Under the pieces are notes generated by a model, which ran no database searches, was not told where the DNA came from, and was given only the letters and a program-made list of their open reading frames with translations. Positions 1-64,000 of a stretch of 64,000 nucleotides of DNA are shown here, in pieces. The stretch's first letter is position 1. Each line of letters starts with the position of its first letter. Source of the DNA: Exiguobacterium acetylicum DSM 20416 (GTDB lineage Bacteria > Bacillota > Bacilli > Exiguobacteriales > Exiguobacteriaceae); contig NZ_JNIR01000001.1 in NCBI RefSeq assembly GCF_000702605.1, forward strand, positions 1,168,501 through 1,232,500, given 5' to 3'. Position numbers and translations under genes: made by a program.

Positions 1-173
1 AACAGGTTACCTTCCGTATGCATCGCATACAAGATCCGGCGTTGTACCGGTTTCAGACCATCACGGGCATCCGGTAAGGCACGATCTTGGATGATATATT
101 TCGAATAACGACCAAACCGGTCGCCGACAACTTGCTCGAGCGACAGGTTCAGGATGTTTTGTAGATTAGACAT
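1..173 (-). CDS. parC: DNA topoisomerase IV subunit A (ParC), 5' end only
   Basis: This is the N-terminal part of the breakage-reunion subunit of topoisomerase IV, the type II enzyme that decatenates daughter chromosomes. The translation begins [20 protein letters not shown] and continues with the [14 protein letters not shown] stretch typical of GyrA/ParC. The gene runs off the left edge, so the active-site tyrosine and the C-terminal beta-propeller are not visible. Its start overlaps the last 8 bases of parE, which implies translational coupling. The upstream parE identifies it as ParC rather than GyrA. Confidence 0.95.
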
Positions 174-2136
174 GTTCGTTCACACTCTCTTTCGTCACGT
201 GCTCATTCTCGATGATCGAGAGGTCTTCCGCGAGACCGAAGGCGACATTGTCCTCGATCCACGTCCGGCGGTGTCCGACGTTATCACCCATGAGGACAGA
301 AACGCGTTTTTCCGCTACGGCAGCATCGTCGATCGTGACCCGAATCAACGTCCGTGTCTCCGGATCCATCGTTGTTTCCCAGAGCTGTGGTGCATTCATC
401 TCTCCGAGTCCTTTGTAACGCTGGATCATATAGCCTTTGCCGAATTTCTTCGTCGTTTTCTTAAGTGTCTCTTCGTCCCAGACATATTCGAACTTCTCCG
501 ATTTGCCTTTTCCTTTTGAGACACGGTAGAGCGGTGGTAAGGCAACGAAGACCTTCCCAGCATCAATCAACGGACGCATGTAGCGGAAGAAGAACGTCAA
601 TAGCAAGACTTGGATATGCGCGCCATCGGTATCGGCATCGGTCATGATGATGACTTTATCAAAATTGCAATCTGACAAGTCGAAATCAGCTCCAACACCG
701 CCACCAATCGCGTGAATGATCGTGTTGATCTCTTCATTTTTCATGATGTCAGCGAGTTTCGCTTTTTCTGTGTTCAAGACCTTACCACGGAGTGGAAGAA
801 TCGCTTGGAACGTCCGATTTCGTCCTTGTTTCGCGGAACCACCGGCAGAATCACCCTCGACGAGGAACAGTTCATTCTTGTCCGCGTTCTTCGAAGCAGC
901 AGGCGTCAGTTTCCCGTTCAAGATACTCGAACGTTTCTTCTTTTTCCCGTTTCGTGCTTCTTCGCGGGCTTTTCGTGCCGCTTCCCGAGCTTGCGCTGCG
1001 CGGATCGCTTTTTTGATCAACAGCGTCGCCGTTTGCGGGTTTTCTTCCAAGTACGTCGAGAGACGACGACTGATGACAGCGTCACAGCTCGTCCGCGCTT
1101 CCGGTGAACCGAGTTTCGACTTCGTTTGTCCTTCGAACTGAAGGAATTCTTCCGGAATCCGGATCGAGACAATCATCGTCAAGCCTTCGCGGATATCGTT
1201 TCCGTCGAGGTTCTTATCTTTTTCCTTCAAGAGCGTGTTCTTCCGGGCATATTCATTCATGACCCGTGTCATTGCTGTCTTCGCGCCGACTTCGTGTGTT
1301 CCACCGTCGCGTGTCCGGACGTTGTTGACGAACGAAAGAACGTTTTCCGAGTATGCATCCGTGAACTGGAAGGCGATATCGACTTCGATCTCGTTTTCTG
1401 TTCCTTCGAACGCAACCGTCGGATGCAGTGTGTCTTTATCATCGTTCAAGTACTGGACGAATTCACTAACACCGTCTTGGTACTGGAAGATGTCCTGCTT
1501 ATCGGACCGTTCGTCCGTCAGCGTAATCTTCAGACCCTTCAGCAAGAAGGCGGATTCGCGCAACCGTTCCGCGAGCGTATCGTAATTATAGGTTAACGTA
1601 CTGAAGATCGAGCCATCTGGCTTAAAGTAGACGCTCGTTCCTTTTTGACGTGTCGTACCTGTTTCAAGCAATGTCGTTTTCGGCATCCCGCCGTTTTCGA
1701 ACGTTTGCTCATATTGTTTTCCGTCACGGAAGATCGTCACTTTCAAGTCCGTTGATAAGGCGTTAACAACTGACGCCCCAACGCCGTGTAATCCACCGGA
1801 CGTCTTGTAACCGCCCTGACCGAACTTACCACCGGCGTGAAGGACGGTGAAGATGACTTCTGCTGTTGGTTTACCAGACGCATGCATCCCCGTCGGCATT
1901 CCGCGTCCATGGTCACGCACCGTAATCGCATTATCTTTATGAATCGTGACATCAATTTGTTCCCCGAAACCTGCAAGCGCCTCATCGATCGCGTTATCAA
2001 CGATCTCGTAGACGAGATGGTGAAGTCCACGGTGATCGGTTGAACCGATATACATACCTGGGCGCTTCCGGACTGCTTCGAGTCCTTCGAGCACCTGTAT
2101 GGCATCATCATTGTAGTTATTTAAGTCTGTCGCCAT
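166..2136 (-). CDS. parE: DNA topoisomerase IV subunit B (ParE)
   Basis: ATPase subunit of topoisomerase IV, the partner of ParC in decatenation and relaxation of DNA. At 656 residues it has the usual family length. The order is an N-terminal GHKL ATPase domain ([35 protein letters not shown]), a transducer domain, and a TOPRIM domain with EGDSAGGSA and [10 protein letters not shown], followed by the conserved [10 protein letters not shown]. The start ATG is preceded by GAGGTGAAATGA. It precedes parC and follows a YneT-type gene, an order I recall from Bacillus. Confidence 0.97.
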
Positions 2137-2263
2137 TCATTTCACCTCAAAATTCGAAATTACGACGTCGTTTTTACAAACGTTCGTTCGTTATTTCGAG
2201 TAGTCTGTTTCTAATTGTAGGCATCTTCTTGCTTCCTGACAAGCATAACCTGTAAAGCGCATG

Positions 2264-2297
2264 AAAAAAGACACCTTCACGAACGGGTGAAGATGCC
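2264..2297 (-). terminator. Rho-independent terminator downstream of the CoA-binding protein gene
   Basis: On the minus strand GGCATCTTCACC pairs with GTGAAGGTGTC around a short loop, followed by a run of six T. It lies just beyond the 2315-2716 gene and before parE, so parE-parC probably have their own promoter in 2137-2263. Confidence 0.8.
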
Positions 2298-2314
2298 TGA
2301 AATCGTGCGATGAC

Positions 2315-2716
2315 TCACAGATATTGATGCTCAATCTTGATGCAACGATTCTCAATATAAGGAATGCCGGCACCGAGTGCCAGGCTCTCGGCTTCAACAC
2401 TTGAGAGACCGAGCTGATTCCAAATCATCCCGACGTCACCATGAGCGACAGCATCTTTCGCGACATCCGCTAAAAACTCCGACCGACGGAAAACATCGAC
2501 GATATCGATGTGCCCTGGAATGCTCGCGACACTCGGATAGACTTTTTGACCGTTCCACTCGTTTAACGTCGGATTGACTGGAATGACTTCGTATCCATGT
2601 TGGACTAAGTAGTCAGCGATCCAGTTCGCCGTCTTCCCGGAATCACTTGAGACGCCGACGACCGCAATGCGTTTGGCATCCTTCAAATATTGACGTGCTT
2701 GTTGATCGGTAATCAT
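2315..2716 (-). CDS. yneT: CoA-binding domain protein (YneT/YccU family)
   Basis: A small cytosolic Rossmann-fold protein (133 residues) of the CoA-binding family. The nucleotide-binding loop RIAVVGVSSDSGKTAN lies at about residues 16-31, followed by the family's VIPVNPT and IDIVDVFRR segments and a C-terminal IENRCIKIEH. The biochemical role of the family is not established. In Bacillus the homologue yneT sits next to the topoisomerase IV genes, and the same neighbourhood is seen here. The start ATG has an upstream AAGGGGGAG ribosome-binding site. Confidence 0.85.
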   Translation of the reverse strand: MITDQQARQYLKDAKRIAVVGVSSDSGKTANWIADYLVQHGYEVIPVNPTLNEWNGQKVYPSVASIPGHIDIVDVFRRSEFLADVAKDAVAHGDVGMIWNQLGLSSVEAESLALGAGIPYIENRCIKIEHQYL

Positions 2717-2832
2717 CTAGAACTCCCCCTTATGAAAATAACTCTTACCTAACACTCTATACCCGAACCAAGATGAAGTATGCGAAATCGAGCATGTTTT
2801 CGACGTTTTTCAGAAATCGTCTTGAAATCAAA

Positions 2833-2880
2833 TGAGTCGACCAATGACCCGTCGAACAGCTTCTCGATGCAACTGAGAGC
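2833..2880. repeat. 48-bp intergenic repeat, copy A
   Basis: Forty of 48 positions match the copy at 2996-3043 in direct orientation. Both start TGAGTYGACCAAYGACCCGT and end TCGATGCAACTGAGAGC; most differences fall in the middle. No coding frame is evident. The region 2740-3146 otherwise holds AT-rich sequence and the inverted repeat at 3065. Confidence 0.75.
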
Positions 2881-2995
2881 GAAATTGAATATTCATTCTT
2901 TTTTGATGTTTTAGGTGACATAATACTATTATTGTTATTACAGAGAATATTGCAGCTTAAAAATCATAAAAAATAGGTTGAATTCTCACGTGCAT

Positions 2996-3043
2996 TGAGT
3001 TGACCAACGACCCGTCCAGTATGTTGTCGATGCAACTGAGAGC
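2996..3043. repeat. 48-bp intergenic repeat, copy B
   Basis: Direct repeat of 2833-2880 (40 of 48 identical), start to start 163 bp apart. It ends 21 bp before the perfect inverted repeat upstream of xerS. Function unknown; candidates are accessory recombinase sites, a dispersed genomic repeat, or a structured RNA. Confidence 0.75.
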
Positions 3044-3064
3044 TCCCTGTCTGACAATTTAAAG

Positions 3065-3090
3065 TTGCGTGAAATAACTATTTCACGCAA
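3065..3090. other. Perfect inverted repeat upstream of xerS, candidate dif-like site
   Basis: Arms TTGCGTGAAAT and ATTTCACGCAA (11 bp each, perfect) flank a 4-bp centre AACT. No T-tract follows, so it is not an obvious terminator. The inner part GAAATAACTATTTC resembles the GAAAA-ACTATAA-TTTTC core that I recall for the streptococcal difSL site, which also lies immediately upstream of xerS. An operator for the xerS promoter is the alternative. Confidence 0.45.
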
Positions 3091-3146
3091 ACAAGTGTCT
3101 GACGTACCAACGTTTGGTATACTACTACTAGAGGGGTGATTGTCGG

Positions 3147-4187
3147 ATGAGTTTATTTAAAAACCTAGGAAAAACGATACATAAAACGACCGTTTCGGCT
3201 ACAGCACCAGCGATTCCTGGTTATGAGCGGATGCCACGCTTCATTCAGTCCTATTTGGATCAGTTAGCAGCAAAACATTTCTCATTAGCAACGATGCGTC
3301 GCTACGTCTATGACTACGAAGCGTTCTTTCAATTCGTCGCTGCGGCGTCCGGTGAAGAAGTAACGGCGCGAGATATTCCGCTTGAAGCGTTCGTCGAGAT
3401 CGATGCATCAGGAATCGAAGCCTATGCCGAATACCTTGCCTTAACGAAACAAAATGCACCAAGCGTGATCAACCGAAAGCTATCGGCGTTACAGTCGTTG
3501 TTCCGTTATTTGGTCGATACAGGTCAGCTGTCAGAAAATCCGGTCGCCAAAGTCAACCGACCAAAACAAGCGAAACGGGAACCGGTCTACCTGACGAAAC
3601 GCGAGTGGGACGAATTGATTCAGTTGTTACCGTCGAACGTCGAGATGAATGCCCGGGAAGCGTCGCATTATGAACGTGATCGCGTCCGCGACGTGACGTT
3701 ATTCCAACTACTCGGCTATAGCGGGATGCGTCTCAGTGAGATGACCCAGCTCGTCTGGAACGATGTCGATTTCCACGAAAACACGCTCCGCGTCATCGGA
3801 AAAGGTAATAAAGAACGGTTAATTCCACTTGCAAAACCAGCCCGGATTGCCTTACGCAAATACGCGATTCATTATCAGATGCCAACGAGCGGCGCCGTGC
3901 CTGTCTTTCAAAAACACGGGAAACCACTCAGTCCACGGGCAGTCCAGCATATTTTGCAGCGGCATACGGAACGATTGAAACCGGTCCTGCCCTTTTTAGA
4001 GCGAAAAAAAATTACACCGCATAAATTGCGGCATACGTTTGCGACACGTCTTGCGATTGGCGGGGTCGACGTCCTGACGATCCAGCAGCTACTTGGTCAC
4101 GAATCCGTCGCGACGACACAAGTCTATGCCCATATCGGTGATTCCGAGAAAAAACGCGCCGTCGATTTATTTGATGGTGAACGATAA
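3147..4187 (+). CDS. xerS: Site-specific tyrosine recombinase, XerS type
   Basis: A tyrosine recombinase of 346 residues, longer than the roughly 300 of XerC/XerD and close to single-subunit XerS. An N-terminal SAM-like core-binding domain (about 30-140) precedes the catalytic domain. The catalytic set is visible: Arg in GMRLSE (about 195), Lys in GKGNKE (about 218-221), His-x-x-Arg in HKLRHTF (about 292-295), His in LLGHES (about 318) and the nucleophile Tyr in TTQVYAH (about 327). The likely role is chromosome dimer resolution. It has its own ribosome-binding site (AGAGGGGTGATT) and no linked phage or integron genes. Confidence 0.88.
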   Translation: MSLFKNLGKTIHKTTVSATAPAIPGYERMPRFIQSYLDQLAAKHFSLATMRRYVYDYEAFFQFVAAASGEEVTARDIPLEAFVEIDASGIEAYAEYLALTKQNAPSVINRKLSALQSLFRYLVDTGQLSENPVAKVNRPKQAKREPVYLTKREWDELIQLLPSNVEMNAREASHYERDRVRDVTLFQLLGYSGMRLSEMTQLVWNDVDFHENTLRVIGKGNKERLIPLAKPARIALRKYAIHYQMPTSGAVPVFQKHGKPLSPRAVQHILQRHTERLKPVLPFLERKKITPHKLRHTFATRLAIGGVDVLTIQQLLGHESVATTQVYAHIGDSEKKRAVDLFDGER

Positions 4188-4217
4188 TCATATTATGTTA
4201 ACTAAAGGAGAGTTGTC

Positions 4218-6827
4218 ATGAATTACGGGCTCAGTGAACGCAAAATCAAACAGATGTCTGATGCCTATGCTTTTCGACGGGGAAAGAAGTATGTCGCCGC
4301 TCGAAAGGTCACGTTGCATAATTATCGAATGGGCGACGAGCTGATCGAAGCGAGTGTCGACGGTGAGGAACGATTCACGGTGACCGTCCGCGTCAAGGCG
4401 CACGGTGTCGACGCCGGCTGTAATTGTCCCTCACTTGCGATGGATACATCGTTTTGTGGACATATCGTCGCTGTTTTACTAGCGATGCATCATGTACAGG
4501 CGCACGGTACACCGACGCCGTTATCGCCGCAAATCCGTCCGTTCTCAGCAATCCAAGTCGATGACGCTGGCGCGCGCCATTATTTACGCAGTCTCACACC
4601 TGATCGTCGGGTAGCGATTCATTTCGAACTGACTGGAGCTGTCGTGACGCTTAAACGATTGACGGACAATCAACAGCATCAACTGTCCCTATCCTACTTT
4701 GATCGTCTGCTTGGACAGGCCGAGTATCTGCAGCGACTCGCCGATGTTTCGTTCAGTCCTGATTTACAAGAACGAATCGTTTCCGGGACACCAATCGTCA
4801 AACTCCATCTCGACCGAACGGCTCAGGAAGTCGAAGTCCGCGTGTCGTTTGATTATCAAGGGATTCAGCTGAATCCGCTCGATGAGACGATTTACGCTGG
4901 ACGGGATCAGGTAACGGAGCAAAGTGTCTTACGCTTCTTACGTGAATTCCAAGCAACACCACGAGACATGCGATACATCATCACGAGTGACGCCGCGCAG
5001 TATGCCTTTCTGCGGAGTCTGCTTGACGAACGGGTTGCGCTCGGTCAACTGGAGTTATTTGCAACACAAGCGATCCGGACGACGTTACCAAAAGGTCCGT
5101 TCCATCCGCGAATCGAAGTCGACGTAACGGACCGCCTCGACTGGCTCGTGTTCAACTTTTCGATGGACGGGATTCCAGAAGATGAGCTGAAACGTGTCCT
5201 GAAGTCGCTCGTCTTACAAAAACGGTACCACCGCTTGAAATCTGGACAGTTCGTTTCCCTTGAGACACGGGCCTTCGAGCAGTTGCAACGGGTTCTCGCC
5301 CAGATGGAAGCAAGTGAACGCGACTTACGCGATGGACGAATCGTCTTACCTGCCGTCCGGAACATGAAGCATCTGATCGGCGCCTCCGTCCTCCATCTTC
5401 ACGCTGATTTGCTCGAGAAATGGCTTGAATTAAAATCCGGACAAGGATTCCGGCTCGACTTGCCGAATTCGTTAGAGTCACGACTCTATCCGTATCAACG
5501 GACGGGTATCCAATTTCTGAAGAATCTAGACGCGTTAGGATGTCACGGGATCCTAGCCGATGAGATGGGGCTCGGGAAGACGATTCAAGCGATTGGTTAT
5601 ATCGCGACGATTCCTGACCGTCGCGCGCTCATCGTCGCGCCGGCGTCACTGCTCCGCAACTGGGAAGCGGAACTGAAGCACTTTTTACCCGGTCGACCGG
5701 TTCATGTCGTCACTGGTTCTCAAGCCAGCCGACTCCGCGAACTGGAGCACTTACCTGAAGATACGGTGACGATCGTCTCCTATACGACGCTTCGGACCGA
5801 CGTCCGTCGCCACCCTGTATATGACGTCATCTTCTTTGATGAAGCACAGCACTTGAAGAATCCGCAGTCACAAACGGTCAGTCAACTACGGCATCTGCAA
5901 GCAAAACGCCGGTTCGCCTTAACGGGAACACCGCTCGAGAATCGTCCGCGTGATATCTGGTCAATCTTCCACGTCTTGTTTCCAGAATTACTGCCGGATC
6001 TAATGACGTTTGAGAAATGGTCGTTTGATGATATGCAACAGTTCATCCAACCGTTCTTATTACGGCGCGAAAAACAAGATGCCTTACAGGATTTACCGAA
6101 AAAACAGATCGAGCATCATTATGTCGAGCTCGGTCCGAACCAAAAACGCTTATATGCGTCGTATCTCGCCAAACTGCAACTGGAGACGCTGCAACACTTA
6201 GACGAGACGAAACGCGAAGATCGTTTGAAGTTACTGGCTGGATTAACGCGGTTGCGGCAAATTTGCAACGATCCGGGATTATTCGTCGAAGGATACACCG
6301 GGGAAGCGACGAAACGAACGCGTCTGCTCTCTTTGATTGCCGAAAAACGAGCAGCCGGAAAGCGGATCTTGATTTTCTCGCAGTATACGCAAATGCTCGA
6401 GCGCATTCGCTCGGACCTCGCGCAACGTCACCTCCCCCACTTCTTGTTGACGGGTGAGACACCGCTTGAAGACCGGGTAGCGTTATGCGACCGGTTCAAT
6501 GACGGTGAAGTCGATCTCTTCTTGATTTCCCTGAAAGCCGGTGGAACGGGACTGAATCTCGCGTCTGCTGATACCGTCATCCTGTTTGACAGCTGGTGGA
6601 ATCCGGCTGTCGAACAACAGGCAGCCGATCGCGCCCACCGGCTTGGACAACAATCTGACGTGACGGTCATCAAACTGCTGACACGCGGGACAATCGAAGA
6701 AAAGATGACGGAATTACAAGATCGAAAAGCCCAGATGGTCGATGCCGTCCTGACGGCTCCAGACAGTGATGCCTTGACCGTCAAGGAACTCGTTCATCTC
6801 GTAACGACAAAGGAGGAACATCGGTGA
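4218..6827 (+). CDS. SWIM zinc-finger/SNF2-family DNA-dependent ATPase
   Basis: A Swi2/Snf2-type helicase of 869 residues. An N-terminal SWIM zinc finger (CNC...CGH, about residues 68-80) and a long bacterial SNF2-associated region precede the motor. Motor motifs are Walker A DEMGLGKT (about 448-455), the DEAQ box in FFDEAQHLKNP (about 540), LTGTPLENR (about 568) and C-terminal motif VI QQAADRAHRLGQ (about 800-811). Such proteins translocate on duplex DNA and remodel protein-DNA complexes; the bacterial role is poorly defined. The ATG follows AAAGGAGAGTTGTC. Its last 4 bases overlap the GTG start of the next gene. Confidence 0.92.
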   Translation: MNYGLSERKIKQMSDAYAFRRGKKYVAARKVTLHNYRMGDELIEASVDGEERFTVTVRVKAHGVDAGCNCPSLAMDTSFCGHIVAVLLAMHHVQAHGTPTPLSPQIRPFSAIQVDDAGARHYLRSLTPDRRVAIHFELTGAVVTLKRLTDNQQHQLSLSYFDRLLGQAEYLQRLADVSFSPDLQERIVSGTPIVKLHLDRTAQEVEVRVSFDYQGIQLNPLDETIYAGRDQVTEQSVLRFLREFQATPRDMRYIITSDAAQYAFLRSLLDERVALGQLELFATQAIRTTLPKGPFHPRIEVDVTDRLDWLVFNFSMDGIPEDELKRVLKSLVLQKRYHRLKSGQFVSLETRAFEQLQRVLAQMEASERDLRDGRIVLPAVRNMKHLIGASVLHLHADLLEKWLELKSGQGFRLDLPNSLESRLYPYQRTGIQFLKNLDALGCHGILADEMGLGKTIQAIGYIATIPDRRALIVAPASLLRNWEAELKHFLPGRPVHVVTGSQASRLRELEHLPEDTVTIVSYTTLRTDVRRHPVYDVIFFDEAQHLKNPQSQTVSQLRHLQAKRRFALTGTPLENRPRDIWSIFHVLFPELLPDLMTFEKWSFDDMQQFIQPFLLRREKQDALQDLPKKQIEHHYVELGPNQKRLYASYLAKLQLETLQHLDETKREDRLKLLAGLTRLRQICNDPGLFVEGYTGEATKRTRLLSLIAEKRAAGKRILIFSQYTQMLERIRSDLAQRHLPHFLLTGETPLEDRVALCDRFNDGEVDLFLISLKAGGTGLNLASADTVILFDSWWNPAVEQQAADRAHRLGQQSDVTVIKLLTRGTIEEKMTELQDRKAQMVDAVLTAPDSDALTVKELVHLVTTKEEHR

Positions 6828-7354
6828 TCCTTGATCTCCTGCTTGGTTACCTTATCGGTAGCATTCTTGGCGGTACGCTCTGGAAGTACATCAGCCGTAC
6901 CGATTTGGCACAGGTCGGCTCCGGAAACATCGGTGCTCGCAATGCCCATCGCGCCGGTGGGCTCCCGGCCTTTTTATTCGTTTATCTGTTTGATGCCGCG
7001 AAGACGATTCTTGCACTACAGCTAACAGACGCGTTTTATCCCATCGCTCTCGCCGTGCTTATCGGTCACTTGTTTCCGTTGTTTCATCCGCGACGCGGCG
7101 GCAAAGGGTACGCTGTGTTTTCCGGAATCGTCTTCGCCATCACGCCGTGGGCATACCTTGCCGGACTAGGCATACTCGGTTTGTCATATCTCGTAACGAA
7201 AGATAGCGTCAAAGCGGGGCTTATTCCGGTCGTTTTACTCCCGTTACTACCTGTCTACTTTGACGCGGGACCCATCAATATCTTGTGTACCGTTGCCGTA
7301 AGTCTACTTGTCCCGTGGGCTCATGATGCACTTCACAAGCCAGTCATTACATAA
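6824..7354 (+). CDS. plsY: PlsY-family acyl-phosphate:glycerol-3-phosphate acyltransferase (possible paralogue)
   Basis: A polytopic membrane acyltransferase of 176 residues. PlsY uses acyl-phosphate to acylate glycerol-3-phosphate. Motif 1 is GSGNIGARNAHRAGG (family GSGNxGaTNxxR) and motif 2 is GHLFPLFHPRRGGKGYA (family GHxxPxFxxFxGGKGVA). I count five hydrophobic segments. The start is GTG, overlapping the helicase stop, with AAAGGAGGAACATCG as ribosome-binding site. The Ala-Arg after GNIG and the Arg-rich motif 2 diverge from canonical PlsY. With the acyltransferase-aminotransferase fusion 12 bp downstream, a substrate other than glycerol-3-phosphate is possible. Confidence 0.85.
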   Translation: MILDLLLGYLIGSILGGTLWKYISRTDLAQVGSGNIGARNAHRAGGLPAFLFVYLFDAAKTILALQLTDAFYPIALAVLIGHLFPLFHPRRGGKGYAVFSGIVFAITPWAYLAGLGILGLSYLVTKDSVKAGLIPVVLLPLLPVYFDAGPINILCTVAVSLLVPWAHDALHKPVIT

Positions 7355-7366
7355 GGAGGACGTCTC

Positions 7367-8917
7367 ATGATCGATTTTTCCATTGCTACCGCTTCGGACG
7401 CGGAAGCAATCCATGAACTGAACTACCTCACCTTCACGGAAGAGATTCCGCAACACCAACCGAATACCGAACGGAAACGGATTGACCGGTTTCATGATCA
7501 AAATACCTATCTGATCGGCAAGGAAGACAATCGACTCGTCGCGATGATTGCTATTCGGAAGCATCGTCCTTTTTCGCTTGAAGAAAAGGGCGTGACGCTA
7601 GATGAGACACTGACGGACCCAGCGGAAATCCGCTTACTCAGCGTTCGTCCCGAATACCGCAATAGTCGTACGTTCATGCAATTGATGCGCTTTTTGATGG
7701 TCTACTTGGAACGGGAGACGATTGATCATGTCTATATCAGTGGTACGACACGGGAAGCAAAACTATACGCGCGGTTCGGCTTCACACCAATCGCAGCGAC
7801 GCTTGGTAGTGGCGATGCCCAGTTCGTACCGATGTTGTTGTCTCGCGCAACATACGAACGGTCCGTCATCGCGGATGTCTTACGTCCCCTGCATTTTCTA
7901 GCCGGTCCGGTCGAAGTCGCTCCGACGGTCCGTCAAGCGGCGCAACAAGCACCGCGTCCGCATCGGACGGCATCGATGCGTCAGCTCGATCAAGATTTAC
8001 GGGACCGAATGTGTCAGTTGCTGGATTTGCCACATGTCTCGATGGCTGTCGGCAGTGGTACGCTCGCCAACGATATCGTCGCACAACAACTCAGTGGACA
8101 TGGATTGATCCTAAACGGTGGCGAGTTCGGTCAACGCTTGATCGATCACGCGGCACGAGCCGGGAAGTCGTTTGATATCCACCTGCTTCCGTCCGGTCAC
8201 CCGATCGACTTAGAACAACTCGCAAGCCAACTGCATCAAACGGAGTACGACTGGATTTGGTTGACGCATTGTGAGACGTCTACGGGCGTTCTTTACGATC
8301 TCGATGCGGTAAAAGCGCTGTTAAATCAACGAACCGCACTCATCGTTGATGCGATCAGCGCCGTCGGAACCGGACGTTTCTCGTACGCCGGTTGCAGATT
8401 CGTCACGACCGTCTCCGGAAAGGCGATTGGTGGGTTACCGGGTCTTGCGTTCATCGGGCATACGTCCAGCGTATTGCCTTCCTCCCGGATTCCACGTTAT
8501 CTGGATCTCGGTCTATATGCGGAAGGGGTTGCTTTTTCCGGTTCCTCGAATCTGTTGCTGGCTTGTCAGGCAGCGCTGGATGCCATTGATCTCGATCAAG
8601 CAGCCATCAAGATGACCTATCTCGAACAAACCGTTCGCGCTACTGGTTTCAACCTTCTTGCGACTCAAGAAGCGCAAGCGCCGGGAATTCTGACGATCGT
8701 CCATCCGTCGGCAACCGCTTTAGGAGACGCTCTTCGGATTCAGGGCTATCACGTCCAGTATGAAAGCGACTATCTCGTCCGTAATCAATGGCTCCAAATT
8801 TCAACGATGGGACAGACGACGATGCGGCACGTTGAACGTCTCGTCCGTGTATTGGTTCGTGAAAACCAACGCATCACCATAAAAAATGAAAAAAATGAAA
8901 GACCTCTCAACCCTTGA
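7367..8917 (+). CDS. GNAT acyltransferase fused to class V PLP aminotransferase
   Basis: A two-domain protein of 516 residues. Residues 1 to about 165 resemble the GNAT/autoinducer-synthase-like N-acyltransferases: the core EIRLLSVRPEYRNSRTF fits the acyl-donor loop, and KLYARFGF closes the fold. Residues about 175-500 follow the class V aminotransferase pattern of the alanine-glyoxylate/serine-pyruvate group: LAGPVEVAP, PHRTASM, VGSGTLANDI, VDAISAVG, and a PLP-lysine candidate in VSGKAIGGLPGLAF. Ribosome-binding site AAGGAGGACGTCTC. It forms an operon with the PlsY-like gene 12 bp upstream, suggesting N-acylated amino-lipid metabolism; the substrate is not deducible. Confidence 0.8.
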   Translation: MIDFSIATASDAEAIHELNYLTFTEEIPQHQPNTERKRIDRFHDQNTYLIGKEDNRLVAMIAIRKHRPFSLEEKGVTLDETLTDPAEIRLLSVRPEYRNSRTFMQLMRFLMVYLERETIDHVYISGTTREAKLYARFGFTPIAATLGSGDAQFVPMLLSRATYERSVIADVLRPLHFLAGPVEVAPTVRQAAQQAPRPHRTASMRQLDQDLRDRMCQLLDLPHVSMAVGSGTLANDIVAQQLSGHGLILNGGEFGQRLIDHAARAGKSFDIHLLPSGHPIDLEQLASQLHQTEYDWIWLTHCETSTGVLYDLDAVKALLNQRTALIVDAISAVGTGRFSYAGCRFVTTVSGKAIGGLPGLAFIGHTSSVLPSSRIPRYLDLGLYAEGVAFSGSSNLLLACQAALDAIDLDQAAIKMTYLEQTVRATGFNLLATQEAQAPGILTIVHPSATALGDALRIQGYHVQYESDYLVRNQWLQISTMGQTTMRHVERLVRVLVRENQRITIKNEKNERPLNP

Positions 8918-8943
8918 TTTCAAGCGATTTGGAGGTCTTTCGA
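8898..8943 (+). terminator. Terminator-like stem overlapping the end of the fusion gene
   Basis: AAAGACCTC (8898-8906) pairs perfectly with GAGGTCTTT (8932-8940); the stop codon of the fusion gene lies inside the loop. The T-run is weak. Confidence 0.5.
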
Positions 8944-8965
8944 CTTTAAAAAATAAAAATTAGAG

Positions 8966-8992
8966 GTTTAAGGATTTAAAACATAGGGGTAT
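8966..8992 (+). promoter_or_regulatory. Sigma-B-type promoter upstream of ctc
   Basis: GTTTAA at 8966-8971 and GGGTAT at 8987-8992 are separated by 15 bp, matching the sigma-B consensus GTTTAA-N12-15-GGGWAT. In Bacillus subtilis ctc is a classical sigma-B gene, so the position supports the call. The start codon is about 210 bp downstream, leaving a long leader (about 9000-9209) in which I see no recognised riboswitch. Confidence 0.7.
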
Positions 8993-9209
8993 AAACTCAC
9001 TAGCACCGCATCAAACCGGTGACTTACTCACACATGTTTCTCAATATCAGCGTAATGACCTGGGAGAGAAATGCAAAGTCACGAAAGCGTCAGGCTCAAT
9101 GCGAGTCTGGAACCGATTGTCTTAGCATGTTTCATATTGTTCAGGACTTGTCCTGCTCCTACATTCATTACCTTTTGAGGGCTATACCAAATTCAAGGGG
9201 GAAATGAAC

Positions 9210-9887
9210 ATGTCAGTTAAATTAACAGCCGAAAAACGCGAGGTACGTCCACGCTCACTCCGTAAACAATTACGTCATGAAGGAAAAGCTCTTGGTGTCG
9301 TGTATGGTTACAAAGTGGAAAGTACACCAATCTCATTCGAAGAAAAAGAATTGCTTAAAATCGTTCGAGAAAACGGTGAGAACATCTTGATTTCACTGAA
9401 ACTCGACGGTAAAAATATTAACGTCTTGATCAACCGTCGTGATATGGATGTCTTCACACCAACTGTCGATCACGTTGAATTCATCGCCGTTAAAATGGAT
9501 GAAGAGACAGAAGTCGAAGCAGACGTCGTACTCGTCGGCGAAGCAGCTGGCGCTAAAGTCGGTGGATTCCTGTCACAGACACTCTTTAAAGTAACAGTCG
9601 CAGCTACACCAGATAAATTACCAGAGAACGTCGAAGTCGACGTCACGAACCTCGAAATCGGCGATTCGATTTCTGTTGCTGATCTTCCAGAACAAAAAGA
9701 TTTCCGTATCGTCACAGAAGGCGACATTCAAGTCGCAGCTGTCGTCGAATCAACGCTTGAACAAGAGCTTGAGGAAATCGAAGAAGCAGAAGCTGAGGCA
9801 CAAGCGGAAGCTGGTGAAGACAACGAAGCGGAAGCTACGGAAGAGTCTTCAGAAGAAGCAAAAGAAGAGAACGAAGACAACAAATAA
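9210..9887 (+). CDS. ctc: 50S ribosomal protein L25 / general stress protein Ctc
   Basis: A bacterial L25 of the long TL5/CTC type (225 residues). The N-terminal domain binds 5S rRNA ([27 protein letters not shown]), followed by the CTC beta domain (about 95-185) and a long acidic Glu/Ala-rich tail typical of the family. Two ATGs are in frame at 9204 and 9210. The AGGGGG ribosome-binding site is only 2-3 bases from the first and about 8 from the second, so 9210 is chosen. A sigma-B-like promoter upstream suggests general stress induction. Confidence 0.93.
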
Positions 9888-9895
9888 GTCGTTTG

Positions 9896-9927
9896 ACGAT
9901 ACGCCCTTCGTGGCGTATCGTTTTTTT
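9896..9927 (+). terminator. Rho-independent terminator of ctc
   Basis: ACGATACGCC and GGCGTATCGT form a perfect 10-bp stem with a CTTCGT loop, followed by a run of T. Confidence 0.92.
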
Positions 9928-9986
9928 GTGTCTTGACAATAGACAGAAGATTGCCTAAAGTGAACAGCGTATCACCTATTACCATA

Positions 9987-10075
9987 TCCACTAGGGGAGC
10001 CCATTTGGCTGAGACGATTCACTTCGGACCCTTCGAACCTGATCTAGTTCATACTAGCGTAGGAAAGTGGAGCGA
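9987..10075 (+). promoter_or_regulatory. TPP riboswitch (THI element)
   Basis: The conserved core is present in order: ACTAGGGGAGCC, GGCTGAGA, GACCCTTCGAACCTGATCT, and the 3' part ATACTAGCGTAGGAAAGTGG. This is the thiamine pyrophosphate aptamer. The terminator at 10114-10150 and the downstream ykoEDC genes indicate control by premature termination when TPP is abundant. Confidence 0.95.
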
Positions 10076-10113
10076 TCACATCCAATGACTCCTGCTGCGC
10101 GCAGTTTTTCTGA

Positions 10114-10150
10114 GGACCGCTCTCTTTTTTACGGAGGGCGGTCTTTTTTG
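10114..10150 (+). terminator. Expression-platform terminator of the TPP riboswitch
   Basis: GACCGCTCTC pairs with GGAGGGCGGTC and is followed by six T. It lies between the TPP aptamer and the ykoE ribosome-binding site, the expected place for ligand-dependent termination. Confidence 0.85.
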
Positions 10151-10182
10151 GCGTCTCCCCCATTCTAAGGAGGACGTACCTA

Positions 10183-10755
10183 ATGCAAAACTGGAAAATG
10201 AAAGAAATCATGGTCATGATGATGCTCGCCGTCGCTTGCGGGGTCATCTATCTTGGTTGGTCAACACTCTGGTTACCGATGTCTGCGATCTTCGGACCGG
10301 TCGGTGCCAACTGGATGTTTGGGATCTGGATCATCGCGAGCCCGCTCGTCGCAGCAATCATTCAAAAACCAGGTGCCGCTCTCATCGCGGAAATCGTCGC
10401 GGCAGCCGTCGAGCTGTTCACGGGTAGTCACTTTGGTTTATCGGCTCTTCTAATCGGGGTATGCCAAGGGCTTGGTGCGGAACTCGTCTTTGCGATGACG
10501 CGTTATCGCCGTTATGACACATGGACATTGATGTTATCGGGTGTTGGAGCCGCGATTGGTAGCATTGTCTATAGTCTGATCGCGAACGGATTCGGTTACT
10601 ACACGACGACGACGTTGCTTGCGACAACTGGCTTACAATTAATTAGTGGCGCATTACTGGGCGGCTTGCTTGCAGCGATTCTCGTCCGTCGCCTTGTTGC
10701 GACCGGTGTCTTGAACGGGTTTGCGGCCGGACGTGCGAAACGGGAAGTCGCATGA
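10183..10755 (+). CDS. ykoE: Hydroxymethylpyrimidine/thiamine ECF transporter, substrate component YkoE
   Basis: A polytopic membrane protein of 190 residues with five to six hydrophobic segments. It is the S-component of an energy-coupling-factor importer for thiamine or its pyrimidine precursor (YkoE family). The TPP riboswitch directly upstream and the ATPase and T-component genes directly downstream support the substrate. The start ATG follows TAAGGAGGACGTACCTA. The ykoD start overlaps its stop (ATGA). The ykoF gene that precedes ykoE in Bacillus subtilis is absent. Confidence 0.9.
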   Translation: MQNWKMKEIMVMMMLAVACGVIYLGWSTLWLPMSAIFGPVGANWMFGIWIIASPLVAAIIQKPGAALIAEIVAAAVELFTGSHFGLSALLIGVCQGLGAELVFAMTRYRRYDTWTLMLSGVGAAIGSIVYSLIANGFGYYTTTTLLATTGLQLISGALLGGLLAAILVRRLVATGVLNGFAAGRAKREVA

Positions 10756-12281
10756 TTATTGTCGACGACCTCAGCATCCGCTATCCGGGTCAGATGAAAT
10801 CGGTGCTCGATCATGTATCGCTGACGATCGAACAAGGAACGACCCTTTTGCTTGGACGCAGTGGGAGTGGCAAGACGACACTGCTTCATGCCCTAGCCGG
10901 ACTGACACCGGAGACGATTGAAGTCGAACAGACTGGTACCGTTACCCGGTCCGGTTCGGTCGGAGTCTTATTTCAAAATCCAGAAGAACAGTTCTGCATG
11001 GAAACGATCGGACGCGAAATCGCTTTTAGTTTAGAAAACCGGTCGATTCCAAGTGCGGAGATGGAGGAACGAATTGAACGCTTACTCGCACTCGTCGGTC
11101 TCCCTCTCCCCTTCTCGACACCGATCGCGAGTCTATCCGGGGGGATGAAACAGCGCCTCGCGCTCGCCGCGGTCCTAGCGCTCGAGCCGACGATCTTATT
11201 ACTCGATGAACCAACAGCCCAGATTGATCCAATCGGACAACACGAGCTGATGGCGTTGATCTTTCGGATTCAGAAAGAACACGATTTAACGATCGTCTTG
11301 ATCGAGCACCAACTCGATGTCTGTTTACCGTACATCGACCAGATCGTCTTACTTGAGGACGGATCGATTACTGCGACGGCGCATCCGCAGGATTTGTTCC
11401 CGCAGGCTTATACAGAGCTTCAATCGAAAGGCATCGCTGTTCCTTCTTTGTATCCGTACACGTTAGAGACGTTACCCATAGATGGACCACAAGCAGCGCG
11501 ACTTCACGTGCTTCCTCCAGTCGCTACAGCAGGCATTCCCGTGTTACACGTTGCTGCATTATCGACGAAAGCCCCTTACCCGCTGACCGATGCGACATTT
11601 TCCCTGCAGACAGGAGAATGGGTGATGCTGCTCGGGGCAAACGGATCCGGGAAAAGTACGTTGCTTGCAACACTCGGTCGGTTGCTTCCCCATCGTGGAA
11701 CATATCGGTTCCAGGAACGTCCGGCTCAGCGTTACTCCCGGAGACGCTTTTATGAGCACGTCGGCTATGTCTTTCAACAACCGGATCTGCAGTTTCTCAA
11801 GCTGACGGTTGAAGCGGAAATCGACTGGAGTCACCGAGCAGCGACGAGTGATGAGCGCACGACGTTGCTCGAACGGCTGGAACTCGCATCCGTCAAACAG
11901 CAGTCACCGCTTGCGCTTAGTACGGGGCAACAACGACGGCTCAGCGTCGCGACGATGCTCGGGCAGGCGAAGGATTTGTTGTTGCTCGATGAACCAACGT
12001 TCGGACAGGATGGATTGACGACGCGGCGGCTCATGAAACAGTTGTTGACGGAACAACAGAACGGAACGACACTCGTCATGGCAACGCACGACATGGAACT
12101 CGTCGCCCGATACGCAAATCGTGTCCTCGTCATGGAGCAAGGGCGGATTGCTTTTGACGGGTGTCCGAACGAGTTGTTCGCTGACGTTCCGTTACTCGAA
12201 CGCTGTCAGCTACAACGCCCACTTTCGTACCAATTCCAGGAGGTGAAACGCGATGCAGACGAACGCGTCATCGTTCGCTAA
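10752..12281 (+). CDS. ykoD: ECF transporter ATPase with two ABC domains (YkoD)
   Basis: A fused dual ATPase (509 residues) powering the thiamine-precursor ECF transporter. Domain 1 has Walker A GRSGSGKTT (about 35-43), signature LSGGMKQR and Walker B LLLDEPTAQ. Domain 2 has Walker A GANGSGKST (about 295-303), a divergent signature LSTGQQRR (about 388) and LLLDEPTFGQ. The 3' end overlaps the start of ykoC by 29 bp, indicating tight coupling. Such fusions correspond to the two EcfA subunits of other systems. Confidence 0.92.
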   Translation: MIIVDDLSIRYPGQMKSVLDHVSLTIEQGTTLLLGRSGSGKTTLLHALAGLTPETIEVEQTGTVTRSGSVGVLFQNPEEQFCMETIGREIAFSLENRSIPSAEMEERIERLLALVGLPLPFSTPIASLSGGMKQRLALAAVLALEPTILLLDEPTAQIDPIGQHELMALIFRIQKEHDLTIVLIEHQLDVCLPYIDQIVLLEDGSITATAHPQDLFPQAYTELQSKGIAVPSLYPYTLETLPIDGPQAARLHVLPPVATAGIPVLHVAALSTKAPYPLTDATFSLQTGEWVMLLGANGSGKSTLLATLGRLLPHRGTYRFQERPAQRYSRRRFYEHVGYVFQQPDLQFLKLTVEAEIDWSHRAATSDERTTLLERLELASVKQQSPLALSTGQQRRLSVATMLGQAKDLLLLDEPTFGQDGLTTRRLMKQLLTEQQNGTTLVMATHDMELVARYANRVLVMEQGRIAFDGCPNELFADVPLLERCQLQRPLSYQFQEVKRDADERVIVR

Positions 12282-12975
12282 ACTCAATCCTGTCATCAAA
12301 GGTAGCGGATTATTTTTGATCATGTTCGCTCTAATCGCAACGAATGACTGGGGCAAGACGTTGGTATTCCTAAGTTTTGCTATCGCTCTGCTACTCCTCT
12401 CCGGGTGGGGTCCTCGCGATTTCTTGAAACGACTCGCACCTTACAGTCTATTATTCTTATTGACGTTCTGGATGATGGCAGCCTACGGCAAAGGAACGAA
12501 TCCTCTATGGTCGTTTGGTTGGTTTCATGTCACATCGGAAAGTGTCATGCACGGCTGGTTACTTGCCTTACGGATGGCAACGTTCGTCTGCTTAAGTTTC
12601 GCTTTCGTCACGACGACCGATGCGATCCGGTTCGTGATGAGCTTGATTCACCAAGCAAAGGTATCGCCTCGCTTCGCGTACGGATTTCTTGCCGGGATCC
12701 GCTTTCTTCCACATTTGGTCGAAGAAGTCCGCGTCTTACGGCAAGTCCGGATGATTCGGAACGTTCACAGTCGCTTTCCTGGTGATGCGTTCCTATCAAT
12801 CGGCTTACCGCTCTTCTCGCGATCGATTCAGCGGGCAGAACGGATGGCAATCGCTTTCGAAGCCCGTCATTTTTCAGCAGAACGGACATATTATGAAGTG
12901 CCAGTCGTTCAGCGCCAGGATGTTATCTATCTCATGGTCATCCTCCTGTTCATCAGTCTTGTCTTTTGGCTATGA
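12253..12975 (+). CDS. ykoC: ECF transporter transmembrane coupling component (YkoC/EcfT)
   Basis: The T-component (240 residues) that couples the YkoD ATPase to YkoE. It has hydrophobic segments at about 15-65, 80-120 and the C-terminus, and the CbiQ/EcfT-type Ala-Arg-rich coupling segment around RAERMAIAFEARHF. The start ATG is preceded by CCAGGAGGTGAAACGCG inside the end of ykoD. It closes the riboswitch-controlled operon, although the next gene follows after only 55 bp and may be co-transcribed. Confidence 0.9.
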   Translation: MQTNASSFAKLNPVIKGSGLFLIMFALIATNDWGKTLVFLSFAIALLLLSGWGPRDFLKRLAPYSLLFLLTFWMMAAYGKGTNPLWSFGWFHVTSESVMHGWLLALRMATFVCLSFAFVTTTDAIRFVMSLIHQAKVSPRFAYGFLAGIRFLPHLVEEVRVLRQVRMIRNVHSRFPGDAFLSIGLPLFSRSIQRAERMAIAFEARHFSAERTYYEVPVVQRQDVIYLMVILLFISLVFWL

Positions 12976-13030
12976 TTACCACCACCCGTATCCGGGTACA
13001 TTCTAGCAAGACAGATTGAAGGAGAACGAC

Positions 13031-14062
13031 ATGAAACGAATCCTCTTGATTGGTGCAGGACACGCTCACCTGCATTGCATTACCAATGGACCAACAGAAG
13101 ACGTCGAGTGGCTGATTTTAAATGCCTCGACGTACCAATATTACTCAGGCATGTACTCCGGACTTGCTGACGGAACGTACGATATCGATGAGATCCGTAT
13201 CGACGTCGCCGCACTGTGTCGCGCCAATGATAAACAGTTCATCGAAGAGACCGTCATCAAAATCGACCCCGATGAAAAGGTCGTCTTCGGTGCATCCGGC
13301 AGACGCTATACCTATGACGTCGTCTCGACGAATATCGGCTCGTTCGATTGGTCGGAAGACACGACACGATTATCGATCAAACCGAACTACCGGTTACCGG
13401 ATACATTAAAGCGTCTGCAACAAGCAAAGTGTCCGGTCGTGATTGGAAGCGGTGCAGCGGCCGTCGAGATGGCGGCGTCCTTAAAAGCAGCGGGTGTGCC
13501 GATCACCCTGATCACGGATCCAGAGTTACTTTCAGGACACCCAGCAGCGGAAGCCATTACACGACGCTTACAAGAACTCGATGTTCATTGGATTCGAGAA
13601 CGGTCACTGAACGAGTCGTCTCCTCTCCGCTTTTCACATCACCCGCCAATCGAGTCGGATGCGCTCGTCCGCTTGACGGGTGCGAAAGCTCCGGCATTGT
13701 TTGCGGACAGTAAGCTCTATACGGAAGACGGATTCCTACTTGTCAATGAGCAGTTGCAAGCGCTCGATCATCCAAGTCTGTTTGCTGCGGGTGACGCGGC
13801 GACCCTCGTCGCTTATCCCGATATTCCAAAGAACGGCGTCACAGCTGTCCGGCAAGCACCGATCTTACTGGCAAACCTCTTGCGGTATGTCAAAGAAGAA
13901 ACGTTGCGATCCTATCGTCCGCAAACGAACTATTTGACGATTTTATCGATGGGACCACGTCATGCGGTTTCCCTGTATGGTAATCATTATTCGACACTGC
14001 CGTTCGGTTGGTACCTGAAGCGTTGGATTGATCAACGGTTCATGCGGAAGTATCGCCCTTAA
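13031..14062 (+). CDS. FAD-dependent pyridine nucleotide-disulfide-type oxidoreductase
   Basis: A flavoprotein of 343 residues resembling NDH-2-like oxidoreductases. The FAD dinucleotide-binding motif LLIGAGHAHLH is at the N-terminus, an NAD(P)-binding motif VIGSGAAAVEMA at about 136-147, and the C-terminal FAD motif LFAAGDAATL follows. No CxxxxC redox pair is seen, so it is not a disulfide reductase. No C-terminal membrane anchor is obvious. Start 13031 is chosen because GAAGGAGAACGAC precedes it. It lies 55 bp after ykoC and ends in a strong terminator, so it may share the thiamine operon transcript; a link to thiamine is inference only. Confidence 0.8.
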   Translation: MKRILLIGAGHAHLHCITNGPTEDVEWLILNASTYQYYSGMYSGLADGTYDIDEIRIDVAALCRANDKQFIEETVIKIDPDEKVVFGASGRRYTYDVVSTNIGSFDWSEDTTRLSIKPNYRLPDTLKRLQQAKCPVVIGSGAAAVEMAASLKAAGVPITLITDPELLSGHPAAEAITRRLQELDVHWIRERSLNESSPLRFSHHPPIESDALVRLTGAKAPALFADSKLYTEDGFLLVNEQLQALDHPSLFAAGDAATLVAYPDIPKNGVTAVRQAPILLANLLRYVKEETLRSYRPQTNYLTILSMGPRHAVSLYGNHYSTLPFGWYLKRWIDQRFMRKYRP

Positions 14063-14088
14063 AAGCGTGCGCCGGCGCACGCTTTTTT
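14061..14088. terminator. Rho-independent terminator after the flavoprotein gene
   Basis: AAAGCGTGCGCC and GGCGCACGCTTT form a near-perfect palindrome followed by T on the plus strand (and A before it on the other side), so it may act in both directions. Confidence 0.88.
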
Positions 14089-14095
14089 CTGTACA

Positions 14096-14130
14096 CAAAA
14101 ACAAGCCGTGGACGGGTGTCCATGGCTTGT
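14096..14130 (-). terminator. Rho-independent terminator of the alpha/beta hydrolase gene
   Basis: On the minus strand ACAAGCCATGGAC pairs with GTCCACGGCTTGT, followed by a T-run, just beyond the stop at 14135. Confidence 0.85.
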
Positions 14131-14134
14131 TAGA

Positions 14135-14953
14135 TTAGACGGTTTGATTTCCTTTGACGTATGACAGTAATGTCTCGTTGAACTTCTCTTGTTCATCAAG
14201 CAACATGCCGTGTCCACTCTCTTCGAAGACTTCAAGGCGTGCATGTGGAATTTCCTTTTGCATTTCTTCCGCGAACTCGAACGGACAAACTTGGTCTTTT
14301 TTACCGTGGATGATCAACGTATCGACTTTGATGTTCTCGAGTTTTCCACGTAAGTCTTCGTCACGTAAGGCGATTGCTGACTGAATCGTACCGTGGGACG
14401 AAGCGGCGATACTAAGTCCATGGAACCATTGTTGGAGTGGTTCTGGATGTTCCTTCGCAAAGAAGATTTCCCCGAATCCTTTGAGCATCGACGGACGATC
14501 CTGTTTCGTGTCGGCAATCAACGCATCGACTTCTTCTTTTGTCATTCCGTATGGATAACCGTCTCGCTGTGTAAAGACAGGTGCTGCAGCTCCTGCGAGA
14601 ACGAGCTTACTGACTTTTGAATCCCCGTATTGTAAGAGATAGGACAAGGCGATTCCTCCTCCCATCGAGAAACCAAGCAACGTGACGTTCGATAATTTCA
14701 GCTGTTCGATGACTTCATTGATATCGGACGCCATCGTCTTGTAATCATATCCCGTTGCCGGTGCATCTGATTTACCATAACCGCGATAATCGATTCCGAC
14801 GTAACGGTATCCTTCTTCGACGAGCAGATTTTTTTGATACTCGAACATGTTATTGTTTGCCGGCCAGCCGTGTAGAAAGACGACTGGTTGACCCGATCCG
14901 ACGTCCTCGACGTAAATCTTCGTGCCATCAACCGCTTGAATGAATGTACCCAT
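14135..14953 (-). CDS. Alpha/beta hydrolase (non-heme haloperoxidase/esterase-like)
   Basis: An alpha/beta-hydrolase fold enzyme of about 272 residues. The oxyanion segment HGWPANN, the nucleophile elbow GFSMGGG (Ser), the acid in IIHGKKDQVCP (Asp) and the catalytic His in ESGHGM are all present, so the triad is complete. The sequence resembles perhydrolase or haloperoxidase-like esterases; the substrate is unknown. The start is the second of two adjacent ATGs after GGGGGTTTT; a longer form from 14992 lacks a ribosome-binding site. Monocistronic. Confidence 0.82.
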   Translation of the reverse strand: MGTFIQAVDGTKIYVEDVGSGQPVVFLHGWPANNNMFEYQKNLLVEEGYRYVGIDYRGYGKSDAPATGYDYKTMASDINEVIEQLKLSNVTLLGFSMGGGIALSYLLQYGDSKVSKLVLAGAAAPVFTQRDGYPYGMTKEEVDALIADTKQDRPSMLKGFGEIFFAKEHPEPLQQWFHGLSIAASSHGTIQSAIALRDEDLRGKLENIKVDTLIIHGKKDQVCPFEFAEEMQKEIPHARLEVFEESGHGMLLDEQEKFNETLLSYVKGNQTV

Positions 14954-15107
14954 CATAAAACCCCCATAGTAATAGATTGACCGTGCATGCATCTATTATT
15001 CCCGAGTCAAGGGATGTCAAACATCTTGATGTTAAAGCATTATAGAAAATTCTGTCTATTATAGAAATTATGGTAAAATATAGTCATTAAGATGAAGGAG
15101 GTTTTTC

Positions 15108-16375
15108 ATGAGACGCTATATACATACCGGTATTCTCGCAGGCGCAGTCCTACTTGCTGGATGTGGAAAAGAACAATACTTAGACCTTACATATGATGCC
15201 AATTACTGGGGCGGTATTTCGACTACTTTTAATGGGCAAGAGATACCGGATCTCCCTAAAAAACAAACGGCTGCTTTATTGAAAATTTGTCAGCAAAAAC
15301 CGGACTTGACGCGCTTACCTGATCGATATGTGCAACACGAAGGGTTTGACTTATACTTCCTGCCTCCGAATGTCCAAGGGCGCGAATTCCAACACGTTCG
15401 TTTCTTGTCAGATAAAAAAAGGACTATCTGGCGTGTCAGCCGATTCGCCACGCGGATTATGCGGTCCATCAGATCAAGCGAAGTGATTATCCATTCGTCG
15501 ATTGGTCAAAACAACCGCTTAAAGCCAAATCGACAGTCGTTCGCTTTAAACCTGTCCCAAAAGAAATCACGGATCAACAAAAACAGGAAAACGAAGATCA
15601 GAAAGAAATAAAAGAGCTCGGACGGTACCTCTTCCCGTCCTATCAACTATCTTTGCCACCAGAAGGACAACTCGTCGTCTACATGAAAGAGAAAGGCAAA
15701 GATAAAGAACAAACACTCTTTGAGACGACCGAGTCACTATCCGGTTCCGAATTGAATTTAGCTTTTCGCGTTAGTCCGACTGGTGGTTTCCAACAATCGT
15801 CGATTGAGCTGATGTTCAGTGGTGACCGTGTCGGATTCCCTTCGACGATTCAAGAATATATGAATGGACAAATCTATCAGATTGAGCGGAAGCAACTGCT
15901 GGATACGATTGCGACAGGTCAGACCGTCCAGTTCGCGACCGTTCGGAAACAAGAGGACGGAAAAGTCGTCCAAGAAACATCGATTTATTTGCGTTTTAAT
16001 AAAACTTATAAAAAACCTGTGAATTACGATTATGGATTCCTTCAAGCATCCTCAAGCAATTATGTCGGTTTCATCCATCAATCACCGAAACAGCTCATCG
16101 ATAGCGATTATAAGTTCGTCTCAGCAATTCCTGACAAGCTAGCGAAAAAAATCGCTCAGGAATTAAAAGAGACCGAAGTGATGGAGCCACAAGGGACAAA
16201 ACTAAAGCAGAAAAAATTGACGTTGATGCGCGAAGGGAAAAGCCAAATGTTCGAGCTATTCGAACGCAAACGCGCCAAAAAACTTGAAATCTATGTTGTC
16301 AAACCAGGATCAAAAAACGGTGCGAAGCTGTCGGGTACGACAAGTGAAGCACTCAGTGAGGTGCTCAATCAATGA
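15108..16375 (+). pseudogene. Putative lipoprotein interrupted by a frameshift in an A7 tract
   Basis: The N-terminus has a lipoprotein signal ending in the lipobox LLAGC. The frame is coherent to SDKK at about residue 104, then enters an unrelated tail ending near 15611. From the A7 run (15414-15420) the next frame reads DYLACQPIRHADYAVH and stays open to 16375. The reconstructed product has about 422 residues and parallels the next gene (421 residues; KKRYLYCQ aligns with KKDYLACQ). One added A, or slippage, restores the protein. Function unknown; expected on the outer face of the membrane. Promoter region 15030-15090 holds two ATTATAGAAA copies with a 19-bp period. Confidence 0.75.
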
Positions 16376-17637
16376 ACAAACGTTTCTGGATCGGACTCAC
16401 ACTCGGAGCAACGCTAGCATTAAGCGGTTGTCAAAGCGATGCGCCGAATTTCAAATGGGATTACTTATCGCAAATGTATGACGGAGGGCAATTCAACGAA
16501 AAAGAATCTCGTACCTTGTCAGCTAAAGAACGAACTGCCATCCAAAAAACGTGCGCGTCGAAAGTGAGCGATGCACCTACTGATTACGCTGTCGGCGATA
16601 TCTATTCCGTCATGATGACGAATCCGTTCGAAGATTATGAAGGTCAAACCGTTCGTTACGTGAAAGCTGGAAAGAAGAGATATTTATATTGTCAGACATC
16701 GTTTAAAGGCGGGTACTATCCATTACCAAAGAAAGACGATGTCTTCAAGAAGACTGCTCTGACTCAACAACGGAAGAACTTTAATGTGAAGCCTACTGTA
16801 TTAAAAAAAGACGACTGGTTTAATCCTGATGAGAAGATCGCAGATCATTCTGCTCGAACATTAGAACTTCCAGGATCAGGTTACCTCGTCATCGAGGCGA
16901 CGGATGTCACAAAAAAAGATACACGTACGACGTCTTTCGTATATACGAATTCTTTGACACCGTTCACCCGTGATGTCGATCTCTATCTCGTCTACAATCA
17001 ACAATTCGGTTCGACATACGACGTTTCGGTTCGAATACCACAGTTGTATGGTGGACGGCGTGCGGAACACCCGATCCATTCAATGAAACATCCAGGAAAG
17101 GTCCGGTTCATTCCGGGTGACGGAACACCCGAGCATTATGGAACGGTCATCGCAACGGAGAAAAACGGACGCGAATTCCGCTACGAATTATCGATTCGAC
17201 ACACGACGGAACAACCAACTGAACTCCAAGAACCGAATCAAACAACAGATGATCTTGTTGTGGATAATGAAGAAATGACGTTGATCCATCAAAGACAGTT
17301 CTCGCATGTCCGTTTTGAAGAAGATGATCAAGGAAATCGTATTTCGGAGAAAGGTCTCGATTGGGACCATATGATCATGATGACCAGTGATGAATCCGGG
17401 AAATTAAAAAAAGCAATCAAGACAAGTGAACAAGCTGACGTACGAGGAAAACGGGCGAAGTGGAAATATTTGACGTTCCGAGATGGAGTGAAAGGACAAC
17501 AATACGAAGTTTATCTCGATAAGCGTGTCAAAAAGACCGATGTTTATTTAAAAGATCCGAAGCGTGACGTGTCGATTCACCTATCAGCGACAGGTCGTGA
17601 CATCCTCCTTCCTTTGTTCGAGCAATACGAAAAATGA
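16372..17637 (+). CDS. Putative lipoprotein, intact paralogue of the preceding gene
   Basis: A 421-residue exported protein with a positively charged N-terminus, a hydrophobic stretch and the lipobox LALSGC, so probably lipid-anchored on the outer membrane face. The rest is hydrophilic, rich in Lys and Thr, without a domain I recognise. Similar length, an aligned RYVKAGKKRYLYCQ segment and a similar C-terminus (LSATGRDILLPLF against LSGTTSEALSEVL) mark it as a paralogue of the frameshifted gene at 15108. The start overlaps the previous stop by 4 bp (ATGA), so they form an operon. Confidence 0.8.
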   Translation: MNKRFWIGLTLGATLALSGCQSDAPNFKWDYLSQMYDGGQFNEKESRTLSAKERTAIQKTCASKVSDAPTDYAVGDIYSVMMTNPFEDYEGQTVRYVKAGKKRYLYCQTSFKGGYYPLPKKDDVFKKTALTQQRKNFNVKPTVLKKDDWFNPDEKIADHSARTLELPGSGYLVIEATDVTKKDTRTTSFVYTNSLTPFTRDVDLYLVYNQQFGSTYDVSVRIPQLYGGRRAEHPIHSMKHPGKVRFIPGDGTPEHYGTVIATEKNGREFRYELSIRHTTEQPTELQEPNQTTDDLVVDNEEMTLIHQRQFSHVRFEEDDQGNRISEKGLDWDHMIMMTSDESGKLKKAIKTSEQADVRGKRAKWKYLTFRDGVKGQQYEVYLDKRVKKTDVYLKDPKRDVSIHLSATGRDILLPLFEQYEK

Positions 17638-17638
17638 C

Positions 17639-17875
17639 TCACGCCATGAAGACGAGATGTTGCAACAAATAAATCAAGGAACACCAGAAGATGAAAGCAA
17701 TCCCCTCTCTTAACCACTCTTTACGCGTCAACGGTTCACGTAAGAAGGACACGCAAGCGAATAGTAAGACGAAGAAGTAGAGATAAATGAAGCCACCGCT
17801 CGTCAAGAAACCAAAGAGCAGGATCATACCACCGAGGACGGACAGGCTAGAGACGACAGGTTTACGATAGACCAT
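17639..17875 (-). CDS. Small membrane protein of unknown function
   Basis: A 78-residue protein with about three hydrophobic segments (residues 8-27, 28-45 and 59-76). No known family recognised. GAGGTGACACCGC precedes the ATG. It converges on the lipoprotein gene with a 1-bp gap, so no dedicated terminator fits between them. The terminator upstream at 17951 isolates it from the 17993 gene, so it has its own promoter in 17876-17950. Confidence 0.6.
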   Translation of the reverse strand: MVYRKPVVSSLSVLGGMILLFGFLTSGGFIYLYFFVLLFACVSFLREPLTRKEWLREGIAFIFWCSLIYLLQHLVFMA

Positions 17876-17950
17876 GCGGTGTCACCTCGCTTCATCTAGT
17901 TTGTTAGATTATACCCAGATTACGGAAAAAAATCTATTGTAATGTACTAG

Positions 17951-17990
17951 ACAACACCCCTTGAGAGGCGTCCTCCCAAGGGGTGTTGTT
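17951..17990 (-). terminator. Rho-independent terminator of the ABM-domain gene
   Basis: ACAACACCCCTTG (17951-17963) pairs perfectly with CAAGGGGTGTTGT (17978-17990), directly after the stop of the 17993-18322 gene. Either direction is possible since T-rich sequence lies on the plus side too. Confidence 0.75.
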
Positions 17991-17992
17991 GT

Positions 17993-18322
17993 TTATTCCA
18001 CGACGGCACTGTGATCAGCGACGATCGCATATTGCGTGACGGTATTCGACGTCACGAGCGGTTTGACTTCGGATGTTCCGTTATCCCGCTTATGGTGCAC
18101 GCCTTTGTACGCTTGACTCTCTTGCCATGCATGGAATGCTGCTTGATTCGACCATGTCGTCATGATCGTGACGATGTCTTCTTCTTCCTGACTGATATCG
18201 ACGAGGACTTGCATCCGGTGAAACCCTTCCATCCGTTCAATTCCTTTCGTCGTCTTAAAACGCGCTGCGACTTGATCTGCTGCACCTTTGACGACGTGTA
18301 ACTGGTTCATGACGATCCACAT
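17993..18322 (-). CDS. Antibiotic biosynthesis monooxygenase (ABM)/heme-degrading-monooxygenase-like protein
   Basis: A 109-residue dimeric alpha-beta barrel protein. The ABM pattern is clear: an N-terminal strand with a VVKGAADQVAARF helix, GFHRMQVLVD, then IVTIMTTWSNQAAFHAWQES. Homologues (HmoA/IsdG-like) degrade heme or act as small monooxygenases. GGGGGAAGTAAAC precedes the ATG. Its upstream region carries the palindrome TTTAGTATACTAAA and, beyond it, the right end of the IS605-type element. Confidence 0.75.
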   Translation of the reverse strand: MWIVMNQLHVVKGAADQVAARFKTTKGIERMEGFHRMQVLVDISQEEEDIVTIMTTWSNQAAFHAWQESQAYKGVHHKRDNGTSEVKPLVTSNTVTQYAIVADHSAVVE

Positions 18323-18345
18323 GTTTACTTCCCCCTTTTTTCGTC

Positions 18346-18359
18346 TTTAGTATACTAAA
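18346..18359. promoter_or_regulatory. 14-bp palindrome upstream of the ABM-domain gene
   Basis: TTTAGTATACTAAA is a perfect palindrome about 24 bp before the start codon. It could be an operator, or coincide with a -10 region (TATACT/AGTATA). Regulator unknown. Confidence 0.4.
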
Positions 18360-18398
18360 AGTCATGGGTCGTAGAAAACACGGATGCGTTATCGCTTG

Positions 18399-18546
18399 TT
18401 GACACTCCCACGGCTAAAGCTGCAAGCCCACACCGTTGGTGAGGGGGGATTCTCAAGTGCTTGGCGGACTCAATCCATTTCTGCTTCGTCCGAGCCTTGA
18501 GGTAGGGGTGTGCCATCACCCCTCCTGAGACAGACCGTATAGGTTC
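18399..18546 (-). ncRNA. Probable omega RNA scaffold / IS right end
   Basis: The region between the restored tnpB stop and the element's right tip is where the omega RNA of TnpB systems lies. It contains GGGGTG...CACCCC and related GC-rich pairings and ends AGCTTTAGCCGTGGGAGTGT. The guide would be read from the flank below 18399 (beginning near CAAGCGATAACGCATCC on the minus strand). Inferred from family architecture, not from expression. Confidence 0.55.
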
Positions 18547-19622
18547 TCAGGCTGATGGACTGTTACCATCCATCACAGGTGCGTATCGAATGTTCATCGC
18601 ACCGACGGCGTCCCGATGTCCTTTAAACCCACAGGCACACGTGTAGACCCTATCCCTCACCTTGTTCCTGACGGAACAGGATGGCAGGTCTGACTCGTGT
18701 AGGCGGGGTTCACATACTCAACCTTGATGCCCGACAAGGCGGCTTTGTATTCGATGAAGGACGCGAGACGATAGAACGACCATGAGTGGAGGTTCTGGTT
18801 GTTTTTACGGCTTGTTCTTGCCGTCTGTCGGATGTTCGCCAAGAGTTCGAGGCGAATGACAGAGATTTTCTTCTGTCTTGCAAAATCGACGATGGCTCGG
18901 CTGACCTTGTGGTCCTTGTCCCGCATCCACCGCTGTTCCTTCTGATTGCGTCGTTTGATAGCCCTCGGCTTCTTCTTTTTGCCGAGTGCCTTCCGTTCCG
19001 CACGGAACTTGCGTTTCATATACTTGTTCTTACGACCGTTCCCGAAGAAACGGGTCGTGTCGTCATCGGTGACGGCGACCGCCGGCACTTTCAGTCCGAG
19101 GTCAACCCCCATCATCCGCACCCCCGTCCGAGGGACGGTCGGTACATGGACGGAAATCTGAGCAATCCACTTCCTTCCCTTCTTCGTGACCCTGAGCGTC
19201 CCGAGTTTGTTGGCAAGGAGTCGGGTATTCCGATTGTCCTTGTCAACCATGGGAGCACGGAATCGCATCTTCACGGACTTCCCGTCCATCCAAACGGGGA
19301 AGGAGATGCTCTCGAAGTCGAAGGAATAGTTCTGATTGTTCCAGACGCAGACCGGCTTTTTGAGGACAGGGATGCGTTTGAACTCCTCTTTCCTCGCCTT
19401 CTTGTAGATGCCGACGGCATCTCCTGCGAGTTGGTTCTTCACGGCGCTCGGAAGGGGGGTGTCGATGTCCTTGCTCGACCACCTCTTCCCGTCCTCGGAG
19501 GCGACCATGTTCGCCACGACTCGGTTGGCGGTCTGGATATAGGTCTTGCCCATCCTTTTTAGGATGGCATCCTGACGACGCGTGGCATAGATTCGAACTT
19601 CTACCGTGACGACTTGACTCAT
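18547..19622 (-). pseudogene. tnpB: RNA-guided nuclease TnpB, C-terminus frameshifted
   Basis: TnpB is the transposon-encoded RuvC-type nuclease guided by an omega RNA. The wedge and RuvC-I (MMGVDLGLKVPAVAVTDD) and RuvC-II (ISVIRLELL) regions are intact. At TSQTC the frame breaks: the visible frame ends HPVPSGTR at 18657. The alternative frame continues PSC, VYTCACGFKGHRDAVGAMN and stops at 18547, supplying the zinc finger and RuvC-III. One lost C in a CCC run explains it. The start is set at the ATG after GAGGTGTCAAAG. As read, the protein lacks the zinc finger and RuvC-III and should be inactive. Confidence 0.85.
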
Positions 19623-19743
19623 CTTTGACACCTCTTTCATCCTAATAATCAACTCCATTATAGATTTACTATAAATGCATTTCATCAGGAAGAACAGTCG
19701 AGGACATGCGGTGTCTGAAGACACCCCGTCTCCGAACTCGCTA

Positions 19744-20367
19744 TCAGCCCACCCCTAAAGGAGTGGGCTTTCTCGCTCGTACATTCTGTAACGTCAAGCG
19801 CTGGATCGTCTCTTTTCCGTCTACGCTCGTCGCGATCATCTCGAAATAGAGCGAATGCGGGAAGGCATCCGGTAACGGTTGGACGGTATGGAAACGTTCC
19901 TGATCTGCTACCGACAAGGAACGTTGCATCGGACGAAGCGGCGCTTCGCCTTCAGCCGTCGTCTTATACGGCTCGAACCGGATCGATTTCATTTGTTTCG
20001 AACCATTCATGCCGTAGGCGACAAGGTATCGACCTTCGTCCGTCGTCAACAAACGACCTTCAAACCAATCCGACTCCCTCGTCTGTTTTGAGCGAATGAT
20101 TCGGTCGATTCGTTGTGACTCATCGGTTTGTTGCAGGAGCAAAAACAAGCGGTCGTGCTTCGCTTCAAGATACGCAACGGCATAATGGTCAGATAGTCGT
20201 TCGACGAAGTAGACATCACGCGCTTCGACTGGTGTGTTCGTCATCTGTGTATATAACTGGGCGACTTGCTTCGCCGTAAAGGAAACGGTCTCTTGACGTG
20301 GATGCATCCCCGTCAGCGTTCCGAGCACGAGACCGAACAATAAGATGAGGAAAAGACGCCGTTTCAT
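19744..20367 (-). CDS. Exported or membrane-anchored protein of unknown function, 3' end altered by IS
   Basis: A 207-residue protein with an N-terminal hydrophobic signal or anchor (LFLILLFGLVLGTLTG) and a hydrophilic extracytoplasmic part. No family recognised. The last roughly ten codons (ending RKPTPLGVG) lie in the IS605-type left-end hairpin, so the native C-terminus has been replaced by element sequence. It starts on the last base of the upstream acetyltransferase stop (TGATG), so the two are translationally coupled. Confidence 0.65.
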   Translation of the reverse strand: MKRRLFLILLFGLVLGTLTGMHPRQETVSFTAKQVAQLYTQMTNTPVEARDVYFVERLSDHYAVAYLEAKHDRLFLLLQQTDESQRIDRIIRSKQTRESDWFEGRLLTTDEGRYLVAYGMNGSKQMKSIRFEPYKTTAEGEAPLRPMQRSLSVADQERFHTVQPLPDAFPHSLYFEMIATSVDGKETIQRLTLQNVRARKPTPLGVG

Positions 20368-20795
20368 CAGTCAACCTGTTTGACGAGCAGATGGTAGCTC
20401 ATCCCTGGTGGATAGTCATCGATTCGTCCGACTTCGACGAATCCCTGTCGCTCATAAAACGGAAGCGCTTGAAACGAGAACGTCTCGACGCGGATTCGCT
20501 GAACACCCGCTGCTCGTGCCCATTCCTCCAGTTGACGGAGTAACTGAGTACCGAGCCCACTTACCCGTTCCTCCTCGACGACGAAGAACCATTCAATATG
20601 TAACCAGCCCCAGTACATTTCTCCTGAGATGCCGCCGATCGATTGATCGTCACGCGTCGCAAGTAATGTGACGGCTTGTGTTCCCTCGGAGCGTTTCGTC
20701 GCATGAAATGGTGAATGCTCGACATTGTATTGACGCACTTGTTGTTGAAGCCAGTCCTGTCCGTCCTCATTTTCCTTAAGTTGAAATTGCAGCAT
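20367..20795 (-). CDS. GNAT family N-acetyltransferase
   Basis: A cytosolic acetyltransferase of 142 residues. The acetyl-CoA-binding loop is VSGLGTQLL (family Q/RxxGxG/A), preceded by the WGWLHIEWFFVVEEERV strands and followed by RIRVETFSFQALPFYERQGF. The acceptor substrate is unknown. The ATG at 20795 is preceded by AAAGGAGTTTGGAC; a TTG six bases upstream is too close to this site. It is the first gene of a two-gene operon with the exported protein at 19744. Confidence 0.82.
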   Translation of the reverse strand: MLQFQLKENEDGQDWLQQQVRQYNVEHSPFHATKRSEGTQAVTLLATRDDQSIGGISGEMYWGWLHIEWFFVVEEERVSGLGTQLLRQLEEWARAAGVQRIRVETFSFQALPFYERQGFVEVGRIDDYPPGMSYHLLVKQVD

Positions 20796-20839
20796 GTCCA
20801 AACTCCTTTCTTGTTATAGTAATAATGGAGGTGAATACG

Positions 20840-21625
20840 ATGGAACCCACGTTCCAAATTGATTGTACGAAGTGTTTTGGTTTATGTTGTACAGCACTCG
20901 CTTTTTCGAAATCCAGTGATTTTGGTCATGACAAATCGGAAGCAACACCGTGTCGTAATCTTGATACGGACTACAGCTGTCGGATCCATGACCGGTTACG
21001 TGACAGCGGCTACAAAGGCTGTACCGTCTATGATTGTTTTGGTGCTGGACAGCATCTGTCACAGCAGACGTTTCAAGGCGATGATGCGCCCAAGCGACGC
21101 CAAGCGATCTATGCTGCTTTCCCGAAGATGGTCCATTTATTTGAGATGATGTGGTACATAACCGACGGGAAACGCGATGTCACGCGTGACATCCACGATC
21201 AACTCGATGAGACACTTGCCGCACTGACCCGGTACGCGGCATTACCAGCCGATCAATTTGAACGACTTGATGTGATACCTGTTCGTCATACCATCCGACC
21301 ACTCCTTGAGATGGTCGCCTCACGTGTTCAAGCTCAGTATAGCGGAAGACGCGACCAGACACCACGTGACTGGGTCGGAAAACAGTTACCCGGGCGTGAT
21401 TTTTCAGGTGCCAGTGTTCAGAATCAGTGGTTGCTCGCGACGAACTTGTCAAATACCCGCTTGCGCGGGGTAAACTTTCTCGGGGCTGATTTGCGAGACT
21501 GTAACGTCAAAGGCGCGGATTTGACGGATGCGCTCTTTTTGACACAAGCACAAATTAATTCAGCGATCGGCAATGCGGCGACACAGTTACCGAATCGTTT
21601 ACTTCGTCCATCCCATTGGCGTTAA
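20840..21625 (+). CDS. Cysteine-cluster (YkgJ-like) protein with C-terminal pentapeptide repeats
   Basis: The N-terminus has a cysteine-rich metal-binding pattern (CTKCFGLCC, then CRNLDTDYSC and GCTVYDC, residues 9-70), similar to zinc/iron-cluster proteins of the YkgJ type. The middle (about 80-180) is helical. The C-terminus (about 190-245) carries pentapeptide repeats of the A(D/N)Lxx form (ATNLSNTRLRGVNFLGADL). Function unknown. The start is set at 20840, six bases after GGAGGTG; 20825 is also in frame. It is divergent from the GNAT operon and ends in a strong terminator. Confidence 0.72.
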   Translation: MEPTFQIDCTKCFGLCCTALAFSKSSDFGHDKSEATPCRNLDTDYSCRIHDRLRDSGYKGCTVYDCFGAGQHLSQQTFQGDDAPKRRQAIYAAFPKMVHLFEMMWYITDGKRDVTRDIHDQLDETLAALTRYAALPADQFERLDVIPVRHTIRPLLEMVASRVQAQYSGRRDQTPRDWVGKQLPGRDFSGASVQNQWLLATNLSNTRLRGVNFLGADLRDCNVKGADLTDALFLTQAQINSAIGNAATQLPNRLLRPSHWR

Positions 21626-21640
21626 ACAGAACTGAACGAT

Positions 21641-21686
21641 AAAGAGGCACGTTTTCGGTCGATTGATCCGAAAACGTGCCTCCTTT
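21641..21686. terminator. Bidirectional rho-independent terminator
   Basis: AAAGAGGCACGTTTTCGG pairs with CCGAAAACGTGCCTC around a short loop, with T-rich ends. It lies between the convergent genes 20840-21625 and 21697-22398. Confidence 0.9.
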
Positions 21687-21696
21687 TGAATGCTTG

Positions 21697-22398
21697 TCAT
21701 CGTTTACCGAGCGTAAAGCCATCAAAATAACGCCCGCCGAATGGTGCGAGATAAGCATCGATTAACGCGACGACTTCTCGTTGGTCATCCGATTGATAAT
21801 ACAACTCGAATGCCATTGTATGTCGGCTGGCATAGTCTTCGTCAAACTCTGCAAGAGCGCGAATCGCCCACTTCCCTTGTCCGATGTAGTAACGATTGGC
21901 ACGAAGAACAAACTCGATACTCTGTTCATATAAACGTGACGCAATCGCTAGACCTTCTGCGCGGTTCGTCACACTTTCGAAATCGTCGAGCAAATCACTT
22001 AAAAAATAACGTGCGCGGTCTTGTTCCGAATTCGTCCACGCAACAGGTCCGTCCGTTAATTGGTGAGCCGCTTCCTGACGGATAGATGCAAGACGCGGAT
22101 GATCCTCGATCGTCCAGCTGTCAGCAATCATTCGTTGCAGGGACGGGCGACCACGTTCCCGGTCACTCTCGAAAAAATGTGCAATCGTCTCAAAGGAATG
22201 GACGAATGCTTCGACCGGGACACCGTCATGGATGAACGACTCCCGGTACGCCTGACCTCGACTTGCTTCAAAAATGATCACATCGACATCTGATTGTGCG
22301 GTCGCTTGCCCTCGCGTATGGCTGCCGGCAAGTAAAACAGCACAGTGATTCGGGTAACGTGACGCAACGAGCGGCATGATCCAGTCGCACCACTCCAT
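21697..22398 (-). CDS. Nucleotidyltransferase-domain protein
   Basis: A protein of about 233 residues with the minimal nucleotidyltransferase signature AGSHTRGQ...SDVDVIIF (GS-x10-DxD) at its N-terminus and an all-helical C-terminal part, resembling aminoglycoside or DUF4111-like nucleotidyltransferases. It could transfer a nucleotide to a small molecule or protein; the substrate is unknown. The frame is open further upstream, but that portion overlaps the gene at 22409 and reads unnaturally, so the ATG at 22398 is preferred although its ribosome-binding site is weak. Confidence 0.68.
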   Translation of the reverse strand: MEWCDWIMPLVASRYPNHCAVLLAGSHTRGQATAQSDVDVIIFEASRGQAYRESFIHDGVPVEAFVHSFETIAHFFESDRERGRPSLQRMIADSWTIEDHPRLASIRQEAAHQLTDGPVAWTNSEQDRARYFLSDLLDDFESVTNRAEGLAIASRLYEQSIEFVLRANRYYIGQGKWAIRALAEFDEDYASRHTMAFELYYQSDDQREVVALIDAYLAPFGGRYFDGFTLGKR

Positions 22399-22408
22399 GC
22401 GTGTCCAC

Positions 22409-22882
22409 TTAGTCTTCAACTTGTTCACCGATTCCGGAGAAGACGGCCAGTTCGTCACCCGGTACGGCAACGATCGTCGCGTCGGCTCGGTGTGGCGCGA
22501 GACCGATATCGATCGCCCACGATTCATAATATGTATCCGATCCGTTCAGGACGAGCGTTTGTCCGTTGCTAAACGTTAGGAATAAGTGCGGTGCCGTCTT
22601 TCCGATTCGCACACCGGTGATGCGTTCCGCGTGAAGTGAGACGATCAAATGTAACATCTCTTCTTTCGTCGCATGGCGGACGACCCAATCCTGTGTCGTC
22701 TCGACATCGCCGTAAAACAGACGGTCCGTCTCGATCCGTAGTCGTAGTTCAGGCGCTGTCGTATCGAACAGATTGATGAATTCGAGCGTGACGTAGCCTG
22801 CGACATGGACCGTCGCTAATTGTGTACCGATGAAATAGGTCGTCAAGAGCTGACGGGCGAGTTGATGATCTTCTTTGTTCAT
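22409..22882 (-). CDS. Hypothetical cytosolic protein
   Basis: A 157-residue protein with alternating strands and helices (LATVHVAGYVTLEFINLF, LFLTFSNGQTLVLNGSDTYYES) and no signal peptide or membrane segment. No family recognised. The ATG at 22882 is preceded by GAGGTGCTCATC, a clear ribosome-binding site; an upstream in-frame ATG is not supported. It is probably co-transcribed with the nucleotidyltransferase 10 bp downstream. Confidence 0.6.
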   Translation of the reverse strand: MNKEDHQLARQLLTTYFIGTQLATVHVAGYVTLEFINLFDTTAPELRLRIETDRLFYGDVETTQDWVVRHATKEEMLHLIVSLHAERITGVRIGKTAPHLFLTFSNGQTLVLNGSDTYYESWAIDIGLAPHRADATIVAVPGDELAVFSGIGEQVED

Positions 22883-23048
22883 GATGAGCACCTCATTTAA
22901 AAAGAATGAATGGTATCGGGATGAGTCCGAGAAACTTACTTCCACTCAATTTACCACAAATTAGTCGATACGAACATGAGAAGAAAGGCATGTTTTCGGT
23001 TTTCTACGGCACGGAGGTGAGAATACGGTATACTGATGAGGAACTGAC

Positions 23049-23064
23049 GTCGATCGTGATCGAC
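23049..23064. promoter_or_regulatory. Inverted repeat upstream of the degenerate resolvase gene
   Basis: GTCGATC and GATCGAC form a perfect 7+7 bp inverted repeat with a GT centre. It lies 15 bp downstream of a TATACT -10-like sequence (23029-23034) and just before the ribosome-binding site AAAGGAG. The position suits an operator, possibly for autoregulation by the HTH protein it precedes. Confidence 0.5.
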
Positions 23065-23081
23065 AGAAAGGAGCTCCATCC

Positions 23082-23651
23082 ATGCAATATTTCTACATGA
23101 GACCCTATCCGGATGATCCAGACTGTTCTATGCAACAAGCGGAAGCCGACAAGAGTGATGTGACGACACGTGTCATCGAGACGCATGATTCGGCTAAACG
23201 ACGGACGGCACTCGAACAGATGCTTGAGGCACTTCAGACGGGAGACGAAGTCATCGTCTCGCATCTCTACATCTTAGCAGACTCGACGCGGCACTTGATC
23301 GAGTTGCTTGAGCACATGGAGACTCGTGGTGCGACGCTGTGGTCACTCCGCGAACAGATTCGGACGAGCGAGCGTGCCTCCTTATCGTTTCTTGAAACGG
23401 CCCGCCATCTCGTTCAGCTGCAAAGTGACGTCATCAGCATGTCGACGCGTGCTGGACTCTCTAAAGCAAAAGAACAAGGAAAGCAGACCGGTCGCCCCCG
23501 GAAGCCGGATGAAAATGCCCGCCGCGCGATCGCCATGTATCAAAGTAAAAACTATTCGCTCGCTGATATCCGCGAACAGACCGGTATTAGTAAAAGTACG
23601 TTGTACCGATATCTCGAAAGCGAGACAATCGATGCAACGGATAAAGGCTGA
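23082..23651 (+). CDS. Serine recombinase/resolvase-family protein lacking catalytic residues
   Basis: A 189-residue protein with the resolvase layout: a short alpha/beta N-terminal domain (1 to about 100), a long E helix (LQSDVISMSTRAGLSKAKEQGK) and a C-terminal GRPRKPDE plus Hin-type HTH (YSLADIREQTGISKSTLYRYLE). Active resolvases have YxRVS near the N-terminus and KLDRLGRS near residue 70. Here these read YMRPY and HLYILADS, so the nucleophilic Ser and two catalytic Arg are missing. DNA cleavage is unlikely; a regulatory DNA-binding role is more plausible. A palindrome precedes it and a terminator follows. Confidence 0.8.
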   Translation: MQYFYMRPYPDDPDCSMQQAEADKSDVTTRVIETHDSAKRRTALEQMLEALQTGDEVIVSHLYILADSTRHLIELLEHMETRGATLWSLREQIRTSERASLSFLETARHLVQLQSDVISMSTRAGLSKAKEQGKQTGRPRKPDENARRAIAMYQSKNYSLADIREQTGISKSTLYRYLESETIDATDKG

Positions 23652-23677
23652 CTCCATCATGGAATCAGCCTTTTTTT
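23643..23677 (+). terminator. Rho-independent terminator of the resolvase-like gene
   Basis: AAAGGCTGA...TCAGCCTTT stem with a CTCCATCATGGAA interior that also pairs, followed by a T7 run. Confidence 0.92.
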
Positions 23678-24084
23678 CAGCTATTTTGCTTTAAGGTGTT
23701 GCCGAGCCATTTTTGGAGGGCTTTTCCGCCTTCATAGAACGAGCTGTCTCGTAATTCATACGTATGACCACCTTGTTCAATCAAGTCGAGGAACGTATTT
23801 CCGACATCCCGGTTTTCCCATTTCCGCTGATCCGTCAAATACTTGAAACCGAAGTTACATTCGACGTTGAAGATGATGTGGAAGGGTTCCTTGAACGATT
23901 GGACGGCGCGGATCATCTCGATCAAGATCATCCGTTTTGGTGATGACGCTTCGAATGTATCGAATAAGGTCGTTCGGCGTCCGTGAAACTCGATGACGCG
24001 GATCGCGCGACCGGTATCCGCTTTAAAATCATAACTCGTCCGAATCGAGACGATGATCTCGCGTTGGTCTGGTTGTACTGGCAT
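23677..24084 (-). CDS. Hypothetical protein, possibly degenerate RNase H-like fold
   Basis: A 135-residue cytosolic protein. The order of elements (strands at IIVSIRTSY, IRVIEFHG; helix in RMILIEMIRAVQSFKEP; strand FHIIFNVEC; then a KW...NRDVGNTFLDLIEQGGH segment) recalls bacterial RNase HI, in which RMELxAxIxALxxLKEP is followed by a strand with the TDSxY motif. The expected aspartates are not conserved here (VECNF instead of TDSQY), so nuclease activity is doubtful. This comparison is by eye. It is convergent with the resolvase-like gene. Confidence 0.5.
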   Translation of the reverse strand: MPVQPDQREIIVSIRTSYDFKADTGRAIRVIEFHGRRTTLFDTFEASSPKRMILIEMIRAVQSFKEPFHIIFNVECNFGFKYLTDQRKWENRDVGNTFLDLIEQGGHTYELRDSSFYEGGKALQKWLGNTLKQNS

Positions 24085-24228
24085 GGTATATCGCTTCCTT
24101 TCTCTCGGTCGATTATAGCATGGACCTGTTCGATTTTAATAGACATCGTCGATTCGGTCTCAAGAAGGATTGTCGCAACCTAAAATTTGTCTTATACTAA
24201 AATTACCAATACATAAAGGAGCGTTTTC

Positions 24229-24612
24229 GTGAAACATCTATTTTCGATACTCCTCTCGGCGAGTCTTTTGTTCACGGGTTGCTACTGCACCCTCGACGAA
24301 CGAACGGACGAGCCGCACTTCAAATCACGTGCCCGCTCCATTTCCTCGTATCATACCTTCGACATCGAATATGCGAAAGGACTACGGAAGGAGCAAGTTT
24401 CGAACCGAACGGTCACCGTGACGGATTCGAATGGCGAGCGGATGCAAACGGAGATTGAAGTCCTAGACGGCAAAGAAATCCGAATCAAACCACCGCGCTC
24501 TGGATACAAAAAAGGACGTCGCTACATCATCCACATTCGGGATTCGATCGACGCCCGCAAACAAGTCCATACGAATACGATTCGGGAACGAACCTTCACT
24601 GTCGACCGCTGA
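24229..24612 (+). CDS. Small lipoprotein with a SbsA-like Ig fold
   Basis: A 127-residue exported protein. The signal peptide ends in the lipobox LLFTGC, so it should be anchored to the outer membrane face. The mature part looks like one bacterial Ig-like (Big_5/SbsA) module: NRTVTVTDSNGERM, EIRIKPPRSGYKKGRRYIIHI, RERTFTVDR, as in surface-layer and cell-wall proteins. AAAGGAGCGTTTTC precedes the ATG. Its terminator overlaps the end of the gene. Confidence 0.75.
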   Translation: MKHLFSILLSASLLFTGCYCTLDERTDEPHFKSRARSISSYHTFDIEYAKGLRKEQVSNRTVTVTDSNGERMQTEIEVLDGKEIRIKPPRSGYKKGRRYIIHIRDSIDARKQVHTNTIRERTFTVDR

Positions 24613-24632
24613 CAGACAAGGTTCGTTTTTTT
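24588..24632 (+). terminator. Terminator overlapping the end of the small lipoprotein gene
   Basis: ACGAACCTT (24588-24596) and AAGGTTCGT (24618-24626) are complementary, followed by a run of T; the stop codon lies between the arms. Confidence 0.6.
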
Positions 24633-25158
24633 ATTTGGAACGAGCCGGAAAGACGGTGTAACTCATCGAGATGACCCCATCGATCACGAGGACGAGCCCC
24701 CACAGTTGTAACGTCCGTAAGAGACTCTCCGTCTGCTCAGCATCTCCCAGCCAGAGAATCATGGCACCGAGTAACGTACCACCAATCAAAAAGGCCAGGA
24801 TGTGTCGATAGAAACCGTTGCGTTCCCGTCGCGCACGCGATATCCGTTCTTTTGCTACGTGCTCTTTTAGGACAAAACGGCGGTAGACTCCATCCGCCCA
24901 GGCAATCATTTGTTTCCCAAATGCAAGTGAGACGCCGATATAGATCGCAGCGAGACCGTGCGCGAGCGTTGCTGTATTGCCGCGACTTAAGTCAAACACC
25001 GTTAAGACCAGTAAGACGATATCAATCACCGGTGACATCGCCATCAATCGAAAACCAAGCTTCTCTCGTCTGAATCCATAACGCACGATCAGTCCGGCGA
25101 CAATGAATACCCAAAATAGAATCTCACAACCGACGATTGCCCACGCGACGAGTTGCAT
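24631..25158 (-). CDS. Integral membrane protein (YmcC-like)
   Basis: A 175-residue protein with about five hydrophobic segments (residues 5-27, 36-56, 63-82, 117-136 and 148-166) and a basic cytoplasmic loop (about 95-115, RRFVLKEHVAKERISRARRERN). It resembles Bacillus YmcC-type membrane proteins of unknown function. AAGGAGAGGATTGAT precedes the ATG. It is divergent from the TetR-family gene at 25269, which may regulate it; no clear shared operator was found in 25159-25268. Confidence 0.65.
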   Translation of the reverse strand: MQLVAWAIVGCEILFWVFIVAGLIVRYGFRREKLGFRLMAMSPVIDIVLLVLTVFDLSRGNTATLAHGLAAIYIGVSLAFGKQMIAWADGVYRRFVLKEHVAKERISRARRERNGFYRHILAFLIGGTLLGAMILWLGDAEQTESLLRTLQLWGLVLVIDGVISMSYTVFPARSK

Positions 25159-25268
25159 ATCAATCCTCTCCTTTTTTAATACGACTGTATCATAAAGATA
25201 ACACCTCTTTCAGTGCTTGACTAGTCTTTTTAATACATTCGTGCTAAAAAAGATGATATACTTGAGAC

Positions 25269-25868
25269 ATGCCAAAACAAGTCAATCACGAAGAACGCAA
25301 ACGCCTCATCGCCGAAGCGACGTGGCGCACGATTTCTCAAGTCGGTATTGAACAAGCCAGTGTCCGGACGATCGCCAAGGAAGCGGGACTCTCACTGGGT
25401 GCCTTGCGATATTACTTCACGACCCAGGACGAGTTGCTCCGCTTCTCGATGGACCTCGTCCAAGAACGGGTCCAAGCACGCATCACAACCATTTTCGAGA
25501 AAGGAGGAACCCCGGAAGAAACGTTATGTGACGTCTTACTTGAGGTCTTACCTTATGCACCCGAGCATCAGCTCGAGATGCAGGTCTGGTTTCAATTCAT
25601 GATGTCCGCGTATTCATCGCAAGCGACGGAAAATCCGGACGATATCTACCATATGGTTCAAGTACTGTTGACACAGATTCCGGACGGTACACTCCGCGCG
25701 GGCTTAGACATTGCGCTTGAGAGTGAACGGCTCGCAGCACTCGTTGACGGGTTAGCCTTTCATGCTCTGTTTCGACCGGAACGATTACCAAAAGAACGCC
25801 TGCGTCATGTCCTCGTCCATCACTTGAACGCCCTCTTCGTCCGTCCTTTAGCGATCGACGACAAATAA
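25269..25868 (+). CDS. TetR/AcrR family transcriptional regulator
   Basis: A 199-residue repressor-type protein. The N-terminal HTH is clear: ERKRLIAEATWRTISQVGIEQASVRTIAKEAGLSLGALRYYF (described in pieces: helix 1 up to TWRTI, recognition helix LSLGALRYYF). The C-terminal ligand-binding domain resembles the BetI/TetR_C_6 group. The likely targets are itself, the divergent membrane protein gene at 24631, or the convergent MATE exporter operon. There is no strong ribosome-binding site upstream of the ATG, so translation may be weak or leaderless. Confidence 0.88.
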   Translation: MPKQVNHEERKRLIAEATWRTISQVGIEQASVRTIAKEAGLSLGALRYYFTTQDELLRFSMDLVQERVQARITTIFEKGGTPEETLCDVLLEVLPYAPEHQLEMQVWFQFMMSAYSSQATENPDDIYHMVQVLLTQIPDGTLRAGLDIALESERLAALVDGLAFHALFRPERLPKERLRHVLVHHLNALFVRPLAIDDK

Positions 25869-25909
25869 CCCGCTGTTCCCTTTGCGCGCGAGGGAAACAG
25901 CGGGTTTTT
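25869..25909 (+). terminator. Rho-independent terminator of the TetR gene
   Basis: CCCGCTGTTCCCT pairs with AGGGAAACAGCGGG around a GCGCGC-rich loop, followed by five T. The convergent MATE gene ends at 25909. Confidence 0.85.
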
Positions 25910-27198
25910 CATCGTCTTGCTTCTACGAGAATCAACGATAAGGAGCGAATCAAGAAGAAGGTCAAAAACGCTGCCCAGACGCCCTGATTTCCAAAAGTCG
26001 GTGTCAACAGGAGGACGACCGCAAAACCAATTCCTGCTTGAATCATTGAGTTCCGGACCGGTGTTGCTTCAACCCGCCCGGCAAAGATGCCTTCGTAGAT
26101 CATCACCCAACCGGCAAGGAGCGGTAGGATGATGATCCAGAAGTAATAATCGTCCGCCGCATTTAGGATTGCCTCTTCTGAAGTGAACAACTGAAGGAGC
26201 GGTGTCTCAAGGAAGAGGAGCACCAGTGACCAGAAGACGACCGAGTAGAATCCAAACGTCCGTGCCAAACGGACACTCGTCCGGTATCCTGCCTGATCTT
26301 GATGCCCTCTCGCCCGACCGACGAGAACCGTTGACGCATGACCGAGTCCACCGAACCAGTAAGAAATCAGATACTGGATTTGTAGCAGAATCGCGTTGGC
26401 TGCGAGGATATCCGGTCCGAATTGTCCACCAGCACGTGTGAACCAGCCGGTGACGAGTAGAAGGAAAATCGTGCGAATGAACAAGTCACGATTGACTTGA
26501 AAGAATTGACGGTACGCTTGCCATGCCGTCAAGGCACGCCATTCATCATGCGTCATCGATAAATGACCACGGATCAGGTACAGAGCACAGACGACGATGC
26601 TGATCTCCGCGATGACGGTCGCAACCGCAATTCCAGCAACACCGGCATTCAATCCGTAGACGAATCCGATATCGAGAACGACATTGACTCCTGTACTAAA
26701 CAATTGGACGAACAAGGCGTGCTTGACCTGACCGGTACCAATCAACCAGCCGAGTAACGCATAACCCATCAACACGAACGGTGCGCCAATCATCCGGTAT
26801 GAAATATACGTCTTGACCGCATCTAGCAAGTCAGCGGGTGGTGCAAGTAAGTACAGTCCGATTTGCTCGAGCGGCTGTCGGAACAACAGGATGAGCAGAC
26901 CGATACAAGCTGCTAAAAACAGCGGTCGGTAAAGTGACGTCCGTAAGGCGTGCACGTCATTCGCCCCACTTGCTTGGGCGCTGAATCCTGTCGTACTCAC
27001 TTTTAAGAAACCAAACAACCAGTAAATCGTATTGAAGAAGACGGCTCCGACAGCGATGCCTCCGATCGCCCTCGGATCACCGGATTGACCGATGACGACG
27101 GTATCGGTTACACCAAGTAAGGGTGTCGCAATACTTGAGAGAATCAGCGGATAAGCGAGTAACCAGTACGTTTTGTGGGTCGGTTGTGCGTTCACCAT
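25909..27198 (-). CDS. MATE family efflux transporter
   Basis: A multidrug-and-toxin-extrusion type exporter (429 residues, about 12 membrane segments) of the DinF/NorM group. The N-terminal PLILSSIATPLLGVTDTVVIG and the repeated half around residue 230-260 match the MatE fold. The ATG overlaps the stop of the upstream ABC ATPase gene by 7 bp, so it is the last gene of the Zur-like-controlled nik-type operon. Its substrate could be a metallophore or a drug; the position favours a metal-related role but this is inference. Confidence 0.88.
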   Translation of the reverse strand: MVNAQPTHKTYWLLAYPLILSSIATPLLGVTDTVVIGQSGDPRAIGGIAVGAVFFNTIYWLFGFLKVSTTGFSAQASGANDVHALRTSLYRPLFLAACIGLLILLFRQPLEQIGLYLLAPPADLLDAVKTYISYRMIGAPFVLMGYALLGWLIGTGQVKHALFVQLFSTGVNVVLDIGFVYGLNAGVAGIAVATVIAEISIVVCALYLIRGHLSMTHDEWRALTAWQAYRQFFQVNRDLFIRTIFLLLVTGWFTRAGGQFGPDILAANAILLQIQYLISYWFGGLGHASTVLVGRARGHQDQAGYRTSVRLARTFGFYSVVFWSLVLLFLETPLLQLFTSEEAILNAADDYYFWIIILPLLAGWVMIYEGIFAGRVEATPVRNSMIQAGIGFAVVLLLTPTFGNQGVWAAFLTFFLIRSLSLILVEARR

Positions 27199-27929
27199 GT
27201 TCCGGCCTCGACGAATCGTTGGGTATACGCGCTACCTGATTCCAATCGATCAATCAAATCAACAGCGCGACCGTCACGTAAGACGAGTGTTTCCGAACAG
27301 AGGCGCCGGATGAAATCAATATCGTGCGAGATCAATACAAGACTGACACCGAGTGTCTGCTGCAAGCGTTCCAGTAGCTCGATGATCTGCGCCCGAGAGA
27401 CGACATCAAGTCCCGTTGTCGGTTCATCCATCACGATAATGTCGGGTTCGATCGAAATCGCGCGGGCGATCGCGGCACGCTGAATTTGTCCCCCACTCAA
27501 TTGATGGGGCACTCGATCGAATAACTGCTCCTCGACCCCGACAGCAAGTGCGAGGGCTGTAATGAGATTTTCTTCTGACGTCGCTGGGAAATGCCGCAAG
27601 ATCGGACGATGCCGACGAAACGGTTCAAGAATCGATTCCCGCACCGTCCATTCTGGATTAAAGGAAGCGAGAGGATGTTGAAAGACGGCTTGAATAGCTC
27701 GTCGCTCGTTTCGGTGCCCACTCGGAAATGCCTTTTCATGTAAGGAAATCAAACCATGCGTGGGTTTGAGCAGACCGAGAATCAATCGTCCGAGTGTCGT
27801 CTTGCCACCCCCACTCTCCCCGATGATGCCAATTGACGCCTTTTTCGTCACGTGAAATGAGATATTCGACAAGATAGACTGACTCTTTATCTGATAAGTA
27901 AGATCTGTTACGGATAAGACTGGTGACAT
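27192..27929 (-). CDS. Nickel/peptide-type ABC transporter ATPase (NikE/OppF-like)
   Basis: ABC ATPase of 245 residues with Walker A GESGGGKTT (about 37-45), Q-loop FQHPLASFNPEW, signature LSGGQIQR and Walker B IIVMDEPTTGLD. The QHPLxSFNP segment is typical of the Opp/Dpp/Nik family. It is the second ATPase of the importer, overlapping the first by 22 bp and the MATE gene by 7 bp. It lacks the C-terminal oligopeptide-transporter extension of longer OppF proteins. Confidence 0.9.
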   Translation of the reverse strand: MSPVLSVTDLTYQIKSQSILSNISFHVTKKASIGIIGESGGGKTTLGRLILGLLKPTHGLISLHEKAFPSGHRNERRAIQAVFQHPLASFNPEWTVRESILEPFRRHRPILRHFPATSEENLITALALAVGVEEQLFDRVPHQLSGGQIQRAAIARAISIEPDIIVMDEPTTGLDVVSRAQIIELLERLQQTLGVSLVLISHDIDFIRRLCSETLVLRDGRAVDLIDRLESGSAYTQRFVEAGTW

Positions 27930-28654
27930 GAACTCTTCCTTTCTTCCAGTGATGTACGATGCGCTTGCATCAAGCTCATCGTGAACGGATGACGACTTTG
28001 CTCGATCATCTGTGGTGTTCCCGTCTCGACGATTCGTCCATCCTGCATTAAGACGAGTTGCTCTCCATAATGTAAGGCAGGTCCTAATTCGTGGGTGACG
28101 AACAAAATCGTTGCCCCGTACTGGTGTTGGTATTCGGTCAACCAGTCGAGTAAACGACGTGTCAACACAGGATCGAGCGCCGTCGTTAGTTCATCCGCTA
28201 AAATCAATCGTGGTTTTAAGGTGACGGCAAACAGGATCGCGAACCGTTGCAATTGCCCACCGCTCAACTCTCCTGGATATCGGTCCAACCAGGTCGGGTC
28301 CAACTCAAGCGTTCGCAAGACGTCATCGATGTAAGGATGATCCATCTTTCGTCCATGTGCGCGATATGTATCCCGTAACATCTGACGCATCGTCAAAAAC
28401 GGAAGAAACGCATCGGTATACTGCTGTGGTATGTAACCAATATCGAGACCACGCCGAAGAGGTTCGTCCGAGATGACTTCTCCGCTCGACGACATCCCGT
28501 CCGGCAATCGATCCAGTAATCGTTTAAGCAAGAGCGTCTTACCGCTCCCGCTCGCTCCGACGAGACAGATGAATCGATGAGCTGGTAACGATAGATTCAT
28601 GTCATGCAGAAGGACGTGTTTCGCCCGAACGTGTAAGTTCCGAATCTGAATCAT
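27908..28654 (-). CDS. Nickel/peptide-type ABC transporter ATPase (NikD/OppD-like)
   Basis: ABC ATPase of 248 residues: Walker A GASGSGKTL (about 33-41), YIPQQYTDAFLPFLT Q-loop, signature LSGGQLQR and Walker B LILADELTTALD. It is the first of two ATPases of the importer. The start ATG lies 53 bp inside the upstream permease gene, preceded by AAAGGAGGACAAGTAA, a strong ribosome-binding site that supports this start. It energises the two permeases encoded upstream. Confidence 0.9.
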   Translation of the reverse strand: MIQIRNLHVRAKHVLLHDMNLSLPAHRFICLVGASGSGKTLLLKRLLDRLPDGMSSSGEVISDEPLRRGLDIGYIPQQYTDAFLPFLTMRQMLRDTYRAHGRKMDHPYIDDVLRTLELDPTWLDRYPGELSGGQLQRFAILFAVTLKPRLILADELTTALDPVLTRRLLDWLTEYQHQYGATILFVTHELGPALHYGEQLVLMQDGRIVETGTPQMIEQSRHPFTMSLMQAHRTSLEERKSSCHQSYP

Positions 28655-29429
28655 TTACTTGTCCTCCTTTTTTCTTCATCCACCGTGTCCATCCCATCGT
28701 CATAACGACGGTCAAGACGATGCACGCACCTGGCAAAAGCATGAGCCGGGGTGCGGAACTGAAATAGGGACGTCCTTCATTCAACATCGCTCCCCACTCT
28801 GGCAGTGGTGCTTGGACACCAAGTCCAATATAAGAGAACGCTGATAAGAATAAGATGACTTTGCCGACATCCAAACTCATTAAGACGACGACTTGCCGGA
28901 TGATAGGCGGAAGGATGTGGCGTCGTAAGATCATCCTGTCTGTTAACCCATTGATGCGTGCCATGCTGACGTATGGCTTTTGCATCGTCTCGGTCACGAG
29001 TGTTTCACTTAATCGCGCGTAGGAAATCCATTTAATGAGCAGAATCGCAAAGATTAAACTTCGAGGACTGGCACCCAATAGTCCGGCGATGACGAGTGCT
29101 AGAACAGTGTCCGGGAAAATCACGAGACCATCTTCTAATCGATGAATCACCCGCTTGAGACGTCCATCATAAAAACCGGCTAGACAGCCAAGGCAGGTAC
29201 CGACGCATGCCGTGAGCAACACCGTAAGCAGGCTGAAACCTAAGGATATCAAACCAGCTAAAAAAAGACGAGCTGCGAAATCTCGTCCTAAACCGTCTGT
29301 TCCGAGCCAATGTTCGAATGAAGCAGGCTCAAGTCTCTTTGCTACGTTTGTATCAAATGGACTAACATATACGGTATATGAAATAAATAGTAGGAGACAT
29401 CCTCCGAAAATGAGCCATGTTTTTTTCAT
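28602..29429 (-). CDS. Nickel/peptide-type ABC transporter permease (NikC/DppC-like)
   Basis: Inner-membrane permease of 275 residues with the N-terminal anchor, HWLGTDGLGRDFAARL (the DppC/NikC N-terminal signature) and the cytoplasmic EAA-type loop in VSMARINGLTDRMILRRHILP. The ATG overlaps the stop of the preceding permease gene by 4 bp (ATGA). The 3' part overlaps the downstream ATPase gene by 53 bp, and its C-terminal tail is hydrophilic there (DSDSELTRSGETRPSA). Confidence 0.9.
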   Translation of the reverse strand: MKKTWLIFGGCLLLFISYTVYVSPFDTNVAKRLEPASFEHWLGTDGLGRDFAARLFLAGLISLGFSLLTVLLTACVGTCLGCLAGFYDGRLKRVIHRLEDGLVIFPDTVLALVIAGLLGASPRSLIFAILLIKWISYARLSETLVTETMQKPYVSMARINGLTDRMILRRHILPPIIRQVVVLMSLDVGKVILFLSAFSYIGLGVQAPLPEWGAMLNEGRPYFSSAPRLMLLPGACIVLTVVMTMGWTRWMKKKGGQVNDSDSELTRSGETRPSA

Positions 29430-30361
29430 GTGTGTATTCCCTTCTGCCAATCTGGTCGTAACGCCCGGTTTAACGACCGGATACCTTGATGCAAGACAAG
29501 AATGATGCCTGTCGTCAGCAAGATGTACCCTTGAATCAGTGGGTAATCACGTTGCAAAATCGCATCGACCATTAACTTTCCGACACCTGGATACGCGAAC
29601 AGGACTTCGAGGACGACGACACCTCCGGCAAGACTGCCGAGCGTCAGACCGAAAACGGACAGAACCGGCGGCAAACTGCCGCGTAACGCATAACGCCAAA
29701 GGATCGTCCGCTCGGATATGCCACGCATCCGTGCCAACTCGATGTACGGTTGGCTCAGTTCACGGCGTAGATTCAGTCGAATCAATGGAATATAGACGCT
29801 CGCAAGTGGAAAGCCGAGTGATAGAGCTGGGAGGACGAGTGACGTCATCCCCTCCCTTCCCATTACAGGTAACCATCCGAGACGGACGGCAAACAGGTCG
29901 ACGAGCAACAGACCGATCCAAAAACCAGGCACGGCCGCTCCACTCATGCTGACAAGGTGCGCAAGACGAACGATACTTCGGCGCGTCGTCAAGGCGCTAC
30001 CGATTCCAAGGGGTAAGGCGATCAATAAGGCGATCGTAAGACCACCAAGTGCCAGCTCCGCCGTCACAAGATAACTCTCTAACAACATCTCGATGACCGG
30101 TCGCCCCGTTTGCAACGAGTTTCCGAGACGCAAGGTGAGTATGTCTTGCAGCCAACGAATGTATTGAACGAGCAACGGCTGATCGTATCCTAATTCACGG
30201 CGCGCGGCTTCGATTTGTTCGGGCGTTGCTGATAATTCATCGATATTCAATAACGTCAAGACCGGATCACCCGGCAGTAACCGCAGCAAGACAAAACAAC
30301 CGAACGTGATGAGTAAAGTGAATAGACTCAGCGACAGCAGTCGTTTGACGATGGAACGCAT
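29426..30361 (-). CDS. Nickel/peptide-type ABC transporter permease (NikB/DppB-like)
   Basis: Inner-membrane permease of 311 residues. N-terminal FVLLRLLPGDPV and a Gln-Pro-Leu stretch (YDQPLLVQYIRWL) are diagnostic of the DppB/NikB family, and the EAA loop ELARMRGISERTILWRYALR is present. The ATG overlaps the substrate-binding protein gene's stop (TGATG). Partner of the NikC-like permease downstream. Confidence 0.9.
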   Translation of the reverse strand: MRSIVKRLLSLSLFTLLITFGCFVLLRLLPGDPVLTLLNIDELSATPEQIEAARRELGYDQPLLVQYIRWLQDILTLRLGNSLQTGRPVIEMLLESYLVTAELALGGLTIALLIALPLGIGSALTTRRSIVRLAHLVSMSGAAVPGFWIGLLLVDLFAVRLGWLPVMGREGMTSLVLPALSLGFPLASVYIPLIRLNLRRELSQPYIELARMRGISERTILWRYALRGSLPPVLSVFGLTLGSLAGGVVVLEVLFAYPGVGKLMVDAILQRDYPLIQGYILLTTGIILVLHQGIRSLNRALRPDWQKGIHT

Positions 30362-31878
30362 CAATCGTTCACCTGCAGCGTATTCGTGATCATATAGTAC
30401 TCACTTTTTTCTGTTTTCCATCCTTTAACGCGTTTGCCGTCGTAGGCAACGAGAGTCGATGGATGGAGGAGAAAACTATTATAGCGGCGTTCATCAACGT
30501 AACGGGCAATCTCTTCAGCAAGAATCGATCGATCCTCGACCTTTAACGTCCGGTTCAACGTCTCGATCTGTTTCGTCAACTTCGGATCCGCGACACGACT
30601 GAAGTTCAGTCCCCCGTTCGGATGATAGGTCGCGTTTAAATAATAACCAGCATCCCCACGCGGAGCTGTCAGATTGCTGTACGTCGCGATATCCCAGTCC
30701 CGGTTACTCGCCATGTATTCTTCTGGGACATCGATCTGTTTAATCGTGATTGTCACACCAATCTTTTTCGCGTCATCTTGAATGACTTGGGCAATCAACG
30801 GCAGGTCTGGTCGAGCCGCATACGTCAATAAAGTCAGTTTTAAAGGACGACCGTTCTTTTGCATCCGTCCGTTTTGTTTTGTATAACCGGCTTGTTTGAG
30901 CCATTCCTCAGGCGTCTTCTGCACTTGTTGCGGGTAGTCCGGAGCAAATGGGAATGACGAGAGGAATGGACCACGCGCTGGCACCGCATATCCTTGGAGG
31001 ACGTGATCAACGAGTTGCTTTCGATTGATCAAAGCATCCATTGCCTGTCGGACTTCAAGAAATTGCATCGGACCGTTCGCGACATTCATCGTCAATTGAT
31101 GGACACGGAACGTATCCGTCGCTTGGACTGTCAAACCTTCAGACTTCAATTTCTTGACACTCTCGATTTCCGGACGATAGACGATGTCTGCCTGTCCGGC
31201 ACGCAAAGCGTTCGTCCGTGCGCCAGCGTCTTCGTTGAAAACAAAATCAACGGAATCAAGTTTCGCTTGTTCTTGCCAATAGGACTTAAAACGTTTTAAC
31301 TCGACTTTTGTTCCCGGAGCGAACCGCTCGACTTGGAACGGACCTGTTCCCATCGGTTCTTTCGTCACCCCGCTCGCCTTCGTGTCGATGATCGCTGTGT
31401 TTGGATTAACGAGTTCCGAGATGAACTCCGGATACGTCGTCTTCGTTTGGATGAGCACATCTGGTCCATCCGTTTTGATCGTTTCGATGTTCAAAGCATT
31501 CTTGACACCTGGATTTTCGTCGATCGAGCGTTCGAGAGACGATTTAACGGCGTCAGCATCAAGTTGTTTCCCGTTATGGAACGTCACGTCTTTCTGTAAG
31601 ACGATCCGCCACGTTCGCTTTCCTTCATAGGACCATTTCTTAGCAAGCCACGGCTCGACTGTCAATTGTTCATCATCAAGACGGACGAGCGTCTCCGTTA
31701 CCCCCGCGCGAAGCGGAACATAACTGCTGTCCCGATGCGGATCGAGTGATTGTGTCGCAAAGTTATAGACGAACGTCAAATGGTTTTGCTCTTGTGGCGT
31801 ATCAGAGGAGGCACAACCGGCAAGTGTCAATCCGAGGAAGACACTACCAATGAGGCTCGCTGTTTTATATGTAGACAT
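30361..31878 (-). CDS. Solute-binding lipoprotein of a nickel/metallophore/peptide-type ABC importer
   Basis: A family 5 extracellular binding protein (505 residues). The signal peptide ends in the lipobox LTLAGC. The SBP_bac_5 pattern is clear: LDPHRDSSYVPLRAGVTETLV, WRIVLQKDVTFHNGKQLDADAV, KEPMGTGPFQVERFAPG. It resembles NikA/CntA more than peptide-only OppA. The order binding protein, two permeases, two ATPases is the nik/cnt layout. The GTGGAGAACA site precedes the ATG. The promoter carries two Zur-like boxes, so the likely ligand is a zinc(-chelator) complex; nickel or peptide cannot be excluded. Confidence 0.85.
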   Translation of the reverse strand: MSTYKTASLIGSVFLGLTLAGCASSDTPQEQNHLTFVYNFATQSLDPHRDSSYVPLRAGVTETLVRLDDEQLTVEPWLAKKWSYEGKRTWRIVLQKDVTFHNGKQLDADAVKSSLERSIDENPGVKNALNIETIKTDGPDVLIQTKTTYPEFISELVNPNTAIIDTKASGVTKEPMGTGPFQVERFAPGTKVELKRFKSYWQEQAKLDSVDFVFNEDAGARTNALRAGQADIVYRPEIESVKKLKSEGLTVQATDTFRVHQLTMNVANGPMQFLEVRQAMDALINRKQLVDHVLQGYAVPARGPFLSSFPFAPDYPQQVQKTPEEWLKQAGYTKQNGRMQKNGRPLKLTLLTYAARPDLPLIAQVIQDDAKKIGVTITIKQIDVPEEYMASNRDWDIATYSNLTAPRGDAGYYLNATYHPNGGLNFSRVADPKLTKQIETLNRTLKVEDRSILAEEIARYVDERRYNSFLLHPSTLVAYDGKRVKGWKTEKSEYYMITNTLQVND

Positions 31879-31892
31879 TGTTCTCCACCTTT

Positions 31893-31913
31893 AATTCGGA
31901 ATAATTACGTTTT
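31893..31913. promoter_or_regulatory. Zur-box-like sequence 1
   Basis: The plus-strand sequence AATTCGGAAT-A-ATTACGTTTT has three mismatches to the Bacillus Zur box halves AAATCGTAAT and ATTACGATTT. It lies between the predicted -10 and the start codon of the binding-protein gene, a position that would block transcription when zinc is plentiful. Confidence 0.5.
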
Positions 31914-31915
31914 AC

Positions 31916-31944
31916 ATCATATCGTAATGATTCCGATTTAACAA
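31916..31944 (-). promoter_or_regulatory. Sigma-A-type promoter of the metal/peptide importer operon
   Basis: On the minus strand TTGTTA (31944-31939), a 17-bp spacer and TATGAT (31921-31916) fit a vegetative promoter. It overlaps Zur-like box 2 and faces the operon 31878 to 25909. Confidence 0.65.
31919..31939. promoter_or_regulatory. Zur-box-like sequence 2
   Basis: ATATCGTAAT-G-ATTCCGATTT differs from the Zur consensus halves AAATCGTAAT and ATTACGATTT at two positions. It occupies the spacer between the predicted -35 and -10 hexamers, a classical repressor location. Confidence 0.65.
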
Positions 31945-31980
31945 GCGTCTTTTCTATTTCTCTATATTGATGAAGTCATC

Positions 31981-32029
31981 AAAAAAATACCGAATCGTCA
32001 TCGAGCAACCTGCTCGTACGATCCGGTAT
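31981..32029 (-). terminator. Rho-independent terminator of the PAS/MCP gene
   Basis: On the minus strand ATACCGGATCGTACGAGCAG pairs with CTCGATGACGATTCGGTAT, followed by seven T. It lies just after the stop at 32041. Confidence 0.85.
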
Positions 32030-32040
32030 CGGTGGATGCG

Positions 32041-32955
32041 TTATAAGACATCGACGAATTGTTTTGCCTGACGCTCGAGTTGTTTCGCTGAATCAGCCAA
32101 CTGATCGAACTCACTGACCGTATGCTCGAGTTGACCCGTACTGTCCTTAACCTTGGACGAAATCCGCTCGATGCTGTGCGAAACGTCCTCGATTCGTTCA
32201 ACGATCCCTTCAATGTTGTTCTTGATTTCCCCGATTGAGTGAGAGACTTTGTTCGACAGGTTTCGGACTTCGGTCGCAACGACATCGAACCCGCGCCCAT
32301 GTTCACCGGCACGCGCCGCCTCAATTGCGGCATTCAAGGCGAGCAGATTCGTCTGCGCCGCGATATCACGGATTGTCTTGACGATGTTGGTGATCGAGTT
32401 CGCATCCTTCCGTAAGGCAACAAGGCTCGACAGGTTCTCGACGGACTCCGCTTCGACTTGTTGGACCGTCGCCAGCACGTTCAGACCGTCTTGTCGACCA
32501 CTTTCCGATTTGACCGTTAAGAACGCGGATGTCTCGTTGAGTTCAGCCGCCATCCGTAAGACATCCTGCTGGCGAATCGTGATGTCCGATGCAATTTTCG
32601 AAACCCCGACGACCCGGCGTCCGTCATCGGAGTAGATCGGCATATACGTCGCTTCGAGCCATTTCTGTTGCCCATCGGCAGCCCGGCGTTCAATCTTGTC
32701 CTGATACGTGATTCCTTGCATCAACTTGCGCCAAAACAACTCGTAATCCGGACTGTTAACATACGCCGGAAAACAAAGATCACGGTGATATTTACCGATT
32801 AGTTCGTTTACCTCATACCCCATCGTCCGGGCAAACAGCTCATTGACATATGCAACTTTCCGTCGATCGTCAAAGCGGATGATTGCTAGATTTTGTTCGA
32901 TTGCTCGAATGACTTGTGTGTCGGTGACGTGTGCTGCCTGTTCCTGCATCGACAT
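32041..32955 (-). CDS. Soluble PAS-domain methyl-accepting chemotaxis transducer
   Basis: A 304-residue cytosolic chemoreceptor-type protein without membrane segments. A PAS domain (about 15-135; [20 protein letters not shown], with a PAC-like [15 protein letters not shown]) is followed by an MCP signalling hairpin with the conserved tip [20 protein letters not shown] (about 190-209). It probably senses a soluble cue or redox state and signals to CheA-CheW. The receptor is short compared with transmembrane MCPs. GGGAGGAATCGGC precedes the ATG. Confidence 0.85.
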
Positions 32956-33071
32956 GCCGATTCCTCCCTGGATTCAAACTCAAGGTCATAATGCGCCTAT
33001 TGTCATATTATCCCTTATATCGACAAGTTCCTGCCATTTTAAACTGTAATCCAGTAAATAAGATATGATTT

Positions 33072-33830
33072 TTAATACGCGCTCCATCCGCCGTCCGCAA
33101 CGACGATTGCCCCGTTAATGAAACTCGCCTCGTCAGACACGAGGAACAATGCCAATTTCGCGATCTCATCCGGCTGACCGGTGCGTGGATTCAGACCCAT
33201 ACCAAGCATTGCTCGTCCCATCCCGAATTCATTCAGATTCGTCATCGATTGCCCAATGTTCGTCTCGACGGCTCCGGGTGCGATCCCGTTACACCGAATC
33301 CCCTCTCCAGCATAAAAGAAGGCAGTATTTTTCGTCAGACCGATGACGGCATGTTTGGAAGCCGTATAGGCTGCACCTGCTCGAGCACCGTTCAGACCAC
33401 CAATCGAGATGTTATTCAAAATGACGCCACCTTTTACTTCCTTGAAATGCTTGACTGCCTCACGCATCAGACGCATCGTTCCTGTCGTATTGACCGCAAA
33501 GACGTGATCCCAGCGCTCATCCGAGATGTCTTCCACTCCCTCCATTCCGTCCATGATACCGGCATTGTTAACGAGAACGTCCAATTTTCCGTACGCATCG
33601 ATTGTTTGTTTGATTAGTTCTCTTGCCGCGCTAGGATTGGCGATATCACTTACAACAGCCATTGCTTCTCCACCTGCTGCCTTGATGTCAGAAACAACCC
33701 GTTCGACAGTTTCTAAATGGATGTCCGCCGCGACGATTCGCGCGCCTTCTAGTGCAAACAATTTAGCCATTGCTTCTCCCATTCCTGAGCCGGCACCAGT
33801 GACGATGATCGTTTTTCCTGTTAGTCGCAT
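33072..33830 (-). CDS. Short-chain dehydrogenase/reductase
   Basis: An SDR of 252 residues. The cofactor motif VTGAGSGMGEAMA is at residues 9-21, NNAG at about 90 and the catalytic YTASK at about 160, so the classical Ser-Tyr-Lys set is present. The Asp after the second strand (VAADIHLE) favours NAD over NADP. The C-terminal INGAIVVADGGWSAY is typical of glucose dehydrogenase/FabG-like members. Substrate unknown; no operon partner. Confidence 0.88.
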   Translation of the reverse strand: MRLTGKTIIVTGAGSGMGEAMAKLFALEGARIVAADIHLETVERVVSDIKAAGGEAMAVVSDIANPSAARELIKQTIDAYGKLDVLVNNAGIMDGMEGVEDISDERWDHVFAVNTTGTMRLMREAVKHFKEVKGGVILNNISIGGLNGARAGAAYTASKHAVIGLTKNTAFFYAGEGIRCNGIAPGAVETNIGQSMTNLNEFGMGRAMLGMGLNPRTGQPDEIAKLALFLVSDEASFINGAIVVADGGWSAY

Positions 33831-33913
33831 CGTGCATCATCCTTTCGTCTTTCGTGATATTAAACTATTCCCGTTCTCATCATCAAATACATCAAACGTC
33901 GTGTCGATTCCAT

Positions 33914-33945
33914 GAAAAAAAGACCCGACGAGTTCGTCAGGTCTT
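33914..33945 (-). terminator. Rho-independent terminator of the cysteine-rich protein gene
   Basis: On the minus strand GACCTGACGAACTCGTCGGGTC followed by seven T; the stem overlaps the stop region of the 33937-34275 gene. Confidence 0.85.
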
Positions 33946-34275
33946 ATAGATCGTACGTTGTAATTGGTTCATCGCGACGTCAGCGTTTAGTTGCTGCCCG
34001 GTTTTCACAGATCCTCGGAACATGCTCGGATTAAATAATTTAAAATGATGATTAATCCAGTTGTGTCGATAGATTTCGTGTGCTTGTTTTACGATGTCTT
34101 CGTCTGACAACTGTTTCATGTCTATTTCTACGCAGTCGAAATCATCTACACCGAATTCGAAACCACAGCATGAACAAATTTCATTACTCCCCGCAAAGTG
34201 TTCATAATATGGCGGGTTTTCGAGTTTATCCCATCCACATACAGAACACATATAATACGATTCGTTTTGATTCAA
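33937..34275 (-). CDS. CPCC-type cysteine-rich small protein
   Basis: A 112-residue protein with paired cysteine motifs CSVCGW near the N-terminus and CSCCGFEFGVDD at about 33-44, likely one zinc-binding site, followed by a helical HEIYRHNWINHHFKLF segment. It belongs to the CPCC/cysteine-rich family seen in many Bacillota, often beside immunity or accessory genes; function unknown. A paralogue lies at 49074-49388 (CPVCGY, CSCCGFQFGVDD). The start codon context lacks a strong ribosome-binding site (GGAGGCATCACATC). Confidence 0.75.
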   Translation of the reverse strand: MNQNESYYMCSVCGWDKLENPPYYEHFAGSNEICSCCGFEFGVDDFDCVEIDMKQLSDEDIVKQAHEIYRHNWINHHFKLFNPSMFRGSVKTGQQLNADVAMNQLQRTIYKT

Positions 34276-34369
34276 AGATGTGATGCCTCCTTAACAAATG
34301 ATCATTCCTATATCGATCGTACCCCATCTAACCGTTCCTTATGAGAATTACGTTAGTTGATGAATACAT

Positions 34370-34402
34370 GAAAAAAGACCCGACGAGTTTGTCGGATCTT
34401 TT
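34370..34402 (-). terminator. Rho-independent terminator of the asp23-amaP operon
   Basis: On the minus strand AGATCCGACAAACTCGTCGGGTCT followed by six T, directly after the Asp23 gene. Its stem is near-identical to the terminator at 33914-33945. Confidence 0.88.
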
Positions 34403-34409
34403 GACTTGC

Positions 34410-34847
34410 TTATTGCAATTCGCGGTTCTTTTCTTCTTGTTCATTGTTTGATTTATTTTTTGCTTCAAATTCAGCACGTGTCATGACGTCCTCGACGTGC
34501 ATATTGACTTCGACGACTTCAAGACCAGTCATGTCGCTGATTGATTTTTTGATTTTAGCGACCGTCTCTTGGAAGATCGACGGAATGTTTTTACCGTATT
34601 CAACGATGACTTTTAAATCGAGTGCGACTTGGCGTTCTCCGACTTCAGCGCCGATTCCTTTTGTGATGTCTTCCGTGCTCCGGAGACGATCCGTCAGTCC
34701 ACTCATGAATCCACCACTCATTGACAAGATACCTGTCACTTCGTTTGACGCAATCCCAGCGATTTTTTTGATGACTTGATCTTCGAACGTCAATTTATTT
34801 TCGCGTACCACTTCGTTTTGAGTTGTTGTGTTTACTTCGTTTGTCAT
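34410..34847 (-). CDS. asp23: Asp23/Gls24 family envelope stress protein
   Basis: A 145-residue alkaline-shock protein. The Asp23 fold is recognisable: ENKLTFEDQVIKKIAGIASNEV, VALDLKVIVEYGKNIP and LEVVEVNMHVEDV, with a charged C-terminal tail. In staphylococci Asp23 forms a peripheral membrane layer anchored by AmaP, encoded two genes upstream here. The AAGGAGAGATTTCAA site precedes the ATG. Expression probably depends on the sigma-B-like promoter at 35733. Confidence 0.88.
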   Translation of the reverse strand: MTNEVNTTTQNEVVRENKLTFEDQVIKKIAGIASNEVTGILSMSGGFMSGLTDRLRSTEDITKGIGAEVGERQVALDLKVIVEYGKNIPSIFQETVAKIKKSISDMTGLEVVEVNMHVEDVMTRAEFEAKNKSNNEQEEKNRELQ

Positions 34848-34888
34848 TTGAAATCTCTCCTTTGAATGTTTAGTAAGTTATATATGAA

Positions 34889-35095
34889 TCAGTCCCGTTG
34901 AAAGAACTGAATCCACCCTTCAATATCGAGCGCACCATCGCGCCATTTTCCAATCAAGAATCCGATCGCCGCGAAGGCTACGATAAGGATTGTCGGACCG
35001 AAGCCGATCGTCAAGAATAAGACGGCGAGGATCAGACCGGCAAGTCCTCCGATCAGTCGAAACCGATACGGATAGAGTGCTTCTCTTGTCTTCAT
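34889..35095 (-). CDS. DUF2273 small membrane protein
   Basis: A 68-residue protein with two hydrophobic segments (about 13-29 and 31-49) and a C-terminal WRDGALDIEGWIQFF. It matches DUF2273 proteins that sit between amaP and asp23 in many Bacillota. Role unknown; presumably part of the Asp23 membrane assembly. Ribosome-binding site AAGGAGGAGAGGGAAC. Confidence 0.85.
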   Translation of the reverse strand: MKTREALYPYRFRLIGGLAGLILAVLFLTIGFGPTILIVAFAAIGFLIGKWRDGALDIEGWIQFFQRD

Positions 35096-35110
35096 GTTCC
35101 CTCTCCTCCT

Positions 35111-35653
35111 TTAGACGACACGTTCCGATGTTTTCGTTTTCGTGTCACTGATCGTGACTTTCGTACTCGTTACCGGCAACTCAAGTAAGGATTCGACGGC
35201 TTGTTTAGCACGTTCTTGAATATCCTTCGCAATCGTTGGTAATCCTTCTTGTCCGAAGACCGAGCAGTCGACTTTCAAGGCGACCGTCTCTTTTTTCGAA
35301 TGGATATCGGCGTGGACACGCGGTGTCCGTACGCCACCAATCCCACGAATCGACTCTAACGCCGTCCGTTCGATCGTTTCCTTCGAAATCGTGATCGTTC
35401 CGTCACCCGTTTGGATCAACAGACGTTGACCTTTTGAGCGGCTGAATAATCCTGTGAATAATAGAATGACGAATACGAATGCTAAAAATCCTCCGATGGA
35501 TAGAACGGTATAGCTATACCATTGCTGATCCTGCCACTGCTCGATTAACGAACTGAGCCGTGGAACATCATACACACCGAGCACAAGCAGCCCGACACTG
35601 ACGAGTCCGAGTATGCCTATGATGACGAGTAAGAATCGATTGAACCCATTCAT
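35111..35653 (-). CDS. amaP: Alkaline shock response membrane anchor protein AmaP
   Basis: A 180-residue protein with two N-terminal membrane helices (about 5-27 and 48-70) and a C-terminal Asp23-like cytosolic domain (TISKETIERTALESIRGIGG, KVDCSVFGQEGLP). In Staphylococcus aureus AmaP anchors Asp23 to the membrane. The ATG at 35653 has the strong AAAGGAGAGGTGCAG site; an upstream in-frame start is not needed. First gene of the amaP-DUF2273-asp23 operon. Confidence 0.88.
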   Translation of the reverse strand: MNGFNRFLLVIIGILGLVSVGLLVLGVYDVPRLSSLIEQWQDQQWYSYTVLSIGGFLAFVFVILLFTGLFSRSKGQRLLIQTGDGTITISKETIERTALESIRGIGGVRTPRVHADIHSKKETVALKVDCSVFGQEGLPTIAKDIQERAKQAVESLLELPVTSTKVTISDTKTKTSERVV

Positions 35654-35732
35654 CTGCACCTCTCCTTTACGATTGTTAATTTCTTTCACCTAGGTGATTC
35701 AACACATGAACTATTATGTGTATGATGTGTTT

Positions 35733-35757
35733 ATTCCCGTTCATTCGAACCCGAAAC
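35733..35757 (-). promoter_or_regulatory. Sigma-B-type promoter of the amaP operon
   Basis: On the minus strand GTTTCG, a 13-bp spacer and GGGAAT match the sigma-B consensus (GTTT...GGGWAT). It lies about 80 bp before amaP. The asp23 operon is a standard sigma-B marker in staphylococci, which supports the assignment. Confidence 0.6.
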
Positions 35758-35847
35758 ATTTACATACACTTTTGTTAAAATGTTCATACATTCTGATTAT
35801 TCAGACTATAATCAACGAAACAAGTGGATTATTTACTATATTTAACG

Positions 35848-35879
35848 AAAAAAGACCTCTTTCAACTAAAAAGAAGTCA
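35848..35879 (-). terminator. Terminator of the frameshifted gene at 35938
   Basis: On the minus strand TGACTTCTTT pairs with AAAGAGGTC, followed by six T. It lies about 60 bp beyond the stop at 35938. Confidence 0.6.
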
Positions 35880-35937
35880 ATAATCTAATTCATTTATCAT
35901 CTCTCGTATACTTCGTCAATACGTTTTTTGAAAATGA

Positions 35938-36380
35938 TCACTCTACTTCGATCGGAACGGTAAAATAACCGTTTACTTCTTTCCACCCCGCTTTGATCTG
36001 GTAGACATATTTTCCAGGGGTCGTTGGCAAAGTGATATTTTCGACGTCCTGAAACGTCTCAAGCTTTTTTCCATCTGTAATCGACCACAGTTCAACGGCG
36101 ACAGATTTCGGATAGGGACCACTTTGAAAAAGAATTGACATCTGTTCTTCTGGTGCAACACGTTCACCTTGTTTCTTTTTTACTTGTGCAACTGGTCCGA
36201 CCTTTACATCAGACGTCTCCCCTAAAAAAATCCAGACCACGTATAGGTTCCTAAGTAGACCTTTGCTTCACGATTTTCAATCGTCACGTCAGGTGCTGGT
36301 GGTTGATGGCGGAATGGATCCAGTGAGAAGAGTAACCCTAAACTAATCAGCAATATTCCAATAAACGTTTGTTGTTTCAC
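35938..36380 (-). pseudogene. Exported hypothetical protein interrupted by a frameshift in a T7 tract
   Basis: The gene probably starts at the GTG at 36380 (TAGGAGGTTGCCTC upstream) with a hydrophobic N-terminus (FIGILLISLGLLFSL). Its frame reads KVYLGTYTWSGFF then meets TAG at a run of seven T (minus strand; plus 36224-36230). The rest lies in the next frame (GETSDVKVGPVAQ through YFTVPIEVE, stop 35938). One extra T gives a single product of about 147 residues. The mature part looks like a beta-sandwich (GKYVYQIKAGWKEVNGYFTV). No family recognised. Confidence 0.7.
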
Positions 36381-36465
36381 GAGGCAACCTCCTACACAAT
36401 GTTTTCAAATCAACAAAAGCGGCAATACCTTTCAAATAGTACGTTATTCAGAAGGAGGAGTTCAG

Positions 36466-37194
36466 ATGATTCAAGATAAAGTCGTCATCATTACAGGAGC
36501 ATCAAGCGGGATTGGGGAAGCAACCGCTAAAGAACTTGCAAAACAAGGCGCTAGACTCGTTCTTGCCGCACGTCGGGAAGATCGTTTACAAGAACTCGTC
36601 AAAGCCGTTGAAGCAGAAGGTGGTCAAGCCGTCTATCAAGTGACGGATGTCACTGATCGCGAGCAAGTCGATGCACTCGCTAAACTTGCGAAAGACAAGT
36701 TCGGTTCTGTTGATGTCATTATCAACAATGCTGGATTGATGCCACTATCACACCTCCATAAGAATCAGCAAGACGAATGGAACACGATGGTCGACGTCAA
36801 CATCAAGGGTGTCCTACACGGGATTGGCGCAGTCTTGCCGTACATGCGTGAGCAAAAAAGCGGACACGTCATCAATATCTCGTCCGTCGCAGGTCATGAA
36901 GTCATGCCGTCAAGCGCCGTCTATAGCGGTACGAAATTCGCCGTTCGTGCGATCACGGAAGGTCTCCGCAAGGAAGAATCGGTCGACAATCATATCCGCG
37001 CAACAATCATCTCACCGGGAGCGGTCGATACAGAACTGAAGGACCATATCTCGGATGAAGAGATCAAACAAGGAATCGGTGACTTAAAAGCCATCGATGC
37101 GAGTGCGATTGCGCGTGCCATCGCTTATGCCGTTAACGAGCCAGAGGATGTCGCGATCAACGAGATCTTGATCCGTCCAACCGCTCAACGTTAA
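36466..37194 (+). CDS. Short-chain dehydrogenase/reductase (YdfG-like)
   Basis: An SDR of 242 residues: cofactor loop ITGASSGIGEATA, the basic AARREDR after strand 2 (favouring NADPH), NNAGLMP, catalytic Ser in ISSVAG and YSGTK. It resembles the YdfG/serine 3-dehydrogenase-like NADP-dependent group. AGAAGGAGGAGTTCAG precedes the ATG. It is monogenic, with a terminator 20 bp after the stop. Confidence 0.9.
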   Translation: MIQDKVVIITGASSGIGEATAKELAKQGARLVLAARREDRLQELVKAVEAEGGQAVYQVTDVTDREQVDALAKLAKDKFGSVDVIINNAGLMPLSHLHKNQQDEWNTMVDVNIKGVLHGIGAVLPYMREQKSGHVINISSVAGHEVMPSSAVYSGTKFAVRAITEGLRKEESVDNHIRATIISPGAVDTELKDHISDEEIKQGIGDLKAIDASAIARAIAYAVNEPEDVAINEILIRPTAQR

Positions 37195-37212
37195 TTAAAT
37201 CTAGATTTGTAG

Positions 37213-37254
37213 ACAAGACCCCTCATTAGCCGTTTGGATAATGAGGGATCTTGT
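37213..37254. terminator. Terminator-like hairpin between the SDR and the luciferase-like gene
   Basis: ACAAGACCCCTCATTA pairs with TAATGAGGGATCTTGT, with one mismatch. It separates two convergent genes and could serve both. Confidence 0.75.
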
Positions 37255-37259
37255 TATGT

Positions 37260-38228
37260 TTAAAGTAGTCGTTCCGCGATGAGCTGGTACGATTGCAATC
37301 GCTTTTTTTGATCAAAGGCATTATTGATCAGTAAAAACTGATCCGTTTGATAACGCGTTGCTAAAGCCTTCAGTTCACGTTCGACGATGTCCGGTGTCCC
37401 AACGATCGCCCGCCGTCGATCTTTGCGAATCCGCTCCGTTTGTACGTCATTCCAGACCTTTGCTTCTGTCGTCGTAAACGACGGAACGATTGAATTCCCG
37501 AGTCGGACGCCTTGAATCCAGGCATCTTGTGTCCGAGCGAGACGCTCTGCTTCTTCTTGTGTCGGGGCACAGATGACGAAGACACAGACGATGACGTTCT
37601 TCCCGCCTGCTTCGCGATATGTCGAAAGCGTCTCTTCCCAACGATCCGGATTAATGAAGTGACCAAACACGAGACCACGGTCTTGTTCTGCTGCAATCCG
37701 CGCACTACGTGGCGACAGACCCAGGATTGAAATTGGCGACGGTTGTCGGTCACGCGGTGTCGTCTTGACGATCCGGTACGGGTGTCGATTCGATAGACTG
37801 TCTGTCAAGAAGCCCGCCGTTTCATTGACAAGTCGACTAAACTCAGTCGCTCGGTTTTCTTCTCCATCCGTCAACGCAAGTCGTGTCCGCTCACTCCCAC
37901 CTGGCGAATTGCCGATTCCAAGTTCGATTCGCCCCGGATAAAACGCATCAAGTGTCGCAAAACTCTCGGCGACTTTCAGCGGATGATATTGCGGTAACAG
38001 TATCCCTCCTGATCCAAGCTTGATTGTCTCGGTCTGCGCACCCATTCGGGCGATGAACAGTTCCGGTGCCGCACTGAGCAACCCGTTCGTATTATGATGT
38101 TCTGCGAACCAGTACCGTTCATAACCGAGTCGCTCGGCTTCTAAGACGAGTCGTTCCGTCGCTTCCATCGTCGCTTCGACCGTATCGCCTTCATGTAACG
38201 GTACTTGATCGAGTATTCCAAGTCGCAT
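37260..38228 (-). CDS. LLM-class flavin-dependent oxidoreductase (luciferase-like)
   Basis: A luciferase-like monooxygenase family protein of 322 residues with a TIM-barrel pattern. Typical segments are WFAEHHN (about 42-48), IKLGSGGILLPQYHPLKVAE, PGRIELGIGNSPGG and LGLSPRSARIAAEQDRGLVFG. It belongs to the MsnO8-like subgroup (YceB/YddN in Bacillus) that uses reduced FMN; substrate unknown. The ATG at 38228 lies 8 bases after AGGAGG; the adjacent upstream GTG is closer than usual. Confidence 0.87.
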   Translation of the reverse strand: MRLGILDQVPLHEGDTVEATMEATERLVLEAERLGYERYWFAEHHNTNGLLSAAPELFIARMGAQTETIKLGSGGILLPQYHPLKVAESFATLDAFYPGRIELGIGNSPGGSERTRLALTDGEENRATEFSRLVNETAGFLTDSLSNRHPYRIVKTTPRDRQPSPISILGLSPRSARIAAEQDRGLVFGHFINPDRWEETLSTYREAGGKNVIVCVFVICAPTQEEAERLARTQDAWIQGVRLGNSIVPSFTTTEAKVWNDVQTERIRKDRRRAIVGTPDIVERELKALATRYQTDQFLLINNAFDQKKRLQSYQLIAERLL

Positions 38229-38290
38229 CACACATTCCTCCTCTACCCTATTAGTGTAAAGGGTGATGGAAAGGAGTTCAAAAACGAGGC

Positions 38291-38983
38291 TCAGACACGA
38301 ACGAGACGATCTTCGATGATGACGCCATCTCGCATCTCAATCGTCCGGTTCGCTCGTTCCGCAAGTGCCGGATCGTGGGTGACGAACAAGACGCCGCAGC
38401 CCTTCTCTTCGTTCAACGACCGTAAGAGATTGAAGATGATTTCCCCCGTATCCGTATCGAGGTTCCCTGTCGGCTCATCGGCAAGTAACCATTTCGGTTC
38501 ATGGACAAGTGCGCGGGCAACAGCAACCCGTTGTTGTTGTCCACCAGAGAGTTGCGACGGCAAACTGCCCGTTTTATCGGCGAGACCCACTTGCGCGAGT
38601 AACTGCTCGGCGCGTTCTTTTTTATCGTATGGTACTTTTCGACCGAACAGTGGCGCCATGACATTCTCAAGCGCCGTCAGCGTCGGAATCAAATGAAACT
38701 GCTGGAAGATGAAGCCGATGTTTTCGAACCGGAAGTCGGATAATTCTTTGCTGTTTAATTTGTTGATCGGTTTCCCGTCATAGTGCAACTCCCCGCTCGT
38801 CGGACGATCGAGCGTTCCGATTAGACTGAGTAACGTCGACTTTCCAGAACCAGATGGTCCGATAATCGAGATAAAATCACCCGCTTCGAGTGTCACGTCG
38901 ATATCTTGTAACGCATGTGTCTCGACACCGTCTCCTGAAAATGATTTCCCCATCTGTTTACATTGAAATGTGCCTTCCATATG
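38291..38983 (-). CDS. MacB/LolD-type ABC transporter ATPase without adjacent permease
   Basis: An ATPase of 230 residues: Walker A GPSGSGKST, FIFQQFHLIPTLTA Q-loop, signature LSGGQQQRV, Walker B WLLADEPTGNLD and H-loop VTHD. It belongs to the MacB/FtsE/BceA-type group that works with FtsX-fold permeases. No permease lies on either side; it might serve the permease at 55836 or one elsewhere. It resembles the ATPase at 54323 closely (shared GFIFQQFHL and LFVTHD). GGAGGGTTACAT precedes the ATG. Confidence 0.88.
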   Translation of the reverse strand, partial: HMEGTFQCKQMGKSFSGDGVETHALQDIDVTLEAGDFISIIGPSGSGKSTLLSLIGTLDRPTSGELHYDGKPINKLNSKELSDFRFENIGFIFQQFHLIPTLTALENVMAPLFGRKVPYDKKERAEQLLAQVGLADKTGSLPSQLSGGQQQRVAVARALVHEPKWLLADEPTGNLDTDTGEIIFNLLRSLNEEKGCGVLFVTHDPALAERANRTIEMRDGVIIEDRLVRV

Positions 38984-39059
38984 TAACCCTCCATTTATTC
39001 GTGATAACGTACTATTCAAGAATTTATTGGGAATTCCTTCAAAATGAAAGGAAATAAAA

Positions 39060-39093
39060 AACAGTATTCTTGAGGAACAAGAATACTGTCAAG
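39060..39093 (-). terminator. Rho-independent terminator of the membrane protein gene at 39089
   Basis: On the minus strand GACAGTATTCTTG pairs with CAAGAATACTGTT, followed by T-rich sequence; it overlaps the stop codon. Confidence 0.85.
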
Positions 39094-39508
39094 AAACACG
39101 TGGTTGAATGGAAACGAAATTTTTGCGATAGATGATCTCGTACGGTAAAACGAACAACAGACAGGCAAGAGCCGTGAACTGAATCATGCTGCCGATCGGT
39201 GGTAAGGGAGATAGCGAAGCTTCGTGCCACGCTTCATATAGACCGATGAATAGAAACAAGACGACGGCACTCGTCGTCACGTAAATGAGTAGACGAAGAG
39301 TTAACGGATAGTGGCGAACAATCCATAACATCGGTAAACCAAAGATAAAATAGGATAACGTCATCGCAAACGTTCCGAACTGATAGACGATTTCAAAATC
39401 GATCGTCGTCAAGAACGAATACGCCGTGAACGCTAAGAACGAAAGAATCGTCACGACAGCCGCATAACTGATCCAGCGCAAACGGTTGGCTCCTCTCCTA
39501 AATGTCAT
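39089..39508 (-). CDS. Integral membrane protein, unknown
   Basis: A 139-residue protein with four predicted membrane helices (about 14-34, 42-62, 70-90 and 106-124) and a basic N-terminus. No conserved motif I recognise. Separated from the ABC ATPase gene by a terminator, so not evidently its permease. The ribosome-binding site AGGAGAGGAGC lies inside the first codons upstream of an alternative ATG; the start is uncertain. Confidence 0.6.
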   Translation of the reverse strand: MTFRRGANRLRWISYAAVVTILSFLAFTAYSFLTTIDFEIVYQFGTFAMTLSYFIFGLPMLWIVRHYPLTLRLLIYVTTSAVVLFLFIGLYEAWHEASLSPLPPIGSMIQFTALACLLFVLPYEIIYRKNFVSIQPRVS

Positions 39509-39677
39509 TCCTGTGCGCGCGATCGCGACAGAAACCGGATATGTACAATTAGTGTAGGCAGTCCGATTTCATTTGTCAATTGTCTTCAGATTGACTTATT
39601 CAGTCTCTGTACGATTGCATTGGAAGCGAATTCATTGAATAATGGAAAAAAGGAACTAGGAAAGTGAGGTTTTACCG

Positions 39678-40196
39678 ATGGAGGAACCATTAACGATGTT
39701 TCGTGACCGCTTTGAAGCTACTTCTGACCTGCACGATGGTCCTTCGTATGACGAGGTCGAATCACGTCTGACGTCATCGAAACGAGCAGCACTTGCTTGG
39801 ATGGAAGAGACGGGCGGCAAGCCGAACGTCTTAAAAATGGAAGGAAGATTCGTCATCATCGACACTGCCAAAGAAAGTCCCTCAGGTCGCCGAAGTGTCT
39901 GTTTGGATGAGTCCGCTCGACTCGGTCGAAAGAAAAATACGCCGGCAGCAAGTGTCGAGTCGATGATTGAGAAGCTAGAGGTGCACCTCTTAACACCAGA
40001 GCAGTATCAAGAATTGCAGACGCAGTTTTCGTTTGACGAAAAAACCTCCAGTTGGCTTGCGACACCGGACGCAATTCGTCATAAAGGCGGCGCCTTGTTC
40101 GGAGACCGTCGTTATGAGACAACGTTCATCTATCACAACGGGGCGGATTCCTATTATGCAAGCCGAGGATTTCGTGTCTTCATTGAGCTAGACTAA
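39678..40196 (+). CDS. DUF4256 family protein
   Basis: A 172-residue cytosolic protein matching the DUF4256 pattern: WMEETGGKPNVL, ESPSGRRSVCLDESARLGRKKN, DEKTSSWLATPDAIRHKGGALFGDRRY and YHNGADSYYASRGFR (given here as separate pieces). The function of the family is unknown. Start set at the ATG after AAAGTGAGGTTTTACCG; an internal ATG at codon 7 is possible. Single gene with its own terminator. Confidence 0.85.
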   Translation: MEEPLTMFRDRFEATSDLHDGPSYDEVESRLTSSKRAALAWMEETGGKPNVLKMEGRFVIIDTAKESPSGRRSVCLDESARLGRKKNTPAASVESMIEKLEVHLLTPEQYQELQTQFSFDEKTSSWLATPDAIRHKGGALFGDRRYETTFIYHNGADSYYASRGFRVFIELD

Positions 40197-40198
40197 TC

Positions 40199-40233
40199 AA
40201 AAAACACGCTACGATTGGAGTAGCGTGTTTTTT
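40199..40233 (+). terminator. Rho-independent terminator of the DUF4256 gene
   Basis: AAAACACGCTAC pairs with GTAGCGTGTTTT around GATTGGA, followed by T. Confidence 0.9.
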
Positions 40234-40288
40234 GTAAATTACAGGGAATAAAACCCAATTATGATATGATGGTCGATGAGTAGAGGAG

Positions 40289-41194
40289 GTGGACGTCATA
40301 TTTGTATTGGGATTGATTGTAGGTGGTCTTCTAATGTTGATCAGTTTCCGGTTATTCCGCCAGCAACAGCCGGATACGATCGCATTGTGTAAAGATATCT
40401 TCTACGTGTTCGAAGTGCAGCCGGAATATCGGTTTCGTTATATCAGTCCTTCCCTCGATGACCATATGGGGAAAGGCGTGGCAGCAGCCAGCTACATGGA
40501 TCCAGACGAGTGTTTCGCACGCATTCATCCGGAAGACGTCGAAGTCTTGATGTCGAAGATTTCGGGCGATTGTGACTACGAGCAGCCGTTTCGGCAACGC
40601 TGGCGGACGAATGACGAAACGTATGTCTGGTTCGAAGAATATGCGACGCCGATTCGCGAAAATGGACAGATCGTTGCCATTCAAGGTGTGATCCGCAACA
40701 TTGACGAGCAGTTGAAATCACAACAGGCATTGCTCGATCAATACCGGATTGATTCCTTAACGCGGCTCGGTAATCGACACGCCTTCAACGAGGCTGTCCG
40801 CAAGCTCGATCAAGAGAAGACGTATGGGTTGATTCTGCTTGACTTGAATGAACTAAAAGAGCTCAACGACCGGTTCGGTCATGCGGTCGGTGATGCCTTG
40901 CTTGAACAAACAGGACTCTGCATCCGCCGCTTGACAGATCATGGCTACCGAATCGGTGGTGATGAATTCGTCTTGATCGACAGTAGTCCATCGATTGAGA
41001 CGTTTGAAGCGTTCGTCGAACACGTCCGCTCGACGTTCGCGACGCACGAGATTGAACTTGCAATCGGCGCTGTTCATACGACAACAGGACGCCGTGTCGA
41101 CGACGTCCTGCATGAGGCAGATGAGCAGATGTATCAAGAGAAGGTGAACGAACGCTTAAGTCGTCAGCATCGATTGGTGCGCCTGAAGCAGTAA
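40289..41194 (+). CDS. Membrane-anchored PAS-GGDEF diguanylate cyclase
   Basis: A 301-residue protein: an N-terminal membrane helix (about 4-22), a PAS domain (about 38-140, with YRFRYISPSLDDHMG) and a GGDEF domain (about 155-290). The active-site loop is intact (RIGGDEFVLI), and LGNRHAFNEA and LDLNELKELNDRFGHAVGD are typical, so cyclic di-GMP synthesis is expected. There is no RxxD inhibitory site upstream of the motif. The start is uncertain: GTG at 40289 lies on the ribosome-binding site GAGGAGG itself. The 3' end overlaps a convergent hydrolase gene by 39 bp. Confidence 0.85.
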   Translation: MDVIFVLGLIVGGLLMLISFRLFRQQQPDTIALCKDIFYVFEVQPEYRFRYISPSLDDHMGKGVAAASYMDPDECFARIHPEDVEVLMSKISGDCDYEQPFRQRWRTNDETYVWFEEYATPIRENGQIVAIQGVIRNIDEQLKSQQALLDQYRIDSLTRLGNRHAFNEAVRKLDQEKTYGLILLDLNELKELNDRFGHAVGDALLEQTGLCIRRLTDHGYRIGGDEFVLIDSSPSIETFEAFVEHVRSTFATHEIELAIGAVHTTTGRRVDDVLHEADEQMYQEKVNERLSRQHRLVRLKQ

Positions 41195-41845
41195 GGCGTT
41201 GAAGCGTTCCGGTTGATCGAGATTCGCTGTATGCCCGGCTCCCTCGACCGGTAAGACGATGACGTTCGGCACGTGTGCCGCAACGAACGCGGTTGCGTCG
41301 ACTTCGTAGTCCTCATTCGTCCCGTTTAGGATGACGACTGGAAGCGTGATCGACTGCAACATCGTTTCCGTCATTGTTGGGAAACGGAACGTCATCAAAT
41401 CGAGGACTGCTCGTGCCGTCGTTTTCCAAGTCGGACCATGCAGTTTTTCGAACTGAAGCGCAATGTCCGGTGCATGCTGGTCGATGTTAAGAAAATAGTC
41501 CCGTTGCTCGTGCATCAACGGTTCCATCGCTTCCGGAATGAACGGTGAATAACCCGTCACGATAACACCTTCGAGTTCGTCAGGTGGCTCGAGTGCCAAT
41601 TTCATCGCAAGCGTCGCCCCAAGCGACAAGCCGAGAATCCACCCTGGACCTTCCTGTGCCATCCGTTCACGGATGGCACGTGTTGCTTGTGATAAGTAAT
41701 CCTCCGTTGCTGGCTCCGTCGTCATTCCGTGACCAGGCAGATCAATCGGAATAAATGTAAACTCATCCGCTAAAGCAGATAGCTGTGGTGCAAAGTGTGT
41801 CGTTGCCGTTCCCATTAATCCATGTAATACGTACATGCGTGTCAT
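41156..41845 (-). CDS. Alpha/beta hydrolase
   Basis: A hydrolase of 229 residues of the MenH/peroxidase-like type: HGLMGTATTHF, nucleophile elbow LGLSLGATLA (Ser), acid in VILNGTNEDYEVD and catalytic His in EGAGHTANLDQPE. Substrate unknown. Its ATG overlaps the stop of the upstream hydrolase gene by 4 bp (ATGA), so the two hydrolases form an operon. The 3' end runs 39 bp into the convergent GGDEF gene. Confidence 0.83.
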   Translation of the reverse strand: MTRMYVLHGLMGTATTHFAPQLSALADEFTFIPIDLPGHGMTTEPATEDYLSQATRAIRERMAQEGPGWILGLSLGATLAMKLALEPPDELEGVIVTGYSPFIPEAMEPLMHEQRDYFLNIDQHAPDIALQFEKLHGPTWKTTARAVLDLMTFRFPTMTETMLQSITLPVVILNGTNEDYEVDATAFVAAHVPNVIVLPVEGAGHTANLDQPERFNALLLQAHQSMLTT

Positions 41846-42687
41846 ACAGTAAACTCCTTCGGTTGATGTAGTGTCAATATGGCTTCTGCAATGACGTCCG
41901 GACGATCATGATGCATCATGTGCGACGTTCCCGGAACGAACGTCACGTTCGCCTGATAAGATAGATTCGCCTGTCGTCGAATCAATTCCTGCCATTTTTC
42001 TTCCATCCGTTCCAGTTCATCTTTCGGAAAACCAGCAGCCAACATCGTCTCGATCGACTGCGCTTTGTCCCGTCCAAGAACCGTTAACGGGACACCGAGA
42101 TCGCGCATGAGTGGTTGAAGATCTTTCGCATCAGCTTTCCACTGCGTGATGATCGCATGCATCGACCGGTAATATGCTGGGTTCCAATCCGTACGGTCAT
42201 CCCCGTCCGGGAAACGGTCACGTAAATCAGTTGCTTTTGATAGTTCTTCGAACCGGTCGATCCAGACTGCGTCATCCCCTTCTTGATCGAGTGTCGGTGT
42301 ATCGAGCTGATCGAGTTCTGCTAAGTCAACGGATGTCGCATCCACGAGGACGAGTCCAGCTACACGTTCCGGATATTGTAAGGCGAAAGCTTGCGCGACG
42401 AGTCCACCGTAAGAATGTCCGACGAGCGTGACCGGAGTCGTAATATTCGTCGCGTTCAGGAACTGTTCGATTTGCCGTAAGATGCCGGTCGTCCCGTTCA
42501 TATAATCTTCCGACCACTCATGCGGATGGAAGGTGACGACCCGGTAGTCCGGCGTTAGTTTCGTCAAAATGTCTGACCAGTCCTGGTATGTCCCACCGAG
42601 GGATGGCAATAGTAACAACGGTCGACCTGTCGAACCGTCATCATAATACGTCACTTGTTTTCCCAGTACTTGAATACATCGTTCCAT
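41842..42687 (-). CDS. Alpha/beta hydrolase
   Basis: A second hydrolase (281 residues) with LLLPSLGGTYQDW (oxyanion region), nucleophile elbow LVGHSYGGLVAQ (Ser), LVLVDATSVDL, and a catalytic His in GTSHMMHHDRPD. The long insertion between strand 6 and the acid residue (about 120-200) is a cap domain. Start set at the ATG after GAGGAGTGATTATA. Only 27 bp separate it from the divergent HAD gene, so the promoters must overlap the genes. Confidence 0.82.
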   Translation of the reverse strand: MERCIQVLGKQVTYYDDGSTGRPLLLLPSLGGTYQDWSDILTKLTPDYRVVTFHPHEWSEDYMNGTTGILRQIEQFLNATNITTPVTLVGHSYGGLVAQAFALQYPERVAGLVLVDATSVDLAELDQLDTPTLDQEGDDAVWIDRFEELSKATDLRDRFPDGDDRTDWNPAYYRSMHAIITQWKADAKDLQPLMRDLGVPLTVLGRDKAQSIETMLAAGFPKDELERMEEKWQELIRRQANLSYQANVTFVPGTSHMMHHDRPDVIAEAILTLHQPKEFTV

Positions 42688-42714
42688 TATAATCACTCCT
42701 CTATACTTTGAAAG

Positions 42715-43392
42715 ATGGTGTTTACCTTGATTCGTGCTTTATTGTTTGATTTAGACGAGACGTTACATGACCGGTCCAGTTCTCTCCCACATTTCCTTCG
42801 GGATCAGCATCAACGTTTTCGTGAAGTGTCGCATGTTCCGATCACCGACTACATCGCGACGTTCTTATTGCTTGATCAAGGCGGGCGGGTCTGGAAGGAC
42901 GTCGTCTATGCCGAAATGATTCGTCGCTTCCAGTTGTCGCTTTCTGTTGAAATACTGCTACAGGACTACGTGACGCGTTACCCGATCTTCGCAAGGAGCT
43001 TTCCGGGAGTCGACGACTTTTTTGCGCAATTATCGTCCGAGCTACCCATCGGTTTACTGTCGAACGGTCGGACGACGTTCCAACGTGCCGTCTGTGACGC
43101 GATCGGACTGTCTCCCTCCTTTACACAGATCGGGATCTCGGAACAAGAAGGCGTCCGTAAACCGAATCCGGCATTTTTCTTGCAACTAACGGACCGTTTA
43201 GGTGTTCGCCCGGACGAAGTCCTTTATGTCGGCGACCATTACGACCACGACATCTTACCGGCACGCGCACTCGGTATGCAGACGATATGGAAGCGCACAG
43301 GCGATGTTCCGTTGACCGATACGCAATTTTCGGACTGGCGCCAGTTACCTGCTCCACTCCAAGACCTGATACGAAAGGAGAACCAGCCATGA
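42715..43392 (+). CDS. HAD-superfamily hydrolase
   Basis: A haloacid dehalogenase-type phosphatase (225 residues). Motif I DLDETLHD (nucleophile Asp), motif II LLSNGRT, motif III Lys in GVRKPNP and motif IV VGDHYDHDILPARALGM are all intact. It resembles YjjG/phosphoglycolate-type phosphatases; substrate unknown. The start is unsettled: the ATG has no clear ribosome-binding site, and a TTG four codons in is possible. The stop overlaps the acetyltransferase start by 4 bp. Confidence 0.85.
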   Translation: MVFTLIRALLFDLDETLHDRSSSLPHFLRDQHQRFREVSHVPITDYIATFLLLDQGGRVWKDVVYAEMIRRFQLSLSVEILLQDYVTRYPIFARSFPGVDDFFAQLSSELPIGLLSNGRTTFQRAVCDAIGLSPSFTQIGISEQEGVRKPNPAFFLQLTDRLGVRPDEVLYVGDHYDHDILPARALGMQTIWKRTGDVPLTDTQFSDWRQLPAPLQDLIRKENQP

Positions 43393-43769
43393 CTGAAAAG
43401 ATCCGTCGTTTCCAACTTGACGATTTTGAGCAGATTCATCGATTGAACGCATTAGAAGGATGGCAGGATCTCATCGCTGATCAAGAGCGGACGCGCAACG
43501 CCTGGATGAATTCGAATGCGGCTTTCGTCCTTGAGTCTGACGGAAAAATCCTTGCCTATGTCCGCGCTTTGACGGACGGTTCGGTGACGACGTTCGTCTG
43601 TGAGCTCCTCGTCAGTCGCGGCGCACGCAAGCGTGGCTACGGACGAAAGTTACTCAATCATCTGAAGCACACTTATCCGACACGAATTGATTTACTGGCA
43701 ACCCGTCAATCTGCTTCTTTTTACGAAGAGCAAGGTTTCCGCGTTTTCCATGGGTTCCGTCAATTATGA
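43389..43769 (+). CDS. GNAT family N-acetyltransferase
   Basis: An acetyltransferase of 126 residues with the acetyl-CoA loop RGARKRGYGRKLL and SASFYEEQGFRVFHGF at the end. GAAAGGAGAACCAGCC precedes the ATG, which overlaps the HAD gene's stop (ATGA). Substrate unknown. Its 3' end overlaps the convergent acetyltransferase gene by a few bases. Confidence 0.83.
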   Translation: MTEKIRRFQLDDFEQIHRLNALEGWQDLIADQERTRNAWMNSNAAFVLESDGKILAYVRALTDGSVTTFVCELLVSRGARKRGYGRKLLNHLKHTYPTRIDLLATRQSASFYEEQGFRVFHGFRQL

Positions 43770-44201
43770 TAAAGGCAATGATTTCGAATAACTCGTACTC
43801 GTCACGCCGTAGCCCATCGCTTGATAAAAGCGATGGGCTGCTTCGCGTTCCGGTCGATTGCCACTGTTCAGTAAGACGGCAGTTGCGCCTCTCGCTTTGG
43901 CCCAGTCTTCCGCTGCTTGGATCAAGCGGCGACCGATTCCCCGCCGACGATACGTCGCGTTGACGACGAAAGCCACGATTCGGACATAGGTCGTATCATG
44001 CTCGAACGCTTGCGCCTGAAACAGACCGACGCAACCGAGAAGGATCCTGTCTTCTTCTAGTACAAGCAAGTCATAATCCGAATGACGGGTGACCCGCGAA
44101 AATCGTTCGCGTAACTCGTTCTCGCTTGCCGGATAACCGAGTTGCGTCAGTAATCCGACCAATTGCGGTAGATCGTCTTCTGTCCAAGACCGGATGTTCA
44201 T
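43764..44201 (-). CDS. GNAT family N-acetyltransferase
   Basis: A 145-residue acetyltransferase of the single-domain YhdJ/PA4026-like type. The acetyl-CoA motif is YRRRGIGRRLI (about 90-100), with IVAFVVNATY before it and HRFYQAMGYGVTSTSYSK after it. The start ATG is preceded by AAGGAGGAAGAGAAAG. It lies 14 bp after the putative anti-sigma gene and may be in the same operon. Confidence 0.87.
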   Translation of the reverse strand: MNIRSWTEDDLPQLVGLLTQLGYPASENELRERFSRVTRHSDYDLLVLEEDRILLGCVGLFQAQAFEHDTTYVRIVAFVVNATYRRRGIGRRLIQAAEDWAKARGATAVLLNSGNRPEREAAHRFYQAMGYGVTSTSYSKSLPLS

Positions 44202-44215
44202 CTTTCTCTTCCTCC

Positions 44216-44671
44216 TTATCGTGTGGGTGACAAAATCATCACCCGTTCTCGACCTTCTTCCTCACCGACGACTAACACGTGCTCAGATACCGGATCATCC
44301 TTGATTTGATAGACGGTAAACGCGTCAAGGTTCGACGCAAAATCAGATGTGTCCTGTTCTAGTTGCGTATCGGTCAAGACATCATCCGTGACACCAAGTC
44401 GTTTCCCTTTCAATTGTTGCCAGTCTTGATCCGTGATTTTTTTGGCTACTGTGTAAAACTGTTCATCATAATACATGCCGACCCTCATCGATTGCGATGA
44501 TTGTTCGGGAACGGTCTCTTGCAAGGAACTAAAGCCGATGATCGTCAGACCGGCAGCAAGGCAAACAGCTTGTACCGAGCGCCGGCACCGTTTTGCTTTA
44601 CGGATGCCCTGAATTGTTCGTTGCCTGACGGATGACGGTACGTCGATCAAGAATTTTGGCTCGTGATTCAT
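44216..44671 (-). CDS. Putative anti-sigma factor (single membrane helix)
   Basis: A 151-residue protein with a basic cytosolic N-terminus (about 1-33), one membrane helix (about 34-50, VQAVCLAAGLTIIGFSS) and an extracytoplasmic domain. No recognised family. The start overlaps the end of the ECF sigma gene by 4 bp (ATGA), the standard position of a cognate membrane anti-sigma factor, which is the main basis for the call. No zinc-binding HxxxCxxC motif is seen. Confidence 0.55.
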   Translation of the reverse strand: MNHEPKFLIDVPSSVRQRTIQGIRKAKRCRRSVQAVCLAAGLTIIGFSSLQETVPEQSSQSMRVGMYYDEQFYTVAKKITDQDWQQLKGKRLGVTDDVLTDTQLEQDTSDFASNLDAFTVYQIKDDPVSEHVLVVGEEEGRERVMILSPTR

Positions 44672-45162
44672 AGACTCATCCCCTTCTGTCGTCGTACTTT
44701 CTCGAGCGCGCGGTACAACGTACTTTTAACTGTACTAAGTGGCACGTTGAATGCTTGCGCAATCTCTTGCAGTGACAAATCTTCTTCATACCGGAAGTAG
44801 ACGATCGAGCGCTCGGTCGGCTCGAGGACTTCTAGTAAATCGTCCAGGTACAATCGATCAACAAGACGCTCTTCAAACGACGTCGTTTGACTGGATTCGA
44901 TCGCGAGCGGCTGAAACGACGCTCGATGTTGCTGGAAAGCGCAATTCATCGTGATGCGCGTCAACCATGTCTTAAAATACGCAGCATCCCGTAGACTCTT
45001 TCGCGCGCGCCATGCCCGGTACGCGACCTCTTGCACGTTCTCAAGCGCTGCCGCCTCCTCTTTCAGATAAATGAAGGAAATACGGTACACATAGTCTTCT
45101 TCTGCGAATAAAGCTGCTTCAAAAGCAGCGTCCGATAATGCTGGACCTGACTTTCGAAACAC
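44668..45162 (-). CDS. ECF-type RNA polymerase sigma factor
   Basis: A sigma-70 group 4 factor of 164 residues. Region 2 covers about 20-85 (EDYVYRISFIYLKEEAAALENVQEVAYRAW, with FKTWLTRITMN) and region 4 covers about 105-160 (PTERSIVYFRYEEDLSLQEIAQAFNVPLSTVKSTLYRALEKVRR; shown in pieces here). The GTG start at 45162 is chosen because GGAGG lies 8 bases upstream. An ECF-type promoter with a tandem repeat lies upstream, implying autoregulation. The next gene is the likely anti-sigma. Confidence 0.85.
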   Translation of the reverse strand: MFRKSGPALSDAAFEAALFAEEDYVYRISFIYLKEEAAALENVQEVAYRAWRARKSLRDAAYFKTWLTRITMNCAFQQHRASFQPLAIESSQTTSFEERLVDRLYLDDLLEVLEPTERSIVYFRYEEDLSLQEIAQAFNVPLSTVKSTLYRALEKVRRQKGMSL

Positions 45163-45199
45163 ATCGGCATCCTCCTTTTTTGCAATCACTTCCCTATTA

Positions 45200-45244
45200 G
45201 ATACGCGACACATTTTAGATACGCGACACATTTAAAAAGTTTCA
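45200..45244 (-). promoter_or_regulatory. ECF-sigma-type promoter with a duplicated -10 region
   Basis: On the minus strand TGAAAC (45244-45239) and CGTATC (45223-45218) are separated by 15 bp, resembling Bacillus ECF promoters (TGAAAC...CGTA). An 18-bp direct duplication, with AAATGTGTCGCGTATCTA as unit, places a second CGTATC at 45205-45200. It faces the ECF sigma gene and probably mediates autoregulation. Confidence 0.6.
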
Positions 45245-45338
45245 TTTTTTTCAATTTTTTCTTATAATTCCCTTTTCTTGAATGAATGAATTCGATAGGA
45301 TGGGACACAGAGAGATAAAAAAGGAGGATGTACGGAGA

Positions 45339-45749
45339 ATGAAACTCTATATCGCTTCTCGCTTTGACCACACGTTGACCGTTCGCTGGCTCCGCGATGA
45401 ACTCCGCTTGCGTGGTCACGACTTAACATATGACTGGACGATGAATGATCGGGCAGAGGATCCTCAAGCACTTCGTCAAATCGGTCTTGCGGAGTTCGAA
45501 GCCGTGCAGCAAGCAGATGTCTTTGTCCTCGTGTTGCCGTCAGGAAAAAGTAGCCATGTCGAACTTGGAATTGCGCTCGCGACAAATCGCCCCATCTACT
45601 TATGTATGCCAGACGCGACCTACTTCACTGGACCGTTAGCGAGTACGTTTTATCATATTGGCCAAACGACTCCCTGCTTCGGGACGAAGGAAGAGTGGCT
45701 CGCGCAGATTCTTACCGATCGCTTACCGGAAGAACAACTGACATCATGA
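45339..45749 (+). CDS. Nucleoside 2-deoxyribosyltransferase-like protein
   Basis: A 136-residue protein with the Rossmann-like fold of nucleoside deoxyribosyltransferases: N-terminal KLYIASRFDHTLTVRWLRDEL and the family segment ADVFVLVLPSGKSSHVELGIA. The Glu in HVEL is the expected catalytic or nucleoside-binding Glu. It might cleave or exchange a base on a nucleoside; not proven. The ATG at 45339 is chosen (upstream AGGAGG). It overlaps the next gene by 4 bp (ATGA). Confidence 0.75.
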   Translation: MKLYIASRFDHTLTVRWLRDELRLRGHDLTYDWTMNDRAEDPQALRQIGLAEFEAVQQADVFVLVLPSGKSSHVELGIALATNRPIYLCMPDATYFTGPLASTFYHIGQTTPCFGTKEEWLAQILTDRLPEEQLTS

Positions 45750-46306
45750 GGACCGTCCTGATGACGATCGGTCCGACTCATGCCGGGAAAACGACGTTCG
45801 CCCGACAGCTTGCTCAACGGCTACCAGCAAGCCTTGTCCTCGATCAGGATCTCCAAGCGCGTTTTTTGCTCGATCATTATCCGGAACTTGTCCCAACAGA
45901 AGGACCGAATCACGTCAAACATGACTTGACGGGATGGTTGATTAAACAAGCAGTCGCTTCTTCCCTCGAGACGATCATCTTATGTAATGCCAACGCCTTG
46001 CGCACCGGACGTCAGCAACTGTTAGATCAATTTCCCCGTTCGATGTTCCGCTCGATCCTCGTCTGGTTCGATTTACCTGAAACGACCATTACAGACCGAC
46101 TAACCCATTCGACACGCGATGGACGGGAGATCCGTGGCAATGCGTCGTACCACGACATCTATCAACGACAACGGATTGAGCCGCCAGCTCCCCATGAGGC
46201 CGACCAAATCGTTCATCTTCGTTCGACGGAAGACGTCGAAGCATTCCTCGAACACATCACGAATCACTCGTTTGATTCTTTTTTTGGTGGTGTGTCGACA
46301 CCATGA
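45746..46306 (+). CDS. P-loop kinase-like (AAA/zeta-toxin type) protein
   Basis: A 186-residue P-loop protein with Walker A GPTHAGKTTFARQLA at residues 9-23. VLDQDLQ gives a likely Asp in the kinase acceptor site. The C-terminal part (VWFDLPETTITDRL, TRDGREIRGNASYHDIY) fits small-molecule or AAA_33/zeta-type kinases. Its start overlaps the deoxyribosyltransferase-like gene's stop, so the two may act together on nucleosides; inference only. The 3' end overlaps the convergent ion-channel gene by 43 bp. Confidence 0.72.
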   Translation: MRTVLMTIGPTHAGKTTFARQLAQRLPASLVLDQDLQARFLLDHYPELVPTEGPNHVKHDLTGWLIKQAVASSLETIILCNANALRTGRQQLLDQFPRSMFRSILVWFDLPETTITDRLTHSTRDGREIRGNASYHDIYQRQRIEPPAPHEADQIVHLRSTEDVEAFLEHITNHSFDSFFGGVSTP

Positions 46307-46620
46307 TGTTGACGTAACGCACGGTTGAAGTTCGCAATCAAGGCACTGATCATGCCGATCCCAAGTAAGACATATCCCATCGAGAAAATCTTACCGAGCG
46401 GTGTCACGGGGTGTAGATCACCGTACCCGACCGTCGTCAACGTCATGACCGACAAATAGAGCGCATCGAGATACCCAAGTGACTCGACGCCATGATAAAA
46501 GAACATCCCGATCGCAAGTAAAAAGACGACGGACCCCATGACGGCTTGCTGTTCCTGTTGCTTAAAGAGGATTCGTAGCACGTGGTACATATTCTTAAAT
46601 ACGATGAAAAACGCCAGCAT
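46264..46620 (-). CDS. Two-helix potassium channel protein
   Basis: A 118-residue KcsA-like channel subunit with two membrane helices (about 27-48 and 80-105) around a pore loop with the selectivity filter TTVGYGD. It would form a tetrameric K+ channel in the cytoplasmic membrane. No RCK domain is attached, so gating must come from elsewhere. The C-terminal 14 codons overlap the kinase-like gene by 43 bp in the opposite orientation. Confidence 0.87.
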   Translation of the reverse strand: MLAFFIVFKNMYHVLRILFKQQEQQAVMGSVVFLLAIGMFFYHGVESLGYLDALYLSVMTLTTVGYGDLHPVTPLGKIFSMGYVLLGIGMISALIANFNRALRQHHGVDTPPKKESNE

Positions 46621-46755
46621 GAGAATCGACCTTCTTTCGGCTTTTTGATAGTCGATTCCCGTCTCGTGGCAAAGACAATCCGCTTCTTTTAAACGGATTC
46701 ATAATGACGAGCCAATAGGTAAGCAATCACAAATGAAACAAAGAAAGTAGGAACG

Positions 46756-47565
46756 ATGATGTCTGAAGAACAACGATTGACTGGCGGAAATGTCTCCACT
46801 GTCTATAAAAAAGGAAACTATGTCTATCGCTCACAAAAAGAGAACAGCAAAAACGTCCAACGGTTATTGCGCCACTTGGAAGTTAAACAGTTATCTGGTG
46901 TTCCCCGCTTTATCGGCATCGACGAACAAGGGCGAGAAATATTAACCTATCTTCCTGGGGAAACGGCAGATTATCCGCTAAAGGCATACATGTGGCAAGA
47001 CGACGTGCTAGACGATGTCGCGCGTCTGATGCGCAAGTACCATGACGCGACGGTCGACTTTGACGTCTCACCGGACTGGGCACCGTTGCTCAATACCCCG
47101 AGTCCACACGAAGTCATGTGTCACAACGATTTTGCCGTTTACAATACAATTTTTGAGGATCAAAAACTGAGTGGCGTAATTGACTTTGATCTCGCGGCAC
47201 CCGGTCCGCGTGCGTGGGATATCGTCTATGCGCTCTATACGTTCGTTCCGCTCAGCAGCAGACGGCAAGCACCTGACGGATTCGTTCTTGATTATTCACC
47301 AGAGCAAGATGACGCAAGCTTCTCCGAGCGGGTGAGTCGATTCCTTGATGCGTATGGTTATGAAGGACCGCGTTCCGAACTGCGATCCCTATTATTGTTG
47401 CGTGTCGAAGCCCTGTATCTGTTGATTGATCAAAGAGCTGCGGACGGCGATGCTGCCTTCATCAAGATGAAAGAAGAAGGTCACGATACACATTATCGTG
47501 CCGAATATCGTTTCATCGCGGAACATGGGGATAAGTGGTTCATCGATCAATCTTCGATAAAATAA
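46756..47565 (+). CDS. Aminoglycoside phosphotransferase-family (APH) protein
   Basis: A 269-residue APH/choline-kinase-fold protein. The catalytic Brenner motif is HNDFAVYNTIF (Asp at about 119) and the Mg-binding motif IDFDLAAPGPRAWDI follows at about 140. It probably phosphorylates a small molecule; antibiotic resistance cannot be claimed from sequence. Two ATGs (46756 and 46759) follow AGTAGGAACG; either may be the start. Confidence 0.83.
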   Translation: MMSEEQRLTGGNVSTVYKKGNYVYRSQKENSKNVQRLLRHLEVKQLSGVPRFIGIDEQGREILTYLPGETADYPLKAYMWQDDVLDDVARLMRKYHDATVDFDVSPDWAPLLNTPSPHEVMCHNDFAVYNTIFEDQKLSGVIDFDLAAPGPRAWDIVYALYTFVPLSSRRQAPDGFVLDYSPEQDDASFSERVSRFLDAYGYEGPRSELRSLLLLRVEALYLLIDQRAADGDAAFIKMKEEGHDTHYRAEYRFIAEHGDKWFIDQSSIK

Positions 47566-47603
47566 TGTTCGTCGACCTCGTTCATCACAAAGGAGTGACT
47601 TTT

Positions 47604-48035
47604 TTGAAGATTATTGATCTCGATTTTTTACTGACGACTGAAGAATATGATCTCGAACTGGATACGATGTCGTTAAAGGCAAACGACCATTATGCGATTG
47701 ATTTCTATTTTTATGGAGCTGACGAAACATTCAAACTTTTGATTGACGATCCTTCGCGTGATTACTTTTTGATGCGTTTTGAAAAGTACGCTGTTTTTCT
47801 AGGGACATTGCAAGAGCATGGCATCATCGACGAGAAGCTTCGCAATCCATATCCAGTCGTGAAGTCAAAAGAATCGATATTTGGAGAGTTCGCTGCAAAG
47901 TATATGAAAACGAAGGAAATTTATACGGAACGGGGAGACTTGCACTTATTTGCCATCAGAACGCATGAACAGGATTTTTACATCTTGTCCTACAGCGATC
48001 CAATCATCATTGATCATATGGCGAAAGAGGATTGA
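47604..48035 (+). CDS. Hypothetical protein
   Basis: A 143-residue cytosolic protein, possibly an immunity- or SMI-like domain protein by its general look (LDFLLTTEEYDLELD, LLIDDPSRDYFLMRFEKYAVFL), but no family is recognised. The TTG at 47604 is the likely start: GGAGTGACTTTT precedes it and no ATG suits. It lies between the APH gene and an unrelated lipoprotein gene. Confidence 0.55.
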   Translation: MKIIDLDFLLTTEEYDLELDTMSLKANDHYAIDFYFYGADETFKLLIDDPSRDYFLMRFEKYAVFLGTLQEHGIIDEKLRNPYPVVKSKESIFGEFAAKYMKTKEIYTERGDLHLFAIRTHEQDFYILSYSDPIIIDHMAKED

Positions 48036-48080
48036 ACAGCAGATGGTTTTACATTATAAAAAGAGGAGGATGAACGTATC

Positions 48081-49064
48081 TTGAATAAATCACTGATAGT
48101 ACTTTTAACCGCTCCCCTTCTGCTTTTATCCGCTTGTACAGAAGAGCAAAAGACAACACAGCCTACTACTAAAATGATGTCAAAGAGTACAAAAGTACAA
48201 TCTGAATCTGTAAAAATTGATGACGAAAGTACATTGAACATTGTTTTTCTCTATGAACCATACAAAAAATATCTACAAGCGTCCTTAAAAACAAATGATC
48301 CTGAAGTAGATAAAAAGAATTATGCGAAATATGTCTTAAGCTATATCGACAAAATCGGGGAAAAGGAGCAGTTCGCGACAGCCGACTTAAAAGGTTCTCT
48401 GATGTTGCAATCAACCGTATACGAACAAGAGCTACTCGATAAAATCGAGAACTTGATGAAACAGCAGGACAACATTAAAAAAATCATCAAAAACAATTAC
48501 ATCGCTTCACATAAAATTCTTCCCAAAAAGAAAAGTACCATTATTGTCGCCCCCATTAATCCTGAATCCTCTCTCGATATCCAGCCGATGAAAGGTGTGA
48601 CAGGAGCAGCCTATAAAGATGCTTTCATTCTTTACCTGGATCCAAACTACGCTCAAGACGTCTTAGCATATACGACGGCACACGAATATCATCACTTAGT
48701 CCTCATGGATACACCCGATTTTAGTTTAAATACGACTCTCAATTCCGTCATCGTCGAAGGAAAGGCAGATGCCTTTGCCGACCGAATCGTCGAAGACGTT
48801 TCCATTCCTTGGAATGTCGAGATGGATGAAGCAACAAAGAAACATGTCGTGCATCTCGTCAACAGCCATGAAGTATCACAACTCGACTTCGTTCTAGGTA
48901 ACGAACAAAAAGAGATTCCTCGCTGGAGTAACTACATGTTAGGGCGTGATGTCCTCAATCATTATTTTGAGTCGCATCCCGACCAGTCCATCGCTGACTG
49001 GACCTATACGGATCAAACAGATATCTTAAAAGGATACAAGTATCAAAAGATTCTTGAGCAATGA
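48081..49064 (+). CDS. DUF2268-type Zn-dependent protease-like lipoprotein
   Basis: A 327-residue exported protein with a lipobox (LLLSAC). The metal-binding motif HEYHH (about 213-217, in TTAHEYHHLVLM) plus a downstream Glu in VEGKADAFADRI (about 230-240) match the DUF2268/gluzincin-like predicted proteases. It would act at the cell surface. TTG is used as start; GAGGAGG lies 11 bases upstream. Substrate unknown. Confidence 0.72.
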   Translation: MNKSLIVLLTAPLLLLSACTEEQKTTQPTTKMMSKSTKVQSESVKIDDESTLNIVFLYEPYKKYLQASLKTNDPEVDKKNYAKYVLSYIDKIGEKEQFATADLKGSLMLQSTVYEQELLDKIENLMKQQDNIKKIIKNNYIASHKILPKKKSTIIVAPINPESSLDIQPMKGVTGAAYKDAFILYLDPNYAQDVLAYTTAHEYHHLVLMDTPDFSLNTTLNSVIVEGKADAFADRIVEDVSIPWNVEMDEATKKHVVHLVNSHEVSQLDFVLGNEQKEIPRWSNYMLGRDVLNHYFESHPDQSIADWTYTDQTDILKGYKYQKILEQ

Positions 49065-49073
49065 GGTGCTTTC

Positions 49074-49388
49074 ATGAAATACACATGTCCCGTCTGCGGA
49101 TATGACCGAATGGACGACGTTGCTTATTATGAAAATGGTGACGCTTCGTTCGAACTTTGTTCTTGTTGCGGCTTTCAGTTCGGAGTAGACGATGATGTCG
49201 AAATCGAGGATGGTATCTTCTTATCAAGAAGTGAAGCACACGACTTGTATCGCTCGAACTGGCTCAAGGACGGTGCTAAAATCTTTAGTCCTCATGCCTT
49301 TAAAACCATGCAAGACGCGGGCGACTATTTGGAAAGAACAATTTTACAAAAACAATTACAAAGAATTCATATCACGCTAGACAACTAA
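49074..49388 (+). CDS. CPCC-type cysteine-rich small protein, paralogue
   Basis: A 104-residue protein with CPVCGYDRM at the N-terminus, CSCCGFQFGVDDDVEIED at about 30-47 and a helical SEAHDLYRSNWLKDGAKIF stretch. It is a paralogue of the protein at 33937 (which has CSCCGFEFGVDD). Zinc binding is likely; function unknown. AATGAGGTGCTTTC precedes the ATG. It follows the lipoprotein gene closely. Confidence 0.75.
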   Translation: MKYTCPVCGYDRMDDVAYYENGDASFELCSCCGFQFGVDDDVEIEDGIFLSRSEAHDLYRSNWLKDGAKIFSPHAFKTMQDAGDYLERTILQKQLQRIHITLDN

Positions 49389-49419
49389 GCTGAATTCAAA
49401 TTGATGACGTAACCAAATG

Positions 49420-49470
49420 AAAAGGAGCGCCACACTTCACGATAACATCGTGTAAGTCTGCGCTCCTTTT
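49420..49470. terminator. Bidirectional rho-independent terminator
   Basis: AAAAGGAGCGC pairs with GCGCTCCTTTT at both ends, around an inner ACACTTCACGAT...ATCGTGTAAGT stem. It lies between the convergent genes 49074-49388 and 49480-50793. Confidence 0.88.
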
Positions 49471-49479
49471 CGTCTGACA

Positions 49480-50793
49480 TCATTCACGCGTCTCGTGGAC
49501 CATCAACGTAACGGTCACGATTGCGCCTTGCTCCGAATGATTCCTAATCGTTAACTCACCGTCATGTAAATCAATGATTCGTTTAACGATCGATAATCCA
49601 AGACCATGTCCTTCATTCGCTCGTGACTGTTCGCCCTGATAAAAGCGATCGAACACGTACGGTAAATCCTGTTCTGCGATTCCTGGTCCTTCATCGCGGA
49701 TCGTGACGCGAATGTTTTTTCCTTCGCTTAAGGTCACTTCTAACACTCCCGATTCCGGCGAAAACCGAATCGCGTTCTCAAGCAGATTGAGCCAGACGTG
49801 CTGCATCAGTTCCTCTTCCCACTCGACGGACACTTCTGGTAAATCAAGCTCCAGTCGAAGTGATTTCTCCGTCCACTGTCGTTCCAGTAGTAAAAGACAT
49901 GTCCGAAGTTGTTCATCAAGGCGATACCGTTTCCGCTCGATGATCGTCTGATGATCAAGCCGCGATAAGCGGACGAGATTTGACGTCAAGCGTGATAGAC
50001 GGGTGCTCTCTTGCTCCATGATCGTCAAGTACTGCTGCCGTTTATCCGAGTTTTCTTCTGTCTGTAACAACCTAGAAAATCCTTGAATCGAAGCAATCGG
50101 TGTCTTCAGCTCATGCGAGATCGAGGCGACGAGATCTTTTGCGAGATGGTCGTTTCGTCGTAGTGCTTCGGTCATGTGGTTGAAGTTTTCAACGAGGAGT
50201 GCGACCTCATCATTTCCACCTTCCTTGATCGAGACATCATAGTTCCCGTTCGTCACTTCAATCGCCGCTTCACTGATGCTACGAATCCGTCGTGTCACGA
50301 GCGTGACGGCAAGCCAGGTCAGGATGAAGGCGACGCCGATCGTGATGACGATACCGATTCCAGCTGACGTTCGTAATCCGTCAAGGATGCGTTGTCCGGC
50401 AATCGGTGTCGAGACGAGATATCCTGTCTCCGTTTGGCGAATGTATTGCGACGGTTCGAGCCACGCCCCATCGATCGTAATTTCTCCTTTTTGCTGTAAC
50501 TGGTTACGTTCTGACGCCGATAATGACTGTACTTGATTGAGCGACGTGTATTGTGTCGTTTGAATCAAAGACTGATCCATGTATTGACTCGCTTCAGCGA
50601 ACGACAGGTTTTGGTCTTGCATCAATCGTTCAATCTGATCCGTTCGTTGTTGCAATTGATTATTCAGATCTTGATCGATTTCTTGGAACTGGAACCAGAC
50701 CGTCATGATGAAAGGTAACAGCAGTGGTAGTAACAATAAACCGAATAGGATGACGAAAAAGCGACCGGAGATCGAGCGGATGAAGCGCTTCAC
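49480..50793 (-). CDS. Sensor histidine kinase
   Basis: A membrane histidine kinase of 437 residues: TM1 (about 11-33), an extracytoplasmic sensor (about 34-145), TM2 (about 147-170), HAMP (about 170-222), HisKA with the phosphoacceptor in SISHELKTPIASIQGF, and HATPase_c with NLLENAIRFSP, DEGPGI and GLGLSIVKRI. It is coupled to the response regulator gene by a 4-bp overlap and lies downstream of a MacAB-like exporter, suggesting it senses the exporter's substrate or envelope stress. Confidence 0.9.
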   Translation of the reverse strand: MKRFIRSISGRFFVILFGLLLLPLLLPFIMTVWFQFQEIDQDLNNQLQQRTDQIERLMQDQNLSFAEASQYMDQSLIQTTQYTSLNQVQSLSASERNQLQQKGEITIDGAWLEPSQYIRQTETGYLVSTPIAGQRILDGLRTSAGIGIVITIGVAFILTWLAVTLVTRRIRSISEAAIEVTNGNYDVSIKEGGNDEVALLVENFNHMTEALRRNDHLAKDLVASISHELKTPIASIQGFSRLLQTEENSDKRQQYLTIMEQESTRLSRLTSNLVRLSRLDHQTIIERKRYRLDEQLRTCLLLLERQWTEKSLRLELDLPEVSVEWEEELMQHVWLNLLENAIRFSPESGVLEVTLSEGKNIRVTIRDEGPGIAEQDLPYVFDRFYQGEQSRANEGHGLGLSIVKRIIDLHDGELTIRNHSEQGAIVTVTLMVHETRE

Positions 50794-51461
50794 TGGATCA
50801 CTACTTTATAACCGAGTCCCCAGACCGTCTCGATCGTAAAATCATCATAAGTGCTGAACTTGTCACGCAACCGCTTGATGTGGACATCGACCGTCCGACT
50901 GTCGGTCTCGACATCATATCCCCAAATCTCGTCCATCAACTGCTGACGTGTAAAAATCTGCTTCGGATGTGCCAACAAGCGATAGAGCAGTTGAAACTCC
51001 TTCTGTGGTAACGGTATCTCACCATGAGGCGTTACGACCGTCGCGTCCGTCATCCGTAGTTGCAGGGCACCCACGATTAATTCTTGCGCTGCTACGATCT
51101 TTGACCGGCGTAACAACGCTCGGATCCGCAGTAACAGTTCGTCCAAATCAACCGGCTTGACCATATAATCATCGGCACCGGTCGTGAACCCGGCTTCCTT
51201 ATCCTGAAAGGAATCCAGCACCGTCAACATCAAGACAGGTTGTTCGTATCCTGATTCACGCAGCAGCTCAACCAGTTCGATCCCTGAAACGTGCGGCATC
51301 ATCACATCCGTCACGACGAGATCGACGTGTTGTTGATCCAGTTGGTCGAGTGCGTCTTTCCCGTCTCTCGATTCAATCACCGTAAAGCCGGCGGACCGGA
51401 GTGTCTCGCCTAATAGTAGACGGACATTCCGGTCATCTTCGGCAATCAAAATCGTTACCAT
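50790..51461 (-). CDS. OmpR-family response regulator
   Basis: A 223-residue regulator. The receiver domain has the acidic pair EDD at the N-terminus, the phosphoacceptor Asp in LVVTDVMMPH (about 53) and the conserved Lys in YMVKPVDL. The C-terminal winged-helix DNA-binding domain ends in VWGLGYKVV. The ATG is preceded by AAGGAGGAGGACG. It lies immediately before its kinase and 16 bp after the exporter permease gene, so the five genes may be one transcript from 54154. Confidence 0.92.
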   Translation of the reverse strand: MVTILIAEDDRNVRLLLGETLRSAGFTVIESRDGKDALDQLDQQHVDLVVTDVMMPHVSGIELVELLRESGYEQPVLMLTVLDSFQDKEAGFTTGADDYMVKPVDLDELLLRIRALLRRSKIVAAQELIVGALQLRMTDATVVTPHGEIPLPQKEFQLLYRLLAHPKQIFTRQQLMDEIWGYDVETDSRTVDVHIKRLRDKFSTYDDFTIETVWGLGYKVVIQ

Positions 51462-51477
51462 CGTCCTCCTCCTTCAC

Positions 51478-52623
51478 TTAAACATTTCGTAAGGCTTCAA
51501 TCGGATTCAAACGGGATGCCTTTCGCGCCGGCATGTAACCGAACAAGACGCCGACACCGATCGAGAATCCGGCGGCAAGCAGAATCGTGCTCACGGAGAG
51601 TGTGAACGGTGTACTAATCATCAAACTGACGCCAAATGCGAGCATCGCTCCGACAAGAATCCCGATCAGCCCACCTATCAAGGACAGCAAGATCGATTCC
51701 AAGAGGAACTGAAGGCGGATCGTACGTGGTTTCGCACCGAGTGCTTTTCGTAAGCCAATCTCCGTCGTCCGTTCCGTGACCGAGACGAGCATCATGTTCA
51801 TGATGCCGATTCCGCCGACGATCAAGGAAATCGACGCAATACCCGTCAACAGGAGCGAGAGCATCGTATTGATTTGGTCAATCGAATCGAGTGCTTCATC
51901 CAAGCTGACGACGTCATACGTATCGTCGCGTCCGTTATAGAACTGATACAGCTTTGCCGAGACATCCCGTTTGACGGTCGCGACGTCTGCTGCGTCCGTC
52001 TTGAAGATATCCACTTGCTTAACGGCTGTCACCCCAAGCGTCCGCAATGCCGTCGTATAGGGAATGACGATTTGATCGCCATCTGCGTTACTGACACCGA
52101 CGATCCGGTAATCGAGTCCATCGAGCTTGATCGTCTCCCCAATCGCGACCTGACCCGGATAGAGCGTCCGGGCGACGGACGGACTGACGACGGCGACATG
52201 CGACTGTTGTTTCACATCACTGATGACGATACCACGTCCTTGCGGGACATCTTCTGATTCCCGGTAATAGATGTGGTTTCGTCCTTCGATCGTCACCTGG
52301 TCGAGCGTGTGATTTTCGAAACGGACGTCCCGAACCGTCGAAACGGTCGGTGAGACACCGCGTGTTCCTTTAATCGTGTTTAACTCTTCCAGTTGTGCAG
52401 GTGATAATCCTTCTTTCAACGGCGTCTCTGTCGTTTGGACCGTTAATTTATTGGCACCGAACGACGCGACCTCTTCATTGATTGAGGCCGTCGCGCCGTT
52501 GACGATTGAAATCAAGGCGATGATCGACGCGACACCGATGATGACACCAAGCGTCGTCAAGAACGACCGCATCTTATGATGCCAGATATTCGACCATGCC
52601 ATCCGTAACGTTTCGCGAATCAT
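51478..52623 (-). CDS. MacB/YknZ-like ABC exporter permease
   Basis: A 381-residue permease with an N-terminal helix (about 20-42), a large periplasmic-type domain (about 45-245) and three C-terminal helices around FtsX-type GIGIMNMMLVSVTERTTEIGLRKALGAK. This is the MacB architecture, used in Bacillota to pump peptides or toxins. Its start overlaps the ATPase gene's stop by 4 bp. With the ATPase and adaptor it forms a MacAB-like exporter. Confidence 0.88.
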   Translation of the reverse strand: MIRETLRMAWSNIWHHKMRSFLTTLGVIIGVASIIALISIVNGATASINEEVASFGANKLTVQTTETPLKEGLSPAQLEELNTIKGTRGVSPTVSTVRDVRFENHTLDQVTIEGRNHIYYRESEDVPQGRGIVISDVKQQSHVAVVSPSVARTLYPGQVAIGETIKLDGLDYRIVGVSNADGDQIVIPYTTALRTLGVTAVKQVDIFKTDAADVATVKRDVSAKLYQFYNGRDDTYDVVSLDEALDSIDQINTMLSLLLTGIASISLIVGGIGIMNMMLVSVTERTTEIGLRKALGAKPRTIRLQFLLESILLSLIGGLIGILVGAMLAFGVSLMISTPFTLSVSTILLAAGFSIGVGVLFGYMPARKASRLNPIEALRNV

Positions 52624-53297
52624 GTCGTCACCTCCGTCACCTGACCATCCTCGATCCGGATAATCCGGCGGGCTTGCTTAGCAATATTGACATCGTGTGT
52701 AATCATGATGATCGTCTTCCCTTCCTCCGAGAGGCTCTCGAACAACTCCATGATTTGTTTCCCTGTCTTTTGATCGAGCGCTCCGGTCGGCTCATCGGCG
52801 AGTAAGATCGTCGGTCGCGTCACGAGCGCCCGTGCGATCGCAACCCGTTGTTGTTGACCACCGGACAGTTGACTCGGTAAGGCATCGGCTTTATCTGTCA
52901 ATCCGACACGTTCCAAGATTTCAAGCGAGCGCGCGCGGCGCTCTTTGCGCGAGACGCCGGCATAGATGAGCGGTAATTCAACGTTTTGTAAGACGCTCAT
53001 GCGCGGCAGCAACTGGAACTGTTGAAAGATGAAGCCAATCTCTTCATTGCGAATCGTCGCTAGCTGATCCTCGGATAGATCGTGGACGAGCTGCTCCTGC
53101 AAGCGATAGACGCCGTTTGAAGCGACATCGAGGCATCCGATGATATTCATCAGCGTTGATTTTCCTGAACCCGAAGGTCCGAGGATCGTCACATATTCAC
53201 CAGCCTCGATCGTCAGCGATACTCGATTGAGGACGATGTGACGATTGGTTCCATCGCCGTAAGTTTTTTGGATTTCTTGCAAGTCAACGACCGGCAT
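52620..53297 (-). CDS. MacB/YknY-like ABC exporter ATPase
   Basis: An ATPase of 225 residues with Walker A GPSGSGKST, FIFQQFQLLPRM, signature LSGGQQQRV, Walker B ILLADEPTGALD and ITHD. It energises the neighbouring permease. Its ATG overlaps the adaptor gene's stop (TGATG-like), and it overlaps the permease by 4 bp. Confidence 0.9.
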   Translation of the reverse strand: MPVVDLQEIQKTYGDGTNRHIVLNRVSLTIEAGEYVTILGPSGSGKSTLMNIIGCLDVASNGVYRLQEQLVHDLSEDQLATIRNEEIGFIFQQFQLLPRMSVLQNVELPLIYAGVSRKERRARSLEILERVGLTDKADALPSQLSGGQQQRVAIARALVTRPTILLADEPTGALDQKTGKQIMELFESLSEEGKTIIMITHDVNIAKQARRIIRIEDGQVTEVTT

Positions 53298-54154
53298 CAG
53301 GACGCACCTCCTGGTGGAGTCGGAAGAAGACCAGAACCACCGTCATCACTCGGCAGGAAGACTTCGTCTCCGGCAGACAATCCGTCCTTGATTTCAATAT
53401 CTTGTCCGTCCGTCACGCCCGTCTCGATGTATTGACGAGTCGTTTCCCCGTCTTTTTTCACATACACATACGGACGATCCGACTTCGAATACGAAATGAC
53501 ATCGAGCGATAAGACAGGTACATCTTGTGCGAGTTGATACGGTAAACGTCCCTCGACCGTCATGCCGGGTAACCAGTTTGAAGAGCTCGGTACCGACACT
53601 TTTGCATTGAAATACGTACTCCCATTTTCCGTCACAGCTTCCGGACTAATCGATTCGACCTTTCCTTTGATGGTCTTATCAGATGCATCCGTCTGTAGTT
53701 CAATCGTATCTTCAACTTCAATCCGTTCGATATCTTGTTCATCAATTTTCAGACGAGCGATCAACGCTTTGTTGTCTGCAACAACGAAAAGGACGGTATT
53801 CGGGGCATACGCTTCGCCTTCCGTGACGTCAAGACGAACGAGTTGTCCGGAGCGTGGTGCCTTGAAATCTTCTCCTCCTTCGACGCTGATGATCGTTTGA
53901 CCCGACTTGACGGTATCCCCTTCTTCAAATCGAACGTCAGTGACACGGACATCACGATCACTGATGACCGTCTGTCGATCTTTCGCTTCAAGCGTGCCTG
54001 AGAAGTAGAAGAATGTTTGTAATGTTTTCGACTCGACGACCTCCTTCGTTTCTTGTGCCTCTCCTCGTCCTAAAAAGAGCGTGGAACCGATTAATAGGAG
54101 TACCAGGATGACCCCTCCACTGATCCATAACCATTTCTTGCGTGTTCGTTTCAT
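53297..54154 (-). CDS. HlyD/MacA-like periplasmic adaptor subunit of an efflux pump
   Basis: A 285-residue membrane-fusion-type protein with an N-terminal membrane anchor (about 8-28), a lipoyl/barrel-sandwich pair (VRFEEGDTVKSGQTIISVEG and FKAPRSGQLVRLDVTEGE) and a beta-barrel/MP domain (about 140-260). The helical hairpin is very short, as in YknX-type proteins of Bacillota. It is the first gene of the exporter operon that ends with the two-component system. Confidence 0.87.
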   Translation of the reverse strand: MKRTRKKWLWISGGVILVLLLIGSTLFLGRGEAQETKEVVESKTLQTFFYFSGTLEAKDRQTVISDRDVRVTDVRFEEGDTVKSGQTIISVEGGEDFKAPRSGQLVRLDVTEGEAYAPNTVLFVVADNKALIARLKIDEQDIERIEVEDTIELQTDASDKTIKGKVESISPEAVTENGSTYFNAKVSVPSSSNWLPGMTVEGRLPYQLAQDVPVLSLDVISYSKSDRPYVYVKKDGETTRQYIETGVTDGQDIEIKDGLSAGDEVFLPSDDGGSGLLPTPPGGAS

Positions 54155-54322
54155 GTTAAATGCCTCCCTTGATTGGTATTAATCCGATCATAAGGAGAAG
54201 TTATGAACCAACTATGAATAAATGTTAAAAAAGTGGTTGGATCAGAAATAAAAACGCAATAGACAAAATTTTCTAAAAATAATACACTGAACATAACCAA
54301 ATTATGTAAAAGGAGTGGTCAT

Positions 54323-55018
54323 ATGGATATTACCTTTCAAGATATTTCGCATACATTCGAACGAAGCGGTGTCCGGACCGATGTCTTGCATCAACTAAAC
54401 GGTCAGTTTTCGCATAGTGAGGTAACGGCACTCGTCGGTCCATCCGGGTCTGGAAAATCAACGTTCCTGAGTCTCCTTGGTTCGCTTGATCGCCCGACGT
54501 CCGGGCAGATTCTTTATGACGGGCAGGATATCACGTCTTGGAAGAACAAACGGTTATCGCAATTCCGCTCGCAAGAGATCGGCTTCATCTTCCAGCAGTT
54601 TCACTTATTACCGGCACTGACGGTATCTGAGAACTTAAAGGTCGCCTTGTTAAAGCAAAAGACATCCTTCAATCAAGAGGAGCGGATTCTCGAGTTACTC
54701 GAACGGGTTGGACTCGACGACAAACGGAATGCTTTACCTGCTCAATTATCCGGTGGTCAACAACAACGGGTCGCGATCGCCCGTGCCCTGCTTCATCATC
54801 CACAATGGATTCTTGCGGACGAACCAACCGGTAATCTCGATTCCGTGACCGGTGATGCAATTTTTGAGTTGTTACTAGAGCTCCATCGTGAAGCCAAGTG
54901 TGGCGTTTTATTTGTCACACACGATTTGGAACTCGCGGAACGTGCTGACCGGATTCTCTTCATGCAGGATGGTCGGATCGTCGAAGACCGCCGAAAGCGC
55001 ACGGTGCAAAGTGTCTAA
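54323..55018 (+). CDS. MacB/LolD-type ABC transporter ATPase
   Basis: An ATPase of 231 residues: Walker A GPSGSGKST, GFIFQQFHLLPALTV, signature LSGGQQQRV, Walker B WILADEPTGNLD and VTHD. It is divergent from the MacAB-like operon with 168 bp between the start codons; that region is AT-rich with an AAAAGGAGTGGTCAT site before the ATG. It should power the 881-residue permease two genes downstream. Confidence 0.9.
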   Translation: MDITFQDISHTFERSGVRTDVLHQLNGQFSHSEVTALVGPSGSGKSTFLSLLGSLDRPTSGQILYDGQDITSWKNKRLSQFRSQEIGFIFQQFHLLPALTVSENLKVALLKQKTSFNQEERILELLERVGLDDKRNALPAQLSGGQQQRVAIARALLHHPQWILADEPTGNLDSVTGDAIFELLLELHREAKCGVLFVTHDLELAERADRILFMQDGRIVEDRRKRTVQSV

Positions 55019-55045
55019 GTTTCATTCTCTTAGGAGGTGTTCGCG

Positions 55046-55816
55046 TTGCAAACGTTTCGCAGCAAACTGATTGTGAGCTTCATCGGCTCAATTGTCGTTT
55101 TTCTGTTGCTATCGGTATCGACGCAGTCCGCGTATGAAACGTTTCAGAATGCGGACTTCTCGGAACAGGAGACGACGATCGTTCGGGGATGTAATCATAA
55201 CGACTTATCCAATTTATTCTTCACAAAAAACAGTTGTAATTTCGATGACAAAATTGATGAAAAAGAAGACGGCGTCTATCTGGGAACGTCCGATGAAAAA
55301 AGTAAAAATACGGGAGGAACGCCACGCGGTCGAAAAGTAAAGGATCTTCCTCCATTTTCTGTTTTGAATGTTGTAGAAGGCACATCCTCCTCCAATAAAC
55401 TTCTATTCTTCACCGCTGTACTTGTACTCGTTGCTTTCGTAGCATACCGGATTCTTCGTCGTCAGCGACGTTCATCACAATCACGAGAATTTGAAAGTGA
55501 AGCAAACCATTGGGTCCAACCATCTCCTGAAAGTTATGTCCAACAAATAAATCTTCAATCGGTGCTTACTCCGCCTGAAGAATCATTGCGTCTGATGCTA
55601 TTTGATTTTAATCAACGCTTACCACGTGCCCTCAGACGGCGAAGCCATGAATCATTGACAGACTGGACAGAGCGCATTCATCTGGTGACGCCACTCTCCC
55701 CTTATTTCGTCACTCGCTACGCGGCGCAAGCAGAAATAGAAGCACTCGATGCACAAGCGATTCACCATTTTGAACAAGATCTTACGCGTTATTTAAAGAC
55801 GCAGCTCTCCCAATAA
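55046..55816 (+). CDS. Membrane protein with a C-terminal DUF4129-like domain
   Basis: A protein of about 256 residues with an N-terminal helix (about 8-25), an extracytoplasmic part (about 26-110, low GC, poorly conserved look), a second helix (about 118-135) and a cytoplasmic domain that resembles the DUF4129 tail of protein-glutamine gamma-glutamyltransferase-like membrane proteins (about 195-245: PRALRRRSHESLTDWTERI). The TTG at 55046 follows AGGAGG at 8 bases. Sitting between ATPase and permease, it probably belongs to this ABC system. Confidence 0.65.
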   Translation: MQTFRSKLIVSFIGSIVVFLLLSVSTQSAYETFQNADFSEQETTIVRGCNHNDLSNLFFTKNSCNFDDKIDEKEDGVYLGTSDEKSKNTGGTPRGRKVKDLPPFSVLNVVEGTSSSNKLLFFTAVLVLVAFVAYRILRRQRRSSQSREFESEANHWVQPSPESYVQQINLQSVLTPPEESLRLMLFDFNQRLPRALRRRSHESLTDWTERIHLVTPLSPYFVTRYAAQAEIEALDAQAIHHFEQDLTRYLKTQLSQ

Positions 55817-55835
55817 CATACAAAGGAGACTACAT

Positions 55836-58481
55836 ATGCTTCGTTTCGTCATCAATCACTGGCGTCGGCAGCGCGGAAAATTCATCCTGACGCTCGTCGG
55901 TGCGCTCATCATTAGTGCTGGACTCAGTTTGATGTTCAACCTCACCGACTCCAGTAAAGGGACGGTCGAACAAACATTACAAAAGAAATGGTCGTCTGCG
56001 TACGACATCGTCGTACGACCGAAGGCAAGTCAGCTTGCAAGTGAGTCGAATGATTTACTTGAACCGAACTATTTGAATGGAATCGATGGTGGAATTTCCT
56101 TCAAACAATACGAAACCATCAAGAAAATGCAGGACATTGAAATTGCTGCACCCGTCGCCGTGATGGGTTATGTCAAACTTGGCTTACGCGTTGATGAGCA
56201 ATGGGACGTTCCCAATAAACCTGGCTTTTACCGTTTGAGAGAAACGCTGACATCACCTAATGGTTTCGGGAAAAAAATCCTAAGCGACGAAGCCGTTTAT
56301 AGTTTCAATGGCAATAAAAACGCACGTATTGCTGATATACCAGGAGTCTTTACAACTAAGTCTACGTCGCGAATCATCTATCCTCGAACATTCAGCTTGC
56401 TTGTAGCAATTGATCCTGAAGCTGAAGCCAAGTTAGTGGCTCTTGACCGTAGCATCATTCCTTCAAAAGGAAATAGTCGCTATTTTACTAAAAATGATAA
56501 AGCTACCGAAAAAGCGAATTCAAATACCATTCCCATTCTTTTAAATCCAAATTCATTTAATCAAGGGACTTTTCAGTATTCAATCGAACGACTAGATGTT
56601 CCATTCGATACACAAAAACAACAAAATACATTTTTTTCAAAGATTCCAAAGGATTTTACACCTGCGTTTGAGATGTTGAATGAGATTCCAAGTAAAACAA
56701 TCAAAAAATTTAAGATCTCTTCAAAAGATGTTGAGCAAAAATTTTTTAGCACTTTAACGAATACTCCAACCAAAAATACTCAATCATCACGATTAGATGA
56801 TGCAACGATTTCTGATTACTTACAACTCGAAATCACGACTGGACCGCTAACGTACCAATCTGAAAAAAGTCCGTTTGCCGCGCGTTGGTCAAATGCCTAC
56901 CAAGTTGAGAGTCAGAAAATTCAAGTCACGAATCCATTTTTAAAGGATACGAACGCTTTACCTAAAACCGGATATCGTTCCACGCATTCGTTAGAAAAAA
57001 AAGTAAAAGACACTATGGGTAGCGGGAATGATATTTATTATTCTCCCGGCTTTTCAATGAATGTCATCGGACTTTATGATCCTAACAAAATTCGTGTATC
57101 AAAAGATCCACTTAACGAGTTACCGATGGAGACATATCGCCCTTCTTCAGCTGATCTGGTCTTAGATGCAAATAGAAAACCAATCAATCCAGCTAAATCT
57201 ATCAATACTTCAGGCGACCCAGTCGGATTACTGACTAACTCACCGAATATGTTGACGACTCTAGACAGTGCACAGCAATATCGAGGCAACAAATCGATCT
57301 CATCGATTCGTCTAAAAATCAAAGGTGGCGAAACACTCAACGAAAAGTCAGATCAGCTCTTACAACAAATCAAAGCAACCATCGAGAGAGATCCTGCTCT
57401 TGTCGCTACGATCACTAAGGGCTCTTCCCCGCAACCCGTCGTCACGAAAGTCGTCGAACAAGGCAAAACACTCGGTTGGATCGAACAACCATGGGTTCAT
57501 ATCGGTGCTGCGATGACGATTTTCCGCGAGACGAGCGTCGGGTTCTCCGGTGTCATCTTCGCAATGCTCGCCGTCGCCATCGTCTATGTCCTCGCGACGA
57601 GTTATGTTTCGATGCTCGCGCGCAGAAAAGAATTCGCTGTTTTACTCGCACTCGGCTGGCGGACGAAGGACCTCTACAAAATCGTCTTGATCGAGGCAGC
57701 GATCCTCGCTGGATTCGTCTCTACGGTTGCCTTAATTGTCGAAGGGACCTTCTCGTATGTCCGTAACGAAGCGATGAACGGCTGGAGTCTTCTTTGGATC
57801 GCGCTGTTCAGTCTCGTCATTTACCTGGCTGGTGCGACGTGGTCAGCGTGGACGATTCGTCGCATCTCACCGTACGAAGCGATTAAGACCGGTGAATACG
57901 CGAAAGCAGCTCGTGTCGGACTGAAGCTTCGTTCGACCGCGACACTCGCACTAAAAGAACTAATCGGGAAATGGAAGCGGAACAGTTTGTCGGTCCTCTC
58001 GATTGCTCTACCGACGGCGCTCTTGACGTTCTTCCTGTTCGTGACGTTCCATTTACAGGGTGTTCTTTACACTTCGTGGCTCGGTCAGTTCGTTGCCCTG
58101 CAAGTCGGACCAATGCATTACGTGACGATGGGTGTTGCGATCACGATCGCTATCTTAACGACTGGTGAGATCATGTGGCAAAACGTCACCGATCGTAGGG
58201 CATCGCTCGCCGTCCTAAAAGCACTCGGCTGGACGAACGGCGCAATCCGACAGTTGATTGTCCTTGAAGGCTTCCTCGTCGGTCTCATCTCCGGAGTCAT
58301 TGGACTGATTGTCGCCTACTCGACGATTTACGTTCTATACGATCTTGTTCCCTGGAATGAGCCGTTGTTGATTGGCGTATCGCTCGCCCTACCGATTCTG
58401 TTCGGTGTCATTGCAGCCTTCATCCCAGCACAACTGGCAGCACGTGTTCAACCGTATCAAGAACTCAAAGATGCTTCGTAA
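55836..58481 (+). CDS. FtsX-like ABC transporter permease, large
   Basis: An 881-residue permease. The N-terminal helix is at about 15-37, followed by a large extracytoplasmic region (about 40-560) and two FtsX-type membrane blocks: IFAMLAVAIVYVLATSYVSMLARRKEFAVLLALGW near 580-615 (given in pieces) and a second block near 715-860 with RRASLAVLKALGWTNGAIRQLIV. The repeated EFAVLLALGW / SLAVLKALGW elements are the MacB/FtsX coupling motifs. The middle of the extracytoplasmic region is much more AT-rich than the flanks. Substrate unknown. Confidence 0.85.
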   Translation: MLRFVINHWRRQRGKFILTLVGALIISAGLSLMFNLTDSSKGTVEQTLQKKWSSAYDIVVRPKASQLASESNDLLEPNYLNGIDGGISFKQYETIKKMQDIEIAAPVAVMGYVKLGLRVDEQWDVPNKPGFYRLRETLTSPNGFGKKILSDEAVYSFNGNKNARIADIPGVFTTKSTSRIIYPRTFSLLVAIDPEAEAKLVALDRSIIPSKGNSRYFTKNDKATEKANSNTIPILLNPNSFNQGTFQYSIERLDVPFDTQKQQNTFFSKIPKDFTPAFEMLNEIPSKTIKKFKISSKDVEQKFFSTLTNTPTKNTQSSRLDDATISDYLQLEITTGPLTYQSEKSPFAARWSNAYQVESQKIQVTNPFLKDTNALPKTGYRSTHSLEKKVKDTMGSGNDIYYSPGFSMNVIGLYDPNKIRVSKDPLNELPMETYRPSSADLVLDANRKPINPAKSINTSGDPVGLLTNSPNMLTTLDSAQQYRGNKSISSIRLKIKGGETLNEKSDQLLQQIKATIERDPALVATITKGSSPQPVVTKVVEQGKTLGWIEQPWVHIGAAMTIFRETSVGFSGVIFAMLAVAIVYVLATSYVSMLARRKEFAVLLALGWRTKDLYKIVLIEAAILAGFVSTVALIVEGTFSYVRNEAMNGWSLLWIALFSLVIYLAGATWSAWTIRRISPYEAIKTGEYAKAARVGLKLRSTATLALKELIGKWKRNSLSVLSIALPTALLTFFLFVTFHLQGVLYTSWLGQFVALQVGPMHYVTMGVAITIAILTTGEIMWQNVTDRRASLAVLKALGWTNGAIRQLIVLEGFLVGLISGVIGLIVAYSTIYVLYDLVPWNEPLLIGVSLALPILFGVIAAFIPAQLAARVQPYQELKDAS

Positions 58482-58498
58482 ACTAAGGAGTTGTAAAC

Positions 58499-59026
58499 AT
58501 GAATTTTATTCAAGTAATATTTCTTGACCGAGACGGGACGATTGGTGGAGATGCCACCGTCCACTACCCTGGAACGTTTACGTTATTTCCTTACGTTCCT
58601 TCGCTAATCGAACGCTTACGCAATCAAGGGGTTCTACTGATTGCGTTTACGAATCAACCCGGTATCTCAAAAGGATTCGCGCGTGAAAAGGATTTCCGGA
58701 CAGAATTAAAGAACTTCGGCTTTGATGACGTGCTGATTTGTCCGCATGCAGCGGAAGATCGCTGCACTTGTCGCAAACCATCACCAAATTTATTATGGCA
58801 AGCACAAACAAAACACAATCTCCGACTCGAGCAATGTGTCGTCATCGGGGACCGCTGGAGTGATATGGTGGCAGCTGCGCATGCCGGGTGTATCAAAATC
58901 TTAGTCCGAACCGGTGCCGGAGAGTGCTCGATTCGTGATTACGCTGATCGGGTGGAACAAGCAAACGTTGACTACATTGCCGACGACTTGACGGACGCGA
59001 TCGCTTGGCTCGATACGCAAAACTGA
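58499..59026 (+). CDS. HAD-IIIA-type hydrolase
   Basis: A 175-residue HAD phosphatase with nucleophile motif FLDRDGTIGG, FTNQPGISKG, a zinc-binding cysteine loop (CPHAAEDRCTCRKP, about 82-95) and GDRWSDMVAAAHAG. The zinc loop matches GmhB/HisB-type sugar- or histidinol-phosphate phosphatases. It has AAGGAGTTGTAAAC upstream of its ATG and is 17 bp after the permease gene, so it may be in the same operon. No heptose or histidine genes are adjacent. Confidence 0.85.
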   Translation: MNFIQVIFLDRDGTIGGDATVHYPGTFTLFPYVPSLIERLRNQGVLLIAFTNQPGISKGFAREKDFRTELKNFGFDDVLICPHAAEDRCTCRKPSPNLLWQAQTKHNLRLEQCVVIGDRWSDMVAAAHAGCIKILVRTGAGECSIRDYADRVEQANVDYIADDLTDAIAWLDTQN

Positions 59027-59033
59027 ACAAACG

Positions 59034-59072
59034 AAAAGGCGCGACTTCCATTGTGGAAGTCGCGCCTTTTTT
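59034..59072. terminator. Rho-independent terminator after the HAD gene
   Basis: AAAAGGCGCGACTTCCA pairs with TGGAAGTCGCGCCTTTT with a short loop and T-tract. The small minus-strand gene at 59071 also ends here, so it may serve both directions. Confidence 0.9.
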
Positions 59073-59157
59073 ATTTCTTCGAACGTTTCGGCTGAGAAGA
59101 TGCGTAGACACTAACCGCTAACACAAATAAGATTGCAAACCATGTCCAAAATGACAT
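59071..59157 (-). CDS. Very small membrane protein (28 residues)
   Basis: The frame reads MSFWTWFAILFVLAVSVYAS followed by a basic tail (SQPKRSKK). One hydrophobic helix (about 5-19) with positive charges at the C-terminus, so it would be a single-pass protein. AAAAGGAGGCGATGAC precedes the ATG, a perfect ribosome-binding site. A terminator directly follows. Function unknown. Confidence 0.6.
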   Translation of the reverse strand: MSFWTWFAILFVLAVSVYASSQPKRSKK

Positions 59158-59228
59158 GTCATCGCCTCCTTTTGATGATGCGTAGGTACTTTAACTACCT
59201 TCTTGTTATTACCAATAAATCCCTGCAT

Positions 59229-59351
59229 TCATTTGTTAGCGATTTTTCGTAATAGATAGAGCGCGTAGATGATCGATGGAACCACCATCGCCATGAGAAT
59301 GATATGGACGCTTCCGAGTGACACGTTTATAGCTAGATTAAAACCTGACAT
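59229..59351 (-). CDS. Possible small membrane protein (40 residues)
   Basis: An open frame starting MSGFNLAINVSLGSVHIILM and ending LLRKIANK, with one hydrophobic helix (about 12-33) and a basic tail. The ribosome-binding site is weak (AAGTGA), so the start is uncertain; ATGs at codons 20 and 22 are alternatives. It is in the intergenic region 59158-59510, which otherwise contains only AT-rich promoter-like sequence. Confidence 0.4.
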   Translation of the reverse strand: MSGFNLAINVSLGSVHIILMAMVVPSIIYALYLLRKIANK

Positions 59352-59510
59352 GTTGTTTTCACTTATGTTTCAATGCGTCTTATGTTTAATCTACTATAGT
59401 AATGCAATAGTCTAAATTTTCCTGTCTTACAATTATGTAATAATTTTCAATAACCCTTCATTTTTAATAGATTCACGTTACACTGAACGTACGAAACAGA
59501 GGTGAATACG

Positions 59511-60170
59511 TTGCAATTAACATTTGAGTACATGCCTTATTATTACGATGATGATCTTCAGTTGATTCCAAATGATTTTTCAGACCCTGATAATCTGCGC
59601 TTCGTCATCGAACAAGACTACACGTCAGCTTTTAGCATCTTTACGAATCCAGACGATGAATCCTCCTCGTTTGAAAGTTCATTTCTTGAAAAGTGGTTTC
59701 ATCTATTACAAGCTTTCCCACTATTCGTCTGTGTAGAGGTGAATCGTTATGACGAAGAAGAGTTTGAAGCGTTATGTCGCTTTTGTTCAATTACATACAA
59801 CGATTTGACACCACTTGCGGACAAACGTTTCATCGTCGCTGAACTGAAGCATGCCGAAGACTTTCAACGATTGTATTCTTACATCCATCCCCACGCGAGT
59901 TGGAATGATCTCGTTATCTGGTCGACCAAACCAAATGTCTTTCGGATTGAATACCGAACGCACTACCACTCCGAACGACCAGAAAAAACGGTCATTATCT
60001 CCATGCAGGAAAACATGTCCGTCTTTGCGTTCAGCTACGATGCAGATGTCGTGAATGTTGTCTCGAATCAACCGTTTTTTGAGACAGCCGATCACTTATT
60101 CCAAACCTTACCTGACTTCGTCGTTCCGACTTTAGATGACGCTACTGAAGACGTACAAGAAAAGGAGTGA
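59511..60170 (+). CDS. Hypothetical protein, first gene of an unknown tandem locus
   Basis: A protein of about 219 residues, acidic, without signal or membrane segments. Segments such as CVEVNRYDEEEFEALCRFCS and ETADHLFQTLPDFVVPTLDD show no known motif. The TTG at 59511 is the preferred start: AGAGGTG ends 6 bases upstream, and the in-frame GTG at 59502 lies on the ribosome-binding site. The stop is 5 bp from the next gene's start, forming an operon with the two paralogues downstream. Confidence 0.6.
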   Translation: MQLTFEYMPYYYDDDLQLIPNDFSDPDNLRFVIEQDYTSAFSIFTNPDDESSSFESSFLEKWFHLLQAFPLFVCVEVNRYDEEEFEALCRFCSITYNDLTPLADKRFIVAELKHAEDFQRLYSYIHPHASWNDLVIWSTKPNVFRIEYRTHYHSERPEKTVIISMQENMSVFAFSYDADVVNVVSNQPFFETADHLFQTLPDFVVPTLDDATEDVQEKE

Positions 60171-60175
60171 ATCCC

Positions 60176-61432
60176 TTGGATGCTTTAACGAAACAACTGA
60201 CTGAATATATGCTCGAGAAATATCGTTTAACCGATTATGTGCTTCATGAATCGTCCTACACGCAAAACAAAAAGAACGATCAAACCGCCTACTCTTTTGA
60301 AACGTTTTGGATTCCGCGCGGTACATCGATTATCGAGGAAGAAGATGGCACGATGCTTCCTGAAGGAACTGTACAGATCGCGATAAATCCTGTCACGAAG
60401 CACACGACGACGTTATCCTTACATGGTCCGACCTCTCTTCATTCCGTGCCTGACGATTTACGTGATACAACCACTCGGATCGCTTGGCTCGAGTCAGAGA
60501 TCGGCATGATCCATGACACGCATTTCATGCTCGAAGAAGACGACGAAACGTTTTTCAGTTATGTGAGTTGTCATGAAGGGATTCGGCTGTCTCCCGGTTG
60601 TTTCATTCATCTGACGTTAACGGAAAACGGTCAGCTCGATGAATTGTTCCTATATGGTCCTCATCCGAGTGATCATCATGTGAAACAGGAACCTTTCACT
60701 TTAACGCTCGAGGACATCGACTCGCTAGCTAAACAACAAATAAAGTGGTTCTCCTATACAAAACCAGGACATCAATACGCGCATACTGTCGTCGAGACGA
60801 TCGTGACGCAAGAAGGGTCTATCCTTGTGCCTAGTAAACTGGATTTCACGTCATCACTCGATCGAAATGACATCTTAACGTGGACAAATCCGTCATCTTC
60901 AATTCTCAAACGCCATCCTATCCAATCAGCAGCAAGCGTGACAGCAGAGGATGTGATCACGCAATCCGAACATCCGGATTTTCGTCCAATCCAGCAAGAG
61001 ACGGTGAACGCCTGTCGAATTGCGATTCAAGAAATCGTCCAAAACGTATACCCTGGCGAGTCCGGACAATGGACAATTCGTCACATTTACCGGCAACATC
61101 CCTACCTTGCTGTCAAATTGTCACGCGCGCATCCGACGTCCTATGTTGATCAGCATCGGCGCGTCACGATTCTCCTTGACGAAAAGACGCTTCACTGGAT
61201 TAGCTTGACCGACGATCAGGAACTCCATACCGTGTTCGATTCCGTTAGCGCACCGGAGCTCGAGGATGAGCAGCAAGACATCATCTTCAACGCATTACGT
61301 CCGTACCTTTTACTCACGCCGCGTTATGTGTTTGCCGCTTCAAAAGGTCAATACGTTCTTTGTGGCTTGCTTGATTCGAACCATGCTTACTTACCGGCAA
61401 CAAATGAAGTCGTTTTATTGCGCAATCTATAA
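60176..61432 (+). CDS. Hypothetical protein, paralogue A
   Basis: A protein of 418 residues with an aligned paralogue at 61455. Shared elements: an N-terminal DYVLHESxY segment followed by a YSFETxW stretch, SYVSCHEGIRLSPGCFIHL, PGESGQWTIRHIYR and a C-terminal VLCGLLDSNHAYLPATNE. No membrane segments or known domain seen. The TTG start at 60176 follows AAAGGAGTGAATCCC. Function unknown. Confidence 0.65.
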   Translation: MDALTKQLTEYMLEKYRLTDYVLHESSYTQNKKNDQTAYSFETFWIPRGTSIIEEEDGTMLPEGTVQIAINPVTKHTTTLSLHGPTSLHSVPDDLRDTTTRIAWLESEIGMIHDTHFMLEEDDETFFSYVSCHEGIRLSPGCFIHLTLTENGQLDELFLYGPHPSDHHVKQEPFTLTLEDIDSLAKQQIKWFSYTKPGHQYAHTVVETIVTQEGSILVPSKLDFTSSLDRNDILTWTNPSSSILKRHPIQSAASVTAEDVITQSEHPDFRPIQQETVNACRIAIQEIVQNVYPGESGQWTIRHIYRQHPYLAVKLSRAHPTSYVDQHRRVTILLDEKTLHWISLTDDQELHTVFDSVSAPELEDEQQDIIFNALRPYLLLTPRYVFAASKGQYVLCGLLDSNHAYLPATNEVVLLRNL

Positions 61433-61454
61433 AGTGAAGATAGGAGTGAACGAG

Positions 61455-62708
61455 TTGCATCCATTAACGAAAGATTTAATCTCCCATATTCAAGATAAAT
61501 ATCAACTGAACGATTATGTCTTACATGAATCCTTCTATCACCGCGAAAAAATTCATGGTGCAACGCAGTATTCGTTTGAGACATGTTGGTTCCCAATCCT
61601 GCACGGTCCATGGTTTGAAGACGAGAGTTATCCAGACGGTACGATTGAGATCCAAGTCGATACAGTTACACGACGAACGACATCAATCAACAAACATGGT
61701 GATGTCACAATTTATTCTCTTCCAGAGGACTTGCGTAATTCAGACACACAGACTTCCTGGCTAGAGCAAGAGTTAGGAATGACGTTCGACCAGGAGTTCA
61801 TGTTACTGAAGCACCAAGATTCGCTGTATCAGTATGTCAGCTGCCAAAACGGAATTCGCCTCTTCCCTGGTTTTTTCATTTCACTTGAATTGACGGACGA
61901 CGGAGCGCTTGATTTTTTCAGTGTGTATGGAACCCCCGCCCTGAGCAACAAGTATCCGACTGAATCGTTTTCACTGTCACCTGTTCAAATCACACCGATC
62001 ATTACAGAACAGATACGGTTCTTTTCAGCTCCTGGTGATCAACAACGAATACAGGCGCATACAATCGAGGAAATCTTTGTTTCTCAAAACGACTCGCTCA
62101 CGTATCCCTTTAGTGATCCAGACACTTCGTCCGTTGCCATGAACGAGATCGTGACATGGGACAAACCATCTACGTTCTCCTACACGCGCAAATTGATTAA
62201 GCGGAGAGACACCGTCACGGCACGCGATGCCGAAGCTCAAACGCCACACCCGGATTACCGACCGTTGACCGATGGGACATTGATGACTTGTAAGTCGATT
62301 GCTGTAGACCTCATCGCTGCGGAGTATCCTGAGGAGTCAGGAGCGTGGACGATTCAGGAAATCTATCGGGATTTTCCATTCATTAACGTGAAAGTACGCC
62401 GGACTCGTGACGACCCAAATCTCGCTCATAAACGTCGTTTGACGATTCTCCTGATTGAAGAAACTTATGAAGTCAGCCTAATCGTTGATAACGAGTCGAT
62501 TATCGCGCTCTACCATGACTCGTCACAACCGTTGCCTAATAGCGTGCCCAAAGAAGTTATACGTGACGCACTCATGCCTTATCTGACATTAAAGCCATAT
62601 TATGTCTTCGACCAGGCGCTCGATCAGTACGTCCTCTGCGGACTACTCGACTCCGTTCATGCTTACTTACCGGCAACGAACGAAGTCGTTTTATTGCGCG
62701 ACTTATGA
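61455..62708 (+). CDS. Hypothetical protein, paralogue B
   Basis: A 417-residue protein clearly related to the preceding gene over its whole length (YVSCQNGIRLFPGFFISL, PEESGAWTIQEIYRDF, VLCGLLDSVHAYLPATNE). The last roughly 45 nucleotides are nearly identical in both genes, more so than the rest, which suggests gene conversion. The TTG at 61455 follows TAGGAGTGAACGAG; a longer frame upstream overlaps the previous gene and is unlikely. The stop is 1 bp from the convergent nucleotidyltransferase gene's stop. Confidence 0.65.
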   Translation: MHPLTKDLISHIQDKYQLNDYVLHESFYHREKIHGATQYSFETCWFPILHGPWFEDESYPDGTIEIQVDTVTRRTTSINKHGDVTIYSLPEDLRNSDTQTSWLEQELGMTFDQEFMLLKHQDSLYQYVSCQNGIRLFPGFFISLELTDDGALDFFSVYGTPALSNKYPTESFSLSPVQITPIITEQIRFFSAPGDQQRIQAHTIEEIFVSQNDSLTYPFSDPDTSSVAMNEIVTWDKPSTFSYTRKLIKRRDTVTARDAEAQTPHPDYRPLTDGTLMTCKSIAVDLIAAEYPEESGAWTIQEIYRDFPFINVKVRRTRDDPNLAHKRRLTILLIEETYEVSLIVDNESIIALYHDSSQPLPNSVPKEVIRDALMPYLTLKPYYVFDQALDQYVLCGLLDSVHAYLPATNEVVLLRDL

Positions 62709-62709
62709 G

Positions 62710-63240
62710 TTAGTTCAGCCATTGATCTATCCGATTCCTTATTGCTTTTGGAAGAACGAGTCGTCTCAGCTGTTCCAGTCGTTCTCGGTCCGCTTCCTGC
62801 TTAGCAAGACATTGCTCAATCATCGCGACCTTTTGTTCCCGTCCTGGAATCAGTTGATAGATGACGTACCAATCAACGAGTGACATGAACGGACGTCCAG
62901 TTGAATCAATCGATTGTTCATCAAACGGATAGATGAACACGCCCTCACCATGACGAATCTGCAGTCCGCTCATCAAATCGATATCGATTCCTTCGATGAT
63001 AAATTCCTGGAACACTTCCGTCGCATAAAGTGACGTCTTGTCTTGTTCGACGACAGTCCCCATGTCCGCCAACAGTTGGACTGCTCGTTCGGCGTCCGCT
63101 AACGCGACGACGAGATCGATGTCGCGCGGTACAACTGGTAGTCCATGCTGCGCCAACAATAATGAACCACCGATACCAAAATGAATCCGTTCTTGCTGCA
63201 AACAAACGACGACTTTTTCTAAGACTTGCTCAAGACTCAT
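62710..63240 (-). CDS. Nucleotidyltransferase-fold protein
   Basis: A 176-residue protein with a minimal nucleotidyltransferase signature GIGGSLLLAQHGLPVVPRD followed by IDLVV (GGS...DID, about 23-43). It resembles AbiEii-like or small-molecule nucleotidyltransferases. The start overlaps the TetR gene's stop by 4 bp (ATGA). A toxin or resistance role is possible; no partner antitoxin is evident. Confidence 0.72.
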   Translation of the reverse strand: MSLEQVLEKVVVCLQQERIHFGIGGSLLLAQHGLPVVPRDIDLVVALADAERAVQLLADMGTVVEQDKTSLYATEVFQEFIIEGIDIDLMSGLQIRHGEGVFIYPFDEQSIDSTGRPFMSLVDWYVIYQLIPGREQKVAMIEQCLAKQEADRERLEQLRRLVLPKAIRNRIDQWLN

Positions 63241-63824
63241 CGCCGGAACCCCGCTGCTCGAAACGGTCCTTCCATCGAAATCGTAAAGACAATTCGAGCA
63301 ATTTCATCCGGTGATGTCTCGTTTGGGTGGCTCAACCAGGATTCGATGACACCGAGATGGGCGGCTGAGAGATAGGCAATGAGATAATTTTCTGGAACAA
63401 GCCGTTCTCCTTGTTCCGGTAGTCCCGAGAACAGAATCTGTTGCATGTAATCACGGACCCGCTTCCGAAACATCCCGTCACTCGATGGACTGAGTAAGAT
63501 CCGCATCAGCGTCCGGTGTTCATAAAGAAACGTTAGAAACGGGATGATTCGTCGGTATGGTGAGTCCTCCGTTTTGTTGATCAGGACGAATGGAATCTCG
63601 CGTTCGAACGTCGCTTCGATCTTTTCAAAAACCTCATTCGTCATCCGCTCGAGCAGTTCGTATTTATCCGCGTAATGATGGTAGAACGTCCCGCGATTGA
63701 CTTCCGCTCGTTCCGTCAACAACTTAATTGTCACGGCGTCAAATCCGACTTCGTCGATCAGCTGAAGGAACGTCTCGCGTATCCTCCGGTCGGTCCGGAT
63801 AACGCGTAAATCCTGTTTTTTCAT
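63237..63824 (-). CDS. TetR/AcrR family transcriptional regulator
   Basis: A 195-residue repressor. The N-terminal HTH follows the TetR pattern: RRIRETFLQLIDEVGFDAVTIKLLTERAEVNRGTFYHHYADK (in pieces: helices ending LQLI, VTIKLLTERA and the recognition helix RGTFYHHY). The C-terminal domain resembles the TetR_C_11/DhaS-like group. The ATG at 63824 follows GAGGCGATTTCG. A perfect 16-bp palindrome at 63861 and a promoter for a divergent gene lie just upstream, likely targets of this protein. Confidence 0.88.
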   Translation of the reverse strand: MKKQDLRVIRTDRRIRETFLQLIDEVGFDAVTIKLLTERAEVNRGTFYHHYADKYELLERMTNEVFEKIEATFEREIPFVLINKTEDSPYRRIIPFLTFLYEHRTLMRILLSPSSDGMFRKRVRDYMQQILFSGLPEQGERLVPENYLIAYLSAAHLGVIESWLSHPNETSPDEIARIVFTISMEGPFRAAGFRR

Positions 63825-63860
63825 CGAAATCGCCTCTTTCTTCAACAGATTGTCGGGATG

Positions 63861-63876
63861 TGTCGCTTAAGCGACA
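63861..63876. promoter_or_regulatory. 16-bp palindrome in the TetR intergenic region, probable operator
   Basis: TGTCGCTTAAGCGACA is a perfect palindrome 36 bp upstream of the TetR start codon and 19 bp upstream of the divergent gene's -35. TetR repressors commonly bind such sites between divergent genes. Confidence 0.6.
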
Positions 63877-63895
63877 GATGGACGTCAACTGGTCA

Positions 63896-63924
63896 TTGCT
63901 CCCAGTTTCTCTCCCTTTTATAAT
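63896..63924 (+). promoter_or_regulatory. Sigma-A promoter of the gene at 63979
   Basis: TTGCTC (63896-63901), a 17-bp spacer and TATAAT (63919-63924). The start codon follows 54 bp downstream. Confidence 0.75.
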
Positions 63925-63978
63925 GAAATTAAGCAACACGTTGTTCAATAATTATTTCATAAAAGGAGGGAGAATACG

Positions 63979-64000
63979 ATGGATTTACGATTACACGGTG
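63979..64000 (+). CDS. Beginning of an unidentified gene (truncated by the window edge)
   Basis: AAAAGGAGGGAGAATACG precedes an ATG that opens MDLRLHG before the window ends. A short-chain dehydrogenase would fit such an N-terminus, but seven codons cannot establish it. It has a clear promoter and is divergent from the TetR gene, which probably represses it. Confidence 0.65.

Follow-up and report, generated by a model that had tools for sequence, protein, structure and literature searches.

The window analyzed here is a stretch of 64,000 nucleotides of the Exiguobacterium acetylicum DSM 20416 genome. Its minus strand carries an operon (31878-25909) of six reading frames, each overlapping the next when starts are assigned mechanically:

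30361..31878, minus strand: family-5 substrate-binding lipoprotein, NikA/Opp5A type (NF045468, 674.3 bits; cut-off 600)
29426..30364, minus strand: permease, NikB/OppB type, overlapping the binding-protein gene by 4 bp (Opp2B model, 332 of 350)
28602..29450, minus strand: permease, NikC/OppC type (best NCBIfam model Opp2C, 269 of 300)
27908..28654, minus strand: ABC ATPase, NikD type (best model NikD, 139 of 319)
27192..27929, minus strand: ABC ATPase, NikE type (best model NikE, 192 of 333)
25909..27198, minus strand: MATE-family exporter, final gene of the operon (PF01554, 107 bits; TIGR00797, 216.5 against a cut-off of 147.4)

The permeases and ATPases all have Nik/Opp models as their best matches, and all four score below cut-off. 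The MATE gene overlaps the preceding ATPase gene by 7 bp, and its product passes the cut-offs of PF01554 and TIGR00797, with the DinF model below cut-off. The region has 9 terminator-like hits, about as many as shuffled sequence gives (mean 6.3, sd 2.8), so operon boundaries were not drawn from them. Convergent with the MATE gene is a BetI-like TetR-family gene (window 25269-25868, plus strand), and this arrangement is retained in E. indicum, E. undae and an Exiguobacterium metagenome-assembled genome (MAG).

The binding protein lies above the cut-off of NF045468, a family with the curated name "nickel ABC transporter substrate-binding protein." It scores well below two related models, the NikA model TIGR02294 (144.5 of 393) and the CntA model NF047575 (90.5 of 800). 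Its best relative in the PDB is 3t66 (614.6 bits), presumably a protein of B. halodurans, and SaNikA (4ofj) matches with 263.7 bits. The nearest named relatives are proteins of E. indicum and an Exiguobacterium MAG, at 94-95% identity.

Between the binding-protein start at 31878 and the chemoreceptor-like gene upstream there is a single promoter-like site, TTGTTA-17-TATGAT on the minus strand. The initial annotation had placed two Zur-box-like operators over this promoter, in an interval (31893-31944) that spans the second box to the -35, with the better box between -35 and -10 and a weaker copy past the -10. On closer inspection, the features are arranged just as described:

31944-31939, minus strand: -35-like element TTGTTA, a consensus match (TTGTTA or TTGATA in the 15-row alignment described below)
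31921-31916, minus strand: -10-like element TATGAT, a consensus match (invariant in the same alignment)
31919-31939, no strand: 21-mer of Zur-box-like operator 1, with core 31922-31936 TCGTAATGATTCCGA, also given as ATATCGTAATGATTCCGATTT (minus-strand reading TCGGAATCATTACGA); 1 mismatch to TCGTAATNATTACGA
31893-31913, no strand: 21-mer of Zur-box-like operator 2, with core 31896-31910 TCGGAATAATTACGT (ACGTAATTATTCCGA in the minus-strand description of the gap); 2 mismatches to TCGTAATNATTACGA

Both cores are 7-1-7 palindromes, and TCGTAATNATTACGA is what we take to be the Zur-box consensus of the B. subtilis literature. A nearly identical stretch occurs in a primer used for EMSA on a B. anthracis promoter that Zur binds (PMC6336718). 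Core 1 lies entirely within the 17-bp spacer, and core 2 lies just downstream of the -10, at a distance of 5 bp; core to core, the two are 26 bp apart. The promoter match taken by itself is at chance level (1 found, 0.7 expected in shuffles), and the call is supported instead by the conservation of both hexamers across the Exiguobacterium alignment. In addition to a 7-1-7 repeat close to TCGTAATNATTACGA and overlap with a promoter recognized by consensus match, the assignment as operators draws on the presence of a Zur-like gene and of other boxed zinc genes, described below.

Could the boxes be chance palindromes in an A+T-rich gap? When up to three mismatches are allowed, the full window shows no enrichment, with 8 cores against 5.0 expected (sd 2.06) and 12 of 100 shuffles reaching 8, so that the signal of the window is this one pair. 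At up to two mismatches, however, these are the only two cores in the window. Among 150 first-order simulated windows, the mean was 0.39 such cores; nine windows had at least two, and none had a pair 20-35 bp apart. Likewise, 20,001 shuffles of the 112-bp gap gave at least one core in 19 trials and a pair in none. Moreover, all 13 carriers examined in the family (nine in the genus, four in its sister genus) retain the box pair and its 26-bp spacing. Given the absence of the pair from every simulation and shuffle and its conservation across relatives, we dropped chance as an explanation and regard it as extremely improbable.

An alignment of 15 Exiguobacterium rows, of which 12 are distinct, shows variable flanks around conserved elements: the -35 and -10, the two palindromes and the 26-bp distance between the palindromes. 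In one row, L056, the second core has 3 mismatches. Among 11 named relatives of the binding protein (44-95% identity), 10 have an upstream core with at most two mismatches, and Priestia has one with 3 mismatches; five Bifidobacterium matches (24-25% identity) were left out of the comparison of relatives. A survey of 398 Bacilli genomes, a sample from a larger group, yielded 48 relatives at E <=1e-120 in 46 genomes, and 41 of these have a core with at most two mismatches within 300 bp upstream (34 of 41 survey rows, two of them in the genus, plus seven other genus members). Of the seven that do not, four (L155, L157, L158 and L159) have a core at 3 mismatches (p = 0.017-0.030 in shuffles that, as for the FAD loci below, preserve base composition only), and L161, L162 and L169 have no core with three or fewer mismatches upstream. 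L169 follows an EamA gene which itself has a 2-mismatch core upstream (L200:6935); L162 lies downstream of an opine cluster, and the sequence inspected there contains no core of this kind. As a control, paralogous family-5 binding-protein genes in Exiguobacterium were inspected in the same way, and none of 20 has a core with at most two mismatches (one of 21 loci was dropped for want of a tblastn hit; an earlier run, in which 8 of 21 were dropped, gave none of 13). At 21-22 bp ahead of the assigned start, five of these paralogs (L065, L067, L074, L076 and L081) carry a Fur-box-like sequence, TGAAAATGATTATCA, a sign that their transporter may be under iron control.

Zinc repression, as proposed in the initial annotation, calls for a zur gene, and the genome encodes three Fur-family proteins, one of them Zur-like. 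Of the other two, L049 is Fur (NF051892, 255.5; cut-off 220) and L047 is nearest to the PerR models (126.5; cut-off 180). The Zur-like protein, L048:5526-5957, is encoded directly behind ABC ATPase and permease genes, for which the best NCBIfam models are the zinc transporter components AztA and AztB, both below cut-off. Zinc ligands of B. subtilis Zur are given as E70, C84, H90, H92, C95, C98, C132 and C135 (PMC6336718). Matched by position rather than against the B. subtilis Zur sequence itself, the Exiguobacterium protein has E72, C86, H92, H94, C97, C100, C135 and C138 at all eight places. Its top NCBIfam scores are to Fur and PerR models, far below cut-off, and the E. coli-type Zur model NF008646 gives 34.8 of 167, in an output that contained no Bacillus-type Zur model. 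The PDB relatives are nearly equal: PerR 2fe3 at 69.9 bits, 3mwm at 69.4 and FurB 2o03 at 66.5, the latter two being zinc-type regulators. Sequence models alone leave the identity of the protein unsettled; we call it Zur because of its gene position, its zinc ligands and the regulon. A weak core, GCGTAATTATTCCGT (3 mismatches; L048:3878-3892), lies 43 bp ahead of adcC in the adcC-adcB-zur cluster and may reflect zur autoregulation. With only this 3-mismatch core, that promoter was left out of the regulon count.

A genome search for further Zur boxes, suggested in the initial annotation, was carried out with the 21-bp pattern at up to three mismatches, which gave 6 sites in the E. acetylicum genome and none for a reversed-pattern control:

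783848: Zur-like box, ahead of a gene for an FAD/NAD(P)-binding protein
841672 and 841721: Zur-like boxes, ahead of a COG0523 GTPase gene
1200393 and 1200419: Zur-like boxes, importer operon under study
2492046: Zur-like box, ahead of a ZnuA-family gene (PF01297, 260 bits)

The bare 15-bp core at up to two mismatches gave 28 sites against 5 for its control; about 20 of these, judged by eye, lie inside mechanical reading frames and look like chance, and for this reason the 21-bp pattern was chosen to define the regulon. The GTPase passes the cut-offs of PF02492 and PF07683, with 451.8 of 600 for the ZigA model. No core with three or fewer mismatches precedes a second ZnuA-family gene (2432258) within 500 bp. 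Across 19 Exiguobacterium genomes, the 21-bp pattern gave 77 sites against 1 for the control. Of the 75 listed (the other two belong to genome G018), 72 are upstream of znuA, the COG0523 gene, the importer or the FAD gene, leaving three strays (G001:C1:605921, G014:C1:1453061 and G014:C2:31030); importer sites that lacked a separate locus were assigned by the genome coordinates of the importer. A box precedes both znuA and the COG0523 gene in all 19 genomes, the importer in nine of nine carriers and the FAD gene in six of six.

The FAD/NAD(P)-binding protein (L050:3891-5045, or C1:783890-785044 in the E. acetylicum genome) matches PF13454 with 36.3 bits and has no PDB relative at E 0.001. Matches to it occur in 64 genomes; of the 30 of these loci that were examined (L209-L238), 27 have a core of two or fewer mismatches in the 300 bp upstream. 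This uncharacterized protein is, by prediction, a recurrent Zur target.

Besides the Zur-like protein, the genome encodes Fur and a PerR-like one, and Fur and PerR boxes are similar 7-1-7 palindromes, so the same sites could in principle be bound by either regulator. Consistent with that alternative, in rows lacking a good Zur core the best Fur core is equal (L155, L158 and L159) or better (L161). Against it, the Zur core beats the best Fur/PerR core in every one of the 34 rows where a Zur core has two mismatches or fewer, and the sister sites precede znuA and the COG0523 gene. We dropped control by Fur or PerR because of the better fit wherever a good Zur core exists, and consider it very improbable. 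With a Zur-like gene, boxed zinc genes and conserved boxes, zinc repression finds good support in the sequence, and Zur control of the importer operon is, as far as sequence can show, close to certain. A search of the literature, in which RegPrecise and most subscription journals were not covered, found no description of the operon as Zur-controlled in the portions of the papers available.

The genes around relatives of the importer bear on what it carries. In genome G389, a Zur-boxed cluster of genes for a CntL-like enzyme, an opine dehydrogenase and an EamA protein (L199:6213-9295) lies directly upstream of the importer, which has a box of its own. The CntL-like enzyme scores 142.5 of 350 and is over the cut-off of PF03059; the dehydrogenase is over the cut-off of PF10100 (469.7 bits) and scores 352.6 of 675 with the staphylopine model. 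We regard this cluster as a candidate zincophore locus. L201 encodes a binding protein that passes NF045468 (685.5 bits); its neighbors are genes for a CntL-like protein (153.9 of 350) and an opine dehydrogenase (PF10100). A COG0523 gene (ZigA model, 552.8 of 600) and the importer are transcribed divergently in genome G319, and the gap that they share holds two cores. In genome G346, the FAD-protein gene and the importer are on one strand, the former about 1.4 kb upstream, and there are cores of 1, 0 and 0 mismatches, the first before the FAD gene, the second between the two genes and the third before the importer.

The most direct rival to a zinc role is that the operon is under Zur control and yet imports nickel, or cobalt, either because Zur serves as a convenient sensor of divalent metals or because nickel replaces zinc. 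The curated NCBIfam name speaks for this, as do the nearest solved relatives, which are called nickel-binding, and a 2009 survey in which NikA orthologs were mostly nickel-specific (PMC2667541); Exiguobacterium is not named in the part of that survey accessible to us. However, neither of the two nickel enzymes searched for, urease alpha and LarA, was found in the 19 genus genomes; the controls gave matches in 4 and 2, respectively, of 14 reference genomes. Moreover, znuA and the COG0523 GTPase gene are co-boxed with the importer, some relatives are beside opine or COG0523 genes, and the NF045468 name also covers a protein of an opine cluster. The urease and LarA negatives, together with the relatives that adjoin opine-zincophore or COG0523 genes, make the "nickel" label on the importer doubtful, and nickel or cobalt import is in our judgment unlikely. 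Reassignment of the importer to zinc or a zinc chelate, the second part of the initial annotation's claim, fits both the gene context of the relatives and the urease and LarA negatives and stands as an inference; zinc, most likely as a chelate, is probably the cargo.

A MATE gene follows the last ATPase gene on the same strand in 21 of the 48 loci, the window included, with approximate gaps of -7 to 96 bp; in the other 27 there is no MATE gene in the stretch fetched. Every main branch of the binding-protein tree includes MATE loci; several long branches of this tree make its deep joins uncertain. A label test on it gave no significant clustering of MATE relative to the opine loci, with values as low in 49 of 500 shuffles. 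Opine dehydrogenase (CntM, PF10100) was not found in any of the 19 genus genomes, in a search that also gave no match in the reference genomes. A PF10100 search across Bacilli gave matches in 52 of 398 genomes, 49 of them over cut-off. Among the 46 genomes with an importer, 14 have an opine dehydrogenase (13 of these belong to family f4), and none was found in the other 32. Canonical staphylopine or bacillopaline synthesis was dropped as a candidate for the genus, since its dehydrogenase was sought and not found in the 19 genomes.

These distributions leave room for a reading in which zinc enters in complex with peptides or amino acids, or as a chelate that other organisms make, and the MATE protein is a separate detoxification pump under the same promoter. 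This has Zur control and zinc in common with the reading that we prefer, so that the odds of the two overlap; they differ in the source of the chelator and in the role of the MATE protein. The lack of an opine dehydrogenase match in the genus and in 32 of the 46 importer genomes favors foreign chelates. In contrast, 21 of 48 loci, spread over every main branch of the tree, have a close and co-directional MATE gene, which suggests a functional link, and chelators other than opines could come from genes not yet recognized. We give foreign chelates with an independent pump perhaps one chance in three. That the MATE protein exports the chelator is plausible, at somewhat less than even odds.

Our preferred reading is that of a Zur-repressed importer of zinc, probably in chelated form. 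The operator, the Zur-like gene and the co-boxed zinc genes are observations made directly on the DNA; repression, the zinc cargo and the MATE role are what we infer from them, and the reading as a whole is likely to be correct. Zinc-loaded Zur would repress the operon 31878-25909, with one dimer occupying the spacer of the promoter and the other just past the -10, so that RNA polymerase would be blocked at high zinc. Upon zinc shortage, Zur would be released and the importer made. The importer would then bring in zinc, most likely on a small chelator; a chelated cargo is proposed because binding proteins of this type import metal chelates. In a weaker step, the MATE pump might export or recycle the chelator. 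More speculatively, Exiguobacterium and several other Bacilli might run a Zur-controlled zincophore cycle without the known opine chemistry, in which a chelator leaves via the MATE protein, binds zinc and returns through the Nik-type importer, the Zur-boxed FAD-binding protein perhaps helping to make or release it; taken with all of these details, the proposal is rather unlikely.

If such a cycle exists, much of the "nickel" family NF045468 would consist of zincophore receptors. The conserved Zur operators before 41 of the 48 relatives argue that a coherent part of the nickel-named importers serves zinc, a role that would alter predictions of metal use across many Bacilli genomes. The pairing with a MATE gene, in a genus where opine genes were not found, offers a lead toward a zinc chelator not yet described. 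What is new here is the combination of a Zur-controlled Nik-type importer and a MATE gene where opine genes were not found.

Among the closest known systems are the NikA/Opp5A nickel importers: the window protein is over the NF045468 cut-off and is related to 3t66 and SaNikA. It differs in having a MATE gene and Zur boxes (the SaNikA and 3t66 genes were outside the comparison), in a genus where urease and LarA were not found. In its regulation the locus is like the Zur regulons of B. subtilis and B. anthracis, where znuA and COG0523 genes are boxed and the yciC promoter has paired boxes (PMC6336718; Zur is reviewed in PMC6103462). Unlike the window operon, none of the six B. anthracis Zur promoters (among 11 genes) named in the accessible text belongs to a Nik/Opp importer (PMC6336718). 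In group B Streptococcus, transposon mutants of a nik operon gene and of another peptide/opine/nickel-type transporter, both with uncharacterized substrates, were underrepresented under calprotectin (PMC7667036, PMC9331361).

The S. aureus Cnt system (cntABCDF, CntE and staphylopine) likewise joins a Nik/Opp-family importer to an exporter. Cnt is controlled by Zur and also Fur, works for zinc with a zincophore partner, and is upregulated in zinc-poor medium and upon loss of Zur or Fur; binding proteins of its cluster bind metal chelates (PMC5666155). Unlike Cnt, the window protein is well below the CntA model, opine dehydrogenase was not found in the genus, and the exporter is of the MATE rather than the MFS type of S. 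aureus (PMC7438024). By the tests made, the window operon is not a Cnt system, but in its working it would resemble a Cnt-type zinc-chelate importer. The opine zincophore clusters of the bacillopaline type have biosynthetic genes that are absent from the vicinity of the importer and MATE genes in the window. Even so, relatives of its binding protein (L199 and L201) are encoded in or beside such clusters, and the opine zincophore clusters of fusobacteria encode a MatE exporter (PMC7438024).
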